This document shows positions 1 through 64,000 of a stretch of 64,000 nucleotides of DNA, one piece after another. The notes under the pieces are model-generated. The model was given only the letters and a program-made list of their open reading frames with translations. It was not told the origin of the DNA and searched no databases. Origin of the DNA: Sulfurimonas sp. HSL1-2 (lineage in GTDB: Bacteria > Campylobacterota > Campylobacteria > Campylobacterales > Sulfurimonadaceae); NCBI RefSeq assembly GCF_039645565.1, contig NZ_CP147914.1, positions 186,001 through 250,000 of the forward strand, written 5' to 3'. A program made the translations under genes and the position numbers. The number at the start of each line of letters is the position of its first letter. Positions within the stretch are counted from its first letter, which is position 1.

Positions 1-3000
1 CAGAGCCTCTGCCAGCTCGACGCCCAGGCCATGGACCTGGTAATACTCGGTGTATTTCCCCGCATCATAGAGCTCTTTTTCATAGGTACTGAGGCGGCTG
101 CCTGCGCTGACACACGTCAGCGCGACGACATCGTGGCGGTCATGGCGGAAAAAGTCGCTGAGTGCACGGTGGGGCTGTTTGCGCTGCCGCGGGAAGGTAA
201 AGGCGCATTCGGCATCACCGATAATCTGCTCCAGCGGCTCGCGACTGGCATCTGCATCGCGGTGCCACCCCTCCGTCTCCGGGAAGACAAGCAGGGTGTT
301 GTCATCGGAACGTGCCGGCCAGTAGCCGTAGAGTACCGTCGGTTCAAAGAGGCCTTCATCCAGGAAGAGCGCTTTGAGCTTCTCGTAGGCAGGCCAGACA
401 AGTTCGTCGAGCTGTTTCTCGTAGGCCTCCTTATCCATTCCCTTCGAACTGTACCCCCAGCGCTGCTTGAAGAGGATCTTGTGGTTGATCCATTCAAAGG
501 CCATGGCCTTCTGCGCTTCGGTCAGCTTCAGTTCACGGCGCCCCCAGAACGGCGGTGTCGGGATGCGGACCTCTCTTGAGGGCATCTTCAGTTCGGAAAA
601 CGGCGGGATGACAACAGCCTCTTTCTTGGTCTGATCGGCGATCTCCGGCGCTTCGGGGTGGAGGTTGGTGTCCAGGTTCCCCGCCTCGATGCGGCTCATC
701 GCCGTGACGCCGTCAAAAGCGTCTTTACAGTAGAAGATCGGGCCGTCGTAGCTGGGACGGCAGAAGTCCTCGATAAAGCTGCGCGTAAGCGCCGCCCCGC
801 CCAGCAGGATGGGGACGGTGATCCCCGCCGCTTTCAGCGCTTCGAGGTTCTCTTTCATTACCTGGGTCGATTTGACGAGCAGGCCGCTCATGCCGATGGC
901 GCTGGCGTTGGACTCCTGCAGCGTCTTGACGAAGTTGTCCAGTTCGACCTTGATTCCGAGGTTGATCACCTTGTAGCCGTTGTTGGTGAGGATGATGTCG
1001 ACGAGGTTTTTGCCGACGTCGTGAACATCCCCTTTGACGGTGCCCAGCACGAGGGTCGTGTCGACAGCTTTGTCGACTTTGGGGAGATAGGGGTTGAGGT
1101 GGTCGACGGCCGCTTTCATCGTCTCGGCGCTCTGAAGAACGAAAGGCAGCTGCATCTGCCCCGAACCGAAAAGCTCGCCGACGACCTTCATCGCATCGAT
1201 CAGGATCTCGTTGACGATCTTTTCCGGGGCGATCTCGTTCCTTGCCGCCTCGACAAGGGGGATCATCCGCTCCTTGTCGCCGTCGAGCAGGAGTTTGGCG
1301 ATCTTCTCCTCAGTATTGAGAGCATTGTAGGCTTCATCTTCCGCCGCACTGTCGACGGCTTCCTTGTGGCTAAAGTGCTCGATGAAATCAAAGAGCGCCT
1401 GCCCGTTAGGTTTACGGTCGAAGAGGAGGTTTTCGCAGGCAGCGAGGTCCTCCTCGTTTATCTTGGCCATCGGGATGATATGTTTGACGTTGATGATGAC
1501 GGAGGTGAGCCCCGCTTCGATACAGTGGTGCAGGAAAACGGAGTTGAGGTAGGGGCGTGCGTCCTTGTCGAGGCCGAAGGAGATGTTTGAGAGGCCCAGG
1601 ATCGCCCCGACTTCCGGGTGGCGGGTGCGGAGTTCGCGGATCGCCTCGATGGTCTGGACCGCCGCATCGCGGTACTCCTCGTCCCCGCTGCCCACGGTAA
1701 AGGTGAGGACGTCGAAGACGAGGTCCTCTGGGTTGAGACCGTGCTTCTCGGTGGCCAGGGTGTAGATACGCTCGGCCACCTCGAGTTTGCGCTCGACCGT
1801 TTTGGCCATCCCCACTTCGTCGATCGTCAGACAGACGAGGGCCGCCCCGTACTTCTTCGCCAGCGAACAGACGGCGTCGAATTTTTCAATCCCGTCTTCG
1901 AGGTTGACGGAGTTGATGATCGGTTTACCCCCGATCAGCTTGAGGGCCTCCTCGAGCGCCGGGGTCTGCGTCGAGTCGGGCATCAGCGGCAGCGGGATCT
2001 TCTGGGCGTAGAGCCCCATGACTTTGTTCATATCCTTCGTTTCGTCGCGGCCGGCGAAGCCGACGGAGACGTCGAGGACGTGCGCCCCGGCGCGTACCTG
2101 CTGCTGGCCGACGCTCAGGGTCCCTTCATAATCCTCATCCAGGAGGAGTTCCCGGAAGGCCTTGGAGCCCGTGGCGTTGGAGCGTTCGCCCACCAGCAGC
2201 GGGGCGGGTTCCTGCATCAGCGGAACAGAGTTGAAGAGCGAGGCAAGCGAGGTCGGCTGGGAACCGGAGGGTGCTTTGGGGGTGATGGCATGCACCCGGT
2301 CGACGAGTGCCTTGATGTGCTGGGGTGTTGTCCCGCAGCAGCCGCCGAGGAAGCTCACACCGTCGAATGCGAGGAAAGATTCCTGCCGGTCGGCAAACTC
2401 GTCGGGTCCCATCGGGTAGTAGGTGTAGCCGCCGCGGTTCTGCGGGAGCCCCGCGTTGGCATGGATGGAAATGGGTTTGCCCCAGACGTCGCTCAAGGCC
2501 TTGACGTGCTTGGTGTACTGTTCCGGACCGGTACCGCAGTTGAAGCCCAGCGAGAGGATGTCGAAGGGCTCCATAATGACGGCCAGGGTCTGCGCGTCGG
2601 TCCCGATGAGCATGGTACCGGCCAGCTCGATGGTCCCGGAGACCATGACGGGGAGGTCGGTGCCGCGCGAGGCATTGGCCGCCTGGCAGGCGTGCAGGGC
2701 CGCCTTGATCTGCAGCGGGTCCTGGCAGGTCTCGAGCAGGAAAACGTCGCAGCCGCCGTCGATGAGTCCCTGGGCACACTCGGTGTACCCTTCGAGCATC
2801 TCGTCGTAGTGGATATGGCCCAGGGAGGGGAGTTTCGTCCCCGGACCGATGGAACCGAGCACATAGCGCGGGTGATCGGGGGTGCTGAACTGCTCACACA
2901 CCTCTTTGACGCGCTGCGCCCCGGCCCTGGAGAGCTCATAGGCGCGGTGCCCGATGCCGTATTCGTCCAGGACCCAGGAGAAAGCGCCGAAGGTGTTGGT

Positions 3001-3216
3001 CGTGATCATGTCGGCACCGGCGTTCAGATAGGCGTGGAAGATATCGCGCATGATCTCGGGGGCGGTGACGTTGAGGAGCTCGTTACACCCTTCGTTGCCT
3101 TCCCATGCCGCCTCGGGGATCTGGTCATGGCGCTGCTGCAGCTGCGTACCCATGGCGCCGTCGATGATAATCGGCCGCCGTTTGATGGTCTCTAGAATAG
3201 CGTTTTTTACGGACAT
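1..3216 (-). CDS. metH: Cobalamin-dependent methionine synthase (C-terminus beyond window edge)
   Basis: Transfers a methyl group from 5-methyltetrahydrofolate via cobalamin to homocysteine in the cytoplasm. The frame is open through base 1: 1,072 codons are present and roughly the last 100-150 residues are missing because of the window edge. Seen in order: the homocysteine-binding barrel with zinc ligands in FNCGTGPEQ (Cys-227) and GGCCGTTP (Cys-293, Cys-294); a pterin-binding barrel (about 325-610); the B12 domain with GDVHDVG, whose His-732 is the expected lower cobalt ligand; and the beginning of the AdoMet reactivation domain from about residue 880, including DVVALTCVSAGSRLS near 1030. 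The chosen ATG gives MSVKNAILETIKRRP. I see no cobalamin-riboswitch-like leader in the 160 bases upstream. It is divergent from the sensor kinase gene. The family call is firm. Confidence 0.97.
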   Translation of the reverse strand, partial: MSVKNAILETIKRRPIIIDGAMGTQLQQRHDQIPEAAWEGNEGCNELLNVTAPEIMRDIFHAYLNAGADMITTNTFGAFSWVLDEYGIGHRAYELSRAGAQRVKEVCEQFSTPDHPRYVLGSIGPGTKLPSLGHIHYDEMLEGYTECAQGLIDGGCDVFLLETCQDPLQIKAALHACQAANASRGTDLPVMVSGTIELAGTMLIGTDAQTLAVIMEPFDILSLGFNCGTGPEQYTKHVKALSDVWGKPISIHANAGLPQNRGGYTYYPMGPDEFADRQESFLAFDGVSFLGGCCGTTPQHIKALVDRVHAITPKAPSGSQPTSLASLFNSVPLMQEPAPLLVGERSNATGSKAFRELLLDEDYEGTLSVGQQQVRAGAHVLDVSVGFAGRDETKDMNKVMGLYAQKIPLPLMPDSTQTPALEEALKLIGGKPIINSVNLEDGIEKFDAVCSLAKKYGAALVCLTIDEVGMAKTVERKLEVAERIYTLATEKHGLNPEDLVFDVLTFTVGSGDEEYRDAAVQTIEAIRELRTRHPEVGAILGLSNISFGLDKDARPYLNSVFLHHCIEAGLTSVIINVKHIIPMAKINEEDLAACENLLFDRKPNGQALFDFIEHFSHKEAVDSAAEDEAYNALNTEEKIAKLLLDGDKERMIPLVEAARNEIAPEKIVNEILIDAMKVVGELFGSGQMQLPFVLQSAETMKAAVDHLNPYLPKVDKAVDTTLVLGTVKGDVHDVGKNLVDIILTNNGYKVINLGIKVELDNFVKTLQESNASAIGMSGLLVKSTQVMKENLEALKAAGITVPILLGGAALTRSFIEDFCRPSYDGPIFYCKDAFDGVTAMSRIEAGNLDTNLHPEAPEIADQTKKEAVVIPPFSELKMPSREVRIPTPPFWGRRELKLTEAQKAMAFEWINHKILFKQRWGYSSKGMDKEAYEKQLDELVWPAYEKLKALFLDEGLFEPTVLYGYWPARSDDNTLLVFPETEGWHRDADASREPLEQIIGDAECAFTFPRQRKQPHRALSDFFRHDRHDVVALTCVSAGSRLSTYEKELYDAGKYTEYYQVHGLGVELAEAL

Positions 3217-3380
3217 GATCTGCTTTTTTTAGGCTTATTTTAGCGCAGGGGAGCATAAAAGCGGATGAGCTTTTGGGGGTGCTTTTTTGACATAATAGAG
3301 GCTGTTCCCCCGAAAATCACAAACACGGATGCACTAATCTAAACATTGTCCTGTTAAAATGGTTGGAAAAAAGGTGTTGC

Positions 3381-5951
3381 ATGCGCATCGGTGCGGTTCT
3401 CTTTGTGATTCTGCTCTTTTTCCCGCCGCTCTTTGCGCATCAGCATGATGACGACAAAGTGGTGCTGCAGCTGCAGTGGCTGCCCCAGTTCCAGTTTGCC
3501 GGCTACTACGTCGCGAAGGAAAAAGGGTTCTACGCCGAGGCGGATCTCGATGTCGAGATCCGGCCGATGACGGCGGAGATGGATGTCGAACGCGAAGTGC
3601 TGAGCGGCCGGGCGCAGTACGGGACGGGACGGACATCCCTGCTGGTGAAGTATGACAGGGGTGAACCGCTCGTAGCGATGGCGGCAATCTTCCAAAGTTC
3701 TCCAATGGTGCTGCTGGCGCGGGAAGACTCCGGCATCAGGAGCATCGAGGACCTGCGTGGCAAACGGGTCATGATGACCAGCGACGTCCAGACGGCGGCA
3801 TCGGTCCAGGCGATGCTGCGCAATGCGGGGATGCGGGAAAAGGACCTCAACCTGATTCCCCATACGTTCGACCCCTTATCACTCGAGCGGAATGAAACGG
3901 ATGCGATGGCGGCCTACTCCGCCAATGAGCCGTTTGTTCTTGCACACCGGGGCCTCAAGACGTTCGCAATCGATCCCAAGGTGGCCGGTTTCGATTTTTA
4001 CAACGACATCCTTTTTACCTCCCAGGCGGAACTGCAGCAGCACCCGGAGCGCGTCAAACGCTTTTACGAGGCGAGTCTGAAGGGGTGGCGCTACGCCTTT
4101 GAACATATCGATGAGACGGCCAGGCTGCTGTTCGAGAAGTACAACGTCCAGCATAAGAGCCTCGAAGCACTGCAGTTTGAAGGAAAGACCCTCAAATCGT
4201 TTGCGCTCAGGGAAGATACGCCCATGGGAGATCTAAGCCTGGACCGTCTGTTGGCGATCTACCAGGCCTACACGCTGCTGGGGTATACGAAGGGGAAACG
4301 TACCCTGGATGCATTTGTCTATCACCCGGAGCGGCTGCTGCTCACGCCGGAAGAGCAGGCGTGGCTGAAAAAGCACCCGGTCATCAACATCGGCGTGGAC
4401 TCGGAGTGGCCGCCGGTCGAGTTCCTGTCGCGCAAGGGAGCGTACGGGGGGATCTCCTACGGGTTTATCCAGCGTGTCGCGGAAAAACTGGGGGTGCGTG
4501 TAGAACTGCAGCGCAAGCGGAGCTGGCAGGAGGTAGACACGGCCCTGAAACAGCGTGAGCTTGATGTCGTGACCGCCATGATGGCGATGCCCGAAAGGTA
4601 TGCATACGCAAGCTTCACCCGTCCCTACCTCACACTGCCGATGGTGATCGTCGGCGGCGAATCGTTCCAGTACGTCGGCGGCCTGGCGGCGCTCAAAGGC
4701 AAACGCGTCGCCGTCGTCAGGGACTATGCGGCCGACTTCCTCTTGAAACGCGATTTTCCGCAGATCAAACGGGTCCAGGCCGATTCGCTCTCCGAAGCGC
4801 TGAAGATGGTCGCTTTCGGAAAGGCCGATGTTGCAGTGGATGCTCTGGCCGTGGCCAGTTACCTGATCGCGAAAGAGGGGCTCAATAACCTCCGTATCGT
4901 GGGGCAGACGCCCTACCGCTACGAGATTGCGATGGGGGTCCGCAGCGACTGGTCGATGCTGCAGACGCTGATCCAGCGCGCGCTCGACAGTATCGGGGAG
5001 AAGGAGCGCGAAGCGATCTACCGCGAGTGGGTGCCGACGGTCTACAAGCACCAGTTCGACTACGCCCTGCTCTGGAAGATACTGGCCGTTCTCGCCGTCA
5101 TCGCACTGCTGTTCGGTTACAAGTATATCCGTCTCGAAGAACTGGTGCGGCGCCGTACCAGTGAACTCACCGAACTCAATGCGACGCTGAACGAGCGGAT
5201 CGAAGAGGCGGTGGGGGAGAACCGGGACAAAGAACGTATGCTGATCCAGCAGGCGAAAATGGCGACCATAGGGGAGATGATCGAATCCATCGCCCACCAG
5301 TGGCGCCAGCCGCTCAACGTCATGGGCATCGGCATCGCCAACCTTGATCTCAAACGGCAGCTTGGCACCGTAGACGAGGAGGAGCTTGACAGGCTGATCA
5401 ATATCGTCCACCGGCAGGTGGAGTACATGTCCCAGACGATCGACGATTTCCGCAACTTTTTCAAGCGGGACAAACAGCTTGAAACCGTCAGCCTGCGTAC
5501 GCTTGTCGATGAGGTGCTGGGGCTGGTGACGCCGGCACTGGAACAGAAAAAGATCGCCGTCGATGTGGACGTTCCGGAGAGCATCGAGGCGACGCTCTTT
5601 CCGAATGAACTCAAACAGGTTATCCTCAACATTGTCAGCAATGCGAAGGATGTCCTGATGCAGCATCCGATCGGAATGAAAAAAATTATGATTGCGGCGG
5701 TGGAGCAGGGGGACGCCGTTGTGCTCTCCATTGCAGACAACGGCGGCGGTGTGCCGGAGGAGATCATGGACAAGATCTTCGACCCCTACTTCACGACCAA
5801 GTTCGAATCGCAGGGAACGGGGATAGGGCTCTATATGTCGAAAATCATCGTGGAGAAGAACCTCAAAGGGCAGATTTCGGTGGAAAACAGGAACGGAGGC
5901 GCAGAGTTTGTGATCCGGCTGCCCAAAGGGGAAAAGACGCGGTCGGCCTGA
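3381..5951 (+). CDS. Sensor histidine kinase with two fused periplasmic substrate-binding domains
   Basis: 856-residue membrane sensor kinase. In order: a signal peptide (MRIGAVLFVILLFFPPLFA); an NMT1/THI5/SsuA-like binding domain (about 24-310, LQWLPQFQFAGYYVAKEKGF); a second, SBP_bac_3-like domain (about 330-550, INIGVDSEWPPVEF); one transmembrane helix (about 556-577); a short coiled coil; a HisKA domain with SIAHQWRQPL, phospho-acceptor His-639; and a HATPase_c domain (N box NIVSNAKD, then ADNGGGVPEE and GTGIGLYMSKII). ATG 3381 is preferred over the in-frame TTG at 3363 because AAAAAGG lies six bases before it and it begins the signal peptide. No response regulator is adjacent, so the output partner is unknown. 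The ligand is unknown; NMT1-type domains bind thiamine precursors or sulfonates in characterised relatives. Confidence 0.93.
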   Translation: MRIGAVLFVILLFFPPLFAHQHDDDKVVLQLQWLPQFQFAGYYVAKEKGFYAEADLDVEIRPMTAEMDVEREVLSGRAQYGTGRTSLLVKYDRGEPLVAMAAIFQSSPMVLLAREDSGIRSIEDLRGKRVMMTSDVQTAASVQAMLRNAGMREKDLNLIPHTFDPLSLERNETDAMAAYSANEPFVLAHRGLKTFAIDPKVAGFDFYNDILFTSQAELQQHPERVKRFYEASLKGWRYAFEHIDETARLLFEKYNVQHKSLEALQFEGKTLKSFALREDTPMGDLSLDRLLAIYQAYTLLGYTKGKRTLDAFVYHPERLLLTPEEQAWLKKHPVINIGVDSEWPPVEFLSRKGAYGGISYGFIQRVAEKLGVRVELQRKRSWQEVDTALKQRELDVVTAMMAMPERYAYASFTRPYLTLPMVIVGGESFQYVGGLAALKGKRVAVVRDYAADFLLKRDFPQIKRVQADSLSEALKMVAFGKADVAVDALAVASYLIAKEGLNNLRIVGQTPYRYEIAMGVRSDWSMLQTLIQRALDSIGEKEREAIYREWVPTVYKHQFDYALLWKILAVLAVIALLFGYKYIRLEELVRRRTSELTELNATLNERIEEAVGENRDKERMLIQQAKMATIGEMIESIAHQWRQPLNVMGIGIANLDLKRQLGTVDEEELDRLINIVHRQVEYMSQTIDDFRNFFKRDKQLETVSLRTLVDEVLGLVTPALEQKKIAVDVDVPESIEATLFPNELKQVILNIVSNAKDVLMQHPIGMKKIMIAAVEQGDAVVLSIADNGGGVPEEIMDKIFDPYFTTKFESQGTGIGLYMSKIIVEKNLKGQISVENRNGGAEFVIRLPKGEKTRSA

Positions 5952-5965
5952 GTGCTTCGGCGGAT

Positions 5966-6076
5966 TTAATCGACCATCCAGGACGTCGATTGGGTATGGC
6001 GGAGGCGCTGCATTTTGTCCCGTTCCGCAGGGCTGAGGTTGGAAGCGGAGCCATCGGTTTTGTGGCTGTAAATCAT
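5966..6076 (-). CDS. Small 36-residue hypothetical protein
   Basis: A short frame encoding a hydrophilic 36-residue protein (starts MIYSHKTDGSASNL, ends STSWMVD) with no family I recognise. Its support is the start region: a strong AAGGAGA lies at 6081-6087, four bases before ATG at 6076. Immediately upstream is a directly repeated octamer. It is convergent with the sensor kinase, with a 14-base gap, and divergent from DUF507-carA. No membrane segment or cysteine is present. It could be a real regulated small protein or a chance frame; conservation would decide. Confidence 0.45.
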   Translation of the reverse strand: MIYSHKTDGSASNLSPAERDKMQRLRHTQSTSWMVD

Positions 6077-6090
6077 AGGGTCTCCTTTCA

Positions 6091-6110
6091 ATATGCATAG
6101 GGATATGCAT
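6091..6110. promoter_or_regulatory. Tandem ATATGCAT octamers before the 36-residue ORF
   Basis: ATATGCAT occurs at 6091-6098 and again at 6103-6110, 12 bases apart. ATGCAT is itself palindromic, so each copy could bind a dimeric regulator. The pair sits just upstream of the Shine-Dalgarno of the small minus-strand ORF and in the divergent space before DUF507. An operator or 5'-leader role is an inference. Confidence 0.35.
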
Positions 6111-6259
6111 TTACCGTGCATGATACTGCGGCCGGGTTAACGCGCTGTTACGGGAAGGTTGCATGTTCTAACCTCCCTGTAATGGAATACCCGCTAAAAT
6201 AGCGAAAAAATCTGGGTGCACGTTCCTGCAAAAACGGGGCGCCCGCAAGGGTATGGGCT

Positions 6260-6811
6260 ATGAAAGTGACACTCGCGCAGATACCGTTTCTCGCCAACCG
6301 CGTCGCCGTCGAACTGGCGCGCAGCGGACTGGTGACGATGACGCAGGGGATGGACCCTATTGTCGCCGAAGCGAAAAAGATACTCGAACAGAGCGTGAAG
6401 CAGGAGGCGGCCCTCGAAGCGCGCGTCAAGGAGATCGTCAACGATAACGAGGACGAGATCGATTTCTACCAGGCGGATGACCGCCAGCTCTTCTTCATGA
6501 TCAAGAAGAAGCTCGCACCCGAGTACGGGGTCATCCTCTCCTATGAGGACCGCTTTTCGGACCTGGCGCACAAGATCCTCGACGCGATCTACGAAGAGGA
6601 CCTGATGAACTACGACGTCAGCGAAAACCGGCTCAAAAATATCATCTATGACGCGATCACCTCCTTTATCGCGGACAACGATGAGATCGAGCGTGCGGTG
6701 AACGAGAAGATGAAGTCGTTCCAGAAACAGCTCATTCCGGGCACGGATGAGTACGAACTGCGGTTTGAAAAACTCTACCGCGAAGAGCTGACCCGGAGGG
6801 GGCTTGCATGA
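6260..6811 (+). CDS. DUF507 family protein
   Basis: 183-residue soluble, highly charged and probably helical protein that resembles the DUF507 family of unknown function. It begins MKVTLAQIPFLANRV and ends ELTRRGLA. There is no signal peptide, membrane helix or recognisable catalytic motif. Its stop overlaps the carA start in an ATGA arrangement, so the two are probably translationally coupled. An ATG seven bases upstream (6253) is in another frame. Function cannot be deduced from the sequence. Confidence 0.85.
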   Translation: MKVTLAQIPFLANRVAVELARSGLVTMTQGMDPIVAEAKKILEQSVKQEAALEARVKEIVNDNEDEIDFYQADDRQLFFMIKKKLAPEYGVILSYEDRFSDLAHKILDAIYEEDLMNYDVSENRLKNIIYDAITSFIADNDEIERAVNEKMKSFQKQLIPGTDEYELRFEKLYREELTRRGLA

Positions 6812-7935
6812 AAACAGCATGGATCTATCTTGAAAACGGCACCTATCTCGAAGCGATGAGCTTCGGTGCCGAGACGACGGCGGTCGGCGAGATCGTTTTC
6901 AACACCTCGATGAGCGGCTACCAGGAGATTACGACGGACCCCTCCTACGCCGGACAGTTCGTTACGTTCACGATGCCCGAAATCGGCAACGTCGGCGCGA
7001 ACGCCGAGGATATGGAGAGCACCGCGGCGCACGCGAAGGGGATCATCGTCCGCCAGTACCAGCCGCGCTACTCCAACTTCCGCGCCGAGGAGTCCCTCGA
7101 CGCCCTGCTGAAGCGCCACGGCGTCATGGGGATCTGCGATATCGATACCCGCTACCTCACCAAGATGCTGCGCAGCGAGGGGGCGATGATGATGGTCGCC
7201 TCCACCGAGATCAGCGACAAGGCGGAGCTGAAAAAGGTCCTGGAGGCGTCGCCGCGGATCGAAGAGGTGAACTATATCGAGCAGGTGAGCACCAAAGAGG
7301 CCTACAAGCATACGAACGGCACCTACGATGCGGTCAATTTCCGCTACAACGACGCGCCTGAAGTGCAGGCGCGCATCGTCGCAATGGACTTCGGCGTCAA
7401 ACGCAATATCCTCAACGAGCTGACCCAGGCGGGGATCGCCGTCGAGGTCGTCCCGAACTCCATCGAAGCCGAGACGCTGATCGCGCGCTACGAGGCCAAA
7501 GAGATCGACGGTGTTTTCCTCTCCAACGGTCCGGGGGATCCGCTCGTACTGAAACGCGAGCAGGAGACGATCAAGAAACTGATCGCCGCGAAAGTCCCGA
7601 TGTTCGGGATCTGCCTCGGACACCAGCTGCTCTCCATCTCCCACGGCTACGACACCTTCAAGCTCCGGTTCGGCCACCACGGCGGTAACCACCCGGTGAA
7701 GAACGTCAAAACGGGCATGGTCGAGATCACGGCGCAGAACCACAACTACAACGTGCCCGAAAACATTACCGAGATCGCCTCGGTGACGCACACGAACCTC
7801 TTTGACGGTACGATCGAGGGACTGCGCTACAACGACGCCCCGATCTTTTCGGTGCAGCACCACCCCGAAGCGAGCCCGGGGCCAAAAGACAGCGAATACG
7901 TCTTCGGCGAATTCCTGGCGCTGATGAAGCGCTGA
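6808..7935 (+). CDS. carA: Carbamoyl-phosphate synthase small (glutaminase) subunit
   Basis: 375 residues, the usual length. CarA hydrolyses glutamine and channels ammonia to CarB to make carbamoyl phosphate for arginine and pyrimidine synthesis. The N-terminal CPSase small-chain domain spans about 1-150 (TSMSGYQEITTDPSYAGQ). The C-terminal class I amidotransferase domain has the nucleophile in GICLGHQLL (Cys-269) and the dyad partners His-352 and Glu-354 in QHHPEASPGP. It starts four bases inside the DUF507 gene. The large subunit is not in this window. Confidence 0.97.
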   Translation: MKTAWIYLENGTYLEAMSFGAETTAVGEIVFNTSMSGYQEITTDPSYAGQFVTFTMPEIGNVGANAEDMESTAAHAKGIIVRQYQPRYSNFRAEESLDALLKRHGVMGICDIDTRYLTKMLRSEGAMMMVASTEISDKAELKKVLEASPRIEEVNYIEQVSTKEAYKHTNGTYDAVNFRYNDAPEVQARIVAMDFGVKRNILNELTQAGIAVEVVPNSIEAETLIARYEAKEIDGVFLSNGPGDPLVLKREQETIKKLIAAKVPMFGICLGHQLLSISHGYDTFKLRFGHHGGNHPVKNVKTGMVEITAQNHNYNVPENITEIASVTHTNLFDGTIEGLRYNDAPIFSVQHHPEASPGPKDSEYVFGEFLALMKR

Positions 7936-8010
7936 GTTAATGCAGGCCTAACACTCAGAGGCTATACTCAGATATAACAAGATTTAAACAAGGCAAAAGC
8001 ACCAAGGGTG

Positions 8011-8077
8011 CGCGGGCCTGCTGCCGAAGCAAACTCAGCGTTAGCGTAGGCAAAAGGGCTTTGCTCTTTTGCCGTAT
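8011..8077 (+). repeat. 67-nt two-hairpin intergenic element, copy 1
   Basis: First of three 67-nt copies that align without gaps (others at 55159-55225 on + and 52245-52311 on -). Hairpin 1 pairs GCGG with CTGC around a 5-nt loop. A conserved linker contains CTCAGCGTTAGCGTAG. Hairpin 2 (8049-8073) is an 11-bp stem, GGCAAAAGGGC with GCTCTTTTGCC, around a TTT loop. It matches copy 2 at 55 of 67 positions and the stem differences are compensatory. It ends one base before the GGAG ribosome-binding site of the next gene. Confidence 0.8.
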
Positions 8078-8086
8078 GGAGCGACA

Positions 8087-8815
8087 GTGACATCGATAGA
8101 GTGGACGGCCATCATCACCTTTGCCCTCCTGGGCTCCATCGGCCACTGCATCGGGATGTGCGGGGGCTTCATCGTTACCTACACGACCGCAAAGATCAAA
8201 CCCCGCTTCTCCAAAACCCAGAGCGCTTTTTATCACTTTCTCTATAATATCGGGCGCGTGACGACCTATACGCTCTTCGGTGCGCTGTTCGGCTATTTCG
8301 GTTCGTTCTGGGACGTCAGTCCCCTGGCACGTTCCATTATGTATGCCGTTGCCGGCGTCATGATGATCCTCATGGGGCTCTCTTTTGCCGGGAAACTGAA
8401 GTTTTTGACCTCTATCGAAGTTCCGATCACGAACTACAGCTGGTTCAAGCGGGTCTTCACGGCACAGCTGACGTCGGCCACGCCGATGAGTTTTTACATC
8501 CTGGGCGTGCTCAACGGCCTTTTCCCCTGCGGTCTTGTTTACACGATGCTCGTCACCGCGACGACGACGCAGTCGGCACTCTACGGTGCCGCCGTCATGG
8601 CGATCTTCGGGCTCTTTACGATCCCCACGCTCTTCTCTTTCGCCTATGTCGTGGGGATCTTCTCCCAGACCAAGTTCCGCAGCGTGATGATCCAGCTCGC
8701 CGCCGTGACGGTCATCGCTTTCGGCGGCTGGACGCTGATGAAGGCCTACGTCCAGTTAAACAAGTGGTATAATGCCCCGCAGACACAGCTGCAAAATGGC
8801 GATTTACCTTCTTAA
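8087..8815 (+). CDS. TauE/SafE-like (UreH/DsbD-type) membrane protein
   Basis: 242-residue integral membrane protein with about six helices, of the sulfite exporter TauE/SafE superfamily (UreH/DsbD-like branch). Paired small-residue/Cys motifs GSIGHCIGMCGGF near the N-terminus and GLFPCGLVYT in the middle resemble the two halves of that fold and may bind metal or thiols. The GTG at 8087 is chosen because GGAG lies at 8078-8081; an upstream in-frame TTG at 8069 would sit inside repeat element copy 1. It precedes the cbb3 oxidase genes in the same orientation, separated by about 270 bases. A role in heme, copper or thiol handling for the oxidase is an inference; sulfite export is the alternative. 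Confidence 0.85.
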   Translation: MTSIEWTAIITFALLGSIGHCIGMCGGFIVTYTTAKIKPRFSKTQSAFYHFLYNIGRVTTYTLFGALFGYFGSFWDVSPLARSIMYAVAGVMMILMGLSFAGKLKFLTSIEVPITNYSWFKRVFTAQLTSATPMSFYILGVLNGLFPCGLVYTMLVTATTTQSALYGAAVMAIFGLFTIPTLFSFAYVVGIFSQTKFRSVMIQLAAVTVIAFGGWTLMKAYVQLNKWYNAPQTQLQNGDLPS

Positions 8816-8998
8816 CATGTCAAAATTGGGTTGAATATCGTTATATAAACTATAATTTGATACGATTTTACCCACGAAGATGAAATAAAACTTAAAAATT
8901 TCGTCAAACTGTCAATATCTCTCACATTTTAAAAAATTTAAGATTCATTAAATATTTCCACTGTTAATATGATGGGGTCAAATAGTCTCGGGAATGGA

Positions 8999-9040
8999 GC
9001 ATCTGCAAAACCGAAAGTATGCTTGCGGTTTTGCAGGTGC
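8999..9040 (+). promoter_or_regulatory. Long 5'-leader hairpin upstream of ccoN
   Basis: A 15-bp stem: GCATCTGCAAAACCG (8999-9013) pairs with CGGTTTTGCAGGTGC (9026-9040), with one G-T pair and a 12-nt loop. It lies between an AT-rich promoter-like tract (8816-8980) and the ccoN ribosome-binding site AAGGAGG. No U-tract follows, so it is not an ordinary terminator; an mRNA-stabilising or regulatory leader is more likely. Confidence 0.6.
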
Positions 9041-9083
9041 CCGTCCGGGGCCTTTTACGCTTTGAAATCTAAGGAGGCTTGTA

Positions 9084-10562
9084 ATGGAAAATCGTCCATT
9101 GGAGTACGACTATACAATTGCCAAATTGTGGATGTTTATGACAATTGTATTGGGTATTGTCGGAATGCTTATCGGTGTCATCCTGGCATGGGAACTGGCA
9201 TTTCCGAGTGTGAACCTGATTGCCGGGGAAGGGCTCGCTGAGTTTACGAACTTCAGCCGTCTGCGCCCGCTGCATACAGATGCGGTCATTTTCGGGTTTA
9301 CGGTTAGCGGTATCATGGCGACGTGGTTCTACGTCGGTCAGCGTGTACTGAAGGTGTCTATGGCGGAATCGAAGTTCTTGATGGTAACAGCAAAACTTCA
9401 GTTCGCCCTCTATCTTCTCGCGGTCGTTGCGATCGTCGGTTCACTGCTTTTGGGGATCACGACGTCAAAAGAGTATGCAGAGTTTGAATGGCCGATCGAT
9501 ATCCTGATCGTTGTCATCTGGGTCCTGTTCGGTATTCAGATCTTCGGTCTCATCGGTATCCGCCGCGAGAAATCGCTGTACATCTCTGTCTGGTACTACA
9601 TTGCAACTTTCCTCGGTATCGCTATGCTTTACCTCTTCAACAATATGGAAGTTCCGACAGCGCTGGTTTCCGGTGCAGGTGCATGGTACCACTCTGTTTC
9701 CATGTATGCGGGTACGAATGACGCCCTTGTTCAGTGGTGGTACGGTCACAACGCGGTTGCCTTCGGTTTTACGGTACCTATCGTTGCAATGATCTACTAC
9801 TTCCTCCCGAAAGAGTCCGGCCAGGCAGTTTATTCCTATAAACTCTCCCTGCTCGCATTCTGGGGTCTGATGTTCGTCTACCTCTGGGCCGGCGGTCACC
9901 ACCTGCTCTTCTCTACGGTTCCTGACTGGATGCAGACCATGGGTTCTGTTTTCTCTGTCGTCTTGATTCTGCCGTCTTGGGGTTCTGCGATCAACATGCT
10001 CCTCACGATGAAAGGTGAGTGGAACCAGGTTGCGACCAACCCGCTGATCAAGTTCATGGTTCTTGCGTCTACGTTCTATATGTTCTCTACGCTCGAAGGT
10101 CCGATCCAGGCGATCAAATCTGTTAACGCACTGGCGCACTTTACTGACTGGATCGTCGGTCACGTACACGACGGTGTTCTCGGTTGGGTCTCCTTCATGA
10201 TCATTGCAGCACTCCTGCATATGGCACCGCGTGTTTACAAGCGCGAGATCTACTCCAAGTCTCTGATGAACACGCAGTTCTGGATCCAGACACTGGGTGT
10301 TGTCCTGTACTTTACTTCTATGTGGATTGCAGGTATTACGCAGGGTATGATGTGGCGTGCACACGATGAGTTCGGTAACCTCGCTTACTCTTTCATCGAT
10401 ACCGTTACAGTCCTGCACCCGTACTACACGATCCGTGCTGTAGGTGGTACACTCTACTTCCTCGGTATGTTCATGTGGGCATGGAATATGTACAAAACTG
10501 CGACTGCCGGCCGCCGTGTTGAAGAGAGCGAACTGCAAAGCGCTTCGCCGATGGCAGCGTAA
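9084..10562 (+). CDS. ccoN: cbb3-type cytochrome c oxidase subunit I
   Basis: Catalytic heme-copper subunit of the high-affinity cbb3 terminal oxidase; reduces oxygen to water and pumps protons across the cytoplasmic membrane. 492 residues with about 12 transmembrane helices. Metal-ligand regions are visible: SRLRPLHTDAVIFGF near the N-terminus, WWYGHNAVAFGF, AGGHHLLFSTVPDW for the copper-B/heme histidines, and FTDWIVGHVHDGVLGW for the C-terminal heme ligands. Preceded by a clear AAGGAGG. First gene of the ccoNOQP cluster. Codons here end in T more often than in neighbouring genes, as is usual for strongly expressed genes. Confidence 0.98.
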   Translation: MENRPLEYDYTIAKLWMFMTIVLGIVGMLIGVILAWELAFPSVNLIAGEGLAEFTNFSRLRPLHTDAVIFGFTVSGIMATWFYVGQRVLKVSMAESKFLMVTAKLQFALYLLAVVAIVGSLLLGITTSKEYAEFEWPIDILIVVIWVLFGIQIFGLIGIRREKSLYISVWYYIATFLGIAMLYLFNNMEVPTALVSGAGAWYHSVSMYAGTNDALVQWWYGHNAVAFGFTVPIVAMIYYFLPKESGQAVYSYKLSLLAFWGLMFVYLWAGGHHLLFSTVPDWMQTMGSVFSVVLILPSWGSAINMLLTMKGEWNQVATNPLIKFMVLASTFYMFSTLEGPIQAIKSVNALAHFTDWIVGHVHDGVLGWVSFMIIAALLHMAPRVYKREIYSKSLMNTQFWIQTLGVVLYFTSMWIAGITQGMMWRAHDEFGNLAYSFIDTVTVLHPYYTIRAVGGTLYFLGMFMWAWNMYKTATAGRRVEESELQSASPMAA

Positions 10563-10579
10563 GAAAGAAGGAGGGAAAT

Positions 10580-11272
10580 ATGTTTCACTGGTTAGAAAAG
10601 CATCCGTTCTTTTTTGCGGTAGCCGTTTTTGTCACGATTGCGTTTGCAGGTCTCATCGAGAACCTGCCGAACTTTGCGGAAGCTTCACAGCCGACGATCG
10701 GTACGAAACCGTACTCGACGCTGGAGCTGGCAGGCCGCCATGTTTATATCAAGAACAGCTGTAATGCATGCCACTCTCAGCTGATTCGTCCGTTTAAATC
10801 CGAGACTGACCGCTACGGTCACTACTCCCTCAGCGGTGAGTATGCGTATGACCGTCCGTTCCTCTGGGGTTCCAAGCGTACAGGTCCGGACCTGATGCGT
10901 GTCGGTAACTACCGTACGACAGACTGGCATGAGAACCATATGAAAGATCCTGCAGCGATCGTTCCAGGTTCCATCATGCCGGCGTACCGCTGGATGTTCA
11001 AAAACCTGGCGGACATCGACACCGCTTATGCGGAGCAGGTCACGGTCAACAAGGTGTTCAATGTACCGTACAACAAGCCGATCCCGACTGCGGACGGCGG
11101 AACGGCAACAGTCAAACTGGCCGGTTCACTTGACGGTGCGAAAGCCGATGCGCTTGCCGAAGCCAAGATGATTGCAGCAGACATGAAAGATCAGGATGTC
11201 AAAGATATGGTCGCCAACGGCCAGGTCCCTGAGATTGTTGCGCTGATTGCATATCTGAACAGCCTTAAGTAA
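10580..11272 (+). CDS. ccoO: cbb3-type cytochrome c oxidase subunit II (monoheme)
   Basis: 230-residue membrane-anchored monoheme cytochrome c. One N-terminal transmembrane helix (about 9-25) is followed by a periplasmic domain with the heme motif CNACH (Cys-61 to His-65) and the FixO-type sequence SQLIRPFKSETDRYG. The likely axial methionine is in GSIMPAYRWMF. It passes electrons from CcoP to the CcoN heme centres. It lies 17 bases after ccoN with GGAGGG upstream of its ATG. Confidence 0.97.
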   Translation: MFHWLEKHPFFFAVAVFVTIAFAGLIENLPNFAEASQPTIGTKPYSTLELAGRHVYIKNSCNACHSQLIRPFKSETDRYGHYSLSGEYAYDRPFLWGSKRTGPDLMRVGNYRTTDWHENHMKDPAAIVPGSIMPAYRWMFKNLADIDTAYAEQVTVNKVFNVPYNKPIPTADGGTATVKLAGSLDGAKADALAEAKMIAADMKDQDVKDMVANGQVPEIVALIAYLNSLK

Positions 11273-11283
11273 GGATGTAGCGC

Positions 11284-11499
11284 GTGGATGTCAACACCTT
11301 TTCGGCGTACGCCTACTTTTTCTTTACGGTGTTCCTGGTGGTAGTGCTCTATAGCTACATCTACCACCTCTACAGCAGCGAGAAGAAGGGCCGTCGCAAT
11401 TACGAGAAGTATGGTGATATGGCGCTCAATGACGACATTACCGATAATCCGGTAGAAAGCGTCTCGGAAAACGAAGAGACGAAAAAAGAGGAGGCATAA
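11284..11499 (+). CDS. ccoQ: cbb3 oxidase small subunit CcoQ
   Basis: 71-residue protein with one N-terminal transmembrane helix (about 8-25, YAYFFFTVFLVVVLYSYIY) and an acidic cytoplasmic tail (ENEETKKEEA). Size and position between ccoO and ccoP match CcoQ, which stabilises the oxidase. The start is GTG at 11284, with AAGGA about ten bases upstream; the nearby ATG at 11288 is out of frame. It directly abuts ccoP. Confidence 0.85.
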   Translation: MDVNTFSAYAYFFFTVFLVVVLYSYIYHLYSSEKKGRRNYEKYGDMALNDDITDNPVESVSENEETKKEEA

Positions 11500-12417
11500 A
11501 TGAATAAGCTGTATATCTTAGGTGCCCTGTTCATCGTGGTCCTGCTTGGATTTACATGGCAAATGGCCGGCGGCGATCTCGGCGGCAAGGACTATATGGG
11601 TGCACTGGCGCTTCTGGGGGCGGCTGCAACGGCGATCATCGCGGTTGTTGTCGTTACCAAGTACGTCCGCCAGATGCAGACCGATACTGCGACAGGTGAG
11701 CTTGCAGAAGAGAACTGGGACGGCATCGGTGAGTATAAAAACGAACTGCCGTTCGGTTGGGCGATCATCTTCGCCGGTCTGGTAATCTGGGCCGTTTGGT
11801 ACTTTGTTGCCGGTTACCCGGTCAACGCCTATTCACAGATCGGCGAGTACAACGAAGAAGTTGCGACTCACGATGCGGAATTCAATGCGAAGTACGCGGA
11901 CATGGGCGAGGAAATGAAGGTTGAGATGGGGAACTCCGTCTTTATCGTCCAGTGTGCACCGTGTCACGGTCTTGCGGCGGACGGTATCGACGGCAAAGCG
12001 GCAAACCTGAACCAGCGCCTGGAAGTTACCACGGTCAAATACGTGATCGAAAACGGTTCCAACAACCAGCTGCTCGGTACGGAAATGCCGATGCCGGACC
12101 GCAACGGTCTGTTCAATGCGAACACCGGTGCGCTGATCACGGATGCGGAGATCGATACGGTTTCCAAATACGTTGCTAACGGCATGAAAGGCGCGGGTGC
12201 CGATATCTTCGCCGGTACCTGTGCGGCTTGCCACGGTGCGGACGGTATGGGTCAGCCTTACGTCGCTCCGAGCGTTGCGACGTTCACGCCTGAACTGGTA
12301 ATCAATGTTCTGAACCACGGTAAGAAGGGTGCGATCGGTGCAATGCCGGCGTTTGCCAACCTGACTGACGTTCAGAAAGAAGCGCTGGGTGCATACGTTA
12401 CCAGCCTGAGTAAATAA
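11500..12417 (+). CDS. ccoP: cbb3-type cytochrome c oxidase diheme subunit III
   Basis: 305-residue diheme cytochrome c that receives electrons from soluble cytochromes or the bc1 complex. Two N-terminal hydrophobic segments (about 5-20 and 38-52) and a third near 85-108 precede the periplasmic part. Heme motifs are CAPCH (Cys-152, Cys-155, His-156) and CAACH (Cys-241, Cys-244, His-245), with candidate Met ligands in GTEMPMPDRNG and GAMPAFANL. Starts immediately after ccoQ with GAGGAG as ribosome-binding site. Confidence 0.97.
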   Translation: MNKLYILGALFIVVLLGFTWQMAGGDLGGKDYMGALALLGAAATAIIAVVVVTKYVRQMQTDTATGELAEENWDGIGEYKNELPFGWAIIFAGLVIWAVWYFVAGYPVNAYSQIGEYNEEVATHDAEFNAKYADMGEEMKVEMGNSVFIVQCAPCHGLAADGIDGKAANLNQRLEVTTVKYVIENGSNNQLLGTEMPMPDRNGLFNANTGALITDAEIDTVSKYVANGMKGAGADIFAGTCAACHGADGMGQPYVAPSVATFTPELVINVLNHGKKGAIGAMPAFANLTDVQKEALGAYVTSLSK

Positions 12418-12427
12418 GGAGCGAGAG

Positions 12428-12640
12428 ATGGAAAATACGAATAGAGGTGTTTTCGCGCTTGACGGCGTCACCGGTATGCTCATCGCAACGGTCCTGCTCC
12501 TTGGTATCCTGGTGTATCTTACGATGATGGCACTGGGAGCTCAGCAGGCCAACGCGGACAAGTTCTACAAAATTGAGAACGAGAAGTCGATCCAGATGAT
12601 CAACAAAGAGAACGCGGCAAAACGCGTTATGGTTAACTGA
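12428..12640 (+). CDS. DUF4006 family protein
   Basis: 70-residue protein with one transmembrane helix (about 15-37, MLIATVLLLGILVYLTMM) and a charged C-terminal tail. I recognise it as DUF4006, a family found next to cbb3 oxidase genes in Campylobacterota. It begins 10 bases after ccoP with AAGGAG upstream. Its job is unknown; position suggests an accessory or assembly subunit of the oxidase. Confidence 0.85.
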   Translation: MENTNRGVFALDGVTGMLIATVLLLGILVYLTMMALGAQQANADKFYKIENEKSIQMINKENAAKRVMVN

Positions 12641-12652
12641 GAGGAGGGGCAA

Positions 12653-12754
12653 ATGAAAATTGATATGAACTTTATCATCACGGCGCTGCTCGTTGTCAGC
12701 GCGGCAGTCACCCTCTGGGCGGTATTGACGCCGAACCATCTTTTCGTCGGTTAA
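12653..12754 (+). CDS. 33-residue single-helix membrane protein in the cco cluster
   Basis: Very short frame, MKIDMNFIITALLVVSAA then VTLWAVLTPNHLFVG, with a single predicted transmembrane helix (about 6-25). A strong GAGGAGGGG ends three bases before its ATG, and the gene fits exactly between DUF4006 (12 bases) and the TPM-like gene (10 bases), so it is very likely translated. It may be an extra small oxidase subunit or an assembly factor. I recognise no family. Confidence 0.7.
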   Translation: MKIDMNFIITALLVVSAAVTLWAVLTPNHLFVG

Positions 12755-12764
12755 GGAAACTTAA

Positions 12765-13466
12765 TTGATCTTCACACGAGGGCTGGCGGCCCTCATCCTC
12801 ACGCTTTTTATCTCTCTTAGTCTCCATGCAGAATTTTTATATAAAGACGATGTCGTCCATAACGACCTGTTTGCCAAGCAGATTGAATCGTACGGTGCGG
12901 AGCTTTATGCGAAAACAGGTGTATCGCTCTACCTGGTCATGCTGCGCGACCTGGACGAGAACCAGACGATTGCCGATTTCGGGAAATCATTGGCAGGCGA
13001 ACTTCAGGAGCCCTACGTTGTGTTGGCATTTGTAGAACAGCGCAAAGATGTCGAGATTTTCGCACAACCGTCGTCATTATATAAGGATTTCAAGCGCAAG
13101 CAGGTTCTCAGTCCGAACGCAACGTTCGCTGACGCTCTGATCAGTGCCGTGATGTTCGCCCGCACCTGGGAAAACTACAATGAAATCATGGACAACTACG
13201 GCGGTACAATCCTGCCGATTCTTGGCCAGAAAACGAAAGGCGCGGATACAGTCAAAAAATACTCCGTCGCAATGTACAACGGCTATGCGGATATCGCTGA
13301 CCAGATCGCCGCGACCCGCAAGGTAGAGCTTAGTACATCCGCAGGAAACGAAGGTAAAATTTTTCTCGACCTTCTGCGTTTGGTCTTTTATGGCATCATT
13401 CTTTACGCACTTATAATCTTTATAAGAAACAAGATGAGAAAAAGGAAACAGACCGATGAGCAGTAA
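12765..13466 (+). CDS. TPM-domain-like membrane-anchored periplasmic protein
   Basis: 233 residues. An N-terminal signal sequence (FTRGLAALILTLFISLSLHA) is followed by a domain of about 130 residues with the alternating pattern of TPM/repair-type domains (YGAELYAKTGVSLYLVMLRD). A C-terminal helix (about 204-222, LVFYGIILYALIIFI) and a basic tail end the protein. The start is TTG at 12765 with AAGGAAA upstream. The end overlaps ccoH by 11 bases, so it belongs to the oxidase operon. Related proteins are linked to photosystem repair or membrane integrity; a quality-control role for the cbb3 oxidase is an inference. Confidence 0.7.
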   Translation: MIFTRGLAALILTLFISLSLHAEFLYKDDVVHNDLFAKQIESYGAELYAKTGVSLYLVMLRDLDENQTIADFGKSLAGELQEPYVVLAFVEQRKDVEIFAQPSSLYKDFKRKQVLSPNATFADALISAVMFARTWENYNEIMDNYGGTILPILGQKTKGADTVKKYSVAMYNGYADIADQIAATRKVELSTSAGNEGKIFLDLLRLVFYGIILYALIIFIRNKMRKRKQTDEQ

Positions 13467-13962
13467 TCCCGGAAGAAAGTGGCCATGGATCGTTGTCGGA
13501 GGCATCCTTGGTGTCGTGGGTCTGAGCTACTGGACGGTCAAGATCGCTCTGGACAACCCGGTGCAGATGAGTGATCTCGATATGCAGGATTATCGTCATT
13601 TCGAACACGACGCCAATGCGATCATCCGCAACAAGATCGCCTTTGACAAGAAATATGAGCTCACCTACGTGACGGAAACGTTCAAAGCTGACGGGGCGAC
13701 GGTGAAATTCAGACTGCTGACCCGCGACGGCACGCCTGTCGACGACGCCAACATCACGCTGCGCCTGACCCGCCCCGGTACCCACGAGTTTGACATGCCC
13801 GTCGGCATCGGGACGGTTGACGGGGGTATCTACACCTTCGAGACGGTCACCCTCCCCAAAGAGGGGCGATGGGATATCCTGGCACAGGTGAATATCGGCG
13901 AGGCGAAACGTTACCTCAACCTCAAGGCGGATACCCGCTATCCCAACGTCTTCGAATACTGA
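13456..13962 (+). CDS. ccoH: FixH/CcoH family cbb3 oxidase assembly protein
   Basis: 168 residues: one N-terminal transmembrane helix (about 9-28, WPWIVVGGILGVVGLSYW) and a periplasmic beta-rich domain (about 60-155) of the FixH type, ending LKADTRYPNVFEY. CcoH/FixH helps assemble cbb3 oxidase, close to CcoN copper loading. It overlaps the preceding gene and closes the cluster. The copper ATPase CcoI and CcoS are not in the window. Sequence similarity to FixH is moderate, but position supports it. Confidence 0.82.
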   Translation: MSSNPGRKWPWIVVGGILGVVGLSYWTVKIALDNPVQMSDLDMQDYRHFEHDANAIIRNKIAFDKKYELTYVTETFKADGATVKFRLLTRDGTPVDDANITLRLTRPGTHEFDMPVGIGTVDGGIYTFETVTLPKEGRWDILAQVNIGEAKRYLNLKADTRYPNVFEY

Positions 13963-14028
13963 CGCCAAGACATCTTTTCCCCTTTTTCAGAACGGTAGCG
14001 TTATACTCCTAGGCAAAAAGGGGGCCCT

Positions 14029-16365
14029 GTGACGACGGTACTGCCGACCTCCCGCGCTATCCGAGAACAGCAGCTCGGGATGCGCACCCAGAATGCCTTT
14101 CTGCAGCGCTTTATGACCATGGGCGAACTGATGGCACGGGCGGTGGTCGTCGAGGGGTACGGGAGCGTGGACCCCGACACCCGGACACTGACCCTGCTGG
14201 AAGCGGCCGATTTCGATGCCTTTTCCGAGCTCAAGATCGAGCGTAACTTCTTTACATTCACCCGCAACGCTTCTTACCTGTTCCGTTTTTTCGAAGAGCT
14301 CTCCGGTGAACTTGTCGATATCGACGCACTTGACACGGCCGATACCTACGGGGATTTCGCCGAACATATCGGCATTTTGAAACTGCTGCGCGAGCGCTAC
14401 CGCGCGCTCTGTATTGAGCGCAGGATCCTCGACCGCATCTTCGTCCCGGAGCTGTACCGGCTCAACCGCGCCTGGGTAGAGGGGCAGGGGGCCATGGAGG
14501 TGGTGGCCGAAGGCTACCTGACGAATTTCGAGCTGCAACTGCTGCGGGAGATGGCGTCGTTGGTACCGCTCACGCTGCGTTTCGACGCGACCCCCTACAA
14601 CGGCAAAATGCAGCAGAAACTCGCCGCGCTCGGGGTGGAAACCGAGGCGGGGCAGCAGTACGTGATTGCCCTCGATACCCTGCGTATAGAGGAGACGCTG
14701 CCGCTGCCGAATGATGCGCGTATCCAGGCGATGCCGCTCTCGGAGCGTATTCTGCAGACGGCCTTTATCAAGCAGAAGGTGTTCGAGATGATCGGGGAGG
14801 GGATCCCTCCGGAACGGATCGCCGTCGTGCTCCCGGATGAGGGGTTCGTCCCGCTGCTGCGGGGGTTCGATGCGGAGGGTAATTTCAACTTCGCGATGGG
14901 CGAAGGGCTGCAGGAGAGTCTCTTTGTGCGGCGATGCGAAGCCCTGATGGCCTATGCGGAGCATCCCGGTGTCGAGAATACGATGCGGCTTGAACGGCTT
15001 TTCGGCGAGGGTTACCGGGCGATCAGCGGCGCCTACAGCGACGGCTGCGACAATGCGCGTTTTACGGAGGTGACGGAGGCCCTGCTGGAGGGGGAAACGG
15101 AAGCGGTCGCCGCCGTGGTACGCGAAGAGCGTTTCTATTTCGAGCGGCTGATCCCGAGGCTGGGGGAGAGCTCGCTGCGCTCCCTGCTGCATCTCTTCGT
15201 CAACCGGGTCCGGGGGCGCAGCCTGGATGACGTGCGGGGCGGCAAGGTCACTGTGATGGGGGTGCTTGAAACACGGGCCTGCACGTTTGATGGGGTGATC
15301 ATCGTCGATTTCAACGACGCTTTCGTCCCCCACCGAAGCGACAAGGACCTCTTCATCAACTCCGTGGTCCGCGGACGGGCGGGGCTTCCCACGACGGCGG
15401 AGCGCGAGGCACTGCAGAAGCAGTTCTACTACCAGCTCATCTCCCGGGCTAAACGGGTGGAGATCAGCTACGTTTCCAACGAAACGACCCTGCCGAGCCG
15501 TTTCCTCAAAGAGATGGGCATTGAAACGGGGCGGCGCTACGCTGATGATGCCTGGGCGGATATTCTCTTTACCCGTACACCGAAGCGTACGCTGCCCGTC
15601 GAAGCGATCGAGGCGGATTACGATTTTACGGCGCGCCCACTCTCGGCCACGGCCCTGAAAGCCTTCCTGGAGTGCCGCCGCCGTTTCTACCACCGCTACG
15701 TCGCCGCCGTAGCGCCGCACGAGCTGCCGCGGGAGATGCCCGAGGAACATGCAATCGGCAACGCGCTCCATAATGCCCTGCGCGACGTCTATGCAGAGCA
15801 GGAGGCTTTCAGCGATGCCAAAACGCTCAAGGCCGCCGTCGCCCAGGCCCTCGCATTTCACAGCGGCAGCACGCCGCTGGAGCGCTTCCTGGAGCAGCTG
15901 TGGCTCAAGAAGCTCGAACCGTTTTTCGAACGGGAGATCAACCGTTTTGCCGAGGTACGCGTCAAGGCGTGCGAAACGAAGCTGTCGATGGGGTATGGCG
16001 GGCTGACGCTCGAGGGGAGGATCGACCGGATCGACCGCGGGCCGGAGGGGTTGGAAGTGCTCGATTACAAAAGCGGGAAGTACCCGCTCTACACGGTCAA
16101 AAGCGTCGAAAACGCCTCGGATTTCCAGCTGGAGTTCTATGCCCTGCTGGCTGAACAGCTGGGCGAGGTCGACTACGCGGGCTACTACGACCTGAACAGC
16201 GGGGAGATCGTTCGCGACCCGCTTCACGGGCGCAAGCGCGAACTGCTGGACGGGCACCTGGAGATGCTCCGCGATACGAAGCGTTTTAGTTTCGATATGA
16301 CCGATGAGCTCTCGTCGTGCCGTTTCTGCGACTATGCGCACCTCTGCCAAAGGGAGATGCAGTGA
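14029..16365 (+). CDS. addB: AddB-like helicase-nuclease subunit with Fe-S-type cysteines
   Basis: 778-residue subunit of an AddAB-type double-strand-break repair enzyme. The N-terminal two thirds look like an inactivated superfamily 1 helicase (VTVMGVLETRACTFDGVII). The C-terminal PD-(D/E)XK nuclease shows GNALHNALRDVY, then GRIDRID and VLDYKSGKYPLY. A cysteine in LECRRRFYHRY and three in SCRFCDYAHLC (last 12 residues) match the Fe-S cluster of AddB. The start is GTG 14029. Its stop overlaps the addA start by four bases (GTGA), a sign of coupling. Confidence 0.9.
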   Translation: MTTVLPTSRAIREQQLGMRTQNAFLQRFMTMGELMARAVVVEGYGSVDPDTRTLTLLEAADFDAFSELKIERNFFTFTRNASYLFRFFEELSGELVDIDALDTADTYGDFAEHIGILKLLRERYRALCIERRILDRIFVPELYRLNRAWVEGQGAMEVVAEGYLTNFELQLLREMASLVPLTLRFDATPYNGKMQQKLAALGVETEAGQQYVIALDTLRIEETLPLPNDARIQAMPLSERILQTAFIKQKVFEMIGEGIPPERIAVVLPDEGFVPLLRGFDAEGNFNFAMGEGLQESLFVRRCEALMAYAEHPGVENTMRLERLFGEGYRAISGAYSDGCDNARFTEVTEALLEGETEAVAAVVREERFYFERLIPRLGESSLRSLLHLFVNRVRGRSLDDVRGGKVTVMGVLETRACTFDGVIIVDFNDAFVPHRSDKDLFINSVVRGRAGLPTTAEREALQKQFYYQLISRAKRVEISYVSNETTLPSRFLKEMGIETGRRYADDAWADILFTRTPKRTLPVEAIEADYDFTARPLSATALKAFLECRRRFYHRYVAAVAPHELPREMPEEHAIGNALHNALRDVYAEQEAFSDAKTLKAAVAQALAFHSGSTPLERFLEQLWLKKLEPFFEREINRFAEVRVKACETKLSMGYGGLTLEGRIDRIDRGPEGLEVLDYKSGKYPLYTVKSVENASDFQLEFYALLAEQLGEVDYAGYYDLNSGEIVRDPLHGRKRELLDGHLEMLRDTKRFSFDMTDELSSCRFCDYAHLCQREMQ

Positions 16366-19076
16366 GCGGGTTCGTTCCTTTCCAGGCCCTGATGGCCAGC
16401 GCCGGCAGCGGCAAGACCTTCAGCCTCGTCGTGCGCTATCTCAGCCTGCTCTTCATGGGGGAGAGCCCCGACGAGATCGTGGCGCTCACCTTTACGAACA
16501 AGGCGGCCAACGAGATGCAGGAGCGTCTGATCGAAGCGCTGACGCATCTGCACGAACGGGATGAGCTGAAAGAGATTGCCGTGCTGTGCGGCACGGACGA
16601 GGTGGCGATACTGCAGCGGCGTCCCGAGGTACTGAAACGTCTCCTCGGCGCCGATACGAAGGTGATGACGATCGACAGCTTCTTCGCGCGCATTCTGCGC
16701 AAGTTCGCGCTGCATGCGGGGATCATGCCGAACTTCGGCACCTTTGAGGCGCAGCACGAACTGAAGGTGATGGCGCGTTTTCTGAAGCTCTGCGAGATCG
16801 AGGGGAAGGAGAGTACCCTGGTGGCGATGGCACAGATCAGCGCGAAAAGGGTCAGCGACATCTTCGGGCTGCTTGATGACCTCTATGCGAAGGCGCCGCA
16901 GCTGCGCCACCTGCAGTTCGCGGCGGAGGCGATGGCCCCACACGAAGCGCTGGCGATGGCGCTGCATGCACAGCTGGTCAAACTGTTTGAGGGCAAGGCG
17001 CTGAGCGACCGGGGGCGCAAAGCGCTGGAAGCGGAGAGCGTCGAGGCGCTGATCGGCAAAACCTGGACGGCAAAAGCGTCCCTGGAGTACTGGGACTTCA
17101 AAAAACACTATGAGCCGCAGATGGACGTGCTGCTGCGGCAGCTGCAGGAAGCGCTTCAGGGGTATATGCAGGCGAAAGAGCAGACCTTCTTCGCCCACCT
17201 TTTCGAGCTGCTGGACCTCTACAAGAGTGCGAAGCTCACCGTGGCCAAAGAGGACAACGAGCTCAGCTTCGACGATATCACGGCCCTGGTCTACTACCTG
17301 CTGGGCGAGCGGATCGACCGGGAGTTTCTCTATTTCCGCCTCGACAGCCATATCTCCCACCTGCTGCTCGACGAGTTCCAGGACACCTCCGTCCTGCAGT
17401 TCGAGATTTTGGAGCCGCTGGTGGAGGAGATGGTCTCGGGCAGCGGGGTGCGTGAACACCACTCCTTCTTCCTCGTCGGGGACGTCAAACAGTCCATCTA
17501 CCGATTCCGCGGCGGCACCAAGGAGCTGTTCGGGGCCGTGACGGGGCGCTACGGGCTCACGGTCGACTCCCTGCGCACCAACTGGCGCAGCAGCGTCAAT
17601 GTCGTCACCTTCGTCAACGACACCTTCCGCGAACGCATCGGCGGCTACGAAGACCAGCTCACCAAGCCGGGGGCGCGTCCGGGCTACGTCGAGATCGTCG
17701 AGGACGAAACACCGCTGGAGGCAATGACGGCCGTGGTGGAGCGGCTGCTGGCCCTGGGGGCCGCCCCCGGGGAGATCGCCGTACTGACGGCGACGAACAA
17801 GGACGGAGGCGCCGTCCAGGAGACGCTGAACGCCCGGGATATCGACGTCGTGACGGAGACGACTTCGCGGCTGACCGCGCAGCGGCGGGTCCGCGCGGTG
17901 ATCGAGTACCTGAAATACTGCTATTTCGATGCGACGATCTATGCGCGCAACTTCTGCGCCCTGGCCGATATCGCGGTGCAGCCGCTGCCGCGCCCCGTAC
18001 GTGCCTTCGACGCCCCTGCTGAAGCCGTGCGGGAGGTGATATCGCGCTTCGGGCTCTTTGACGGGGACCTGAACATCGTCCGTTTCCTGGAGGTGCTGGA
18101 GCGGTTCCGGGATCTGGAGGCCTTTTTGTTCGAGTACGAGCGTATCGATACGAAGGCCGTCACCCAGGAGCGCGAAGGGGTGCGGGTTCTGACGGTCCAC
18201 AAGTCCAAGGGGCTGGAGTACCCTTATGTCATCGTACTCGACCGTCTGGGACGCAAAAAAGCCGATACGGCTCCGATCCTCTACGCCTACGAAGGGGTGG
18301 CGCTGCGCACGCTGTTCCTGCGCCAGAGCAAGCGTGCCGAGTTCGACCCGGCATATGCCGCGGCGCTGGAGCAGGAGTCCGCGCTGGCCGATGACGACGC
18401 GCTCAACGCCCTCTATGTCGCCTTTACCCGCGCCCGGGAAAATCTCTATATCGTCCGCAAGCCCAAGGAGTCGATGTTCGGGCGGCTGGCGCTCTCCCCG
18501 ATGACGCTGGGCGCGGAAGGGATTGCCGCCGCCGCCCCGGCACAGCCGGAAGCGCCGCGCGATATCCCCTATACGCCGCTCTCCCTCGGGCGGCAGACAG
18601 AGGTGATCTCGGCTGAAAAAGCGGCCGCCGCCGAGGAGCCCTTTGCCGTGACGTTCGGACTGGCGATGCATTATGCCCTGGAGATGATGGCCGTCTTCGA
18701 ACCCGGGGCTCTGGAGGCGGCGATGACCGCCGTCACCAACCGCTACGGCGCGCTGCTCGATGCCGATGTGTTCGAGACGATCCGCCGACGCATCACCCGC
18801 CTGCTGGGCGATGAAACCTTCCGTGGTCTTATCGGCGGAGAGATCGCCAGGGAACAGCCGCTGATGTATGAGGGGGAGCTGCGCTACCTCGACCTGCTGG
18901 TACGGCAGGAGGAGCGCTGGGTCGTCATCGATTACAAGAGCGCGCGCCGTTTTGAGTCCGAACACCGTGAACAGGTCGGCTTCTACGTCAAAGCCGTCCG
19001 GGCGATCACGGCGATGCCGGTGGAGGGGTACCTCTGTTATGTGCTGGAAGAGGGAGTGGAGATCGTCAGGGTATGA
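16362..19076 (+). CDS. addA: AddA/RecB-like UvrD-family helicase-nuclease
   Basis: 904-residue ATP-dependent exonuclease subunit. Motif I ASAGSGKTFSLV is at about 12-23, motif II LLLDEFQDTS, motif III GDVKQSIYRFRGG, motif V TVHKSKGLEYPYV and motif VI LYVAFTRARENLY, followed by a C-terminal nuclease domain (FGLAMHYALEMM and VVIDYKSARRF). With AddB it unwinds and resects broken DNA ends for RecA. The GTG at 16362 overlaps the addB stop and has GGGAG upstream, so it is preferred to the more upstream ATG at 16317. It is shorter than Bacillus AddA, as in other Campylobacterota. Confidence 0.93.
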   Translation: MSGFVPFQALMASAGSGKTFSLVVRYLSLLFMGESPDEIVALTFTNKAANEMQERLIEALTHLHERDELKEIAVLCGTDEVAILQRRPEVLKRLLGADTKVMTIDSFFARILRKFALHAGIMPNFGTFEAQHELKVMARFLKLCEIEGKESTLVAMAQISAKRVSDIFGLLDDLYAKAPQLRHLQFAAEAMAPHEALAMALHAQLVKLFEGKALSDRGRKALEAESVEALIGKTWTAKASLEYWDFKKHYEPQMDVLLRQLQEALQGYMQAKEQTFFAHLFELLDLYKSAKLTVAKEDNELSFDDITALVYYLLGERIDREFLYFRLDSHISHLLLDEFQDTSVLQFEILEPLVEEMVSGSGVREHHSFFLVGDVKQSIYRFRGGTKELFGAVTGRYGLTVDSLRTNWRSSVNVVTFVNDTFRERIGGYEDQLTKPGARPGYVEIVEDETPLEAMTAVVERLLALGAAPGEIAVLTATNKDGGAVQETLNARDIDVVTETTSRLTAQRRVRAVIEYLKYCYFDATIYARNFCALADIAVQPLPRPVRAFDAPAEAVREVISRFGLFDGDLNIVRFLEVLERFRDLEAFLFEYERIDTKAVTQEREGVRVLTVHKSKGLEYPYVIVLDRLGRKKADTAPILYAYEGVALRTLFLRQSKRAEFDPAYAAALEQESALADDDALNALYVAFTRARENLYIVRKPKESMFGRLALSPMTLGAEGIAAAAPAQPEAPRDIPYTPLSLGRQTEVISAEKAAAAEEPFAVTFGLAMHYALEMMAVFEPGALEAAMTAVTNRYGALLDADVFETIRRRITRLLGDETFRGLIGGEIAREQPLMYEGELRYLDLLVRQEERWVVIDYKSARRFESEHREQVGFYVKAVRAITAMPVEGYLCYVLEEGVEIVRV

Positions 19077-19159
19077 CCCTTATACATAACTTAAATTAAG
19101 CAATAAATAAGTTTAAACGGGTATACTTTCGCACTTTTATATTCACTAAGGGTCGCAAG

Positions 19160-19582
19160 ATGAAATTTACGAAAATTGCATCGCCTGAGCAGATCGAGCG
19201 CAACTGGGTGCTGATCGATGCTGAAGGCAAAACATTCGGCCGTCTGATCACGGAAGTCGCGACGCGTCTTCGCGGGAAAGACAAGCCATATTTCACACCG
19301 AACATTGACTGCGGCGACTACGTCGTTATCATCAACGCTTCCAAAGCGAAGTTCAACGGTGCGGGCAAAGTCGCAAACAAAGAGTACTTCACGCACAGCG
19401 GTTACTTCGGTAGCACAAAGAGCGTCAAGATGACCGAGCTTCTCGAGAAGAACCCGGAAAAACTCTACAAGCTGGCTACACGCGGTATGCTTCCGAAAAC
19501 GAAGCTCGGCCGTGCAATGCTGAAAAAACTCAAAGTCTATGCAGGCGCGGAACACCCGCACACTGCACAGATCGCTAAGTAA
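19160..19582 (+). CDS. rplM: 50S ribosomal protein L13
   Basis: 140 residues, full length. Family landmarks are WVLIDAEGKTFGRLITEVA at the N-terminus, then GDYVVIINASK and RGMLPKTKLGRAM. It assembles early into the large subunit. An AT-rich segment with TATACT near 19124 lies upstream, and AAGGG precedes the start. Forms the standard rplM-rpsI pair, 12 bases apart. Confidence 0.98.
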   Translation: MKFTKIASPEQIERNWVLIDAEGKTFGRLITEVATRLRGKDKPYFTPNIDCGDYVVIINASKAKFNGAGKVANKEYFTHSGYFGSTKSVKMTELLEKNPEKLYKLATRGMLPKTKLGRAMLKKLKVYAGAEHPHTAQIAK

Positions 19583-19594
19583 GGATACTGAATC

Positions 19595-19984
19595 ATGGCA
19601 AAAACATACGCAACTGGACGCCGCAAGTCTTCCATCGCAAAAGTATGGCTGACGCCGGGTACGGGCAAGATTACCGTAAACGGTCTCTCCCTTGATGCCT
19701 GGCTGGGCGGTCTCGAAGCAAAAAAACTGCGTGTCAAGCAGCCGCTGGCACTGACGAAGCAGGACAGCTCTGTCGATATCGTCGCCACAACACTCGGCGG
19801 CGGTTTCGGCGGCCAGGCCGACGCGCTTCGCCACGGGATCTCCCGTGCCCTCGTCAAATACGACGAGACTTTCCGTGCGGTCCTTAAACCGGCGGGTATG
19901 ATGACACGTGACTCACGCGTCGTCGAACGTAAGAAACCGGGTAAACGCAAAGCACGCCGTTCACCGCAGTTCTCCAAGCGTTAA
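19595..19984 (+). CDS. rpsI: 30S ribosomal protein S9
   Basis: 129 residues. Begins [19 protein letters not shown] and ends in the basic tail [17 protein letters not shown] that reaches into the P site in ribosome structures. [18 protein letters not shown] is the conserved centre. Second gene of the rplM-rpsI operon; a terminator hairpin follows within 10 bases. Confidence 0.98.
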
Positions 19985-19991
19985 CGCTTAT

Positions 19992-20016
19992 TCTGTCCCT
20001 TCGGGGCAGACCTTCA
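19992..20016 (+). terminator. Terminator after rpsI
   Basis: TCTGTCCC (19992-19999) pairs with GGGGCAGA (20003-20010) around a TTC loop, eight base pairs including one G-T, followed by CCTTCATTTTT. A fair rho-independent terminator for rplM-rpsI. Confidence 0.75.
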
Positions 20017-20114
20017 TTTTTCCATACTTTTCTTCACAAAACATTCAACTTTTTTTATTTTTCTTTCCTTTTCCCTTTCGTTAGAATCTGCACACTTTTT
20101 TCCAAGGGTGGGTA

Positions 20115-21455
20115 TTGAAATATCTAATAAGTGGCATGGTGGCTCTTTCGGCGTCGCTGATGGCGGCAGATGACAGTATCGCGGCGTGGTTCGCTGACGG
20201 CAAGGCATATGGAAATATCCGTTACTACTACATCGAGACGGACAAGGATAACGGTGCGGGCACGACCTCTTCGGCGCACGCCAATACGGTCGGCGGCCAG
20301 CTTAGCTACGAGACGGGGGAGCTTTACGGTCTGAAAATGGGGGCGACCTTTATGACGACCAACCCCTTCGCGCTGCCCAATGTCGTGGACACTTCCATTA
20401 TCGGCAAAGACAACGGCGCGCGCGGTGCAGCGGACCCGACGAAGGGCTTTTCCGTCCTGGGGGAGGCCTATGTGCAGTATACGCGCGGGCCGATGACGCT
20501 CTGGTACGGCCGCAAGAAATATGATACGCCGCTCATCCATACGAAGGAGGTACGTGAGCTTCCTTCAAGTGTGCAGGGGGGCATGGCGTCGGCAACACTG
20601 GGCGGCGCGACACTCAGCGTTGGCTACCTCGACCGTTTCAAGCAGCGCACCTCCAATGACTTTGTCAACATCGTCGAACACGCCCTAGGTGCGGATACTG
20701 AAACGGTGACCGGCCACACTGCCGGCTACGTGGCACCGGTCAGCATCGTCTACAGCGGCTACGGCGCCAAGCTCGAAGCGTATAACTACTGCAGCCCCGA
20801 TTTCATGAACGCCCTTTACGCCGGTGCGGGTTACACCCATGTACTCGGCGAGAGCGGGGCCATGCTGGAAGTCGGCGCGCAGTACATCAACCAGCAAAGC
20901 ATCGGGAACGCCGCGGACAACCTCGAAAGCAACACCTCGATCACCGGCGGAAAGAAGCTGAAAAGCAACGCTTTCGGCCTCAAGGCAGCTGTTTCCCACC
21001 ATGAGGGGAGCTTCTTTGCTGCCTATACGAAAGTCCTGCGCAGCAAGAGGGACCATGATTCGCTCGTGCTTCCCTGGGACGGGACGCCGCTCTTTACAAA
21101 CATGATCACCTCCAACGACCTCTTCCAGTCGCTCTACGGCAGTGCATTCCAGGCCGACAGCGCCTATATCGGCGGTACTCAGGGGATCAAACTCGCCTTT
21201 ACACAGGGATTCGACTTTACGGGTATTTCCGGTTTCAAGGCGACGGTGAGCTGGGCGCAGTTCAGCAACGACCGTCCCGGTTATGACAAGGACCAGCAGG
21301 ATATCAACGCCGTACTGGGTTACAAACGCGGCGCCTTTTCGCTGGCGCTCAAGGGGATCTGGGTCAGCAACAACACCGCGGCCTCGAAAGACGGCATCGT
21401 CAGTCAGCTCGACAGCCTCACCCAGTACCGCGTTATCGCGAATTACACCTTCTAA
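20115..21455 (+). CDS. OprD-like outer-membrane porin
   Basis: 446-residue beta-barrel porin resembling the OprD family. A short signal peptide (KYLISGMVALSASLMA, then ADDS) is followed by alternating aromatic/polar strands, and the protein ends in phenylalanine (YRVIANYTF), the usual outer-membrane insertion signal. TTG 20115 is chosen because AAGGGTGGG lies upstream and it gives a complete signal peptide; ATG 20136 would shorten it. The gene stands alone after the rpsI terminator and before the carbonic anhydrase gene. Substrate is unknown. Confidence 0.82.
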   Translation: MKYLISGMVALSASLMAADDSIAAWFADGKAYGNIRYYYIETDKDNGAGTTSSAHANTVGGQLSYETGELYGLKMGATFMTTNPFALPNVVDTSIIGKDNGARGAADPTKGFSVLGEAYVQYTRGPMTLWYGRKKYDTPLIHTKEVRELPSSVQGGMASATLGGATLSVGYLDRFKQRTSNDFVNIVEHALGADTETVTGHTAGYVAPVSIVYSGYGAKLEAYNYCSPDFMNALYAGAGYTHVLGESGAMLEVGAQYINQQSIGNAADNLESNTSITGGKKLKSNAFGLKAAVSHHEGSFFAAYTKVLRSKRDHDSLVLPWDGTPLFTNMITSNDLFQSLYGSAFQADSAYIGGTQGIKLAFTQGFDFTGISGFKATVSWAQFSNDRPGYDKDQQDINAVLGYKRGAFSLALKGIWVSNNTAASKDGIVSQLDSLTQYRVIANYTF

Positions 21456-21478
21456 CGTCATCATAAAAAGGAGAAAAA

Positions 21479-22225
21479 ATGACACTCAAAACAGTAACAC
21501 AATCACTGATGGCAGCGGCACTGCTCGCCACGGCCTCCGTCGCGGCGGAACATGAATCGAAGGCGCACCACGAAGCGCACTGGGACTACGCGGAAAACGG
21601 CCCGGCACACTGGGAAGAGTTCAGCAAGACCTGCGGCATCGGCCACCACCAGTCCCCGATCAACATCGTACCGGGCAAGTCCGTCGCCCTGAACCCGCAG
21701 TATGTCCTCCACCTGGATGAGGATATCCATACGACGGCCGATATCATCGACAACGGCCACTCCATCAAGGTGACCCCGAAAGCCGGGGGGATGATCGAGC
21801 TTAACGGCGAGAAATTCCGCCTGCTGCAGTTCCACTTCCACGGCAAGAGCGAGCATACCGTCGACGGCAAACGCTACGACATGGTCGCGCACATGGTCCA
21901 CCAGAACCCGGAAACGAAACAGCTGGCCGTCGTCGCCGTCTTCTTTACCGAGGGCAAAAACAACCCGATGCTTGACAACATCATCGGCAACGTCGGCCGC
22001 GAGGCCCGCATCGACCCGCAGGATCTGCTGCCGGCAGATACCGCCCACTACTTCCACTACATCGGCTCCCTGACGACGCCGCCGTGTTCGGAAAACGTCC
22101 AGTGGTACCTGCTCAAAACACCGGTCGAGGCCTCCAAAGACCAGATCGACGCGTTCCGCAAATACTACGTCGACAACGAGCGCCCGGTCCAGGAGCTCTT
22201 CGACCGTACGATCGAGGCCAACTAA
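21479..22225 (+). CDS. Periplasmic alpha-carbonic anhydrase
   Basis: 248 residues with a signal peptide (about 1-21, cleaved after SVAA). It interconverts CO2 and bicarbonate in the periplasm. Zinc histidines are in LQFHFHGKSEH, two from FHFH and the third in MVAHMVHQN. Substrate-pocket residues are in GSLTTPPCSENVQW, and the N-terminal CGIGHHQSPINI is typical of alpha-CAs. It follows the porin by 23 bases with AAAAGGAG upstream and may be co-transcribed. In an autotroph it would support inorganic carbon supply or pH control. Family call is firm. Confidence 0.96.
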   Translation: MTLKTVTQSLMAAALLATASVAAEHESKAHHEAHWDYAENGPAHWEEFSKTCGIGHHQSPINIVPGKSVALNPQYVLHLDEDIHTTADIIDNGHSIKVTPKAGGMIELNGEKFRLLQFHFHGKSEHTVDGKRYDMVAHMVHQNPETKQLAVVAVFFTEGKNNPMLDNIIGNVGREARIDPQDLLPADTAHYFHYIGSLTTPPCSENVQWYLLKTPVEASKDQIDAFRKYYVDNERPVQELFDRTIEAN

Positions 22226-22234
22226 GCCTGAGTC

Positions 22235-22252
22235 GCCTCCTTTCGGGGAGGC
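22235..22252 (+). terminator. Hairpin after carbonic anhydrase gene
   Basis: GCCTCC (22235-22240) pairs with GGAGGC (22247-22252) around TTTCGG. There is no good T-run afterwards, so it may be a weak terminator or an mRNA end-stabilising hairpin. Confidence 0.5.
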
Positions 22253-22292
22253 AGCACCCCTTGCTCTAATCTCCGCTTCTGTACAATGGCGC

Positions 22293-23798
22293 ATGCGCAT
22301 TTTTTACCTGCTGATCTTACCGCTGTTCCTGGCAGCTTCGACCCTGCACCTCGCCACGTCGGCAAACCCCGCGCGCCTCAACCCGATCATTGCGACGGAT
22401 ACGGCCAGCAGCGAGATCGCCGGCTTTATTTTCAACGGCCTGGTGAAGTTCGACAAAGACGGCAAGGAGATCATCGGTGATCTCGCCGAGTCCTACCGTT
22501 TCGAGGACAACCGCACCGTCGTCTTCAGACTGCGCCGCAATGTGAAGTGGCAGGACGGGGCACCTTTTACTTCCGAAGATGTGCTCTTTACCTACAAGAT
22601 CATCAACGACCCCTCCGTCGTCTCGCCCTATACGTCGACCTTCCGTATGGTCGAATCGGTCACGGCACCGGATGCCTACACGATAAGGGTCGTCTACAAG
22701 CAGCCCTATTTTAAAGCACTGGAGACCTGGATGATGGGCATCCTGCCCGCGCACCTGCTCAAAGACGATGAGAACATCATGAGCAGCGGGTTCAACCTGA
22801 ACCCCGTGGGCACGGGGCCTTTCCGGCTGGGGAAGCTGGAGTTCTCGAAACAGATCGAGCTTGTCGCCAATGACGACTATTTCGAGCACCGCCCGAAGAT
22901 CGACCGGATCTCCTTTCACGTCATCCCCGATCCGACGACGCGCTTTTTGATGCTCAAGGCGGGGCAGATCGATCTCGGTGCCCTGGAGGCGATGCAGTAC
23001 GAGCGCCAGGTTGATGATGCCTTTTTCAAACAGTTCCGCCCCATCGAGATGATCTCGCACACCTATACCTACCTGGGCTTCAACCTCCGTCTCGAGAAGT
23101 TCAAGGACCCCCGGGTACGCCGGGCGCTCTCCCTGGCCATCGACCGCCAGGCGATGGTGGATATCCTCTTCATGGGGCACGGCCGTGTCTGTACGGGACC
23201 CTTTCTGCCCGGAGGACCTGCGTACAATCCGGAGGTACCCGTCCCGAAACCGGACCTTGAAGCGGCCAAGGCACTGCTCAAAGCAGCGGGGTACGACGAG
23301 GCACATCCGCTCACCTTCGAGATCGCGACCTCCAACTCCAACTCCATCCGTCCCTACTCGGCGGAGATCATCCAGCACCAGCTCTCCAAGATCGGGGTGA
23401 AGGTGACCCTGCGCATCATGGAGTGGCAGGCCTTTTTGAACATGGTGGTTTTCCCGCGGGAGTTCGAAACGGTCCTGCTGGGATGGGCGCTCTCCCTGAC
23501 CCCAGACCCCTACCTGCTGTGGCACTCCGACAACGACAAGCCCGGGGCCTTCAACTTCATCGGCTACCGCAACAAAGCGGTGGATGCCCTGATCGAGCGG
23601 ATGCAGATGACAGTGGACCGGCATGCGCTTTCACGGATCTGGCAGGAGATGTTCAAGCGCATTACGGATGACGACCCCTACCTTTTTCTCTACATCCCCG
23701 ACGATATCACGGTGGTCAACCATAGGATCCGCCCGATCGAACCGGCACTGGAGGGAATCTGGCATAATTTCATCGATTGGGAAATGGCGCCGGAGTGA
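22293..23798 (+). CDS. ABC transporter substrate-binding protein, peptide/nickel type
   Basis: 501-residue extracytoplasmic solute-binding protein of the family 5 (SBP_bac_5, DppA/OppA-like). A short signal peptide (MRIFYLLILPLFLAAS) is followed by the family signatures IFNGLVKFDKDG, RRNVKWQDGAPFTSEDVLFT and VRRALSLAIDRQAMV. No cysteine at the cleavage site, so probably soluble rather than a lipoprotein. No permease or ATPase genes are adjacent, so it is an orphan here; its ligand may be oligopeptides, a metal chelate or something else. Its stop is just before the HAD phosphatase start. Confidence 0.93.
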   Translation: MRIFYLLILPLFLAASTLHLATSANPARLNPIIATDTASSEIAGFIFNGLVKFDKDGKEIIGDLAESYRFEDNRTVVFRLRRNVKWQDGAPFTSEDVLFTYKIINDPSVVSPYTSTFRMVESVTAPDAYTIRVVYKQPYFKALETWMMGILPAHLLKDDENIMSSGFNLNPVGTGPFRLGKLEFSKQIELVANDDYFEHRPKIDRISFHVIPDPTTRFLMLKAGQIDLGALEAMQYERQVDDAFFKQFRPIEMISHTYTYLGFNLRLEKFKDPRVRRALSLAIDRQAMVDILFMGHGRVCTGPFLPGGPAYNPEVPVPKPDLEAAKALLKAAGYDEAHPLTFEIATSNSNSIRPYSAEIIQHQLSKIGVKVTLRIMEWQAFLNMVVFPREFETVLLGWALSLTPDPYLLWHSDNDKPGAFNFIGYRNKAVDALIERMQMTVDRHALSRIWQEMFKRITDDDPYLFLYIPDDITVVNHRIRPIEPALEGIWHNFIDWEMAPE

Positions 23799-23815
23799 CG
23801 CCGACGGAGCAGATG

Positions 23816-24466
23816 ATGACCATTCTTTTTGACCTGGACGGGACGCTGATCGACTCGACCGAAGCGATCCTCGAGAGTTTTCACCGTACCTTTGACGTGC
23901 TGGGGGGCGAGCACCCCACCGATACCGCGATCAAGGCACTGATCGGGCATACGCTCGACGATATGTATCTGCAGGTCGGGATTGCCCCGGAGGCGGTAGA
24001 GGCGTATGTACGGACCTACAAGGAACACTACCGCCGCATCTCGACGCTTAAAACGGTGCTCCTGCCCCAGGCGCGCGAAGCGATTGAAGCGGCTGCCGCC
24101 GTCGCGCGGCTGGGGATCGTCACGACGAAGACCGGGCTCTACTCCCGGGAGCTGATGGAACATTTCGGGGTGATGGATGCCTTCGAGGTGCTGATCGGTC
24201 GGGAGGACGTGACCCACGCCAAACCGCACCCCGAACCGGTCCTGGCGGCCCTGGAAAGGATGGGGGCAGACCCGATGCGCAGCTGGCTCATCGGCGATAC
24301 CCGTCTGGATGCGGAAGCGGCACGCCGGGCCGGGATAGGCTGCATCGGTGTGTTAAGCGGGTATGATAACGAAGAACAATTACGCTCATTAACCCCATTT
24401 ATAGAAAAAGATGCCCTCGAAGCGGTCCGATATATCGCAAACAAGGGGAGAAACGTAACGTTTTAA
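23816..24466 (+). CDS. HAD-superfamily phosphatase (Gph/PpaX-like)
   Basis: 216-residue cytoplasmic phosphatase. HAD motif I FDLDGTLIDST is at the N-terminus (nucleophile Asp-6, acid Asp-8), motif II in GIVTTKTG, Lys in THAKPHPEP and motif IV in WLIGDTRLDAEAA. A helical cap lies between (about 15-85). Most like phosphoglycolate phosphatase or pyrophosphatase PpaX; the substrate is not certain. GGAG at 23806-23809 gives good spacing to ATG 23816; ATG 23813 and GTG 23795 are in-frame alternatives. It is downstream of, and probably coupled to, the binding-protein gene. Confidence 0.88.
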   Translation: MTILFDLDGTLIDSTEAILESFHRTFDVLGGEHPTDTAIKALIGHTLDDMYLQVGIAPEAVEAYVRTYKEHYRRISTLKTVLLPQAREAIEAAAAVARLGIVTTKTGLYSRELMEHFGVMDAFEVLIGREDVTHAKPHPEPVLAALERMGADPMRSWLIGDTRLDAEAARRAGIGCIGVLSGYDNEEQLRSLTPFIEKDALEAVRYIANKGRNVTF

Positions 24467-24602
24467 CACCCTTTTTTTCTCCTCCAAATCGAAAAGCTGT
24501 ATTTAAGAGCAACTGGTTTAGAATACCCGATATCTGAGAATAGTCATCATAAGTTAGTAGTATTGTGCATATACTGTTCTTAAATTTACCCGAGGAGAAA
24601 CC

Positions 24603-25160
24603 ATGCTCGAAATCAGATGGCACAGCCGTGCGGGACAAGGTGCTGTAACCGGCGCCAAGGGACTGGCGGATGTTGTTTCCACGACCGGAAAGCATGTACA
24701 GGCCTTCGCTTTTTATGGCTCAGCAAAACGCGGGGCGGCAATGACCGCCTATAACCGTGTTGACGACCATGAAATTCTTAATCATGAAAAATATATGAAC
24801 CCCGATTTCGTCTTCGTAATCGACCCGGCATTGGTCTATACGACGGACGTGACAATCAACGACAAGCCGGAAACGGTCTATATCATTACGACCCACATGA
24901 GCACGGACGAACTGGTGGCATCCCAGCCGAAGCTCGATGGGAAAAAAGTGTACACCGTCGACTGTATCAAGATTGCGCAGGAGACGATCGGACGTGCGAT
25001 TCCGAACACCCCGATGCTCGGTGCTTTCATGAAGATTTCCGGCATGTACGACATTGAGTTTTTCAAAGACAGTATGAAACGCATTCTTGCCAAACTGCCG
25101 CCGAAAATCGTCGATGCGAACATGGACGCGATCCAGCGTGCCTACGATGAAGTGAAATAA
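24603..25160 (+). CDS. porC: Pyruvate:ferredoxin oxidoreductase gamma subunit
   Basis: 185 residues. MLEIRWHSRAGQGAVTGAKG is the typical start of the gamma subunit. First gene of a four-gene por operon (gamma, delta, alpha, beta), the usual order in Campylobacterota. The enzyme joins acetyl-CoA and CO2 to give pyruvate with reduced ferredoxin, or runs in reverse. An AT-rich 136-base leader upstream has no clear terminator after the HAD gene; GAGGAG precedes the start. Confidence 0.96.
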   Translation: MLEIRWHSRAGQGAVTGAKGLADVVSTTGKHVQAFAFYGSAKRGAAMTAYNRVDDHEILNHEKYMNPDFVFVIDPALVYTTDVTINDKPETVYIITTHMSTDELVASQPKLDGKKVYTVDCIKIAQETIGRAIPNTPMLGAFMKISGMYDIEFFKDSMKRILAKLPPKIVDANMDAIQRAYDEVK

Positions 25161-25169
25161 GGAGAGCAG

Positions 25170-25562
25170 ATGAACAACGGATGGAACGACTTTGAAATCG
25201 GCGCAATGCTGCGCTCGTTCGACGGCGCGGTCAATGATATTGCCACGACGCTTCAGGAAGACCGCCCTTATTCCAAATCGAACTCCTTTACCGCGAGTGT
25301 CGCGGACTGGCGTATCGAAAAACCGATCTTCAACAAGGACTACTGTATCGATTGTCAGTTCTGCTGGATCTACTGCCCGGATATCTCCATCATTTCCCGG
25401 GATAAAAAGATGGTCGGCGTCGACTACGATCACTGCAAAGGCTGCGGTATCTGTGTCGAGGTATGCCCGACGAACCCGAAATCCCTGCTGATGTTTGCCG
25501 AGCAGGAAGATGAAGACAAAGCACTTGCCGGCTGGCCGGAAAAAGAGAAGAAGGAGAACTAA
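25170..25562 (+). CDS. porD: Pyruvate:ferredoxin oxidoreductase delta subunit (2x 4Fe-4S ferredoxin)
   Basis: 130 residues with two 4Fe-4S motifs, CIDCQFCWIYCP and CKGCGICVEVCP, in the C-terminal half. The N-terminal 45 residues (MNNGWNDFEIGAMLRSF) are an extension common in this phylum. Carries electrons between the beta-subunit cluster and external ferredoxin. Its stop overlaps porA by one base. Confidence 0.95.
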   Translation: MNNGWNDFEIGAMLRSFDGAVNDIATTLQEDRPYSKSNSFTASVADWRIEKPIFNKDYCIDCQFCWIYCPDISIISRDKKMVGVDYDHCKGCGICVEVCPTNPKSLLMFAEQEDEDKALAGWPEKEKKEN

Positions 25563-26782
25563 TGGCAGATAAAATGGAACTGCGCGACGTCGAGGTCTGG
25601 GACGGTAATATGGCCGCCAGCCAGGCGCTGCGCCAGGTGCAGATCGACGTCGTTGCGGCGTACCCGATTACCCCTTCCACCCCGATTGTCGAGAACTACG
25701 GGAACTACCTCGCGAACGGCTACGTTGACGGCGAGTTCATCATGGTCGAATCCGAGCACGCGGCGATGTCCGGCTGTATCGGTGCCTCTGCAGCAGGCGG
25801 CCGTGTTGCTACGGCAACCTCTTCCCAGGGTTTTGCCCTGATGGTCGAAACGCTCTACCAGGCATCCGGTATGCGTCTGCCGATCATCCTCAACGTTGTC
25901 AACCGTGCCCTGGCGGCACCGCTGAACGTTAACGGGGACCACTCCGATATGTATCTTGGCCGCGACAGTGGCTGGATCCAGCTTGATGCGTACAACCCGC
26001 AGCAGGCGTATGACCTCAACTTCATTGCCTTCCGCGTGGCCGAGGACCATGAAGTCCGCCTGCCGTGTATGGTTCACCAGGACGGCTTCCTGACGTCGCA
26101 CACGGCGCAGGGTGTCAAAACCCTCGATGACGATACGGCCTACAACTTCGTCGGCGATTTCAAGCCGATGAACGACATGCTCGACCTCGACCACCCGGTC
26201 ACCCACGGGGTACAGACGGAAGAGGACTGGCACTTTGAACACAAGGCGCGCCAGCACAACGATCTGATGACGAAAGTCCTCCCGAAGATCCAGGCGGCAT
26301 TCAACGCCTTTGAAAAACTGACGGGACGCAAATACAACATCGTAGAGACTTACAACATGGAAGAGGCCGAAGTGGCTGTCGTCTGTATGGGTACGTCTGT
26401 CGAAACGGCTATCGAAGTTTCCAACGAGCTGCGTGCTGAAGGGAAAAAGGTCGGTGTCATCGGTATCCGTGTTCTGCGCCCATGGCCGTTCGAGCAGATC
26501 GTAGAAGCCCTCAAGGGCGTCAAGGCGATCGGTGCGCTCGACCGCTCTTCACCGAACGGTACGTTCGGGATGCTTTACAACGAACTGGCCGGTACGCTCA
26601 TTAACTGCGGTGAAGCGAAAGTCCTGACGAACTACGTCTACGGCCTCGGCGGTCGTGACCTTACCAAAGTCCATCTGCGTGAGATCTATGCCGAACTGCT
26701 GGCCAACGCCGAAGCAGGGAAGCCGACTACACCGATGCAGCAGCTGATCGGGGTCCGCGGGCCGAAGATCAGCTTCCACTAA
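25562..26782 (+). CDS. porA: Pyruvate:ferredoxin oxidoreductase alpha subunit
   Basis: 406 residues, the expected length. The pyrimidine-binding TPP fold has AYPITPSTPIVE and ESEHAAMSGCIGASAAGGR near the N-terminus, and the transketolase C-terminal-like domain has RVLRPWPFEQIV. The ordering and the motif SSPNGTFGMLYNE favour pyruvate over 2-oxoglutarate as substrate, though this is not proven. In the reductive TCA cycle it makes pyruvate from acetyl-CoA. Confidence 0.96.
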   Translation: MADKMELRDVEVWDGNMAASQALRQVQIDVVAAYPITPSTPIVENYGNYLANGYVDGEFIMVESEHAAMSGCIGASAAGGRVATATSSQGFALMVETLYQASGMRLPIILNVVNRALAAPLNVNGDHSDMYLGRDSGWIQLDAYNPQQAYDLNFIAFRVAEDHEVRLPCMVHQDGFLTSHTAQGVKTLDDDTAYNFVGDFKPMNDMLDLDHPVTHGVQTEEDWHFEHKARQHNDLMTKVLPKIQAAFNAFEKLTGRKYNIVETYNMEEAEVAVVCMGTSVETAIEVSNELRAEGKKVGVIGIRVLRPWPFEQIVEALKGVKAIGALDRSSPNGTFGMLYNELAGTLINCGEAKVLTNYVYGLGGRDLTKVHLREIYAELLANAEAGKPTTPMQQLIGVRGPKISFH

Positions 26783-26793
26783 GGAGAAGAGTT

Positions 26794-27750
26794 ATGAGCG
26801 AAATGAAAAAGATTAAAAACCTCAAAGAATTTTCAACGTCCGCGGACCGTTTCGAAGGAGCGAACCTCCTTTGCCCGGGATGTGCGCACTCCATTATCGT
26901 CCGTGAGGTCCTCAACGCGACTAACGACGATCTGATCCTCTCCGCATCCACGGGATGTCTGGAAGTCTGTACGGCGGTCTACCCGTATACGTCTTGGGAT
27001 GCTTCCTGGATCCACATCGGTTTCGAGAACGGTTCAACGGCCGTTGCCGGTGCCGAGGCTATGTACAAAGCCCTCAAGCGCAAAGGCCGCCTGAAGCAGC
27101 CGGACCGCGAACCGAAATTCGTCTCCTTCGCCGGTGACGGTGCCTCTTACGACATCGGTTTCCAGTGGATCTCCGGCTGTTTCGAACGCGGGCACAACAT
27201 CATGCACGTCGTTCTGGACAACGAAGTCTACGCCAACACCGGCGGACAGCGCTCCTCTTCCACGCCGATCGGCGGTAGCACGACGACATCCCCTGCGGGC
27301 CGCGTCAGCTACGGCGAAAAGCAGCACAAGAAAGATATGCTCTCCATTATGGCAGCGCACGGTGCACCGTATGTCGCACAGGTCGCTCCGAACAAGTGGA
27401 AAGACATGGTCAAGAAGATCCAGCACGGTTTCTCCGTTGAAGGCCCGGTCTTCATCAACGCCATGTCCGCTTGTACGACAGAGTGGAAGTTCCTCCCGGA
27501 AGATACTATTGCGATCTCTGACCTGGCGACAGACTCCCTGGTCTTCCCGCTTTACGAGATCATCGACGGACGCAAGCTGAACATCACCTACCGCCCGAAG
27601 AACGTCATTCCTGTCAAAGACTACCTCGGTGCACAGGGGCGCTTCAAGCACCTGTTCAAACCGGAGAACAAACATGTTCTCGACGAGTGGCAAGCACGCG
27701 TCGACCGCGACTGGGAATACCTCCAGCGCCGCGAAGAGGCCGGTGTCTAA
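26794..27750 (+). CDS. porB: Pyruvate:ferredoxin oxidoreductase beta subunit
   Basis: 318 residues. Cluster cysteines are in LLCPGCAHS, in TGCLEVC and later in MSACTTEWKF. The thiamine pyrophosphate motif begins FAGDGASYDIG and ends in NEVYANTGGQ. Last gene of the por operon, 11 bases after porA. A small hairpin, GTGTC/GACAC, spans its stop codon. Confidence 0.96.
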   Translation: MSEMKKIKNLKEFSTSADRFEGANLLCPGCAHSIIVREVLNATNDDLILSASTGCLEVCTAVYPYTSWDASWIHIGFENGSTAVAGAEAMYKALKRKGRLKQPDREPKFVSFAGDGASYDIGFQWISGCFERGHNIMHVVLDNEVYANTGGQRSSSTPIGGSTTTSPAGRVSYGEKQHKKDMLSIMAAHGAPYVAQVAPNKWKDMVKKIQHGFSVEGPVFINAMSACTTEWKFLPEDTIAISDLATDSLVFPLYEIIDGRKLNITYRPKNVIPVKDYLGAQGRFKHLFKPENKHVLDEWQARVDRDWEYLQRREEAGV

Positions 27751-27852
27751 AAGACACGGCTTCGCCCCTCATTAACCCCATCCGTTAAAGCCCCCTTCAA
27801 TACACAAACGTTACCATTTGAGAAATTTTCATCCGATCAAGAAGGATTAGAT

Positions 27853-28368
27853 ATGCCTTTACTCGACAGTTTTACGGTCGACCATACCATCATGCCTGCC
27901 CCTGCAGTGCGCAAGGCCAAAGGGATGAAAACGCCCTGCGGTGATGCCATCACGGTCTTTGATCTCCGCTTTTGCAAACCGAACGAGGAGATCATGCCCG
28001 AGCGTGGGATCCACACCCTCGAGCACCTTTTTGCCGGATTCATGCGCGACCACCTCAACGGCAACAACGTGGAGATCATCGACGTCTCCCCGATGGGGTG
28101 CCGTACCGGTTTTTACATGAGCGTGATCGGAATCCCGGACGAGGAGCGCGTTGCAGATGCCTGGAAAGCGTCGATGAACGATGTGCTCGCTGTGGAACAC
28201 CAGGAGGATATCCCCGAACTCAACCTCTACCAGTGCGGAACCTGCAAGATGCACTCGCTTGACGAAGCCAAGGCGATTGCGTCGGGTGTACTTGAAAAAG
28301 GGATCGGTGTTATGGACAACGAAGCGCTGGCACTGGACCTTTCCAAAGTCGAAAAGGCGGTCTGCTGA
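27853..28368 (+). CDS. luxS: S-ribosylhomocysteine lyase
   Basis: 171 residues. Cleaves S-ribosylhomocysteine to homocysteine and DPD, the precursor of autoinducer-2, within the activated methyl cycle. Metal ligands His-54 and His-58 in HTLEH and Cys-128 in YQCGTC; Glu-57 and Cys-83 are the catalytic pair. Preceded by AAGAAGGA. Its stop overlaps the next ATG (TGATG). The homocysteine made can feed MetH. Confidence 0.97.
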
Positions 28369-28673
28369 TGAAACTGCTGGTTCCTATGGACAGTGAGGAT
28401 ACCCAGGAAGGTGTGCTCGTTCCGATCGCCGAGGTCAAGACCTGGGGTCTGATCGACGTGGAAGAGGGGCAGGTCGTCGAAGTCCGTTTTTTCGCGGACA
28501 AAGAAGCCGCCCTGGAAGAGTGGCCGGATGCCATCATCGTCAGCGGGGATTATGAGCCAGTGATGGAATTTATCGAACAGCAGATGATGGTGCTCGTCGC
28601 CCATATGCAGCGCTCCATCGATGACATCGTCGAAGCTTTCCTCTTCAAAGAGCTGCACGAACTGGCGTTTTGA
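28368..28673 (+). CDS. Hypothetical protein, possibly NifX/dinitrogenase-cofactor-like fold
   Basis: 101-residue acidic cytoplasmic protein. The pattern of an N-terminal strand with PMDSED, then FAEV-type strands and IVSGDYEPVMEFIEQQ, loosely resembles the ribonuclease-H-like NifX/NifB accessory fold. No cysteines or clear ligand motif are present. Coupled to luxS by a one-base overlap, so it is expressed with it. Function unknown; the fold suggestion is low-confidence. Confidence 0.65.
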   Translation: MKLLVPMDSEDTQEGVLVPIAEVKTWGLIDVEEGQVVEVRFFADKEAALEEWPDAIIVSGDYEPVMEFIEQQMMVLVAHMQRSIDDIVEAFLFKELHELAF

Positions 28674-28745
28674 CGCCGGTTTTCTTTCAATTAAGCTGAA
28701 TCAAGTATCAATATTCCCTTATTTTTCTTAATAAACCAAAAACAG

Positions 28746-28806
28746 TATAATTACGACCAATTATAAATGGCTTTCCCGCGGCGGGGCAGTTTAGGCACCG
28801 CCGGGA
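28746..28806 (+). promoter_or_regulatory. TATAAT box and GC-rich leader hairpin before the YeiH-type gene
   Basis: TATAAT at 28746-28751 lies in an AT-rich tract without a good -35. A GC-rich stem follows, with CCCGCGGCGG at 28775-28784 pairing with CCGCCGGG at 28798-28805 with a small bulge. The leader ends at the AAAAGGGATT ribosome-binding site of the transporter gene. A transcript leader with a structured 5' end is an inference. Confidence 0.45.
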
Positions 28807-28827
28807 TGGCCCGTCAAAAGGGATTAT

Positions 28828-29904
28828 ATGGCTTTTTCCAAAGAGAAACGCAAAGGGACGATCAGCGGCATCATCTTTGTCGCAATCGTTGCCGCTGCTG
28901 CTACCTACATCGCAGCGCTTGCACCGGTAGCGAAACTGGGGATCTCTCCTCTGGTCGTCGGTATCGTGATCGGTATCTTCTACGCGAACACGCTGCATAA
29001 CCACTTCCCGGAAGCCTGGGAGAGCGGGATCGTCTTCTCCGGTAAGAAGATCCTGCGTTTCGCCATTGTCTTTTACGGTTTCCGCATCACTTTCCAGCAG
29101 ATCGCCGAAGTCGGGATCGAAGGCTTTATGGTCTCACTGATTATGCTGGCCTCGACGTTTATCCTCGGGACTTGGCTGGGGAACAAGATATTCGGTCTCG
29201 ACCGCGATACGGCCATGTTGACGGCATCGGGTGCATCGGTCTGCGGTGCGGCTGCAGTCCTGGCAACAGAGCCGGTCCTCAAAGCCGAAGAGCATAAAGC
29301 GGCTATCGCCGTTTCCATGGTCGTTTTGTTCGGTACGATCGCCATGTTCCTCTACCCGGCACTCTACAGCGCCGGCGTCTTTGACATGACACCGCGCGAG
29401 TTCGGTATCTATGTCGGCGGCACGATCCACGAAGTTGCGCAGGTCGTCGCCGTCGGCGGCGCGTACGGCACCGAGGCGAGCGATGCGGCCGTTATCGTCA
29501 AAATGACCCGCGTCATCATGATCGCCCCGATGCTGATCCTGTTGGGGATCTACCTCTCCTACACCGCGAAGAAAAGCGGCAGCGAGGGCGGTGTTATCAA
29601 GCTCGTTATCCCCTGGTTCGCCGTCTACTTCGTCGGGATGGCGGGGGTCAACTCCCTGATTCACGGTTATGTTCACGGCAGTGCGAGCGAGGAGCTTGCG
29701 GCGCTGATCACCTCGACGATCGCCTATGTCAACGAGATCGATACGTTTCTGCTGACGATGGCGATGACGGCACTCGGTATGGGAACGCGTTTCGCGAAGT
29801 TCAAGGGCCTCGGCCTCAAGCCGATCTATGCTGCCGGTGCGATGTTCGTCTGGCTGGTTGTTGGTGGTTATTACGTCACCAAAGTGGTCGTGGCCACGTT
29901 CTAA
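28828..29904 (+). CDS. YeiH/UPF0324 family putative sulfate/anion exporter
   Basis: 358-residue integral membrane protein with about ten helices. Family motifs seen: GIVIGIFYANTLHNHFP, GASVCGAAAVLATEP and GGTIHEVAQVVAVGGAYG. The first 30 residues (MAFSKEKRKGT, then a helix) are a typical basic start. Members are annotated as putative sulfate exporters but transport has rarely been tested. It is monocistronic: leader hairpin before and strong hairpin after. Confidence 0.9.
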   Translation: MAFSKEKRKGTISGIIFVAIVAAAATYIAALAPVAKLGISPLVVGIVIGIFYANTLHNHFPEAWESGIVFSGKKILRFAIVFYGFRITFQQIAEVGIEGFMVSLIMLASTFILGTWLGNKIFGLDRDTAMLTASGASVCGAAAVLATEPVLKAEEHKAAIAVSMVVLFGTIAMFLYPALYSAGVFDMTPREFGIYVGGTIHEVAQVVAVGGAYGTEASDAAVIVKMTRVIMIAPMLILLGIYLSYTAKKSGSEGGVIKLVIPWFAVYFVGMAGVNSLIHGYVHGSASEELAALITSTIAYVNEIDTFLLTMAMTALGMGTRFAKFKGLGLKPIYAAGAMFVWLVVGGYYVTKVVVATF

Positions 29905-29925
29905 CAGTCCCCTCTCCTTCAATGA

Positions 29926-29951
29926 GGAACCGCTTCATGTGAAGCCGTTCC
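29926..29951 (+). terminator. Terminator hairpin after the YeiH-type gene
   Basis: GGAAC-C-GCTTC (29926-29936) pairs with GAAGC-C-GTTCC (29941-29951) around ATGT, ten pairs with one C-C mismatch. The following GCCTCCTGTTCTTTCT is T-rich but not a clean T-run. Confidence 0.65.
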
Positions 29952-30030
29952 GCCTCCTGTTCTTTCTACGGTGTGACATATATTTTCTTTTACGATTTAC
30001 AATGGGGGAAAATCCCTACCGGAATCGACG

Positions 30031-30429
30031 ATGAAACCCATAACAGACTATGTAAAACATGCGCTTACCGTGCTGTTGCTCGTGAGTACAGGCAGTGTTG
30101 ACGGCAAAGGCCTTGAGGACGAGCGACGGCTGCCGGATGAAATGCTGCAGCTTCAGCGGCCTGAGAGCGCTTATGGTGAGCAATCACGTTTTGCCGAACA
30201 GTTTAACACGACGGACGGTTCGCATATCGTGCTGACACAATACCTGCTCAAACGGCTGCGCATGCCGGAGAGCTATGTGCATGTTAGAACGAACTATGAG
30301 CGGAAGGGAGAGCGTTTACATGTGCAAACGGTCTACCGGGCGAAAAACGCAAAGGGAATGTACTGCACCCAGCGGATCACTGCCGTGGCTTCGTTGGATG
30401 GGGCCCTATTCGGCGTCAGCTTCGCGTGA
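30031..30429 (+). CDS. Exported hypothetical protein
   Basis: 132 residues with a likely signal peptide (about 1-25, HALTVLLLVSTGSVDG). The remainder is polar, with QYLLKRLRMPESYVHVRTNY and a C-terminal beta-rich stretch, and one cysteine. I recognise no family. The ribosome-binding site is weak (GGAA). It is convergent with the M23 peptidase gene and overlaps it by 24 bases at the 3' end. Confidence 0.6.
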   Translation: MKPITDYVKHALTVLLLVSTGSVDGKGLEDERRLPDEMLQLQRPESAYGEQSRFAEQFNTTDGSHIVLTQYLLKRLRMPESYVHVRTNYERKGERLHVQTVYRAKNAKGMYCTQRITAVASLDGALFGVSFA

Positions 30430-31275
30430 CGCAGCCAGGCGGGATGATCCTGCGTCTTCGAAAAGCGTATTGAGGGTTGTGAGAAGTTGCATCGGGTCGA
30501 CCTGGACCCCTTGCACCATTACGGCAAAGTGGAGGTGCGGGCCGGTAACACGGCCGGTACTTCCGCTGAGTCCGACCTGCTCGCCCTTGATGACCCTGTC
30601 GCCGACCTTGACATTGATACGGCTGAGGTGATAGTAGCAGCTGTAAAGCCCCTCTCCGTGATCGATGAGAACGGAGTTCCCCGCATAATAGCGCTCTTTG
30701 GCAAGGACGACAACACCGTCATTGACGGCATCGACGGGGGTGCCAGGTGTGGCACGGAAGTCGGTGCCGGAGTGGAAACTTTTGAGGCTGCCGTTGAACA
30801 GTCTTGCCGTGCCGAAGTCACTGGTGACGTCGCTCTGCATCGGCATGGCAAAAGGGGCGGTCCAGTAGCGTGTCGGCGTAAAGTTTCCGTAGATCTTCAT
30901 GGCCTCGCTATACTCTCTGGAAACGCGTTTCTGCTGCTCGGGGTTGGGTTTGACCTTGGAGGGCTGAACCTGGAGAGTTTCGGAGGGATAGCCGCCATCA
31001 ATGATGCGCAGCGGGAGCAGGGTGTCCCCTTCCGGCGTCAGCCGGTGCAGCGCTTTTTCGCCGGGGGCGGTTCGGTAGCCGACGGGGATCAATGCGATCT
31101 TTTTGGCGGGGTCGGCCGGGTGACGCAGCATCGGGATCTCTTTGCCTTCGTAAAACAGGCGTGCTTCGTCACCGGCCGGCAGGCTGATCAGCGCGGTCTG
31201 ACCGTTGGCGATCTCTGTCGCGTCCGCGCTCAGCTGCAGACACAGCACGAACAGCACTGAAAAACCAAAGCGCAT
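30406..31275 (-). CDS. M23 family metallopeptidase (LytM-type)
   Basis: 289-residue secreted zinc peptidase acting on peptidoglycan cross-links or stems. Signal peptide about 1-20 (MRFGFSVLFVLCLQLSADA), an N-terminal beta domain, then the M23 domain with HSGTDFRATPGTPV (first His/Asp ligands), YYHLSRINVKVGD and the HxH motif in GPHLHFAVM. All key residues are present, so it should be active. ATG at 31275 is preferred over an upstream in-frame start because AGAGGAG lies six bases before it. Confidence 0.93.
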   Translation of the reverse strand: MRFGFSVLFVLCLQLSADATEIANGQTALISLPAGDEARLFYEGKEIPMLRHPADPAKKIALIPVGYRTAPGEKALHRLTPEGDTLLPLRIIDGGYPSETLQVQPSKVKPNPEQQKRVSREYSEAMKIYGNFTPTRYWTAPFAMPMQSDVTSDFGTARLFNGSLKSFHSGTDFRATPGTPVDAVNDGVVVLAKERYYAGNSVLIDHGEGLYSCYYHLSRINVKVGDRVIKGEQVGLSGSTGRVTGPHLHFAVMVQGVQVDPMQLLTTLNTLFEDAGSSRLAASREADAE

Positions 31276-31415
31276 AGGAACTCCTCTCGGGATAGAACTT
31301 TCAACAGTATAGGCCTTTTCGGGTAAAGCGCCCATTTAACGGAGCGGGCAGCCGCATCTCTCAGTAGACGAAGTCACGAAGGGTAAACAATACTTTAGTA
31401 ATAAGGTATATTTAC

Positions 31416-31445
31416 TTGTGTATTCGTTGTTTTCTCTGTTATGAT
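31416..31445 (+). promoter_or_regulatory. Sigma-70-like promoter for the DUF4395 gene
   Basis: TTGTGT at 31416-31421 and TATGAT at 31440-31445 with an 18-base spacer, 50-60 bases before the DUF4395 start. The leader contains AAAGGAGACGTC as ribosome-binding site. Confidence 0.6.
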
Positions 31446-31498
31446 CGCTCAAATCATTTAGGTCGTCCGGAGTTATCGGGCGCTTCAAAGGAGACGTC

Positions 31499-31936
31499 AT
31501 GGCAGCTGCTTGCCCCGTGGCATTGGTAAAGATTGATGAAAATCAGGTAAGACTGCAGGCGATGCTGGTCGTACTCAGCGCCGCTGCATTTTTGGGAAGC
31601 GGATCGTCCTGGCTGCTGGCGCTGCTGGTATACGATTTCGCGATCCGTGTTCTGGGAAGACCAAAAGGGAGCCCGTTCTTTCTGGTAAGCCGGCAGATCA
31701 TCAAGCGGTTTGCGATGACGGCCAAACCCGTCGATGCGGGACCGAAAAAGTTTGCGGCTAAGATCGGGCTGCTCCTTGCGGTCGTAGCGATGGTGCTGGC
31801 CGTTGTCGACTATGGGATGGGTGCCGTATGGCTTATGGGAATGATGGGGCTTTTTGCGCTGCTCGAAGCCGCGTGCGGCTTCTGTGTGGGCTGTAAAGTG
31901 TATACGCTGTTTCTGCCGCTGCTGTCGCGGCGTTGA
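31499..31936 (+). CDS. DUF4395 family membrane protein
   Basis: 145 residues with four predicted helices: two near 20-48 and two near 82-120. It begins MAAACPVALVKIDENQVRL and ends with CGFCVGCKVYTLFLP. The Cys in AACP and the cluster CGFCVGC look like metal- or thiol-active positions and are typical of DUF4395. In other bacteria the family is often next to thioredoxin-like or rhodanese genes; here it is alone and convergent with the MepK-like gene. Function unknown. Confidence 0.85.
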   Translation: MAAACPVALVKIDENQVRLQAMLVVLSAAAFLGSGSSWLLALLVYDFAIRVLGRPKGSPFFLVSRQIIKRFAMTAKPVDAGPKKFAAKIGLLLAVVAMVLAVVDYGMGAVWLMGMMGLFALLEAACGFCVGCKVYTLFLPLLSRR

Positions 31937-31942
31937 AGGGGG

Positions 31943-32491
31943 TTACCAGTAGCGGACGCGGCCCGTGTCGACGTGAACGAAGTGCGATTCGGGGTAGTAG
32001 CCTACGCCGCCGATCTTTTCGCTGACGGCCGCTTTGCGCAGCATGGAGAGTTCCGTGCGGGGCAGGTTGATGTCGATCGCCTTGCCCTGCATATGGAGGC
32101 TCTTTTTCGCGACACCGGAGGTATTGTTGTGCAGCATGGCGTTCGTCTTCGGCGAGCGGTAGCCCGAAATGATGTGAAACGCCTCTTTGCTGTCGAGTTT
32201 CGTACGGACGGCATGCAGAAGGTCGAGCAGTTCACTGTCCATCGCTGCTTCCGTCCCCGTACGATGATCGCGCAGGATCTTGTTGATATCCTCCAGCGCT
32301 TCGGGAATGTAGCTCCCCTCCGCCCAGAAAGTAGTACGGAGCGACTCCCCTGTATGGATGTTATAGAACGAAAGCGTCTTTTCATACTCTTCCGTTTTAC
32401 TCAAGAGAATGCTCGGAAAAGCTGCGGCAAGGGCAGAAACCCCGCCCAGTTTCAAAAATGCTCTACGATCAATTGCTTGGTCAAACGTCAT
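31943..32491 (-). CDS. MepK/YcbK-like peptidoglycan endopeptidase (DUF882, M15 fold), Tat-exported
   Basis: 182 residues. The start has a Tat-type signal, RRAFLKLGG then a hydrophobic run to about residue 30. The mature part is the M15/DUF882 peptidase: HIISGYRSPKTNAML, then SLHMQGKAIDIN with HxxxxxxxD, and VGYYPESHFVHVDTG with the last zinc His. E. coli MepK cleaves the 3-3 cross-links made by L,D-transpeptidases. It is 78 bases downstream of the LdtD-like gene in the same direction, which supports that role here. Confidence 0.92.
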   Translation of the reverse strand: MTFDQAIDRRAFLKLGGVSALAAAFPSILLSKTEEYEKTLSFYNIHTGESLRTTFWAEGSYIPEALEDINKILRDHRTGTEAAMDSELLDLLHAVRTKLDSKEAFHIISGYRSPKTNAMLHNNTSGVAKKSLHMQGKAIDINLPRTELSMLRKAAVSEKIGGVGYYPESHFVHVDTGRVRYW

Positions 32492-32569
32492 CGATTGAAA
32501 TCCTCTCTTTTTCTCTATATATAACTATTATACCATACTATGATGAATATAAATATTTCTTTTTGTTAT

Positions 32570-34264
32570 TTATTTATTTTTGATGTATTTTATTAGTTTA
32601 CGATCACAACCGTAAATGTCGTTGTAGAATCTGACGGTGCCTTCATCATCGACGGCGGCCGTTTGGTAGGTGATATAGACGGGCAGGGTGTTTTTCAGCC
32701 GCAGCCAGCGGTTTTCCCCCGAAAGCAGCAGCGTCAGGAGCGATTTGTAGGTGACCTCCGGATCATCAAGCGATAGCAGGTACCGGGCCAGCTCGAACGG
32801 TTTTCGTACGCGGATACAGCCGGAACTGAAGCTGCCGTTGCTGTTTTTGAATAGGGAGTGCGCCGGGGTGTCATGGATATAGATGTCATAGGGGTTGTTG
32901 AAGAGAAATTTCACATAGCCCAGCGGATTCTCCGCGCCGGGGTCTTCGCGGAAGACATAGCGTTTCGTATCACGCTCATGCCATTTTGACCAGTCCACGG
33001 TGAGCGGATCGATCGGCTGCGATTCCGTGGTGTCGGCTGCGGAAAAGAGTTTGATCTTCTTTTTGGTTAAGTAGTGGGGATCGGCGACGAGCTTGGGAAT
33101 AAGATCTTCGTTTAGGATCGTCTCCGGCACACGCCAATAGGGGTTGAGGACGATGTACTGCATTCTTGAAGCGAAGATGGGGGTTTCGCGGTCACGCCGT
33201 CCGACAATGGCCCGCATCTGCAGCTCCTGTTGGTCGGCACGGCGTACTTCCAGGGTGAAGCCCGGAACATTGACGATGATATAGGGGCCGTCGCCGTGCG
33301 GGGGCAGCCATTTCCAGCGCTCCATATTCAGGCGGATCTTCGCGATGAGGGCTGAGGGTGAAAGCGCCAGTTTCGAAGCGGTGACAGGACCGACGACACC
33401 GTCGACGGTAATGCCATGCCGCCCCTGGAAGCGTTTGACGGCCTGGAGGAGGCGCTGTTTCTCTGCTTCCGGGTCCGGGTCGGCGGAACCGACAAGATCA
33501 CCGGTCAGCTGAAGACGCCGGGAGATATTACCGTCGTCGGCATAGTCGGCGGTACGCGTACTCCATCCCCCCGCTTCGTCGAGCCGGCGATAGGTGTTCA
33601 GGGCCGTTCGCAGCCGCTGATAACCGATGTCCTGCGGGGCGACCGACAGCAGTACCTGTCGGATGTTCTGCCGGACCGCATCGTCGTTCAACAGGTGGGC
33701 CGGATCGATAGGGAGGGCATTGTACTCGCTGGTGCAGTTGAGATCGCTGCCGTAGGCGCGACCATAGTGCAGGTCGTGTGCGAGGGCCAAAAAGGCGTCG
33801 GTGAGGAGCAGGTCAAGCTCGGTACGCTGCCGGTCGTCCGGGGCCACGCACGTTTGCAGCAGTGTCCGGACGGCTTTACCGTGGTAGAAGGGCTCGGTGG
33901 GGTCCAGCCCCTCCTCCGCGATACCGTCGATCATCTGACTCAGCGCTTCGGCTCCGGGAAGGCATCCGCGCTCATTGCTCCAAAGCGGTGCGTATGCACG
34001 CGAGGTATAAAATGCTATCAGGCTTGGCCGGATAGTCGGCAAAATCGTGCGCAGCGTGGCATTGTCTTCGACGAAATCGCGGATCAGCAGCCCGACGGGG
34101 TCGGGAGAGACTGATGTCGTATTTCCGTCGCCGGGAAGCTGCACGGTGGCTACGGGAAGCGTATCATTATTCTCCTGCAGCGTGCCCAGGGCATACAAAC
34201 TGCTCTGGAAAACCAGGAAGATAGATAAAAACAGTGTAAATCTTCTAATAGTGTCTTGTCTCAT
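32570..34264 (-). CDS. L,D-transpeptidase, YcbB/LdtD-like
   Basis: 564 residues. N-terminal signal anchor (about 8-27, FTLFLSIFLVFQSSLYALG), a scaffold domain (FYTSRAYAPLWSNE), a peptidoglycan-binding domain (VKRFQGRHGITVDGVVGP, about 290-320) and a YkuD catalytic domain with YIHDTPAHSLF and the nucleophile in SSGCIRVRKPFEL. Makes 3-3 cross-links in peptidoglycan or attaches proteins in the periplasm. Pairs with the MepK-like gene downstream, as in E. coli ycbB-ycbK. Confidence 0.94.
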   Translation of the reverse strand: MRQDTIRRFTLFLSIFLVFQSSLYALGTLQENNDTLPVATVQLPGDGNTTSVSPDPVGLLIRDFVEDNATLRTILPTIRPSLIAFYTSRAYAPLWSNERGCLPGAEALSQMIDGIAEEGLDPTEPFYHGKAVRTLLQTCVAPDDRQRTELDLLLTDAFLALAHDLHYGRAYGSDLNCTSEYNALPIDPAHLLNDDAVRQNIRQVLLSVAPQDIGYQRLRTALNTYRRLDEAGGWSTRTADYADDGNISRRLQLTGDLVGSADPDPEAEKQRLLQAVKRFQGRHGITVDGVVGPVTASKLALSPSALIAKIRLNMERWKWLPPHGDGPYIIVNVPGFTLEVRRADQQELQMRAIVGRRDRETPIFASRMQYIVLNPYWRVPETILNEDLIPKLVADPHYLTKKKIKLFSAADTTESQPIDPLTVDWSKWHERDTKRYVFREDPGAENPLGYVKFLFNNPYDIYIHDTPAHSLFKNSNGSFSSGCIRVRKPFELARYLLSLDDPEVTYKSLLTLLLSGENRWLRLKNTLPVYITYQTAAVDDEGTVRFYNDIYGCDRKLIKYIKNK

Positions 34265-34290
34265 TTCGGTGGACTGTTAACGGGTATATA

Positions 34291-34313
34291 CCCATATTAT
34301 AGCAGTATATGGG
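34291..34313. terminator. Hairpin between the LdtD-like and YifB genes
   Basis: CCCATAT (34291-34297) and ATATGGG (34307-34313) form a 7-bp stem with a 9-nt loop, just past the YifB stop on the minus strand. No clear T-run follows, so terminator function is tentative. Confidence 0.4.
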
Positions 34314-34331
34314 CGAAGGGCTTCTGCGACC

Positions 34332-35846
34332 TTATGTCCGGCGGCGGTAACTGAGCGCTTCGAGCAGATGCGCGGAGGTAATGGCGGCACTGCCGTCGAT
34401 ATCGGCGATGGTGCGGGCGACCTTCTGAAGCTTCTTGATGGCGCGGAAGGAGAGCGCGAATCGCTGAACGGCCTGTGTCAGCAACGCCTGGCCCTCGTTG
34501 TCGAGTCGGCAGTAGAGATCGATATGCGCATCGTCCAGGCGACCGTTGAGCACCTCCTGGCCGCGTGCGCGTTGCAGGGTATGGACCCGCAGTACTGTCT
34601 CGTGCATCGCTTCCGAGGTGAGTGAAGGCTTGTCCTCTGCCCGGACAGGCTGCATCAGTACATAGAGGTCGATCCGGTCGAGAAAAGGGTCGGAAAGCCG
34701 GGAACGGTAACGCCTGATCTCGAGGTCGGTGCAGCGGCACTCCAGGGCGTCGTTCAGCAGGTTGCCGCAGGGACAGGGGTTCATGGCGGAAATGAAAAGA
34801 AAGTCGGTGGGGTACTCCACCTTGGAGTGAACCCGCGAGATACGGATGCGTTTGTCTTCCAGGGGTTCGCGCAGGGCCTCGAGCACCTGTTTGGAGAAGT
34901 GGGGGAGCTCGTCAAAGAAGAGAATGCCGTTATGGGCCAGGCCCACTTCGCCGATCTGCGCCCGGTGGCTGCCGCCGCCGAAGATGGAGGCCGACGTGCC
35001 GCTGTGATGTGGCGAGCGGAAGGGGCGCAGCGGTGTGAAGTGGGGTTCCCTGCCTTCGAGGACGTCGAGTTTGGCGATGTCGAGGAGTTCACTGTCCGTC
35101 AGAGGCGGCAGCACATGGCGGAGCCGCTTGGCGATCATCGACTTTCCGGAACCGGGGCTCCCCTCAAGCAGGAGGTTGTGCATGCCGCACGCACTGATGA
35201 GCGCGGCGCGCTTTGCGACCTCCTGACCGCGTATCTCCCTGAAATCATCGGGATAATGCTTTCGGTAGTAGTAACGCACCCCGCCAAGGGTCTGTGCGGG
35301 AAAAGGGATGGCTTTCGGCTCCGCCGGGTGTACTTCGGCTCCGGGTTCCGCTTTGAAAAAGGCGATGGCTTCGCGCAGTGTGGCCGCACCGATAAAGGTG
35401 ATGCCGGGGATATTGGAGAGCTTGTCGAGTGCTTCCAGGGGAACGACGGCTTTTTGCAGCACGCCCCGGTTGGCCAGGGAGAGGATCAGCGGGTAAAGCA
35501 TGGCGTTTTCCTTGATGCTTCCGTCAAGTCCCAGCTCTCCGAACGCGTACCACTCGGAAAAGTCCTCTTCGGCATTGTCCAGGGCGATCAGGAGGGCCAT
35601 GGCCAGGTCGAACTGGCTGCCGTGTTTCTCGATATCGCTGGGGCTGAGGTTGATCGTGATGCGTTTCGGCGGGAAAGTGAAGTCGTTTGCGAGCAGGGCG
35701 CTTTTGACCCGTTCCCGCGCCTCGGAAATGGATGAAGAGGCCAGGCCGACTACGGTGAAGGAGGGAAGACCGCGTGTCAGCGTGGACTCGACAGTGACCG
35801 GAAGTGCGTCGATGCCTTCGAGGGTGGCACATTTGAGCTGTTTCAT
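34332..35846 (-). CDS. YifB/ComM-family Mg-chelatase-like AAA+ ATPase
   Basis: 504 residues. N-terminal ChlI/Lon-like domain (TRGLPSFTVVGLASSSISE), AAA+ core with Walker A LEGSPGSGKSMIAKRL and Walker B ILFFDELPHF, and a C-terminal Mg-chelatase domain with a CPCGN cysteine motif. ComM is a hexameric helicase that promotes branch migration in natural transformation and recombination. The start at 35846 has GGGAG eight bases upstream; a longer in-frame alternative at 35882 lacks this. A 7-bp hairpin at 34291-34313 lies past its stop. Confidence 0.92.
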   Translation of the reverse strand: MKQLKCATLEGIDALPVTVESTLTRGLPSFTVVGLASSSISEARERVKSALLANDFTFPPKRITINLSPSDIEKHGSQFDLAMALLIALDNAEEDFSEWYAFGELGLDGSIKENAMLYPLILSLANRGVLQKAVVPLEALDKLSNIPGITFIGAATLREAIAFFKAEPGAEVHPAEPKAIPFPAQTLGGVRYYYRKHYPDDFREIRGQEVAKRAALISACGMHNLLLEGSPGSGKSMIAKRLRHVLPPLTDSELLDIAKLDVLEGREPHFTPLRPFRSPHHSGTSASIFGGGSHRAQIGEVGLAHNGILFFDELPHFSKQVLEALREPLEDKRIRISRVHSKVEYPTDFLFISAMNPCPCGNLLNDALECRCTDLEIRRYRSRLSDPFLDRIDLYVLMQPVRAEDKPSLTSEAMHETVLRVHTLQRARGQEVLNGRLDDAHIDLYCRLDNEGQALLTQAVQRFALSFRAIKKLQKVARTIADIDGSAAITSAHLLEALSYRRRT

Positions 35847-36076
35847 GACGATACTCCCATAGGTCAGGAGATATAGTAGCACTTGTAAATTTATATGAAC
35901 ATTAAATGTTAATTAGCGTTTGAATGAATGGACTGCATGCGTGTATCCATTATTATGTGAATTGGGTATTGCGGAATGAGACTGCGTTCAGGGAATGCAC
36001 TATAAGTCGATGTCTATGAGTATAGGAATGAATTAAAAGGTGTTTTGGAGTTTGATACCCGGAGAAGGGAGTGCCG

Positions 36077-36598
36077 TCAGCTGCCCTTCTTCTCTTTCTG
36101 GATCCGCTTGTACTCTTTTTCGAACTTCTTGCGGCGGGTGTAGGTGAGCTTTTCGATGAAGAGCTTGCCGGCGAGGTGGTCCATCTCATGTTGGACGGCG
36201 ACGCTGAGCAGGCCGTCGGCTTCGAGGACCTGTTCGTTGCCGTGGCGGTCCTGGTAGCTGACGGTCACCGTCTCGAAGCGCTCGACGTCTTCGTAGAAGC
36301 CCGGGACGCTGAGGCACCCCTCCTGGTAGAAGGTCTTACCGTCACTGAGCACGATCTTCGGGTTGATGATCTCCAGCAGCTGCGCTTTGTCCTGCTCGCC
36401 CTGTTCGTCGGGAAGGTTGATGACCAGGACCTGGACCGGGTTGGCCACCTGGATGGCGGCCAGGCCGATGCCGTTGGAAGCGATCATCGTTTCGTACATG
36501 TCGTCCAGGAAGGTGTGCAGGGCTTCGTCGAAGAGCTCAACAGGTTTGGAGACCTGTTTGAGGCGTTTATCGGGGTAGGTGACGATCGGAAGCTGCAT
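36077..36598 (-). CDS. def: Peptide deformylase
   Basis: 173 residues. Removes the formyl group from nascent proteins. All three motifs are intact: GIGLAAIQV (43-51), EGCLSVPG (metal ligand Cys-95) and HEMDH (His-137, Glu-138, His-141). Follows clpP by 16 bases in a tig-clpP-def gene string, so the three early protein-maturation functions are together. The 194 bases between it and yifB are AT-rich with nothing else recognised. Confidence 0.97.
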   Translation of the reverse strand: MQLPIVTYPDKRLKQVSKPVELFDEALHTFLDDMYETMIASNGIGLAAIQVANPVQVLVINLPDEQGEQDKAQLLEIINPKIVLSDGKTFYQEGCLSVPGFYEDVERFETVTVSYQDRHGNEQVLEADGLLSVAVQHEMDHLAGKLFIEKLTYTRRKKFEKEYKRIQKEKKGS

Positions 36599-36614
36599 GG
36601 GAAGCGTCCGTCGC

Positions 36615-37205
36615 TTATTTCTTCGCGTTTTTGACGAGGACTTCGTCGATGATGCCGTAGGTTTTGGCTTCTTCGGCGCTCATGAAGAAGTCGCGGTCGG
36701 TATCTTTCTCGACCTTTTTGAGGCTCTGGCCGGTGTTCTTGGCGAGAATGCCGTTGAGCTCCTTTTTCATGCGCAGGATCTCGTTGGCCTGGATCTCGAT
36801 ATCGGTCGCCTGTCCCTGGGCGCCGCCGAGGGGCTGGTGGATCATGATGCGCGCGTGCGGCAGGGCGAAACGTTTGCCGTGGGCGCCGGAGCTGAGCAGG
36901 AAGGAACCCATTGAGGCCGCCTGGCCGATACAGATCGTGGCGACGTCGGGACGGATGTAGTTCATCGTATCGAAGATCGCCATCCCTGAGGTGACGACGC
37001 CGCCCGGGGAGTTGATGTAGAAGTAGATGTCTTTATCCGGATCCTCCGCTTCGAGGAAGAGCATCTGCGCGACGATGGTCGAAGCGACGGCGTCATTGAC
37101 CTCGCCGCTGAGCATGATGATGCGGTCTTTGAGGAGGCGGGAGTAGATGTCGTAGGAGCGTTCGCCCCGCGCACTTTTTTCAATGACGTACGGAATATAG
37201 CTCAT
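36615..37205 (-). CDS. clpP: ATP-dependent Clp protease proteolytic subunit
   Basis: 196 residues. Serine protease that forms a double heptamer and degrades proteins delivered by ClpX or ClpA. Catalytic Ser-98 in [10 protein letters not shown], His-123 in [10 protein letters not shown] and Asp in the segment [14 protein letters not shown]. The N-terminus [19 protein letters not shown] is the conserved axial-loop region. Three bases after tig. Confidence 0.98.
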
Positions 37206-37208
37206 GGG

Positions 37209-38519
37209 TTACTCTTCGGTCGTCGCCGTCTTGGCGTTGAGAAGGCCGCTGAGCACTTTGTCTTCGACCATCGCCATCTGGATTGCCGGCAGGTAGCCGC
37301 TCTCTTGGTAGTGGCTGTAGACTGCCTGCGGGTCCTGACCTGTCTGCATCGCTTCGAAGTAGATCGTCTGCATGACTTCCTGCTCGTTGACGTTGACGCC
37401 TTCGGCTTTGGCCAGGGCGTCAATGATGAAGGTCGCCTTGACGGAGCGCGTGGCGTCATCACGGAAGGTTTCGCGGAGCTCTTTGACCTTCTCCTGGTCC
37501 TCGCGCAGCGCAGTGATCTCCTCTTCGCTCATTTCACGCGCTTTGTTGTTCAGCGCCATGTCCATCTCCTGCTCGACGACGAACTCCGGCAGGTCGAAGC
37601 TGTACGCAGCGACGAATGCCTCGAGCAGTTCCGGCTTGAGTTTTTCGTTGAAGAGTTTGCTGCGCTCTTCGTTCTCGAGCTGCTTCTGGACCTGTTCTTT
37701 GACCATATCCATTGTCGGCTCTTCTTCGCCCGGCAGCAGCTGCTTGGCCAGTTTTGCGTCCATGCGGACTTTCTCTTTGGTCTGGATCTTGTGCAGTTTC
37801 ACTTTGAACTGTGCCGGTTTGCCGGCCAGTTTTTCGCTGCCGTAGCTTTCCGGGAAGGTGACGTCGATCATTTTTTCGTCGCCCGCTTTCATACCGATGA
37901 TCTGCTCTTCGAAGCCCGGGATGAACTGGCCGCTGCCGATGTTGAGCGGGAACTCTTCGGCTTTGCCGCCCTCGAACGCTTCACCGTCGAGGAAACCTTC
38001 GAAGTCGATAACGGCAGTGTCGCCCTCTTCGACCGGACGGTCCTCTTCAACGTCAACGAAAGGCGCCTGTGCTTTCGCGATCTCCTGGATACGGTCCGTG
38101 ACCGCTTTGGCAGAGATCTTCGGTGCTTTGACCTCCGGAACGTGTGCCTGGTAGTCGCCGAGGTCGATCTCGGGACGCATCGCAACTTTGATCGTCATCT
38201 CGATGGTGCCGTCCTCTTTCTTGTCGAACTTGGAGAACTGCGGTTCGCCGATCAGGGCGTCTGCTGCGACGCTGAGGGCATTGAGTCCTTCGTTGAGGGC
38301 TTCGCGGACCGCCTGGCTTTCGGCATCCTGCATGAGGCGTTCGCCGTACTGTTTCTTGACTGCGTTAACGGGGACTTTACCTTTGCGGAAACCCGGGATG
38401 TTTGCTTGCTTGCTCAGCTCTTTGGCCATGTTGTCGAAATGCTTGTCCAGGTCACTTGCAGTGACGGTCGCGCTGATTTCGGCATTGGCTGCGTTGATTT
38501 TGTTGGTGCTCATTTCCAT
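37209..38519 (-). CDS. tig: Trigger factor chaperone
   Basis: 436 residues. Ribosome-associated chaperone and prolyl isomerase. The N-terminal ribosome-binding loop appears as IPGFRKGKVP, the FKBP-type domain (about 160-250) has VEEGDTAVIDFEGFLDG, and the C-terminal arm domain follows. A second ATG two codons later (MSTNKINA) is an equally possible start. Divergent from nifS. Confidence 0.97.
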   Translation of the reverse strand: MEMSTNKINAANAEISATVTASDLDKHFDNMAKELSKQANIPGFRKGKVPVNAVKKQYGERLMQDAESQAVREALNEGLNALSVAADALIGEPQFSKFDKKEDGTIEMTIKVAMRPEIDLGDYQAHVPEVKAPKISAKAVTDRIQEIAKAQAPFVDVEEDRPVEEGDTAVIDFEGFLDGEAFEGGKAEEFPLNIGSGQFIPGFEEQIIGMKAGDEKMIDVTFPESYGSEKLAGKPAQFKVKLHKIQTKEKVRMDAKLAKQLLPGEEEPTMDMVKEQVQKQLENEERSKLFNEKLKPELLEAFVAAYSFDLPEFVVEQEMDMALNNKAREMSEEEITALREDQEKVKELRETFRDDATRSVKATFIIDALAKAEGVNVNEQEVMQTIYFEAMQTGQDPQAVYSHYQESGYLPAIQMAMVEDKVLSGLLNAKTATTEE

Positions 38520-38769
38520 GGTGATCTCTTACCTTTATCTTCTGTTTCTTCCGGTTCGGCCCATGCGGCAATACGGAGAAAAATTGCGCAATTCTACCTT
38601 AATTAGATTAACATCACTCTTAGTTTTCGGCGGTACGGGCTTCTTAAGCTTTTTTAAGTATAAAAATTGATTAAGGAAGTTCTAACGACAGATGATCTAA
38701 TATCTCACCACGCAAAAGAGGACAAAAATTGTCTTTTTTAAAATTGTTATCAAAATACGTTTGAATTGA

Positions 38770-39990
<1,221 letters not shown>

Positions 39991-40015
39991 GAATTAGAGA
40001 GAGAAGGAAAGCATT

Positions 40016-40990
40016 ATGGCAAAGAATGATCTGTTTGGCGCATCCCTGTGGGATGAGTACTCCAACAAGGTAACGACACTGATGAACAACCCCCAGCACC
40101 AGGGGGAGATCACAGAGGAAGAAGCGGCGGCACACGGCAACAAGCTGATCGTCGCGGACTTCGGCGCGGAGAGCTGCGGCGACGCCGTACGCCTCTACTG
40201 GGAAGTCAACCCGGCGAACGATGTTATCGAGAACTCCAAGTTCAAGAGCTTCGGCTGCGGTACCGCGATCGCCAGCTCCGATATGATGACACAGCTCTGT
40301 CTGGGCAAAACAGTCGACGAAGCGGTCAAGATCACCAACATCGACGTCGAAATGGCGCTGCGCGATACGCCGGACGTTCCGGCTGTTCCGCCGCAGAAGA
40401 TGCACTGTTCGGTCATGGCCTATGACGTTATCAAGAAAGCGGCGGGCCTTTACAAGGGCGTCGACGCGGAGAGCTTCGAAGAGGAGATCATCGTCTGTGA
40501 ATGTGCACGCGTCAGCCTTTCGACCCTGAAAGAGGTCATCAAGCTCAACGACCTGCACACGATCGAGCAGGTGACCGACTATACGAAAGCGGGCGGTTTC
40601 TGTAAGAGCTGTATCAAACCGGGCGGCCACGAAGCGCGCGAATACTACCTCGTCGATATCCTGGCCGACGTCCGCCGTGAGATGGACGAAGCCAAGATGA
40701 AAGCGGCTGCGGAAGCGGGCCTCGGCGGCGATTTCGAGAAGATGACGCTGGTCCAGAAGATCAAGGCGATCGACGCCGTCGTCGACGAGAATATCCGCCA
40801 GTTCCTCATCATGGACGGCGGGAACATGGAAGTCATCGACGTCAAGGACGGCGAAGATTACATCGATGTCTACATCCGCTACCTGGGCTCATGCTCCGGC
40901 TGCGCGAGCTCCAGTACGGGCACGCTCTACGCCATCGAAGCGGCCCTCAAAGAGAAGCTCTCCGACAAGATCCGCGTTCTGCCGATCTGA
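40016..40990 (+). CDS. nifU: NifU three-domain Fe-S scaffold protein
   Basis: 324 residues. N-terminal IscU-like domain with cysteines in FGCGTAIASSDMM and KMHCSVMAYD; a BFD-like [2Fe-2S] middle domain with CECARVS and GGFCKSCIKPGG; a C-terminal NifU domain with LGSCSGCASSS. All ligand cysteines are present. It builds Fe-S clusters with NifS sulfur and passes them on to PorD, CcoG and other proteins. AAGGAAAGC is the ribosome-binding region. Confidence 0.97.
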   Translation: MAKNDLFGASLWDEYSNKVTTLMNNPQHQGEITEEEAAAHGNKLIVADFGAESCGDAVRLYWEVNPANDVIENSKFKSFGCGTAIASSDMMTQLCLGKTVDEAVKITNIDVEMALRDTPDVPAVPPQKMHCSVMAYDVIKKAAGLYKGVDAESFEEEIIVCECARVSLSTLKEVIKLNDLHTIEQVTDYTKAGGFCKSCIKPGGHEAREYYLVDILADVRREMDEAKMKAAAEAGLGGDFEKMTLVQKIKAIDAVVDENIRQFLIMDGGNMEVIDVKDGEDYIDVYIRYLGSCSGCASSSTGTLYAIEAALKEKLSDKIRVLPI

Positions 40991-40999
40991 CGACATGAC

Positions 41000-41016
41000 G
41001 AGGGGCCACGCCCCTC
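41000..41016 (+). terminator. Hairpin after nifU
   Basis: GAGGGGC (41000-41006) pairs perfectly with GCCCCTC (41010-41016) around CAC, ten bases after the stop. The following bases are C-rich rather than T-rich, so a terminator is likely but not certain. Confidence 0.55.
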
Positions 41017-41128
41017 TCACCCTCCCGTACTCTTAACGATTTCACCCCTTTTTTTATCAGCGGCTGTTGCTTAAATGCCGACTTTTCCTGTACAATGCCG
41101 CCTTTCAAACGTTCACAAGGAGATAATA

Positions 41129-41698
41129 ATGTTCAAAAACATACTGGCACTGATCGGTGCAGTGACACTGGTCGCGGTGATCGGCGGATACGCGATGTTC
41201 GGCGGCAAAGTCCAGCAACTTGACGGCGGCGCGCTTCCGGCATATATGAAGATGTTCGGTAACATCCTGGAAAACGGCGATGCAGCCCGCGCCATGATGA
41301 AAGAGTGGAAGATCAGTGATGAGGTCTCCAACGACGACGCGTCGGAGTTGATCAAGTCCCTGGCCGAAGAGTACAACATGCGCATTACAGGCGACGTCAA
41401 AATGTATACGAAAGATGACGCGGTCGCGGGAGAAATCAAGCATGCGCGTATCTTCTCGCTGTGCAGCCTTCCGATCGCAAAAGTGTTCCTGAACTATTCA
41501 CGCTGGTACGGCGGATTTATGCCGTGCCGTATCATGCTCGTCGAATACGGAAACGGCGACCGCTTCCTCGTTGCAATGGACATGACACTGGCGATCCACG
41601 GCGGCCACCCGCTCCCCGACGACATGCTTGCGATGGCGCTCACTGTCAAGAAAGCGATGGAAGAGATTCCGGAACGCGTTGCCAAAGGCGATTTCTAA
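41129..41698 (+). CDS. DUF302 domain protein with N-terminal signal anchor
   Basis: 189 residues. One N-terminal hydrophobic segment (about 5-23, ILALIGAVTLVAVIGGYAM) anchors or exports the protein. The C-terminal part matches the DUF302 pattern: ARIFSLCSLPIAKVFL, then GGFMPCRIMLVEYGNGDR. ATG 41129 is chosen since AAGGAGAT lies just upstream; earlier in-frame codons lack a site. DUF302 has no agreed function and may be a lipid or heme-related binding fold. Confidence 0.82.
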   Translation: MFKNILALIGAVTLVAVIGGYAMFGGKVQQLDGGALPAYMKMFGNILENGDAARAMMKEWKISDEVSNDDASELIKSLAEEYNMRITGDVKMYTKDDAVAGEIKHARIFSLCSLPIAKVFLNYSRWYGGFMPCRIMLVEYGNGDRFLVAMDMTLAIHGGHPLPDDMLAMALTVKKAMEEIPERVAKGDF

Positions 41699-41709
41699 CC
41701 CCTTTTTGT

Positions 41710-41743
41710 TCGGGCCCTCTCCGGCCCGAGCCTCCTCTTTTTT
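41710..41743 (+). terminator. Terminator after the DUF302 gene
   Basis: TCGGGCC (41710-41716) pairs with GGCCCGA (41723-41729) around CTCTCC, and a run of six T residues at 41738-41743 follows. Good intrinsic terminator. Confidence 0.8.
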
Positions 41744-41767
41744 ACCCCGGATAGTCTACAATCCTGT

Positions 41768-42214
41768 ATGCATTTCGTTTTATACATCCATATTCTTTCC
41801 GCGACGGCATGGATCGGCGGGTCACTGCTGCTTTTCGCGTTGGGCGTTTTGCTGCGCGACAAAGAGGCGCAGCGGCAGACCTACGAACACCTGGGGCCCA
41901 TCTACGGCTGGTTCGAGGTGTTCTGGCTGGTCTCGCTCTGGGTGACGGGGACGATGCTCTACCTTCACCACGGCTTTCACGAGGTCTTCAAGTATGCCTA
42001 CGACTCGGAGCTGTCGCAGATGATGCACCACAAGGTCTACCTGGTCATCGTTTTGACAATGTTAACGTTTGTTCATCTTGTCATCGCCTTCAAAACACAT
42101 ATGATCAGCCGGACGAAGTGGCAGCAGATGCTCTCAAGGGGGAGTTCGCTGGGGATCTTTTTCCTCAACCTGATCATCCTCTGGTATGCGATCGGCGTGC
42201 GGAGTATGTTGTAG
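41768..42214 (+). CDS. CopD-like four-helix membrane protein
   Basis: 148 residues with four predicted transmembrane helices. The first helix has IHILSATAWIGGSLLLF, the His/Trp-Gly-Gly pattern of the CopD/DUF2269-type superfamily. Other conserved-looking histidines are in YLHHGFHE and MMHHKVYL and could bind heme or copper. No copC or copper ATPase is adjacent. It overlaps the region before the Aat-like gene. Function uncertain. Confidence 0.78.
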   Translation: MHFVLYIHILSATAWIGGSLLLFALGVLLRDKEAQRQTYEHLGPIYGWFEVFWLVSLWVTGTMLYLHHGFHEVFKYAYDSELSQMMHHKVYLVIVLTMLTFVHLVIAFKTHMISRTKWQQMLSRGSSLGIFFLNLIILWYAIGVRSML

Positions 42215-42269
42215 CAGATGGCGGCGGAAACGGAAAAGTTCCCGGATCAAGCGGCAAAAGCGGTACGTC

Positions 42270-42977
42270 ATGGTTTACCGGATTGACCGTGAAACCCTCG
42301 GGAATCTTCGTATTCTTGAGCAGATCTACCGCGACATGGAACACGATTACTACTGGAGCGACGATTTTTCCGAGGCGATGTACGTCGCGCTGGCCAATGC
42401 CGGCTTTATCAGCGTGTCGTTTTCGTACGAGGGCAGACAGCTTCTGCTGGGGGAGATTCAGAAAGAATACGCGCTTTTGCAGTTCGATGCAATGCATGTC
42501 AGCAAGAAGGTGACAAAGCTGCTGCGCAGGGCGAATTACCGGCTCGCTTTCAACACGGCCTTTGACGATGTCATCCGCGGGATACAGGCAGCGCATACGG
42601 AGTGCTGGATGGTCGGGAAGTATGCGGCGCTGCTGCGGCAGCTGAATGACCGTAGCGGTGATGCCTTCAGGCTTATGAGCGTGGAACTGTTCGACGAAGA
42701 GACGGGCACCCTCGTTGCCGGCGAGATCGGCTACATCACTGCCAACAATATCTATACCAGCCTCTCGGGGTTCCACAGCCCCGAGCGGCGTTACAACAGC
42801 TGGGGGACGCTGCAGCTGGTCCTATTGGGCAGGCACCTGCAGAACGCCGGTCTGCGCTTTTGGAATATGGGGCATCCCCATATGAAATACAAGAACGACC
42901 TGGGTGCCGTGATCGTTCCGCGCCCCGTGTTTTTGAAGCTCTGGTATCCGCGACGGTTCGGTTCACTCGCTATCTAG
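42270..42977 (+). CDS. Divergent Aat-like (leucyl/phenylalanyl-tRNA-protein transferase family) protein
   Basis: 235 residues. Matches the Aat/GNAT-type fold in order: VSKKVTKLLRRANYRLAF aligns with the Aat segment after its WWSPDPR motif, AAHTECWMVGKYAALLRQL resembles the TWITxxxxxAYxxLH region, and LGAVIVPRPVFL resembles the LGACEIPRxxYL end. The N-terminal WWSPDPR motif itself is replaced by SFSYEGRQLLLGEI. It may add amino acids to protein N-termini for degradation, but the divergence makes another substrate possible. The ribosome-binding site before ATG 42270 is weak; an in-frame ATG at 42186 overlaps the CopD-like gene. Confidence 0.7.
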   Translation: MVYRIDRETLGNLRILEQIYRDMEHDYYWSDDFSEAMYVALANAGFISVSFSYEGRQLLLGEIQKEYALLQFDAMHVSKKVTKLLRRANYRLAFNTAFDDVIRGIQAAHTECWMVGKYAALLRQLNDRSGDAFRLMSVELFDEETGTLVAGEIGYITANNIYTSLSGFHSPERRYNSWGTLQLVLLGRHLQNAGLRFWNMGHPHMKYKNDLGAVIVPRPVFLKLWYPRRFGSLAI

Positions 42978-43006
42978 AGGACGGAGCGCTCTTCTAACGC
43001 GTTGTT

Positions 43007-44479
43007 TTAGAGGTTCTTGTCGAACCAGTTCGCGACTTCCGAGCGGATCGTGTGGCGCAGCTGGATGCCCGCGAGGAAATCGCTGTGCTGTGCCTTGTTG
43101 AGCATCGTCACGAGGGCGTTGCGGCGTTTGGAGAGGAAGGGGTGGTCGATCTGGTGCGGGTCGCCCATGACAACCAGGCGGGTCTCGTCGCCCATCCGCG
43201 TCCCGATCAGTTTCATCGTCGCGTTCGTCATGTTCTGCGCTTCGTCGATGATGACGAATTTGCGCGAGATCGTCGTCCCGCGCATGTGGGCGATATCCAT
43301 GACCTCGATGTTGTATTTGGCCATAAAGAGCTCCGTCGCATTCTCGCGCTTGGTGGAGTTCGTATTGCCCGTAAACTCCACCTGGGATTCGATGGAGTGC
43401 TTGTTCTGGTGCTCTATCGTGTAGTTGATGGCGGAGTAGAGTGGGTACATGAAGTAGCCGAGTTTTTCGTGTTCATCGCCTTTGCGAAAGCCCAGCTCCG
43501 CCTGCGGGTCGGAGGCGGTGACGGTGTTGCGCGCGTAGACGATCCCCTCGACGATCCCCTCTTTGACCATCTCCAGGCCCGCCTGCAGCGCCATCAGGGT
43601 CTTGCCCGATCCGGTCGAACCGGCGACGACGGTCAGGTGGTTCTGCGGGTGGGTGAGAATGGTGTAGTAGAACTTCTGCTCCAGGTTGATGGGGCGGATG
43701 AGGGTCTCGTCGAAATACTCGCCGAAGCGCTTGTCGAAGTCGCACCACTCCAGGTGGCCGTTATAGATGACGGCATAGCGCTGCAGCCCGGTTTCGTAGA
43801 TCTCGTTGTGCCCTTCGCTCGTCGCCTCCTGGATAAAACTGAACTGCTCGAAGTTGCGGAAATCGGCATCTGTACCCAGTTCGGGCTCGTCGTGATAGGT
43901 GACGGTGTGCGCGAATTCGATGGCGTCGGGACGCTCGACGCTGGCGTTTCGGAGGCTCTGTGCCTCGATCCCCTGCACCTCGGCCGCAATTTTGAACGAG
44001 ATGTCGTTCGTGACGAGTTTGAGATGATAGTCCGAGGCGATCTCCGCGATCTTCGCGTCGTTGAAGCCCTTGGGTTCGGAGTAGGATTTGGCAATCCGGT
44101 ACTCTTCGCGGTAGATGATCAGCAGTTCGACATTCGTTTCGCCCCCCGCTTCGGGGTTGAGGTCCGGCGCAAAGGGGAGGGTGAGCCGGTAGTAGCAGTC
44201 GCTGTTGTTGGGGGCCGTTTCGCGGGAGCGGCGCAGCGGTTCGGGGAGTTCTTCGAAGCGCAGGGTCTGCCCGACCTCGTAGTCGGCGAGCCGGAAGAAC
44301 TCCCGGGCACGGAACCCGGCATCCGAGCGCATGTCGTCTTTTTTGTTGTTGAGTTCGGCAAGCACCGTGTTGGTGATGGCGACAATGTTCTTGTTGTTTT
44401 CGGAAATGCGGAGGATATTGGCCGGATCGTCAAGGATCACCGAGGTGTCGAGGAGGTAGTATTTTTGTGTGGGACTCAT
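43007..44479 (-). CDS. PhoH-family ATPase with N-terminal PIN domain
   Basis: 490 residues. N-terminal PIN RNase domain (about 5-150) with acidic residues in LLDTSVILDDP and NTVLAELNNKKDD. C-terminal PhoH ATPase: Walker A VAGSTGSGKTLMALQ (about 283-297) and Walker B FVIIDEAQNMT. Proteins of this YlaK/PhoH2 type are RNA helicase-nucleases, related to toxin-antitoxin PhoH2. Monocistronic; upstream 97 bases hold no other gene. Confidence 0.95.
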   Translation of the reverse strand: MSPTQKYYLLDTSVILDDPANILRISENNKNIVAITNTVLAELNNKKDDMRSDAGFRAREFFRLADYEVGQTLRFEELPEPLRRSRETAPNNSDCYYRLTLPFAPDLNPEAGGETNVELLIIYREEYRIAKSYSEPKGFNDAKIAEIASDYHLKLVTNDISFKIAAEVQGIEAQSLRNASVERPDAIEFAHTVTYHDEPELGTDADFRNFEQFSFIQEATSEGHNEIYETGLQRYAVIYNGHLEWCDFDKRFGEYFDETLIRPINLEQKFYYTILTHPQNHLTVVAGSTGSGKTLMALQAGLEMVKEGIVEGIVYARNTVTASDPQAELGFRKGDEHEKLGYFMYPLYSAINYTIEHQNKHSIESQVEFTGNTNSTKRENATELFMAKYNIEVMDIAHMRGTTISRKFVIIDEAQNMTNATMKLIGTRMGDETRLVVMGDPHQIDHPFLSKRRNALVTMLNKAQHSDFLAGIQLRHTIRSEVANWFDKNL

Positions 44480-44576
44480 GGAAAGAGCATCCTTCGGTCA
44501 TATGAGTTAAATTGATTATAACCCTGCAAAGCTTAATGCGGAAGGATGTGGGTGGACGAAGTTTGGGCAGCACGCC

Positions 44577-45653
44577 CTAGGCGCGGTAGTAACGGCTGAT
44601 CCCCTCCATTGTACGCCCCATATTGAGCAGCACCATGTCGGCGACGACGAGGGCGGCCATCGCTTCGCAGACGACGGAGCCGCGGATGGCGACGCAGGGG
44701 TCGTGGCGTCCCTTGAGGGCGAAGTCGACCTCCTCGCCCTGTGTCGTAGTCGTGTGCTGCTCCCGGAAAATCGACGGGGTGGGTTTGAAATAGACGTTGA
44801 GGCGCACGTCGTCCCCGTTGCTGATCCCGCCGAGGATCCCGCCGCTGTGGTTGGATTCGAACCCGCTGTTGCGGATGGGGTCGTTGTTCTCGGAACCGTG
44901 CAGGCGCGCGCCGAGCAGGCCGTCGCCGATCTCGACGGCCTTGACGGCGTTGATGCCCATCATGGCGTCGGCGAGGACGGCGTCGAGCTTGTAGTAAAGC
45001 GGCTCGCCGAGGCCGACGGGCAGGTTTTCGATCCGCACGTGCGCCACACCGCCGACGGAGTCGTGGTCGTTCTTGGCGAGGAGGATCGCATCTTTCTGGG
45101 CCTGTTCCACGCTGGGATCCAGGGCGTAGATCTCGCTGGTGGCGACATGGTCGAAGTCGAAGCTGCTTGCGGCGATCCCGGCGATCTCGCTGATCCCGCT
45201 TTTGACGGTGATGCCGAGCGGGGCGAGCATCAGTTTGGCAATCGCCCCCGCCGCGACGCGGGCCGCCGTTTCACGCGCACTGGAGCGCCCGCCGCCGCGG
45301 TAGTCGCGGATGCCGTACTTGTGCCAGTAGGTGAAGTCGGCGTGGCCGGGGCGGAAGACGTCCTTGATGTTGGTGTAGTCTTTCGATTTCTGGTTGGTGT
45401 TGTAGATCACCATGGCAATCGGCGTGCCGGTGCTTTTGCCCTCGAAGACCCCGCTGAGGATCTCGACGGCGTCATCCTCTTTGCGGGCGGTCGCGTAGGC
45501 GTTCTGCCCGGGTTTGCGGCGGTTGAGCTCCCCCTGGATGAACGCTTCGTCGATTTCAAGGCCGGCGGGGACGCCGTCGACGACGCAGCCGATCGCCTTG
45601 CCGTGGGATTCGCCGAAGGTGGTAAAACTGAAACGGATACCGAAACGGTTCAT
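44577..45653 (-). CDS. aroC: Chorismate synthase
   Basis: 358 residues. Final shikimate-pathway enzyme; converts EPSP to chorismate using reduced FMN. Signatures: [17 protein letters not shown], then [19 protein letters not shown] and [15 protein letters not shown]. Its ATG overlaps the rnc stop (ATGA). Last gene of the TPR-rnhA-rnc-aroC string. Confidence 0.98.
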
Positions 45654-46330
45654 GAAAGCTCCTCTTTGAGTCGGGCGATGGTCTGTTGGGCCGCCTCCTG
45701 CTGGGCGGTCTTTTTGCTCTTGCCGGAGGCCTTGGCGTACTCCTTGCCGTCGATGATGATGGCGATGGTAAACTCTTTTTTGTGATCAGGCCCGCTGCTG
45801 CCCACCAGCCGGTACTCCGGGGTGATGCCGAAGTGCGCCTGGGTCAGCTCCTGCAGCGCCGTCTTGTGGTCTTTGAAGAGGGTATCGAGTGAGATCTCTT
45901 TATAGACGCTCTCTAACAGCATGGTCGCGATCGTCTTCACCGGGGCCAGTCCCGCCTCGAGGTAGATGGCGCCGATAACCGCTTCGAAGGCGTTGGAGAG
46001 CAGGGAGGGTTTGGTGCGTCCGCCGTTGTTCTCCTCGGCGTTGGAGAGGAAGATCGCCTGGCCCAGCTTGATGTGGTCGGCCAGGCGCGCGAACCCCTCT
46101 TCGTTGACGAGCGATGCCCGCATCTTTGAGAGTTTGCCCTCGTCGTGCTTGGGGAAGTGCTCGAAGAGGTATTCGCCGACGATGAGGTCGAGGACGGCGT
46201 CGCCCAGGAATTCGAGGCGTTCGTTGTTGTATGGCTGCTTGAAGCTCTTGTGTGTCAGGGCCTCGCGCAGCAGCTGTTTGTTGTCGAAGGTGTAGCCGAG
46301 CGTCTGCTCAATGCGCGCCATCTGGTCCAT
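45650..46330 (-). CDS. rnc: Ribonuclease III
   Basis: 226 residues. Cuts double-stranded RNA in rRNA and mRNA processing. The catalytic signature [18 protein letters not shown] is near residue 37-54 with the second acidic cluster in [15 protein letters not shown]; a C-terminal double-stranded-RNA-binding domain begins about 155 and has [13 protein letters not shown]. Two bases after rnhA and overlapping aroC. Confidence 0.98.
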
Positions 46331-46332
46331 AC

Positions 46333-46758
46333 TTATCCTCTTTTCATCTTCTCGGCGACGCCCCGGGCGAGGGTGTCGCAGCGTTCGTTCTCCGGGTGGC
46401 CGTCATGGCCCCGGACCCAGGTCGCCTTGATGCGGTGCGGCGCGCTGGCGGCGATATAGTCGCGCCAGAGGTCGGGGTTCTTCACCTTGGCGAAATCGCG
46501 TTTGATCCAGTTCTGCAGCCACTCGTTGATCCCCTTGACAACGTAGGAGGAGTCCGAGACGATCTCCACCTCGCAGGGCTCTTTAAGGGCTTTGAGCCCT
46601 TCGATGACGCCGCGCAGCTCCATCCGGTTGTTGGTCGTATGGGGTTCGCCGCCGCTGAGCTCGCGCTCTTTGTCGCCGTAGCGCAGGATCGTCCCGTAGC
46701 CGCCGGGACCGGGGTTGCCGAGCGCCGAACCGTCGCTGAACAGGGTGATATGCTTCAT
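46333..46758 (-). CDS. rnhA: Ribonuclease HI
   Basis: 141 residues. Degrades RNA in RNA-DNA hybrids. Active-site acids are in [17 protein letters not shown], in [12 protein letters not shown] and in [11 protein letters not shown], with a C-terminal His/Asp in [16 protein letters not shown] 46758 overlaps the preceding TPR gene stop (ATGA) and is preferred over an upstream in-frame codon that would lie inside that gene. Confidence 0.97.
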
Positions 46759-47819
46759 ACTTCGTAAGCCCTTTCCGCGCGTTCCGACGGGGCGAAATCC
46801 GCCACGGCTTTGCCCAGCAGCGGTTCGGTGACGACGGAATCGATCGTATGGCAGTTGGGGCAGCGGTGGAACGGGAAAGGGAAGATCTGCTTGCAGTGGC
46901 CGCACAGGTATTCAAACTGCAGGGTTGCCCCGCTTTGGCCGCTCTGGCGAAGTTTGATCAAAACATCCAGTTCGAATTCGGAACTGTTCTGAGCAAGATT
47001 CACGCTTCCTCTGGCGCTATACAGCTGCCGCAAATAGCCATCGGCCGTAATTATATCCAAATTAAGGTGTTCGTCGGGTAAATGCCAGAGGATGTCGGCG
47101 ATGACGCGGCTGCCTGAGGGGTCCAGGGTTTTCCAGGCCAGGGCGGGATCGTGGCGGAAAAGGTATTCGAAGGTCAGGTAGGTGAGGGTGCGGTGTTCGC
47201 GGTACTGTTCGGCGAGGCGTGCGCATTTCGCCGCCGTATCGGTCTTGGTCTCCTGCAGCAGGCTGACGGTCTGCAGGTAGCGGCGGTCGCCGGCAATGTC
47301 GCTGCCGAGTTCGTCGAGGGGTTCGAGCACCTGCAGGGCCTTGTCGAAGGTCCGTAGCCGCTCATAGGTGAAGAGCAGCAGCTTCAGGGCCTGCGGGGTG
47401 CGGGGGAAACGGCCGAGGATCTTCAGCAGGATCGTTTCGCAGCGCTCCAGGAAACCGGCCTTGAAGTAGGTCTGGGCGAGCAGCAGCAGCAGTTCGCGTC
47501 GGCGGTGGGGTTCGTGCTGCATCTCCAGAAGGCTGCGGTAGATGGCGACGGCCTGTTCGAAATCGCCGTTTTGCACATAGGTCTGGGCGACAAGGAGCCA
47601 CGAGCGCTGCGAGACGGCACTGGAGCCGATTTCACGGTGCAGTTCGGTTTCCGAAGGGGGCTTTGTGAACGAATGGAGGAACCGTTCGAGGTAGCGGTGG
47701 TCCTCCTTGCTGCGCAGCCGCCCCCACCAGTAGCTTACGAACGCGATGATAAAGATCAGCGCGACGAAAACGATGATGCCGAAAAGCGGGTCTCGGAATT
47801 CGATAAAGAGGCTGTTCAC
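46755..47819 (-). CDS. LapB-like TPR membrane protein with C-terminal zinc ribbon
   Basis: 354 residues. N-terminal transmembrane helix (about 12-34, FGIIVFVALIFIIAFVSYWW), several TPR repeats (about 50-290; VAQTYVQNGDFEQAV, then LAQTYFKAGFLERC), and a C-terminal rubredoxin-like zinc site of YLCGHCKQ and HRCPNCHT. This layout matches LapB/YciM, which in E. coli controls LpxC stability and lipopolysaccharide assembly. GTG 47819 is chosen because CAGGAG lies just upstream. First gene of an operon with rnhA, rnc and aroC. A TATAAT box sits near 47861 on this strand. Confidence 0.8.
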   Translation of the reverse strand: MNSLFIEFRDPLFGIIVFVALIFIIAFVSYWWGRLRSKEDHRYLERFLHSFTKPPSETELHREIGSSAVSQRSWLLVAQTYVQNGDFEQAVAIYRSLLEMQHEPHRRRELLLLLAQTYFKAGFLERCETILLKILGRFPRTPQALKLLLFTYERLRTFDKALQVLEPLDELGSDIAGDRRYLQTVSLLQETKTDTAAKCARLAEQYREHRTLTYLTFEYLFRHDPALAWKTLDPSGSRVIADILWHLPDEHLNLDIITADGYLRQLYSARGSVNLAQNSSEFELDVLIKLRQSGQSGATLQFEYLCGHCKQIFPFPFHRCPNCHTIDSVVTEPLLGKAVADFAPSERAERAYEV

Positions 47820-47929
47820 GTCGGCTCCTGTCGCACTGCCTGGGGGGCGCTGGGTAGCAGTCATTATAGCGCTTTTGAACTTTTCGGAGAAAATGAGATA
47901 AAAATGTGACGAAAAAAACCGAAAAAATA

Positions 47930-47959
47930 TTGACATTACTTCGCCAAAAAAGGTAGAAT
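47930..47959 (+). promoter_or_regulatory. Near-consensus sigma-70 promoter for the resolvase-like/ccoG operon
   Basis: TTGACA at 47930-47935 is a perfect -35 and TAGAAT at 47954-47959 is a near-perfect -10, with an 18-base spacer. Transcription should start near 47966, about 32 bases before the next start codon. It is one of the strongest promoter matches I saw in the window. Confidence 0.8.
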
Positions 47960-47997
47960 GACGTTGAAACTGGAGAATGTGAAAGGTTTATACGTCA

Positions 47998-48654
47998 ATG
48001 ATATTCAGTTATATACGTGCCGATAGCCACTTTCACGGTGTGTACGAACAGCTGAAAGTGATCAGCGCCTATGCAAAGAAACATGATCTGGTGATCGAAG
48101 ACGAGATGGTGGACCAGCTGTCGCAGAACAGCCGTCTGAGCGAACGTGACGATGCGGTACGGTTTATGCGCCAGCCCGAGCATATGGGCGGTACGCTGCT
48201 GATCTACGACCTTTGGGTGCTTAGCAGCAATATCGAGGATGTCGTGCAGATGCTGAGTTGTCTGCTTAAAAACGGCATCGAAACCCATCTGATCAAACCT
48301 TCAATCGTCTTGAATGCGCAAAGTGATATCATCGTCGCGATGGGCTTGGTTGACCAGTTGCGGCAGACGATTCAGTCGGTGGAAAAGAAGATGATCGGCC
48401 GCCCGAGAGGGAGCCGCTCCTCTTCGAAGTTCGATCCCTATCTCGAGGTGATCATCGGTTCACTGCGGGAGGGGCAGAGCGTCAGCGAGATCGCCCGGGT
48501 ATTGGATGTGAGCCGGAGTTCCCTGAAAGACTACATCGAGTCCCGGGAGCTCAAAGAGGTGGCAATGGGCAGCAGTTATTTGGAAAATGTGGACAACGCC
48601 GAAGCCAGTATCATCGAAACGATCGAATGTCCGCAAGTCAATGAAAAGGAGTAG
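47998..48654 (+). CDS. Degenerate resolvase-fold DNA-binding protein next to ccoG
   Basis: 218 residues. The N-terminal 115 residues follow the serine-resolvase fold: FSYIRADS at the start and GTLLIYDLWVLSSNIEDV where resolvases have LDRLGRS. The catalytic serine of the Y-x-R-V-S motif aligns with Asp and both arginines of DRLGR are absent, so recombination is unlikely. A GRPRGSRSSSK linker leads to a helix-turn-helix (EGQSVSEIARVLDVSRSSL). It is co-directional with ccoG, three bases before it, under a strong promoter. A regulator of the oxidase-assembly gene or of itself is the likeliest role; this is inference. Confidence 0.8.
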   Translation: MIFSYIRADSHFHGVYEQLKVISAYAKKHDLVIEDEMVDQLSQNSRLSERDDAVRFMRQPEHMGGTLLIYDLWVLSSNIEDVVQMLSCLLKNGIETHLIKPSIVLNAQSDIIVAMGLVDQLRQTIQSVEKKMIGRPRGSRSSSKFDPYLEVIIGSLREGQSVSEIARVLDVSRSSLKDYIESRELKEVAMGSSYLENVDNAEASIIETIECPQVNEKE

Positions 48655-48657
48655 ACA

Positions 48658-50130
48658 GTGAGTCAGGCAGAAGTCTCAGGCCAGGCCGGATCGGCCAAGG
48701 TCAGTAAGAAAGAGTATTTAAAAGGGTGGGTGTCCTACCGCGTAAAACGCTACTGGTTTTTCGTGGGGATGACCATCGTGTCACTGGTACTGCCGTGGAT
48801 TACGATTAACGGCAACCATATTTTCCTGCTGAGCTTCGACAAGCTCAAGCTGCACCTGGCGTTTGTCCAGTTCGACATGCAGGAGATGTACCTCATGCCG
48901 TTTGTTCTGATGATCCTCTTCATCGGGGTCTTCGGGATGACGGTCCTGGGCGGCCGTGTCTTCTGCGGCTGGGTCTGTCCGCAGACGATCTTCCGCGTCA
49001 TCTACCGCGACCTGATCGAAACGAAGATCCTGAAGCTGCGCAAGCGGATCAAGAACAAACAGAAAGAGCCCGACTGGAGCAAGCCGGAAAACAAGGCGAA
49101 ACGTCTGGTCGCCATCGCAATCTGGACGGCGCTCTCCCTGCTGGCGACGGCGAACTTCCTGTGGTATTTCGTCCCGCCGGAGGACTTCTTCCCGTATATT
49201 ATGAATGCGGGTGACCACATGATCCTTGTCGGGATCCTGCTGATCACGACGCTGTTCCTCGTGGTCGACGTTGTCTGGTTCAAAGAGAACTGGTGTGTCT
49301 ACGTCTGTCCCTACTCCCGTATCCAGTCGGTCCTGTACGACGAAGACACGGTCATGGCGATCTACGATCCGCACCGCGGGGGTGAGATCTATGACGAGGA
49401 GAAGCACAAGCAGTACACCAAGCAGAAAGATCTGCAGGCGGTGGAACCGAGTGCAGAGTGTACGACCTGTGAAAGCTGTGTGACCGTCTGTCCGACCCAT
49501 ATCGATATCCGCCAGGGGCTGCAGCTCGAGTGTATCAACTGCCTCGAGTGTGTCGATGCCTGTACGGAGGTCATGGGTGCACTTGGCAGACCGTCGCTTG
49601 TCCGCTGGTCGAGCGAGAAAGAGGTGCTGTTCCAGAAAGGCAAAACGCACTACCTGCGTCCGAAGATCATCGGTTACGCCGTTGTTCTCGTGATCATTAT
49701 GGTCGTCCTCGGTATGATGGGGAGCAAGAAGGAGCATATGCTGCTCAACATCAACAAAGAGAACCGTCTCTATGCGATCGAGAAAACGCCGGACGGCAAA
49801 ATCATGGTCGAGAACGACTATATCTTCCTGCTGCAGAATACGCAGGATAAAGACCATAAGTTCTACTTTGACATCGAAGCGCCGAAGGGCATGGAAGGCA
49901 AGATCAAAATTCTCAAGCCGACCGAACCGTTTACCGTCCGCCCTGGCGTGAAGAAGAAAAAAGTCGTCCGCCTCTATACGACGGAGGAGCTGGTCAAGGA
50001 TGAGCGTAAGGATACGGTACTGCCGATCAAGATCCACGCCTATGCCCTCGACGAGAAAGAGAAGATCGCCGTCGACCGCGAATCGACCTTCATCTTCCCG
50101 CGCTACGACAAATACCAGGCGGCGGAATAA
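48658..50130 (+). CDS. ccoG: cbb3 oxidase accessory protein CcoG (FixG family)
   Basis: 490-residue polyferredoxin-like membrane protein with about five helices. CGWVCPQTIFRVIYRDLI and CVYVCPYSRIQSVLYD are the NosR/RdxA-type loops; two 4Fe-4S motifs, CTTCESCVTVCP and CINCLECVDACT, lie near 260-300; a periplasmic Ig-like domain makes the C-terminal 130 residues. CcoG is thought to reduce Cu(II) for cbb3 oxidase assembly. GTG start with AAGGAG upstream. It is 36 kb away from the ccoNOQP genes. Confidence 0.96.
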   Translation: MSQAEVSGQAGSAKVSKKEYLKGWVSYRVKRYWFFVGMTIVSLVLPWITINGNHIFLLSFDKLKLHLAFVQFDMQEMYLMPFVLMILFIGVFGMTVLGGRVFCGWVCPQTIFRVIYRDLIETKILKLRKRIKNKQKEPDWSKPENKAKRLVAIAIWTALSLLATANFLWYFVPPEDFFPYIMNAGDHMILVGILLITTLFLVVDVVWFKENWCVYVCPYSRIQSVLYDEDTVMAIYDPHRGGEIYDEEKHKQYTKQKDLQAVEPSAECTTCESCVTVCPTHIDIRQGLQLECINCLECVDACTEVMGALGRPSLVRWSSEKEVLFQKGKTHYLRPKIIGYAVVLVIIMVVLGMMGSKKEHMLLNINKENRLYAIEKTPDGKIMVENDYIFLLQNTQDKDHKFYFDIEAPKGMEGKIKILKPTEPFTVRPGVKKKKVVRLYTTEELVKDERKDTVLPIKIHAYALDEKEKIAVDRESTFIFPRYDKYQAAE

Positions 50131-50150
50131 CATTCCCAACCGCCTCTGCA

Positions 50151-50173
50151 CACGGCAGCGATCGCCGTGTTTT
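50151..50173 (+). terminator. Terminator after ccoG
   Basis: CACGGC (50151-50156) pairs with GCCGTG (50164-50169) around AGCGATC, followed by TTTT. A short but plausible rho-independent terminator 20 bases after ccoG. Confidence 0.6.
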
Positions 50174-50467
50174 CCCGAACGGGTCCTTTCCGTTCATTTC
50201 CTCCCACGGCCGCCCGAACTGCTGAACCCCGGGCGGGTTCCGTCCTATCTTCCATTATTTCGAAACATATGACATATCTTTCTCATGTTAAGCAGGGTGA
50301 CTGCTGAAGCATTATGAGTGTTTACATAGGGGCTACGGGATAGATGCCGGCAAAGCAATACGGCGCTTTAATCAATGGAAGGTTTTAAAGGGTGTCATGA
50401 TTGTGGGAGAGGGGGCAGGGCTTCCCTGTGGGATGCCCCGGTTTAAAAGTAGGTTATCCGAAACGGT
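50174..50467. other. 294-base stretch with no gene recognised
   Basis: Lies between the convergent ccoG and purM genes. I find no supported reading frame, RNA family or repeat. The only structure is a nested hairpin at 50411-50439 (CAGGG with CCCTG inside GGGG with CCCC), which could serve as a terminator for purM on the minus strand. Confidence 0.5.
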
Positions 50468-51463
50468 TCAGATGATGCGGGCCTCTTTTTCGCCCGGCTC
50501 GATCTCGCCGATGAGGTAGCCGTCGGTCGCGTCGAGGACGGCGTTGACGTCGTCGGGACGGACAACGAGAACCATGCCCACACCCATGTTGAAGGCGCGG
50601 AACATCTCGTCGCGGGCAACGTGCTCGCTCATCAGCTCAAAGATCGGCAGTACGCGGACGTCGTCGCCTTTGATCACGGCACGCAGCCCTTCGGGCAGGA
50701 CGCGCGGCAGGTTCTCGACGAGGCCGCCGCCGGTGATGTGCGCCATCGCCTGGATCTTCGGCTTGAGCTGTTTGAAGGTTTTGACGTAGATGCGCGTCGG
50801 GGCGAGCAGGGTGTCGATGAGCGGTTTACCGTTGAAATCGTCGTCGAACTTCATTCCCATCTTCTCAAACAGGACCTTGCGCGCCAGGGAGAAGCCGTTG
50901 GAGTGAAGGCCGGAACTCGGCAGGGCGATCAGCTTGTCGCCGGCGCGGACGTTGGCGGGGGTATCGAGTTCGCTCTTTTCCGCGACACCGACGGCAAAGC
51001 CGGCGAGGTCGTAGTCATCTTCGGAATACATCCCCGGCATCTCCGCCGTTTCGCCGCCGATCAGGGCGCACTCGGCCTGGCGGCACCCTTCGGCGATCCC
51101 GCTGACGACGGCGGTTGCGACGTCGACTTCGAGTTTGCCTGTGGCATAGTAGTCAAGGAAGAAGCTCGGGGTGCCGAAGTTGCAGATGAGGTCGTTGACG
51201 CACATCGCGACGAGGTCGATGCCGACCGTGTCATGCTTGCCGGAGTCGATGGCCAGTTTCAGCTTGGTACCGACCCCGTCCGTCGCGGCGAGGAGCACGG
51301 GTTCTTTGTAGCCAGTTGGCATCTCGAAGGCGCCGGCAAAAGAGCCGATCCCGCCCAAAACACCGGGGATACGGGTCGACTTGACCAGGGGTTTGATGTT
51401 CTCGACGAAACTGTTCCCGGCGTCGATATCGACACCGGCGTCTTTGTAGCTGATTTGACTCAT
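50468..51463 (-). CDS. purM: Phosphoribosylformylglycinamidine cyclo-ligase
   Basis: 331 residues. Purine-pathway enzyme that forms aminoimidazole ribonucleotide. Begins [23 protein letters not shown]-binding motif [39 protein letters not shown] is the glycine-rich conserved block and [16 protein letters not shown] the C-terminal one. GGAGCAATCT precedes its ATG. Divergent from the SpeE-like gene. Confidence 0.98.
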
Positions 51464-51682
51464 AGATTGCTCCAGATGATTGTTAATGGAAGTATAGCGA
51501 AGGTGGGGTTAGGATAGGGTTTGGCAGGGGCTTTCAGCGCAGATGCGTTATCCTTCGCCTACGTGTTCGGCGCGTCAAAAGCTTGGCCGGGGAGAAGTTT
51601 GAAATTTCTTCATTCCGGTTTAAATGTAAGATGCTAAAATCGCGCCACTTTCGGCCAGATGAGGCCCCAAGGAATTGAGAAA

Positions 51683-52228
51683 ATGAGAGAGTTTGTCTAC
51701 CCTGAAATGATGGTACACGTCCCGATGTGTACCCATAAGGCTCCCCAGAATGTTCTGGTGATCAGCAATGCGCCCGAAAGCCTTCAGAAGGAAGTGGCAC
51801 GCCACGAGGGCGTCGTTATCGTCCATGCTCCGGCCAGCCTTGAAGCGCTGCGCGAAGTTGCCGACGGCAGTGTTGACGTCGTGATCTGCGAAGCGGATGT
51901 CGACGCGGCGGTGGCCGGACATGTCAACCGTGTCCTCAGCGAGGAGGGGGTCGTTTCCATGCGCCACGCCTCGCTCGAGGAAGTCCAGGCCAATACGGTC
52001 CTGCTCGGTGTTCTCGGCAACTATTTCAAGGTGATTATGCCTTACCGTCTTGCCAACGAGGAGACCCTGCTGCTGGCCAGCAAGGGCAACCACCCGACGG
52101 CGGACATCAACCTCCACCGTGCGGACATGCTCGACGGGCTGGAGTATTACAACACCGATATCCATCCGGCCGCGTTCGCGATGCCGAACTACATCCGTAA
52201 AACCTACCTCGGGATCATCCGCAACTAA
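51683..52228 (+). CDS. Degenerate spermidine-synthase-like protein
   Basis: 181 residues, against about 260-290 for active SpeE. It keeps SpeE landmarks: EFVYPEMMVHVPMCTHKAPQ near the start, DVVICEAD in the middle, LGNYFKVIMPYR and the C-terminal YYNTDIHPAAFAMPNYIRK. The AdoMet/MTA-binding motif GGGDGG is replaced by ISNAPES, and the N-terminal beta domain is absent, so normal aminopropyl transfer is doubtful. ATG 51683 follows AAGGAATTGAGAAA. It is likely co-transcribed with coaE unless the repeat element between them terminates transcription. Confidence 0.75.
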   Translation: MREFVYPEMMVHVPMCTHKAPQNVLVISNAPESLQKEVARHEGVVIVHAPASLEALREVADGSVDVVICEADVDAAVAGHVNRVLSEEGVVSMRHASLEEVQANTVLLGVLGNYFKVIMPYRLANEETLLLASKGNHPTADINLHRADMLDGLEYYNTDIHPAAFAMPNYIRKTYLGIIRN

Positions 52229-52244
52229 ATGGCTTCCATTATGA

Positions 52245-52311
52245 GTACGCCGAAGGAGCAAAGCCCCTCCGACTACGCTGACGCTATGTCCGCCTCGGTG
52301 GCGGGCCCACG
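52245..52311 (-). repeat. 67-nt two-hairpin intergenic element, copy 3
   Basis: The minus-strand copy, aligned without gaps to the other two. Hairpin 1 pairs GTGG with CCAC around GCCCG. Hairpin 2 is again 11 bp around TTT: GTCGGAGGGGC with GCTCCTTCGGC, with three G-T pairs. The linker reads AGCGTCAGCGTAG, one base different from copies 1 and 2. It lies between the SpeE-like gene and coaE, in opposite orientation to them. Confidence 0.78.
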
Positions 52312-52329
52312 CCTTCCCAGGGGGCTGTG

Positions 52330-52923
52330 ATGGCGTTTGAATACGCGATCGCATTGACCGGGGGAATCGCGACGGGCAAGAGTACCGTCGCCTCCCTGCT
52401 GGCCCTGCATGGACTGCGGGTCATCGACGCCGATGCGATTGCGCACAGACTGCTGGATGAGCACAGCGGCTGGGTCGCCGAGACTTTCGGCGCACAGTAC
52501 GTCCAAAACGGCAAAGTCCATCGCGGCGAACTTGGGAAGGTAATCTTTTCCGATCCCGCCGCCAAGGCGACGCTCGAAGCGTTCCTGCACCCCAAGATCC
52601 GCGCGGCGATCGAGGAGGAGAGCGAGCGCCAGGATGCGTTCAAGTTCCCCTACCTGATCGATATCCCGCTTTACTTCGAGACGCAGGCGTATCCCATTGC
52701 GGACGCAGTCGTCGTCTATACCCCCAAGTCGACGCAGCTGCAGCGGTTTATGAAACGCAACGGTTTTGACGAAGCCGAGGCGATGCGCCGCATCGAATCC
52801 CAGATGGATATCGAGGAGAAAAAAGCCCGCGCGACCTGGGTGATCGACAACAGCGGCAACCTCAAGCACCTTCAGGCTGAGTGCGAGGCCTTTGTCGATA
52901 CGATCAAAGCCAAGTATCAATAA
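52330..52923 (+). CDS. coaE: Dephospho-CoA kinase
   Basis: 197 residues. Last step of coenzyme A synthesis. P-loop GGIATGKST (residues 11-19), substrate region VIDADAIAHRLLDEHSG, and LID-region RNGFDEAEAMRRIESQM. AGGGGG is upstream of ATG 52330; GTG 52327 is one codon earlier and also possible. About 60 bases upstream of dapF. Confidence 0.95.
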   Translation: MAFEYAIALTGGIATGKSTVASLLALHGLRVIDADAIAHRLLDEHSGWVAETFGAQYVQNGKVHRGELGKVIFSDPAAKATLEAFLHPKIRAAIEEESERQDAFKFPYLIDIPLYFETQAYPIADAVVVYTPKSTQLQRFMKRNGFDEAEAMRRIESQMDIEEKKARATWVIDNSGNLKHLQAECEAFVDTIKAKYQ

Positions 52924-52981
52924 GCTTTCAACCAATACCCACTACACTTTCATACTGAATACGATCCAAAAGGCATATACG

Positions 52982-53731
52982 ATGATGATCGCCAAATACA
53001 GCGCCAGCGGTAACGACTTTGTCCTCTTTCACAGCTTTATTGCAAGAGACCGCTCTGAACTGGCACGCACCCTCTGCGACCGTCAGAACGGTGTCGGGGC
53101 TGACGGCCTGATCGTCCTCGTGCCGCACGCGGAGCACGACTTCGAGTGGCAGTTCTACAACAGCGACGGCTCGACGGCGGAGATGTGCGGCAACGGCAGC
53201 CGCGCCTGTGCACACTACGCCTATACTAACGGCCTGGCACCGGCGAACATGACCTTTCTGACCGAGGCGGGCGTCATCGGCGCCGAGGTGGAAGGCGACA
53301 TGGTGCAGAGCGATCTGACCCCGCCGAAGATTCTCCGCGAGGACATCGTCGCGGGCGGGAAAAAGTGGTGGCTGCTCGATACGGGCGTGCCCCACCTCGT
53401 CACCTTCGATGCCGACATGGAGAACTTCGACCTTGCGGAGGCGCGTGCGCTGCGCTTTGAACACAACGCCAACGTCAACATCGCCTCTGTCAACAGCGAC
53501 GGCTCCATCCGGGTACGGACCTATGAGCGCGGCGTCGAGGACGAGACGCTCGCCTGCGGGACGGGGATGGCGGCCTGTTTCTACCGCGCCAACCGTGAAG
53601 AACTTGTCGGCGACAAAGCGGAGGTCTACCCGAAAAGCGGAGAGACGCTCTATCTTGGGCTGGAAGAGGGGACGATCACCTTCAAAGGGCTCGTGAAAAA
53701 GACTTTTGAGACGGTTTTAGACGTTAAATAG
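52982..53731 (+). CDS. dapF: Diaminopimelate epimerase
   Basis: 249 residues. Converts LL- to meso-diaminopimelate for lysine and peptidoglycan. The two active-site cysteines are in MCGNGSRACAHYA and LACGTGMAACF; GVGADGLIVL is the conserved N-terminal block. AAAAGG precedes the tandem ATGs at 52982 and 52985. Followed by an 11-bp hairpin and the heptamer array. Confidence 0.97.
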   Translation: MMIAKYSASGNDFVLFHSFIARDRSELARTLCDRQNGVGADGLIVLVPHAEHDFEWQFYNSDGSTAEMCGNGSRACAHYAYTNGLAPANMTFLTEAGVIGAEVEGDMVQSDLTPPKILREDIVAGGKKWWLLDTGVPHLVTFDADMENFDLAEARALRFEHNANVNIASVNSDGSIRVRTYERGVEDETLACGTGMAACFYRANREELVGDKAEVYPKSGETLYLGLEEGTITFKGLVKKTFETVLDVK

Positions 53732-53744
53732 TTTTTTTGTTCCC

Positions 53745-53772
53745 TTTCTTCTTTGCTCGCACAAAGAAGAAA
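53745..53772. repeat. Perfect 11-bp inverted repeat after dapF
   Basis: TTTCTTCTTTG (53745-53755) and CAAAGAAGAAA (53762-53772) pair perfectly around CTCGCA, 14 bases beyond dapF. The preceding TTTTTTT run is on the wrong side for a + strand terminator and no T-run follows, so it may be a transcript-end stabiliser or part of an unrecognised intergenic repeat. Confidence 0.6.
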
Positions 53773-53895
53773 CCGAACCCGAAAGAAGAAAGTGCGAAAG
53801 GCTGCCGCTTTCTGGACATTCCATTCCTTGGTGATCCTACTGACACGCTAATGACCGTTTCGGACTTGACAGAAGAAGCGGAACCCGACATCCTT

Positions 53896-53979
53896 CACTT
53901 AGCACTTAGCACTTAGCACTTAGCACTTAGCACTTAGCACTTAGCACTTAGCACTTAGCACTTAGCACTTAGCACTTAG
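53896..53979. repeat. Twelve perfect tandem CACTTAG heptamers
   Basis: 84 bases made of exactly 12 uninterrupted copies of the 7-mer CACTTAG, with a partial CA beyond. It sits between dapF and prfA, ending 15 bases past the prfA stop. Seven is not a multiple of three and no reading frame uses it. Perfect copies suggest recent slippage, so copy number should vary among strains. Confidence 0.97.
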
Positions 53980-53994
53980 CAGTAGCGCTGCCGT

Positions 53995-55062
53995 TTAGAG
54001 GCCTGCGGCCTCCATGCTTTTCGCCTGGGCGTCGGCGATGAGGGGGTCGATGATCTCGTCGAAGAGACCGCCGGTCATGATCTCGCTCAGGCGGTAGAGC
54101 GTCAGGTTGATGCGGTGGTCCGAGATGCGGTTCTGCGGGTAGTTGTAGGTGCGGATGCGGCCGCTGCGGTCGCCGGTCCCGACCTGCTCCTTGCGCGCGG
54201 CGCCCTCCGCCTCCTGGGCTTTCTGCTGCTCGATCTCGAAGAGGCGTGCCTGCAGGACCTTCATCGCTTTCTCTTTATTTTTGTGCTGCGATTTCTGGTC
54301 CTGGTTGGTGACGACGATGCCGGTGGGCAGGTGGGTGATACGCACCGCGGAGTCGGTCGTATTGACGGACTGGCCGCCGCAGCCGCTGGATCGCATGACG
54401 TCGATCTTGAGGTCGTTCGGGTCTATTTTGACGTCGACGTCGTCCGCTTCGGGCATGACGGCCACGGTGATCGCGGAGGTGTGGACGCGTCCCTGGGACT
54501 CCGTCGCAGGCACCCGCTGTACGCGGTGGGTACCCCCTTCGAACTTCAGACGGCTGTAGACCTTGTCGCCTTTGATCAGCGCGGTGATCTCCTTGTAGCC
54601 GCCCATGTCGGAGGGGCTTGAGCTGATCAGTTCGATCTTCCAGCCTTTGATCTCGGCGTAGCGGGTGTAGGCAGTGAAGAGGTTGCCGACGAAGATGGCC
54701 GCTTCGTCGCCGCCGGTGCCCGCGCGCATCTCCAGGATGATGTTGCGATCGTCGTTGGGGTCCGTCGGCAGCAGGAGGATCTTGATCTCCTCCTCCATCA
54801 CCGGAACCTGCGGTTCGAGGGTTTTGAGCTCCTCTTTGGCCAGTTCTCCCAGTTCGTCGTCGTAGACAAGCGACTTGTTCTCTTCGATGTCCGCGAGCAG
54901 CTGCTTGTAGGCCTTGGCCGTGTCGACGATGTCCTGGAGGGCGGACTGCTCCTTGGAGAGCGCGGTCATCCGTTTGATGTCATTGGCGATATCGGGACTG
55001 CTCAGCAGTTCGCTCAGTTCGTTGTAACGGTCGATAAAGGGGTTGAGTTTGTCAGATAGCAT
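53995..55062 (-). CDS. prfA: Peptide chain release factor 1
   Basis: 355 residues. Recognises UAA and UAG stop codons and triggers peptide release. GGQ is in [17 protein letters not shown]; the codon-recognition tripeptide region is within [18 protein letters not shown] 55062 is preferred over the in-frame start at 55074 because GGAG lies six bases before it. Confidence 0.97.
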
Positions 55063-55158
55063 GCAATGCTCCATTCATAGCGGTTAAAACAGTCATTTTG
55101 TACTATCGTCTGAGGTTATGTGTATGGTGGCAGGAAGGTGAAGCGCGGTTTATCTGCG

Positions 55159-55225
55159 CGCGGGCATTCCGCCGAGGAAAACTCAGCGTTAGCGTAGGCG
55201 GCGGGGCTTTGCTCCGCTGCCGTAT
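55159..55225 (+). repeat. 67-nt two-hairpin intergenic element, copy 2
   Basis: Same length as copies 1 and 3. Hairpin 1 pairs GCGG with CCGC around GCATT; the linker CTCAGCGTTAGCGTAG is identical to copy 1; hairpin 2 (55197-55221) is GGCGGCGGGGC with GCTCCGCTGCC around TTT. Located between prfA and rpsT, both on the minus strand, four bases past the rpsT stop. Confidence 0.8.
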
Positions 55226-55228
55226 AAA

Positions 55229-55489
55229 TTAAAGACCGTTTACGGCTTTTTGCAGGCGGCTTACTTTGCGGGAAGCCGTCTCTTTTTTCAGGATCCCTTT
55301 GCTGACGAACTTGTGGATCTGCTGGTTAGCGACAGTCATAGCGGTAGCTGCTGCTTCTTTGTTGCCTTCGTCGATGGCTGCGCGGACAGCTTTGACGATG
55401 TTTTTCAGGCGCGTGCGGTAAAATCTGTTACGTTCCGTACGTTTTTCAGTTTGACGGATACGTTTCATTGATGACTTATGGTTTGCCAT
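55229..55489 (-). CDS. rpsT: 30S ribosomal protein S20
   Basis: 86 residues. Begins [21 protein letters not shown] and is helical and basic throughout, as expected; ends in [11 protein letters not shown]. The start is placed at 55489, where AAAGG precedes ATG, and not at an upstream in-frame codon. Divergent from glmM. Confidence 0.97.
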
Positions 55490-55601
55490 AGCCTTTATCC
55501 TTCTGGAAAAAAATTTAGGGTAGAATACTACCTTAAAAATAATTAAATTTAAGTTAAACTTTAGTGTATCTAGCACTTTGTGTACGACAATAGGGGTAGA
55601 A

Positions 55602-56942
55602 ATGAAATTATTCGGGACCGACGGCGTACGTGGTGAAGCGGGTACGTTCCTGACCGCGGAGCTGGCGATGCGTACGGCGATGGCGGCGGGGATCTACTTC
55701 AAAAAAAGCTCCAAAACCAAAAAGATTTTGCTCGGCAAAGACACGCGCCGCAGCGGCTATATGATCGAAAACGCCATTGTCAGCGGCCTGACCGCGGTCG
55801 GGTACGATGTCGTGCAGATCGGGCCGATGCCGACGCCGGCCATCGCTTTTCTCACCGAAAACATGCGCTGCGACGCGGGGATCATGATCTCGGCGAGCCA
55901 CAACTCTTTCGAAGACAACGGTATCAAGCTCTTTGACGCCCACGGCAACAAATTCTCCGAAGAGGTCGAAGCGCAGATCGAGGCGATCTACCGCGATGAT
56001 GAGCAGATCGCCAAGGCGCAGGTGACGGGGCGTGCCATCGGTTCGGCCAAACGGATCGACGACGTCATCGGCCGCTACATTGTGCAGCTCAAAAACTCCT
56101 TCCCCAGCGCGCTCAGCCTGCAGGGGATGCGTATCGTGCTCGATACGGCCAACGGCGCGGGCTACAAAGTCGGTCCGACGGTCCTGGAGGAGCTGGGGGC
56201 CGAAGTGATCGTCCTGCACCATGAACCCGACGGTTTCAACATCAACGAAGGGTGCGGTGCGCTGCACCCCAAAGATGTTCAGAAAGCGGTGAAGAAGTAC
56301 CGCGCGGATATCGGTTTCGCCCTTGACGGCGATGCGGACCGCCTGGTCGTGGTGGATGAAAAGGGCGATGTCGTCGACGGGGACCAGCTGCTCGGCGCAC
56401 TGGGACTGTTCATGCAAAAGTATGGCCTGCTCAAGGGCGACGGGATCGTGGCAACGGTGATGAGCAACCAGGCCCTCGAAGATGCCATGGCCGCCGCGGG
56501 GCTCACACTGCACCGCTGCGGTGTCGGCGACAAGTACGTGCTTGAAGCGATGCGTGAACACGGCATCAACTTCGGCGGGGAGCAGAGCGGCCATGTCATC
56601 ATGCACGACTTCGCCAAGACCGGTGACGGGCTGGTGACGGCACTGCAGGTGCTGGCCATGGTCCTGATGACCGGGGAGAAAGCGTCCGCGGCACTGCGCC
56701 CGTTCGAACTCTACCCGCAGAGCCTTGTCAACCTCAATGTCAAAACGAAAAAACCGCTGGAGAGCATTACCGGCCTCCCCGATGTGCTGGCCGGGATCGA
56801 AGCGGCCGGCATGCGCCATCTCATCCGCTACAGCGGGACGGAGAACAAGCTGCGCCTGCTGCTCGAAGGACGTGACCGCGACGCGATGACGGAGCAGATG
56901 GCACGTCTGGGCGATTTCTTCAAGCATGCCCTCAATGACTAG
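55602..56942 (+). CDS. glmM: Phosphoglucosamine mutase
   Basis: 446 residues. Interconverts glucosamine 6- and 1-phosphate for UDP-GlcNAc. Phosphoserine Ser-99 is in [13 protein letters not shown]; the metal loop is [13 protein letters not shown]; sugar-binding [10 protein letters not shown]; phosphate-binding [18 protein letters not shown] 55602 after AGGGG is chosen. Overlaps lspA by eight bases. Confidence 0.97.
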
Positions 56943-57390
56943 GGGCATCTTCGCACTTGTCCTGGCCCTGGCCGGGATCTTCATCATCGACCAGAACATC
57001 AAAGCGCTTTTCCTGGAGGGTTACCGCTTCTACAGCGACTGCATCGATCTGACCCTCGTCTACAACAAAGGGGTCGCCTTCTCGATGTTCGCTTTCCTGG
57101 AGGCGTGGCTCAAATGGCTGCAGCTGCTGCTGATCGCCGGGGTGCTCATCTATGTGGTGCGGCTGAAAAAAACCTGCTACATGCTCCCCGTCGGCATCCT
57201 CGTGGGTGCCGGCCTCTCCAACGTCTATGACCGATTCGTGCATCCGGGGGTCGTGGATTACGTCTACTGGCACTGCGGGTTCGATTTCGCCGTCTTCAAC
57301 TTTGCCGACGTGATGATCGACGTGGCGGTGGTCTGGCTGCTGCTGCTCAATCTGAAGCCGCACTGGTGCCGGAGCGGGCAAGCGCACTGA
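56935..57390 (+). CDS. lspA: Lipoprotein signal peptidase (signal peptidase II)
   Basis: 151 residues with four transmembrane helices. Cleaves signal peptides of lipoproteins. Catalytic aspartates are in [14 protein letters not shown] and [21 protein letters not shown] is the first conserved region. It starts inside the last codons of glmM, probably coupled; ATG 56926 is an alternative start three codons earlier. Confidence 0.95.
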
Positions 57391-57392
57391 TA

Positions 57393-57421
57393 TTGCAATC
57401 GCGCGCTCCCTGTGCTATAAT
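57393..57421 (+). promoter_or_regulatory. Sigma-70 promoter of the SRP RNA gene
   Basis: TTGCAA at 57393-57398 and a perfect TATAAT at 57416-57421 with the ideal 17-base spacer. Transcription would begin near 57428, just before the SRP RNA. Confidence 0.85.
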
Positions 57422-57454
57422 TCCGCCAGCGCTGAAGGCATACAGGTGCCCTCA

Positions 57455-57562
57455 ACGCTCTCCTTTAGACCTGTGCAATGTGCAGGCGAGGCACTGGGTC
57501 AGGATGGGAACATAGCAGCCCACCTTTTCTGTGCATGTGCCGCAGGTATCTGGAGGAGAGTT
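57455..57562 (+). ncRNA. ffs: Signal recognition particle RNA (4.5S)
   Basis: The apical domain IV is clear: GGTCAGG (57497-57503), stem ATG/CAT enclosing a GGAA tetraloop (57507-57510), and AGCAGCC (57514-57520), the asymmetric-loop signature bound by Ffh. The flanks extend into a long hairpin: CTCTCC at 57458 pairs with GGAGAG at 57555, and AGACCTG with CAGGTATCT inside. A near-ideal promoter lies upstream and GAGGA/TCCTC followed by a T-rich tract lies downstream. Exact 5' end may be near 57428. Confidence 0.92.
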
Positions 57563-57700
57563 CCTCATTACTTCTTTTTATCCACCTTCCCAAAAAACTG
57601 TTTATGAAATGTTATTGATGTTGTGCGATCATGGTCGTCGATGGTATTGAGCCCTTCCCGCTACAATGCTTTCAGACAGATCGAACACAAGGAGTGTATG

Positions 57701-57955
57701 ATGAAAACGTACAAGTTGGCGGCCATGCTGCTCGGTGCGGCCCTGATGACGGGGATCGGCGCCACGTCGGCCTTTGCGAAGTGTGACGGTGAGAAAATGG
57801 AAGCGCCGGTCAGCAAATGCAACGGCGAGAAAAAAGCGAACATGAACACCAAATGCAACGGCGAGAAAAAAGCAAACATGAACGCCAAATGCAACGGTGA
57901 GAAAAAAGAAGAGAAGCCCAAAGGCAAATGCGGCCAGGGCAAATGCGGCGGGTGA
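57701..57955 (+). CDS. HvfA/bufferin-like Cys-repeat exported peptide (candidate RiPP metallophore precursor)
   Basis: 84 residues. Signal peptide about 1-26 with an AFA cleavage site. The mature part is four exact 12-residue repeats starting at residues 27, 39, 51 and 63, each K-C-(N/D)-G-E-K plus a variable half, then GKCGQGKCGG at the end. Six cysteines (28, 40, 52, 64, 77, 82) and no aromatic residues. GKCGxGKCG is the core motif of HvfA-type precursors whose cysteines are modified to bind copper. The next gene is a DoxX protein, as in hvf loci, but no MNIO (DUF692) or DUF2063 gene lies between or nearby. ATG 57701 has AAGGAG six bases upstream; ATG 57698 is also possible. Confidence 0.85.
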   Translation: MKTYKLAAMLLGAALMTGIGATSAFAKCDGEKMEAPVSKCNGEKKANMNTKCNGEKKANMNAKCNGEKKEEKPKGKCGQGKCGG

Positions 57956-57993
57956 GCCCGCGGCAGTGAGTTTCGCGCAGGAAAGGAGCCGCC

Positions 57994-58443
57994 ATGCAAT
58001 GCCAGCTTTCCAACCTATGTAAAATCGTCGAACCGGCCGTCGAAAAGCTTCAGAGTGTCGCACTGCTTTTCGTACGGCTGATCCTCGCCTACGGTTTCTA
58101 TGAACCGGCGAAGATGAAGTGGAACGACATCGGCTCCGTGGCCGAATGGTTCGCTTCCATGGGGCTTCCACTGCCCACACTGCAGGCATACATGGCGGCA
58201 ACGACGGAAGCGTCGGGTGTCGTGCTGTTGACACTGGGGCTTTTTACGCGGCTGATATCCATTCCGCTGATGGCCGTCATGCTCGTTGCCATTACCCTGG
58301 TGCACCTGCCCAACGGTTTCCAGTCGGGCAACAACGGGTTTGAAATCCCGCTGTACTACTTCATTATGCTTTTCGTCCTGCTGACGCACGGCGCCGGTAA
58401 CCTCTCCTTCGACCGGCTGCTGTTCAAAAGCAAAGAGGCCTGA
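57994..58443 (+). CDS. DoxX-family membrane protein
   Basis: 149 residues with four predicted helices. Family features: SVALLFVRLILAYGFYEPAK in helix 1, SMGLPLPTLQAYMAATTE and LLTLGLFTRLISIPLMAVM. A pair of cysteines is in the extreme N-terminus (MQCQLSNLCK). GGAG precedes ATG. It lies 38 bases after the Cys-repeat peptide, the place of the DoxX protein HvfD in metallophore loci. Its job there is unclear; a thiol- or quinone-linked role is possible. Confidence 0.88.
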   Translation: MQCQLSNLCKIVEPAVEKLQSVALLFVRLILAYGFYEPAKMKWNDIGSVAEWFASMGLPLPTLQAYMAATTEASGVVLLTLGLFTRLISIPLMAVMLVAITLVHLPNGFQSGNNGFEIPLYYFIMLFVLLTHGAGNLSFDRLLFKSKEA

Positions 58444-58458
58444 CCCCTACGGGGCCTC
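58435..58458 (+). terminator. Terminator hairpin at the end of the DoxX gene
   Basis: GAGG and CCCC on the 5' side pair with GGGG and CCTC on the 3' side around TAC, overlapping the DoxX stop codon; CCTTTCCCTTTTC follows. Likely end of the peptide-DoxX transcript. Confidence 0.55.
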
Positions 58459-58473
58459 TGGACCTTTCCCTTT

Positions 58474-58701
58474 TCAATCTTCCCGGTATTTTGAGATCCC
58501 GCACGGCTGGTTCGGTGAGGGCGGATGCGCTTCGAGGTATTCGAGGTCCTCGAGGGTCTGTTTGAGGACTTTCTGCTGCTGAAGCAGCGGCAGCATGGCG
58601 TTGTCTTTCTGGGTGAGGTTGAGCTTCATATCCATCAGGATCGCCTGTACCTCTTTGTCGAGGTCTGACAGGGCATTTTTTACGTGTTCGATCGGTTTCA
58701 T
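58474..58701 (-). CDS. Hypothetical coiled-coil-like small protein
   Basis: 75 residues, hydrophilic and helical (VKNALSDLDKEVQAILMDMK, then LLQQQKVLKQTLEDLEYL), with a polar C-terminus containing one cysteine. I recognise no family. A TATAAT box lies at 58708-58713, only six bases before ATG 58701, and there is no Shine-Dalgarno, so a leaderless message is possible. It lies between convergent DoxX and co-directional uppP. Confidence 0.6.
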   Translation of the reverse strand: MKPIEHVKNALSDLDKEVQAILMDMKLNLTQKDNAMLPLLQQQKVLKQTLEDLEYLEAHPPSPNQPCGISKYRED

Positions 58702-58763
58702 GCCGCGATTATAACCAAGCGGCCTTTGGACGGAAGGCCGGCTTTCAGGCTAATATGCGTGAT

Positions 58764-59540
58764 TCAGTGGACGAGTTCGACGCCGAAAAGCCCGTAGAGC
58801 AGACCGCTGGCGATGAGGTAGACGCCGAAGGGCTTGAAGCTGTAGCGCGAGACGACGGCGAGGAAGGTCTTGACCGCAACCCAGCCGACGACAAAGGAGA
58901 CGACGAAACCGACGGCCAGGGCGCCGAAGTGTTCAAACGAAAGGGCCGAATACTCCTTGAGGAGCGTATAGCCCGATGCCGCGCCCATCGTCGGGATGGC
59001 GAGCAGGAACGAAAACGCCATGGCCGTGTCCCGCGACAGTCCGCTGAGCATCCCGCCGAGGATCGTCATCCCCGAACGGGAGACCCCGGGTACGAGGGCG
59101 AAGACCTGGAAGACACCGACGGCGAGGGCCTGTTTCATGCTGACTCCCTCCAGTGCTTTGACGGCATGGGTTTTGGGTTTGTAGGCGAACTCGACCGCGA
59201 GGAAGGCGACCCCGGTGAGGATCATCAGGGCAACGGTGGAGTTGGCGGCGAACATCGCTTCGATCTGTTTGTGAAAGAGCAGGCCGACGACGCCCGTCGG
59301 GATGAAGGCGGCGATGAGTTTGACCCAGAGGGCTGTACTCTGCATGAGCCGCTCGCGGTAGATCAGCATCACCGAGAAGATCGGGGCGATCTGGATGATG
59401 ATCTCGAAGGCGGTCAGGAAGGTGTCCTGCTTGAGTCCGAGCATCTGCCCGGCAAGGTAGAGATGCGCAGTGGAAGAGACAGGGAGGTACTCGGTGATCC
59501 CCTCGACGATCCCGAGGATGATGGCGTCAAAAACGGTCAT
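58764..59540 (-). CDS. uppP: Undecaprenyl-diphosphatase
   Basis: 258 residues, about eight helices. Recycles the undecaprenyl pyrophosphate carrier of cell-wall synthesis. Both active-site segments are intact: EGITEYLPVSSTAHLYLAG near the N-terminus and VPGVSRSGMTILGGMLSG near 165-185. Monocistronic, divergent from the aminotransferase gene. Confidence 0.97.
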   Translation of the reverse strand: MTVFDAIILGIVEGITEYLPVSSTAHLYLAGQMLGLKQDTFLTAFEIIIQIAPIFSVMLIYRERLMQSTALWVKLIAAFIPTGVVGLLFHKQIEAMFAANSTVALMILTGVAFLAVEFAYKPKTHAVKALEGVSMKQALAVGVFQVFALVPGVSRSGMTILGGMLSGLSRDTAMAFSFLLAIPTMGAASGYTLLKEYSALSFEHFGALAVGFVVSFVVGWVAVKTFLAVVSRYSFKPFGVYLIASGLLYGLFGVELVH

Positions 59541-59625
59541 AAAAACAGGTCCCGGAACAAAGATGCGTCATTGTACCCGCTTGGCGTGAAAAGCAACCTT
59601 GAGATGCCCTTAAATGAACATACAG

Positions 59626-59671
59626 TATAATACGCGGCTTGAAAAAGGCGGTGAAAATCCGCCTTAGCCGC
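59626..59671 (+). promoter_or_regulatory. TATAAT box and two-part leader hairpin before the aminotransferase-hisZ-purA genes
   Basis: TATAAT at 59626-59631 places transcription start near 59637. A hairpin occupies the transcript start: GCGGCT (59634-59639) pairs with AGCCGC (59666-59671), and inside AAGGCGG (59645-59651) pairs with CCGCCTT (59659-59665), loop TGAAAAT, with one 5-nt bulge. It ends 18 bases before the AAGGA ribosome-binding site. The -35 is poor. Confidence 0.6.
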
Positions 59672-59699
59672 ATATGCATATCACTTAAGGAAAAAAAGC

Positions 59700-60809
59700 A
59701 TGCTGCTCTTTACCCCCGGTCCTACCCCTGTTCCGGAATCCGTCCGCAAGGCAATGGCGGAGGAGACGATCCATCACCGCACGCCGGAGTTCGAAGCGAT
59801 CTTCGAACGGGCGCGCAAAGCGCTCTTCGGCCTGATGAAAACCGATGAGGTCGTGATGCTCGCCTCGACGGGTACCGGCGCGATGGAAGCCGCGGTGACC
59901 AACCTCTGCCGCGATACGCTGCTCAACATCAATTCCGGCAAGTTCGGGGAGCGCTTCGGCAAGATCGCCCTGGCGCACGGGCTGCAGAACGTCGAGCTGA
60001 CTTATGGGTGGGATACGCCGGCAACGCCCGAGGATGTCCTTGCAGCCCTGCAGGAGAACCCGCGCATCGACGCGATCGCCATCCAGATCAGCGAGAGTGC
60101 CGGTGGTCTGCGCCACCCGGTCGAAGCGATCGCCGCCGCGGTCAAGGGCGTTCGCCCCGACGTCATGATTATCGCGGATGGCATTACCGCCGTCGGCGTC
60201 GAGGCGATCGACGTGACGAACATCGATGCCCTTCTGGCGGGAAGCCAGAAGGCGCTGATGCTGCCGCCGGGCCTGGCCATCATCGGGCTGAGCAATGCGG
60301 CGGTCGAGAAGATCGGTGCGGGCAAAGGGTACTACTTCAACCTGGCGACCGAGATCAAGAAACAGCGTACCAATACGACGGCATGGACCGCGGCGACGAC
60401 GCTGGTCATCGGCCTGGAGGCCGTTTTGGCGGAGATCGACGTCAAGGGGCTTGAAGCGCTTTACGACGAGACAGCCCGCCGCGGTGCCGCAACGCGTGCC
60501 GCGTTTGAAGCACTCGGCCTGCATATCTACCCCAAAACGCCGGCGGCGTCCATGACGACGATTGATGACGAGAATGCCAACGAGATCCGGGCTTTGCTGA
60601 AAAAAGAGTTCGACGTCAACATGGCCGGCGGCCAGGACCACCTCAAAGGCAAGATCTTCCGTGTCAACCACATGGGCCTGATCAAGCCGTTCGAGGCGGC
60701 ATGGGTCGTCAATGCCGTAGAGGTTGCCCTCGACAAGCTCGGTCGCCGCAGTTATGACGGGACGGCAAGCCGTATTTTCAACGAGATCTATTTCGGGCTG
60801 GCGACATGA
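59700..60809 (+). CDS. Class V PLP aminotransferase (serine/alanine-glyoxylate type)
   Basis: 369 residues. N-terminal MLLFTPGPTPVPESVRKAM and HHRTPEFEAI are typical of the alanine-glyoxylate/serine-pyruvate group. The PLP lysine is in GSQKALMLPPGLAI, and the C-terminal substrate Arg region is FRVNHMGL. In this phylum similar enzymes could run serine-glyoxylate or alanine interconversion; the exact substrate pair is not clear. Starts the three-gene group with hisZ (four-base overlap) and purA. Confidence 0.9.
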   Translation: MLLFTPGPTPVPESVRKAMAEETIHHRTPEFEAIFERARKALFGLMKTDEVVMLASTGTGAMEAAVTNLCRDTLLNINSGKFGERFGKIALAHGLQNVELTYGWDTPATPEDVLAALQENPRIDAIAIQISESAGGLRHPVEAIAAAVKGVRPDVMIIADGITAVGVEAIDVTNIDALLAGSQKALMLPPGLAIIGLSNAAVEKIGAGKGYYFNLATEIKKQRTNTTAWTAATTLVIGLEAVLAEIDVKGLEALYDETARRGAATRAAFEALGLHIYPKTPAASMTTIDDENANEIRALLKKEFDVNMAGGQDHLKGKIFRVNHMGLIKPFEAAWVVNAVEVALDKLGRRSYDGTASRIFNEIYFGLAT

Positions 60810-61648
60810 TTTTTGCCCACGAGATTCCCGAAGGCAGCAAGCTCTATTTCGGTGCCAGCGCCCGCCGCAAACGGGAGATCGAGCAGATCGCCAGCGACGT
60901 GCTCTATGCCGACGGCTTCGAAGAGATCGTCGTGCCGCTCTTTTCGCACCACCAGCATGAGAGCATCTCCGACGCCAAAGAGCTGATCCGTCTCGGGGAC
61001 CGTGACAACAACCGTATGAGCCTGCGTGCGGACACGACCATCGACGTCGTGCGTATCATCTCCAAGCGGCTCGGACGTAATACGGACCACCGCAAATGGT
61101 TCTACATCCAGCCGGTCTACCGCTACCCCTCGCACGAACAGTACCAGGTCGGTGCCGAGGTGATCGGGGAGGCGGACCTCTCCATCGCGATGCGGCGCTG
61201 CCTGGAGATCTTCGAACGTCTGGAAACGCAGCCGCTGCTGCAGATCTCCAACATTAACATCCCGAAGATTCTGAGCCGCCTGCTCGATATTCCCATGGAC
61301 GATTTCCGCCATATCCGGATCGAGAACTTTCTGGCGCGGGGTATCGACTGGCTGACGAAGCTCGTCTACCTCGAGAAGCCTTCGGAGATCGACGCGGTCC
61401 TGCCGCTCGTGCCGGAGGAGCTGCGTGTCGAGCTGGTGAAGATGAAAGAGCTCAGCCTGAGCGTGCCGTATGCCAATACGGTTGTCGCGCCGCTGTACTA
61501 TGCGAAGATGCTCTACTACGACGAGCTCTATTTCCGCGTGATCGCGGCCAATGACGTTTACGCCAGAGGCGGACGTTATAAAAACGAAGATGTGACCAGT
61601 GTCGGCTTTGCCATCGCTACCGATGTGCTGCTTGAAGCCGGCGTGTAA
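60806..61648 (+). CDS. hisZ: ATP phosphoribosyltransferase regulatory subunit-like (HisZ)
   Basis: 280 residues, shorter than HisZ or HisRS elsewhere. HisRS-like catalytic core: DGFEEIVVPLFSHHQHES, then SLRADTTIDVVRIISKRLG and RKWFYIQPVYRYPSHEQYQ. It lacks the anticodon-binding domain and a full histidine-A motif (ARGGRYKNED), so it is a regulatory paralog that activates short HisG rather than a tRNA synthetase. Overlaps the aminotransferase gene by four bases. Confidence 0.9.
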   Translation: MIFAHEIPEGSKLYFGASARRKREIEQIASDVLYADGFEEIVVPLFSHHQHESISDAKELIRLGDRDNNRMSLRADTTIDVVRIISKRLGRNTDHRKWFYIQPVYRYPSHEQYQVGAEVIGEADLSIAMRRCLEIFERLETQPLLQISNINIPKILSRLLDIPMDDFRHIRIENFLARGIDWLTKLVYLEKPSEIDAVLPLVPEELRVELVKMKELSLSVPYANTVVAPLYYAKMLYYDELYFRVIAANDVYARGGRYKNEDVTSVGFAIATDVLLEAGV

Positions 61649-62911
<1,263 letters not shown>

Positions 62912-62962
62912 GCGGTCGGTTCCACTAACAGTGTCGGTCACTTTTCGATATAATCTATCGTA

Positions 62963-64000
62963 ATGAAGTTGACTATCTGGAACTCTCTCGCATCGAAACT
63001 GCTGTTCTCCCTGGCATTTTTCAGCCTGCTGCTGGTAAGCGGGCTGGCCTACGTCAACACGAAAATCGTCATCAGCGGCTACAAAAAACAGCTCCAGGAA
63101 CTGGTGGAACAGAAGATCGATTTCATGCTCCCCCAGCTCTCCGATGCCCTGCACAACGAGGAGTACCTTCTGGCGGAGGAGCAGCTCATCCGCTTGAGCT
63201 CCGCGCAGGTGATCAACGGGGTGCGGCTGCTCCGTAACCACGGCCGTCCCCTTGTCGTCGGCAACTTCGGCTCTCCCCACCGCCTCTTTACACTGGCCCT
63301 TCCCGTCACCAACGTCAACGGCGAAATCATCGCCTCGATGGACGTCGCGGTTTCCGACCGGAACTTCCGCGCGATGATGGAGCAGTATTTTCAGTTCCTC
63401 GCCGCGATCATCGGCGGATACGTCCTGCTGGTCGTGCTGCTGCTGCGGCTGCTCTACCGGGCTTTCATGCCGCTGCGGGAACTGACCCGGAAACTGGAGG
63501 CTTTCGACCCGAGCCACCCGGTGCCGATCGAGCTGAAAAATACCAGCGGCAGCGAAATCGGCATGATCGCCGATGCGGCGAACAAGATGAGCGACAACAT
63601 CATCCACCACGCCGACTTTATGAACGAACTGCACAAAGAGATCGAGGAGGGGCGCCAGCACCTCAAAGAGGCGCAGCAGATCGCCAGGATGGGGAGCTGG
63701 CGGATCGATACGCAGACGCACGACTGCAGTTTCAGTGACCAGATGTATGTGCTGCTGGGGATCCCGATGGACGGGATGCCGCTGACCTGGGATACACTGC
63801 TCAACGTCATTGACCCCTCGCAGCGCCAATCGTTTATCCGCGCCCTTGAAAATACGGCGCAGACCCATACCCCGTTCCGCCTGATGCATAAAATCGTCAA
63901 TGCGCACGGGGAGGCGATGCACGTGCTGACCGAGGGGAAACTGAGTCTGCGGCGCGACGGCAAGGCCTTTATTTCGGGGATCACGATGGACGTCAGCGAG
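62963..64000 (+). CDS. Membrane sensor protein with PAS domain (3' end beyond window)
   Basis: 346 codons, open to base 64000. N-terminal transmembrane helix (about 11-30, KLLFSLAFFSLLLVSGLAYV), an extracytoplasmic region (about 31-130), a second helix (about 140-160), a HAMP-like linker (PLRELTRKLEAF and SEIGMIADAANKM) and a PAS domain from about 225 (QIARMGSWRID, with DPSQRQSFIRAL). The output domain is outside the window, so it may be a histidine kinase or a GGDEF/EAL protein. TATAAT at 62949-62954 is eight bases before ATG with no Shine-Dalgarno, which suggests a leaderless transcript. Confidence 0.85.
   Translation, partial: MKLTIWNSLASKLLFSLAFFSLLLVSGLAYVNTKIVISGYKKQLQELVEQKIDFMLPQLSDALHNEEYLLAEEQLIRLSSAQVINGVRLLRNHGRPLVVGNFGSPHRLFTLALPVTNVNGEIIASMDVAVSDRNFRAMMEQYFQFLAAIIGGYVLLVVLLLRLLYRAFMPLRELTRKLEAFDPSHPVPIELKNTSGSEIGMIADAANKMSDNIIHHADFMNELHKEIEEGRQHLKEAQQIARMGSWRIDTQTHDCSFSDQMYVLLGIPMDGMPLTWDTLLNVIDPSQRQSFIRALENTAQTHTPFRLMHKIVNAHGEAMHVLTEGKLSLRRDGKAFISGITMDVSE

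Follow-up and report, generated by a model that had tools for sequence, protein, structure and literature searches.

Sulfurimonas sp. HSL1-2 encodes an HvfA-like, cysteine-repeat peptide together with an HvfX-type DoxX protein in a complete genome that carries neither the enzyme MNIO nor its partner DUF2063. Throughout the Campylobacterales, peptides of this family are accompanied almost constantly either by MNIO or by a GMC oxidoreductase with a Gluconate_2-dh3 subunit (the GMC/G2dh3 pair). This suggests that a metal-handling peptide can also be run in another, so far undescribed, way. On balance, we favour an MNIO-independent branch of the HvfA/bufferin-EGKCG peptides, in which a periplasmic flavo-FeS complex, and not MNIO, would act on the peptide thiols. 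HvfA or bufferin-EGKCG RiPPs are modified by MNIO, carry 5-thiooxazole on cysteine and bind copper. MNIO is an iron enzyme, and in other bacteria small exported Cys-repeat peptides need it for copper binding. MNIO-less precursors exist but are rare, with 67 of 2583 Buf_EGKCG genomes, and whether they are modified was left open (Antoine et al. 2025, PMC12452194). That study mentions neither GMC nor gluconate, and a literature search covering few subscription journals found no link between GMC proteins and HvfA-type peptides.

The window, i.e. the whole stretch of 64,000 nucleotides that was analysed, contains the two co-directional ORFs recognized in the sequence-only reading, an 84-residue exported peptide and a DoxX protein, which lie 38 bp apart in the same operon and each have an AGGAG-type ribosome-binding site (Table 1). 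Another in-frame ATG is found immediately before the peptide ORF at 57698. On inspection, the product is a small Cys-motif precursor with a Sec-like signal peptide, MKTYKLAAMLLGAALMTGIGATSAFA, ending by eye in AFA. Cysteines 28, 40, 52 and 64 are exactly 12 residues apart within KCDGEK or KCNGEK units, and the spacing of all cysteines is 12-12-12-13-5. The peptide had been described as four exact 12-residue repeats, which is correct for the spacing; the sequences are not identical, as the four units KCDGEKMEAPVS, KCNGEKKANMNT, KCNGEKKANMNA and KCNGEKKEEKPKG differ. An EGKCG-type core is fitted only by the C-terminal GKCGQGKCGG, the remainder being of the type KC(N/D)GEK. In the family alignment the conserved part is the C-terminal KCGxGKCG, and the CNGEK repeats are a lineage variant within the variable middle region. 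No peptide model of Pfam or NCBIfam reached its cut-off, and DUF6683 (E 0.045) was dismissed as a chance match. The assignment of the peptide as HvfA-like is supported, and the DoxX protein, which exceeds the cut-off of the HvfX model NF050144, is a genuine member of that family.

Table 1 Coordinates of the peptide locus and of related features
Feature	Location	Strand	Evidence or remark
Bacterial small SRP RNA gene, left neighbour, outside the system	57462..57559	+	RF00169, 62.5 bits
HvfA-like Cys-repeat peptide precursor, 84 aa	57701..57955	+	sequence, family alignment, genus conservation, dN/dS
HvfX-family DoxX integral membrane protein, 149 aa	57994..58443	+	NF050144, 127.9 bits (cut-off 80); PF07681, 63 bits
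Small ORF between DoxX and uppP, 75 aa	58474-58701	-	
uppP	58764-59540	-	
G2dh3-GMC pair of the window genome	C1:~1,254,870-1,257,065		PF13618, directly followed by GMC
Lipoprotein P0003 of the window genome	L264 4035-4346 (G000:C1:~323,035-323,346)	-	one KCGAGKCG motif
Second HvfX-family gene of the window genome	L042 6375-8562 (G000:C1:~2,336,375-2,338,562)	-	
Longer P0003 relative, Sulfurimonas (example)	L169 7114-7536		KCG motifs at both ends
Met/Cys-rich peptides of genus g23	L110 4928-5596; L111 4921-5337; L120 5617-6060		
Peptide of 237 aa	L073 5243-5956		KCGEGKCG motifs
Gammaproteobacterial G2dh3-GMC loci	L201, L203, L211, L216, L218, L226, L229		with thioredoxin-fold gene

The locus of the pair is kept in five of seven other genomes of the genus that were searched; one further genome has only a more distant HvfX match and one has none. 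Four relatives encode a full-length peptide, three of them with all six cysteines in the same register, while that of G152 is a more diverged Cys-repeat peptide; in the fifth genome keeping the pair (G151) the locus lies at a contig end and the peptide is cut. The dN/dS values of the peptide among the genus relatives are about 0.10-0.21. A random variation of the repeats with frameshifts, against which the sequence-only reading wanted the relatives checked, was not encountered: no frameshift was seen, and the cysteine register is the same in three of them. In view of this conservation, the ORF is not a chance one, and the pair has been kept under purifying selection within the genus.

Regarding the flanks, the SRP RNA gene had been named correctly, while uppP is not the direct neighbour since the 75-aa ORF intervenes. 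A promoter and terminator scan of the peptide-DoxX pair returned weak sites only, the strong -10 element being that of the SRP RNA gene. To our knowledge, no role of HvfX/DoxX has been established. The second HvfX-family gene of the genome has no Cys peptide nearby; the next gene downstream encodes an FMN glutamate-synthase-like protein (PF01645), and this HvfX-GltB-like neighbourhood is seen again in about 10 relatives. As a maturase this FMN protein was rejected, because it stands beside HvfX in 10 loci but also occurs in MNIO genomes and is missing from many peptide loci.

The genome of the window consists of one contig of 2,521,190 bases and is 100% complete. Profile searches of this complete genome returned 0 matches for PF05114 (MNIO) and 0 for PF09836 (DUF2063/HvfC), and PF05114 was likewise not found in three genus-mates within the order sample. 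The same searches detect both families in relatives, adjoining HvfA-like peptides. The observation that no MNIO gene lies near the pair therefore extends to the whole genome and to DUF2063 alike.

In a first sample of 150 genomes of the order, the curated HvfX model was exceeded at its cut-off in 28, of which 8 encode MNIO. Most of the remaining 20 have a KCGxGKCG peptide adjoining HvfX. Clustering of the neighbours revealed GMC oxidoreductase and Gluconate_2-dh3 genes next to HvfX in 11 genomes, none of which has MNIO. PF13618 occurs in 17 of the 20 genomes that have HvfX without MNIO, versus 0 of the 8 with MNIO. A larger sample of 399 Campylobacterales genomes gave profile matches for the peptide in 122, for MNIO in 38 and for PF13618 in 99. 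The PF13618 proteins fall into two classes: a long one of ~250 aa in 11 genomes, 0/11 of which have the peptide, and a short one in 88 genomes. Occurrence of the peptide is associated with that of MNIO or short-class G2dh3 (Fisher p = 9e-64, in a test that ignores shared ancestry), and genomes with the peptide seldom have the two together (p = 3e-12, likewise uncorrected for shared ancestry). Because peptides near HvfX, GMC or MNIO served to build the peptide profile, there is a risk of ascertainment bias, from which only the independent HvfX-based test is free. According to the final tally, which includes a direct GMC search in unresolved genomes, 82 of the 122 carriers have the GMC pair only, 27 MNIO only, 7 both and 6 neither. 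All six of the last group are incomplete MAGs (completeness 57-95%), and all seven genomes with both belong to family f9; in the five of these with three positions known, the peptide is beside MNIO in four and beside neither in G391. Conversely, 10 of the 88 short-class G2dh3 genomes are without a detected peptide, three of them with a diverged Met/Cys peptide. Partners have been switched repeatedly within families, both modes being found inside f1, f4, f20, f6 and f9 and inside the genera g9 (f4), g25 (f20) and g57. In the HvfX tree, MNIO and non-MNIO rows are intermixed with at least three mode changes on well-supported branches; thus, one HvfX family serves both modes. Comparing the homologues of the pair across relatives, as had been recommended, therefore shows peptide and HvfX in company with either MNIO or the GMC/G2dh3 pair, a partnership of the latter with the peptide that is well supported by genomics.

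The single PF13618 match of the window genome belongs to a G2dh3-GMC pair ~1 Mb away from the peptide pair, a distance found in its genus as well. The sequence-only reading missed this distant pair, which stands in for MNIO as companion of the peptide throughout the order. In 33 of 34 genomes, peptide and MNIO are no more than 1.5 kb apart; for peptide and G2dh3 the distance is at most 3 kb in 33 of 72 genomes, compared with ~0.4% expected, and at most 6 kb in 38 of 72. In L108 and L109 the order is peptide-G2dh3-GMC with nearly abutting genes. A Sulfurimonas locus (L158) shows the same-strand run peptide-HvfX-peptide-G2dh3-GMC, the second peptide having KCSGEKK repeats that resemble the middle repeats of the window peptide. 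Another same-strand run, peptide-HvfX-G2dh3-GMC-CusC-CusB-CusA (L269), leads into Cus-type genes, and in genus g14 of family f9 the peptide gene closely follows CusB-CusA-type genes. The window genome itself has the lipoprotein gene P0003 right after that of a CusA/CzcA RND pump (991 bits, cut-off 701), with a copper P-type ATPase gene close by. This context supports copper or related metals as the probable target of the peptide. For DoxX, GMC or Cys-rich peptides, the main text of a Nitratiruptor Cd/Cu transcriptome offered no usable expression evidence. In Gammaproteobacteria, a secreted thioredoxin-fold CxxC gene (PF13899/PF03190) takes the place of the Cys-repeat peptide ahead of the G2dh3-GMC pair, a thiol setting here as well.

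Profile and fold searches relate the GMC protein to the large subunits of fructose and FAD-glucose dehydrogenases. Its AlphaFold model, with a mean pLDDT of 76 and poorer confidence near the cofactor loops, has the GMC fold, with Foldseek matches to 8jej, 7w2j and 6a2u at E 1e-32 to 1e-37, and the Cys triad of the 3Fe-4S site is kept, aligned with 212/218/222 of 6a2u. The catalytic pair of glucose dehydrogenase, His476/Asn519 (PMC6719666), is lost, the positions being Leu/Pro in 16 of 16 aligned GMC sequences. Of 80 further sequences, 74 carry the motif NL[VQIT]AGGCRFG and six depart from it. Motifs of this peptide-associated class are NL.AGGCRFG and SVPYTWTI, whereas the GMC neighbour of the long class, which we take to match Cj0415 in size, keeps His and Asn in THNTGGTTMG and GYNPTDT. 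Due to Leu/Pro in place of His/Asn, unlike in the long class, the peptide-linked class is probably not an ordinary sugar dehydrogenase. We know of no reaction of a GMC protein without the His/Asn pair, and thiol chemistry is therefore a guess. The G2dh3 subunit matches PF13618 with 35.4 bits and on inspection starts with a TAT-type signal (MITRRSLLLGG). A comparison with solved structures gave no meaningful match, the hitchhiker subunit of known structure not being matched in sequence either, and no dedicated multihaem subunit was found beside the pair.

We hypothesize that Sec exports the Cys-repeat peptide to the periplasm, where it would bind copper or related soft metals, with the membrane protein HvfX encoded beside it. 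Its thiols may be acted on by the periplasmic GMC flavoprotein with its predicted 3Fe-4S site rather than by cytoplasmic MNIO/HvfC, the GMC protein being exported by its putative TAT-signal "hitchhiker" partner, Gluconate_2-dh3, encoded elsewhere in the genome. The complex could oxidise, modify or redox-cycle the peptide cysteines. Electrons might pass via the FeS cluster to cytochrome c, and O2 would therefore not be needed as co-substrate. HvfB makes use of O2, and its substrate is the unprocessed peptide (PMC13419390); a dehydrogenase would thus be, by conjecture, an O2-sparing alternative. It is a more tentative proposal, which we consider less probable than not, that GMC proteins without His/Asn form together with G2dh3 a new class of peptide-cysteine-oxidising maturase, acting post-export in the periplasm and replacing the O2-dependent cytoplasmic MNIO-HvfC on HvfA-type peptides.

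The most serious competitor, to which we assign a minor though real share of probability, is that the peptide stays unmodified and its free cysteines bind metal with no maturation, while GMC/G2dh3 is a separate periplasmic dehydrogenase sharing a metal or redox niche or a regulon. Cys-rich metal buffering needs no maturase, the GMC gene is far from the peptide in the window genome, other KCGAGKCG proteins stand alone, among them the lipoprotein encoded after the CusA pump in that genome, and the option "not modified" was raised for MNIO-less precursors (Antoine et al. 2025, PMC12452194). However, the near-exclusivity of GMC and MNIO among carriers and the nearly abutting peptide-G2dh3-GMC order of L108 and L109 are then left unexplained.

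It is improbable that the pair represents an ordinary dehydrogenase of the gluconate or sugar type with a coincidental linkage, even though Pfam domains and fold are those of known dehydrogenases and Cj0414/Cj0415 of Campylobacter jejuni, a gluconate dehydrogenase of the periplasm, feeds cytochrome c (PMC4178425). In the Campylobacterales, pairs of Cj0414/Cj0415 size (242 + 573 aa) form the distinct class that keeps His/Asn and is never found with the peptide, and the peptide-associated class carries its own motifs; a gluconate dehydrogenase was rejected for it as a class. Least of all do we expect that an MNIO encoded elsewhere in the genome modifies the peptide, as the sequence-only reading had considered. 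Other families and genera of the order do have MNIO-HvfA pairs, but as the complete genome is free of PF05114 and PF09836 matches, and the three genus-mates of PF05114 matches, a distant MNIO is excluded at profile sensitivity and could be rescued only by an MNIO too diverged for PF05114.

Compared with HvfA/oxazolin (Buf_EGKCG) and HvfBCX of Haemophilus influenzae, the window peptide is likewise a Sec-exported Cys-repeat peptide of similar size that has paired KCG motifs and an HvfX-family DoxX gene alongside. It differs in its CNGEK-type middle repeats, and its genome has GMC/G2dh3 in place of HvfB (MNIO) and HvfC. The MNIO clusters of the same order (A-B-C-X; e.g. L031, L037, L038, L040, L271, L272) share homologous-looking peptides, the C-terminal KCGxGKCG and HvfX; in contrast, MNIO and DUF2063 adjoin the peptide there and the GMC/G2dh3 pair is missing with few exceptions. 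With fructose and FAD-glucose dehydrogenase (7w2j, 6a2u) the pair has in common the GMC fold, the 3Fe-4S Cys triad and a small hitchhiker-type subunit with a TAT-like signal, but it has Leu/Pro at the catalytic positions, no adjacent multihaem subunit and a linkage to Cys peptides or thioredoxin-fold genes. Cj0414/Cj0415, from phylum relatives, are periplasmic members of the same two Pfam families, yet with a longer Gluconate_2-dh3 subunit and no association with peptide or HvfX. MNIO-less precursors are an acknowledged puzzle, and a complete MNIO-free genome with a near-exclusive substitute pair makes the question of their modification testable. Should the partner indeed be the GMC complex, copper-handling peptides would have a second enzyme solution, possibly one independent of O2, and the function of HvfX apart from MNIO could be learned in a natural system.

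Three related kinds of protein were observed besides. In genus g23, Met/Cys-rich exported peptides (KCGSGMM...) are encoded directly upstream of G2dh3-GMC without HvfX. Longer relatives of P0003 occur near GMC in Sulfurimonas. In the 237-aa peptide of L073, the KCGEGKCG motifs are split by a long, helical-looking region of KDAVVNTAVNAKD repeats.
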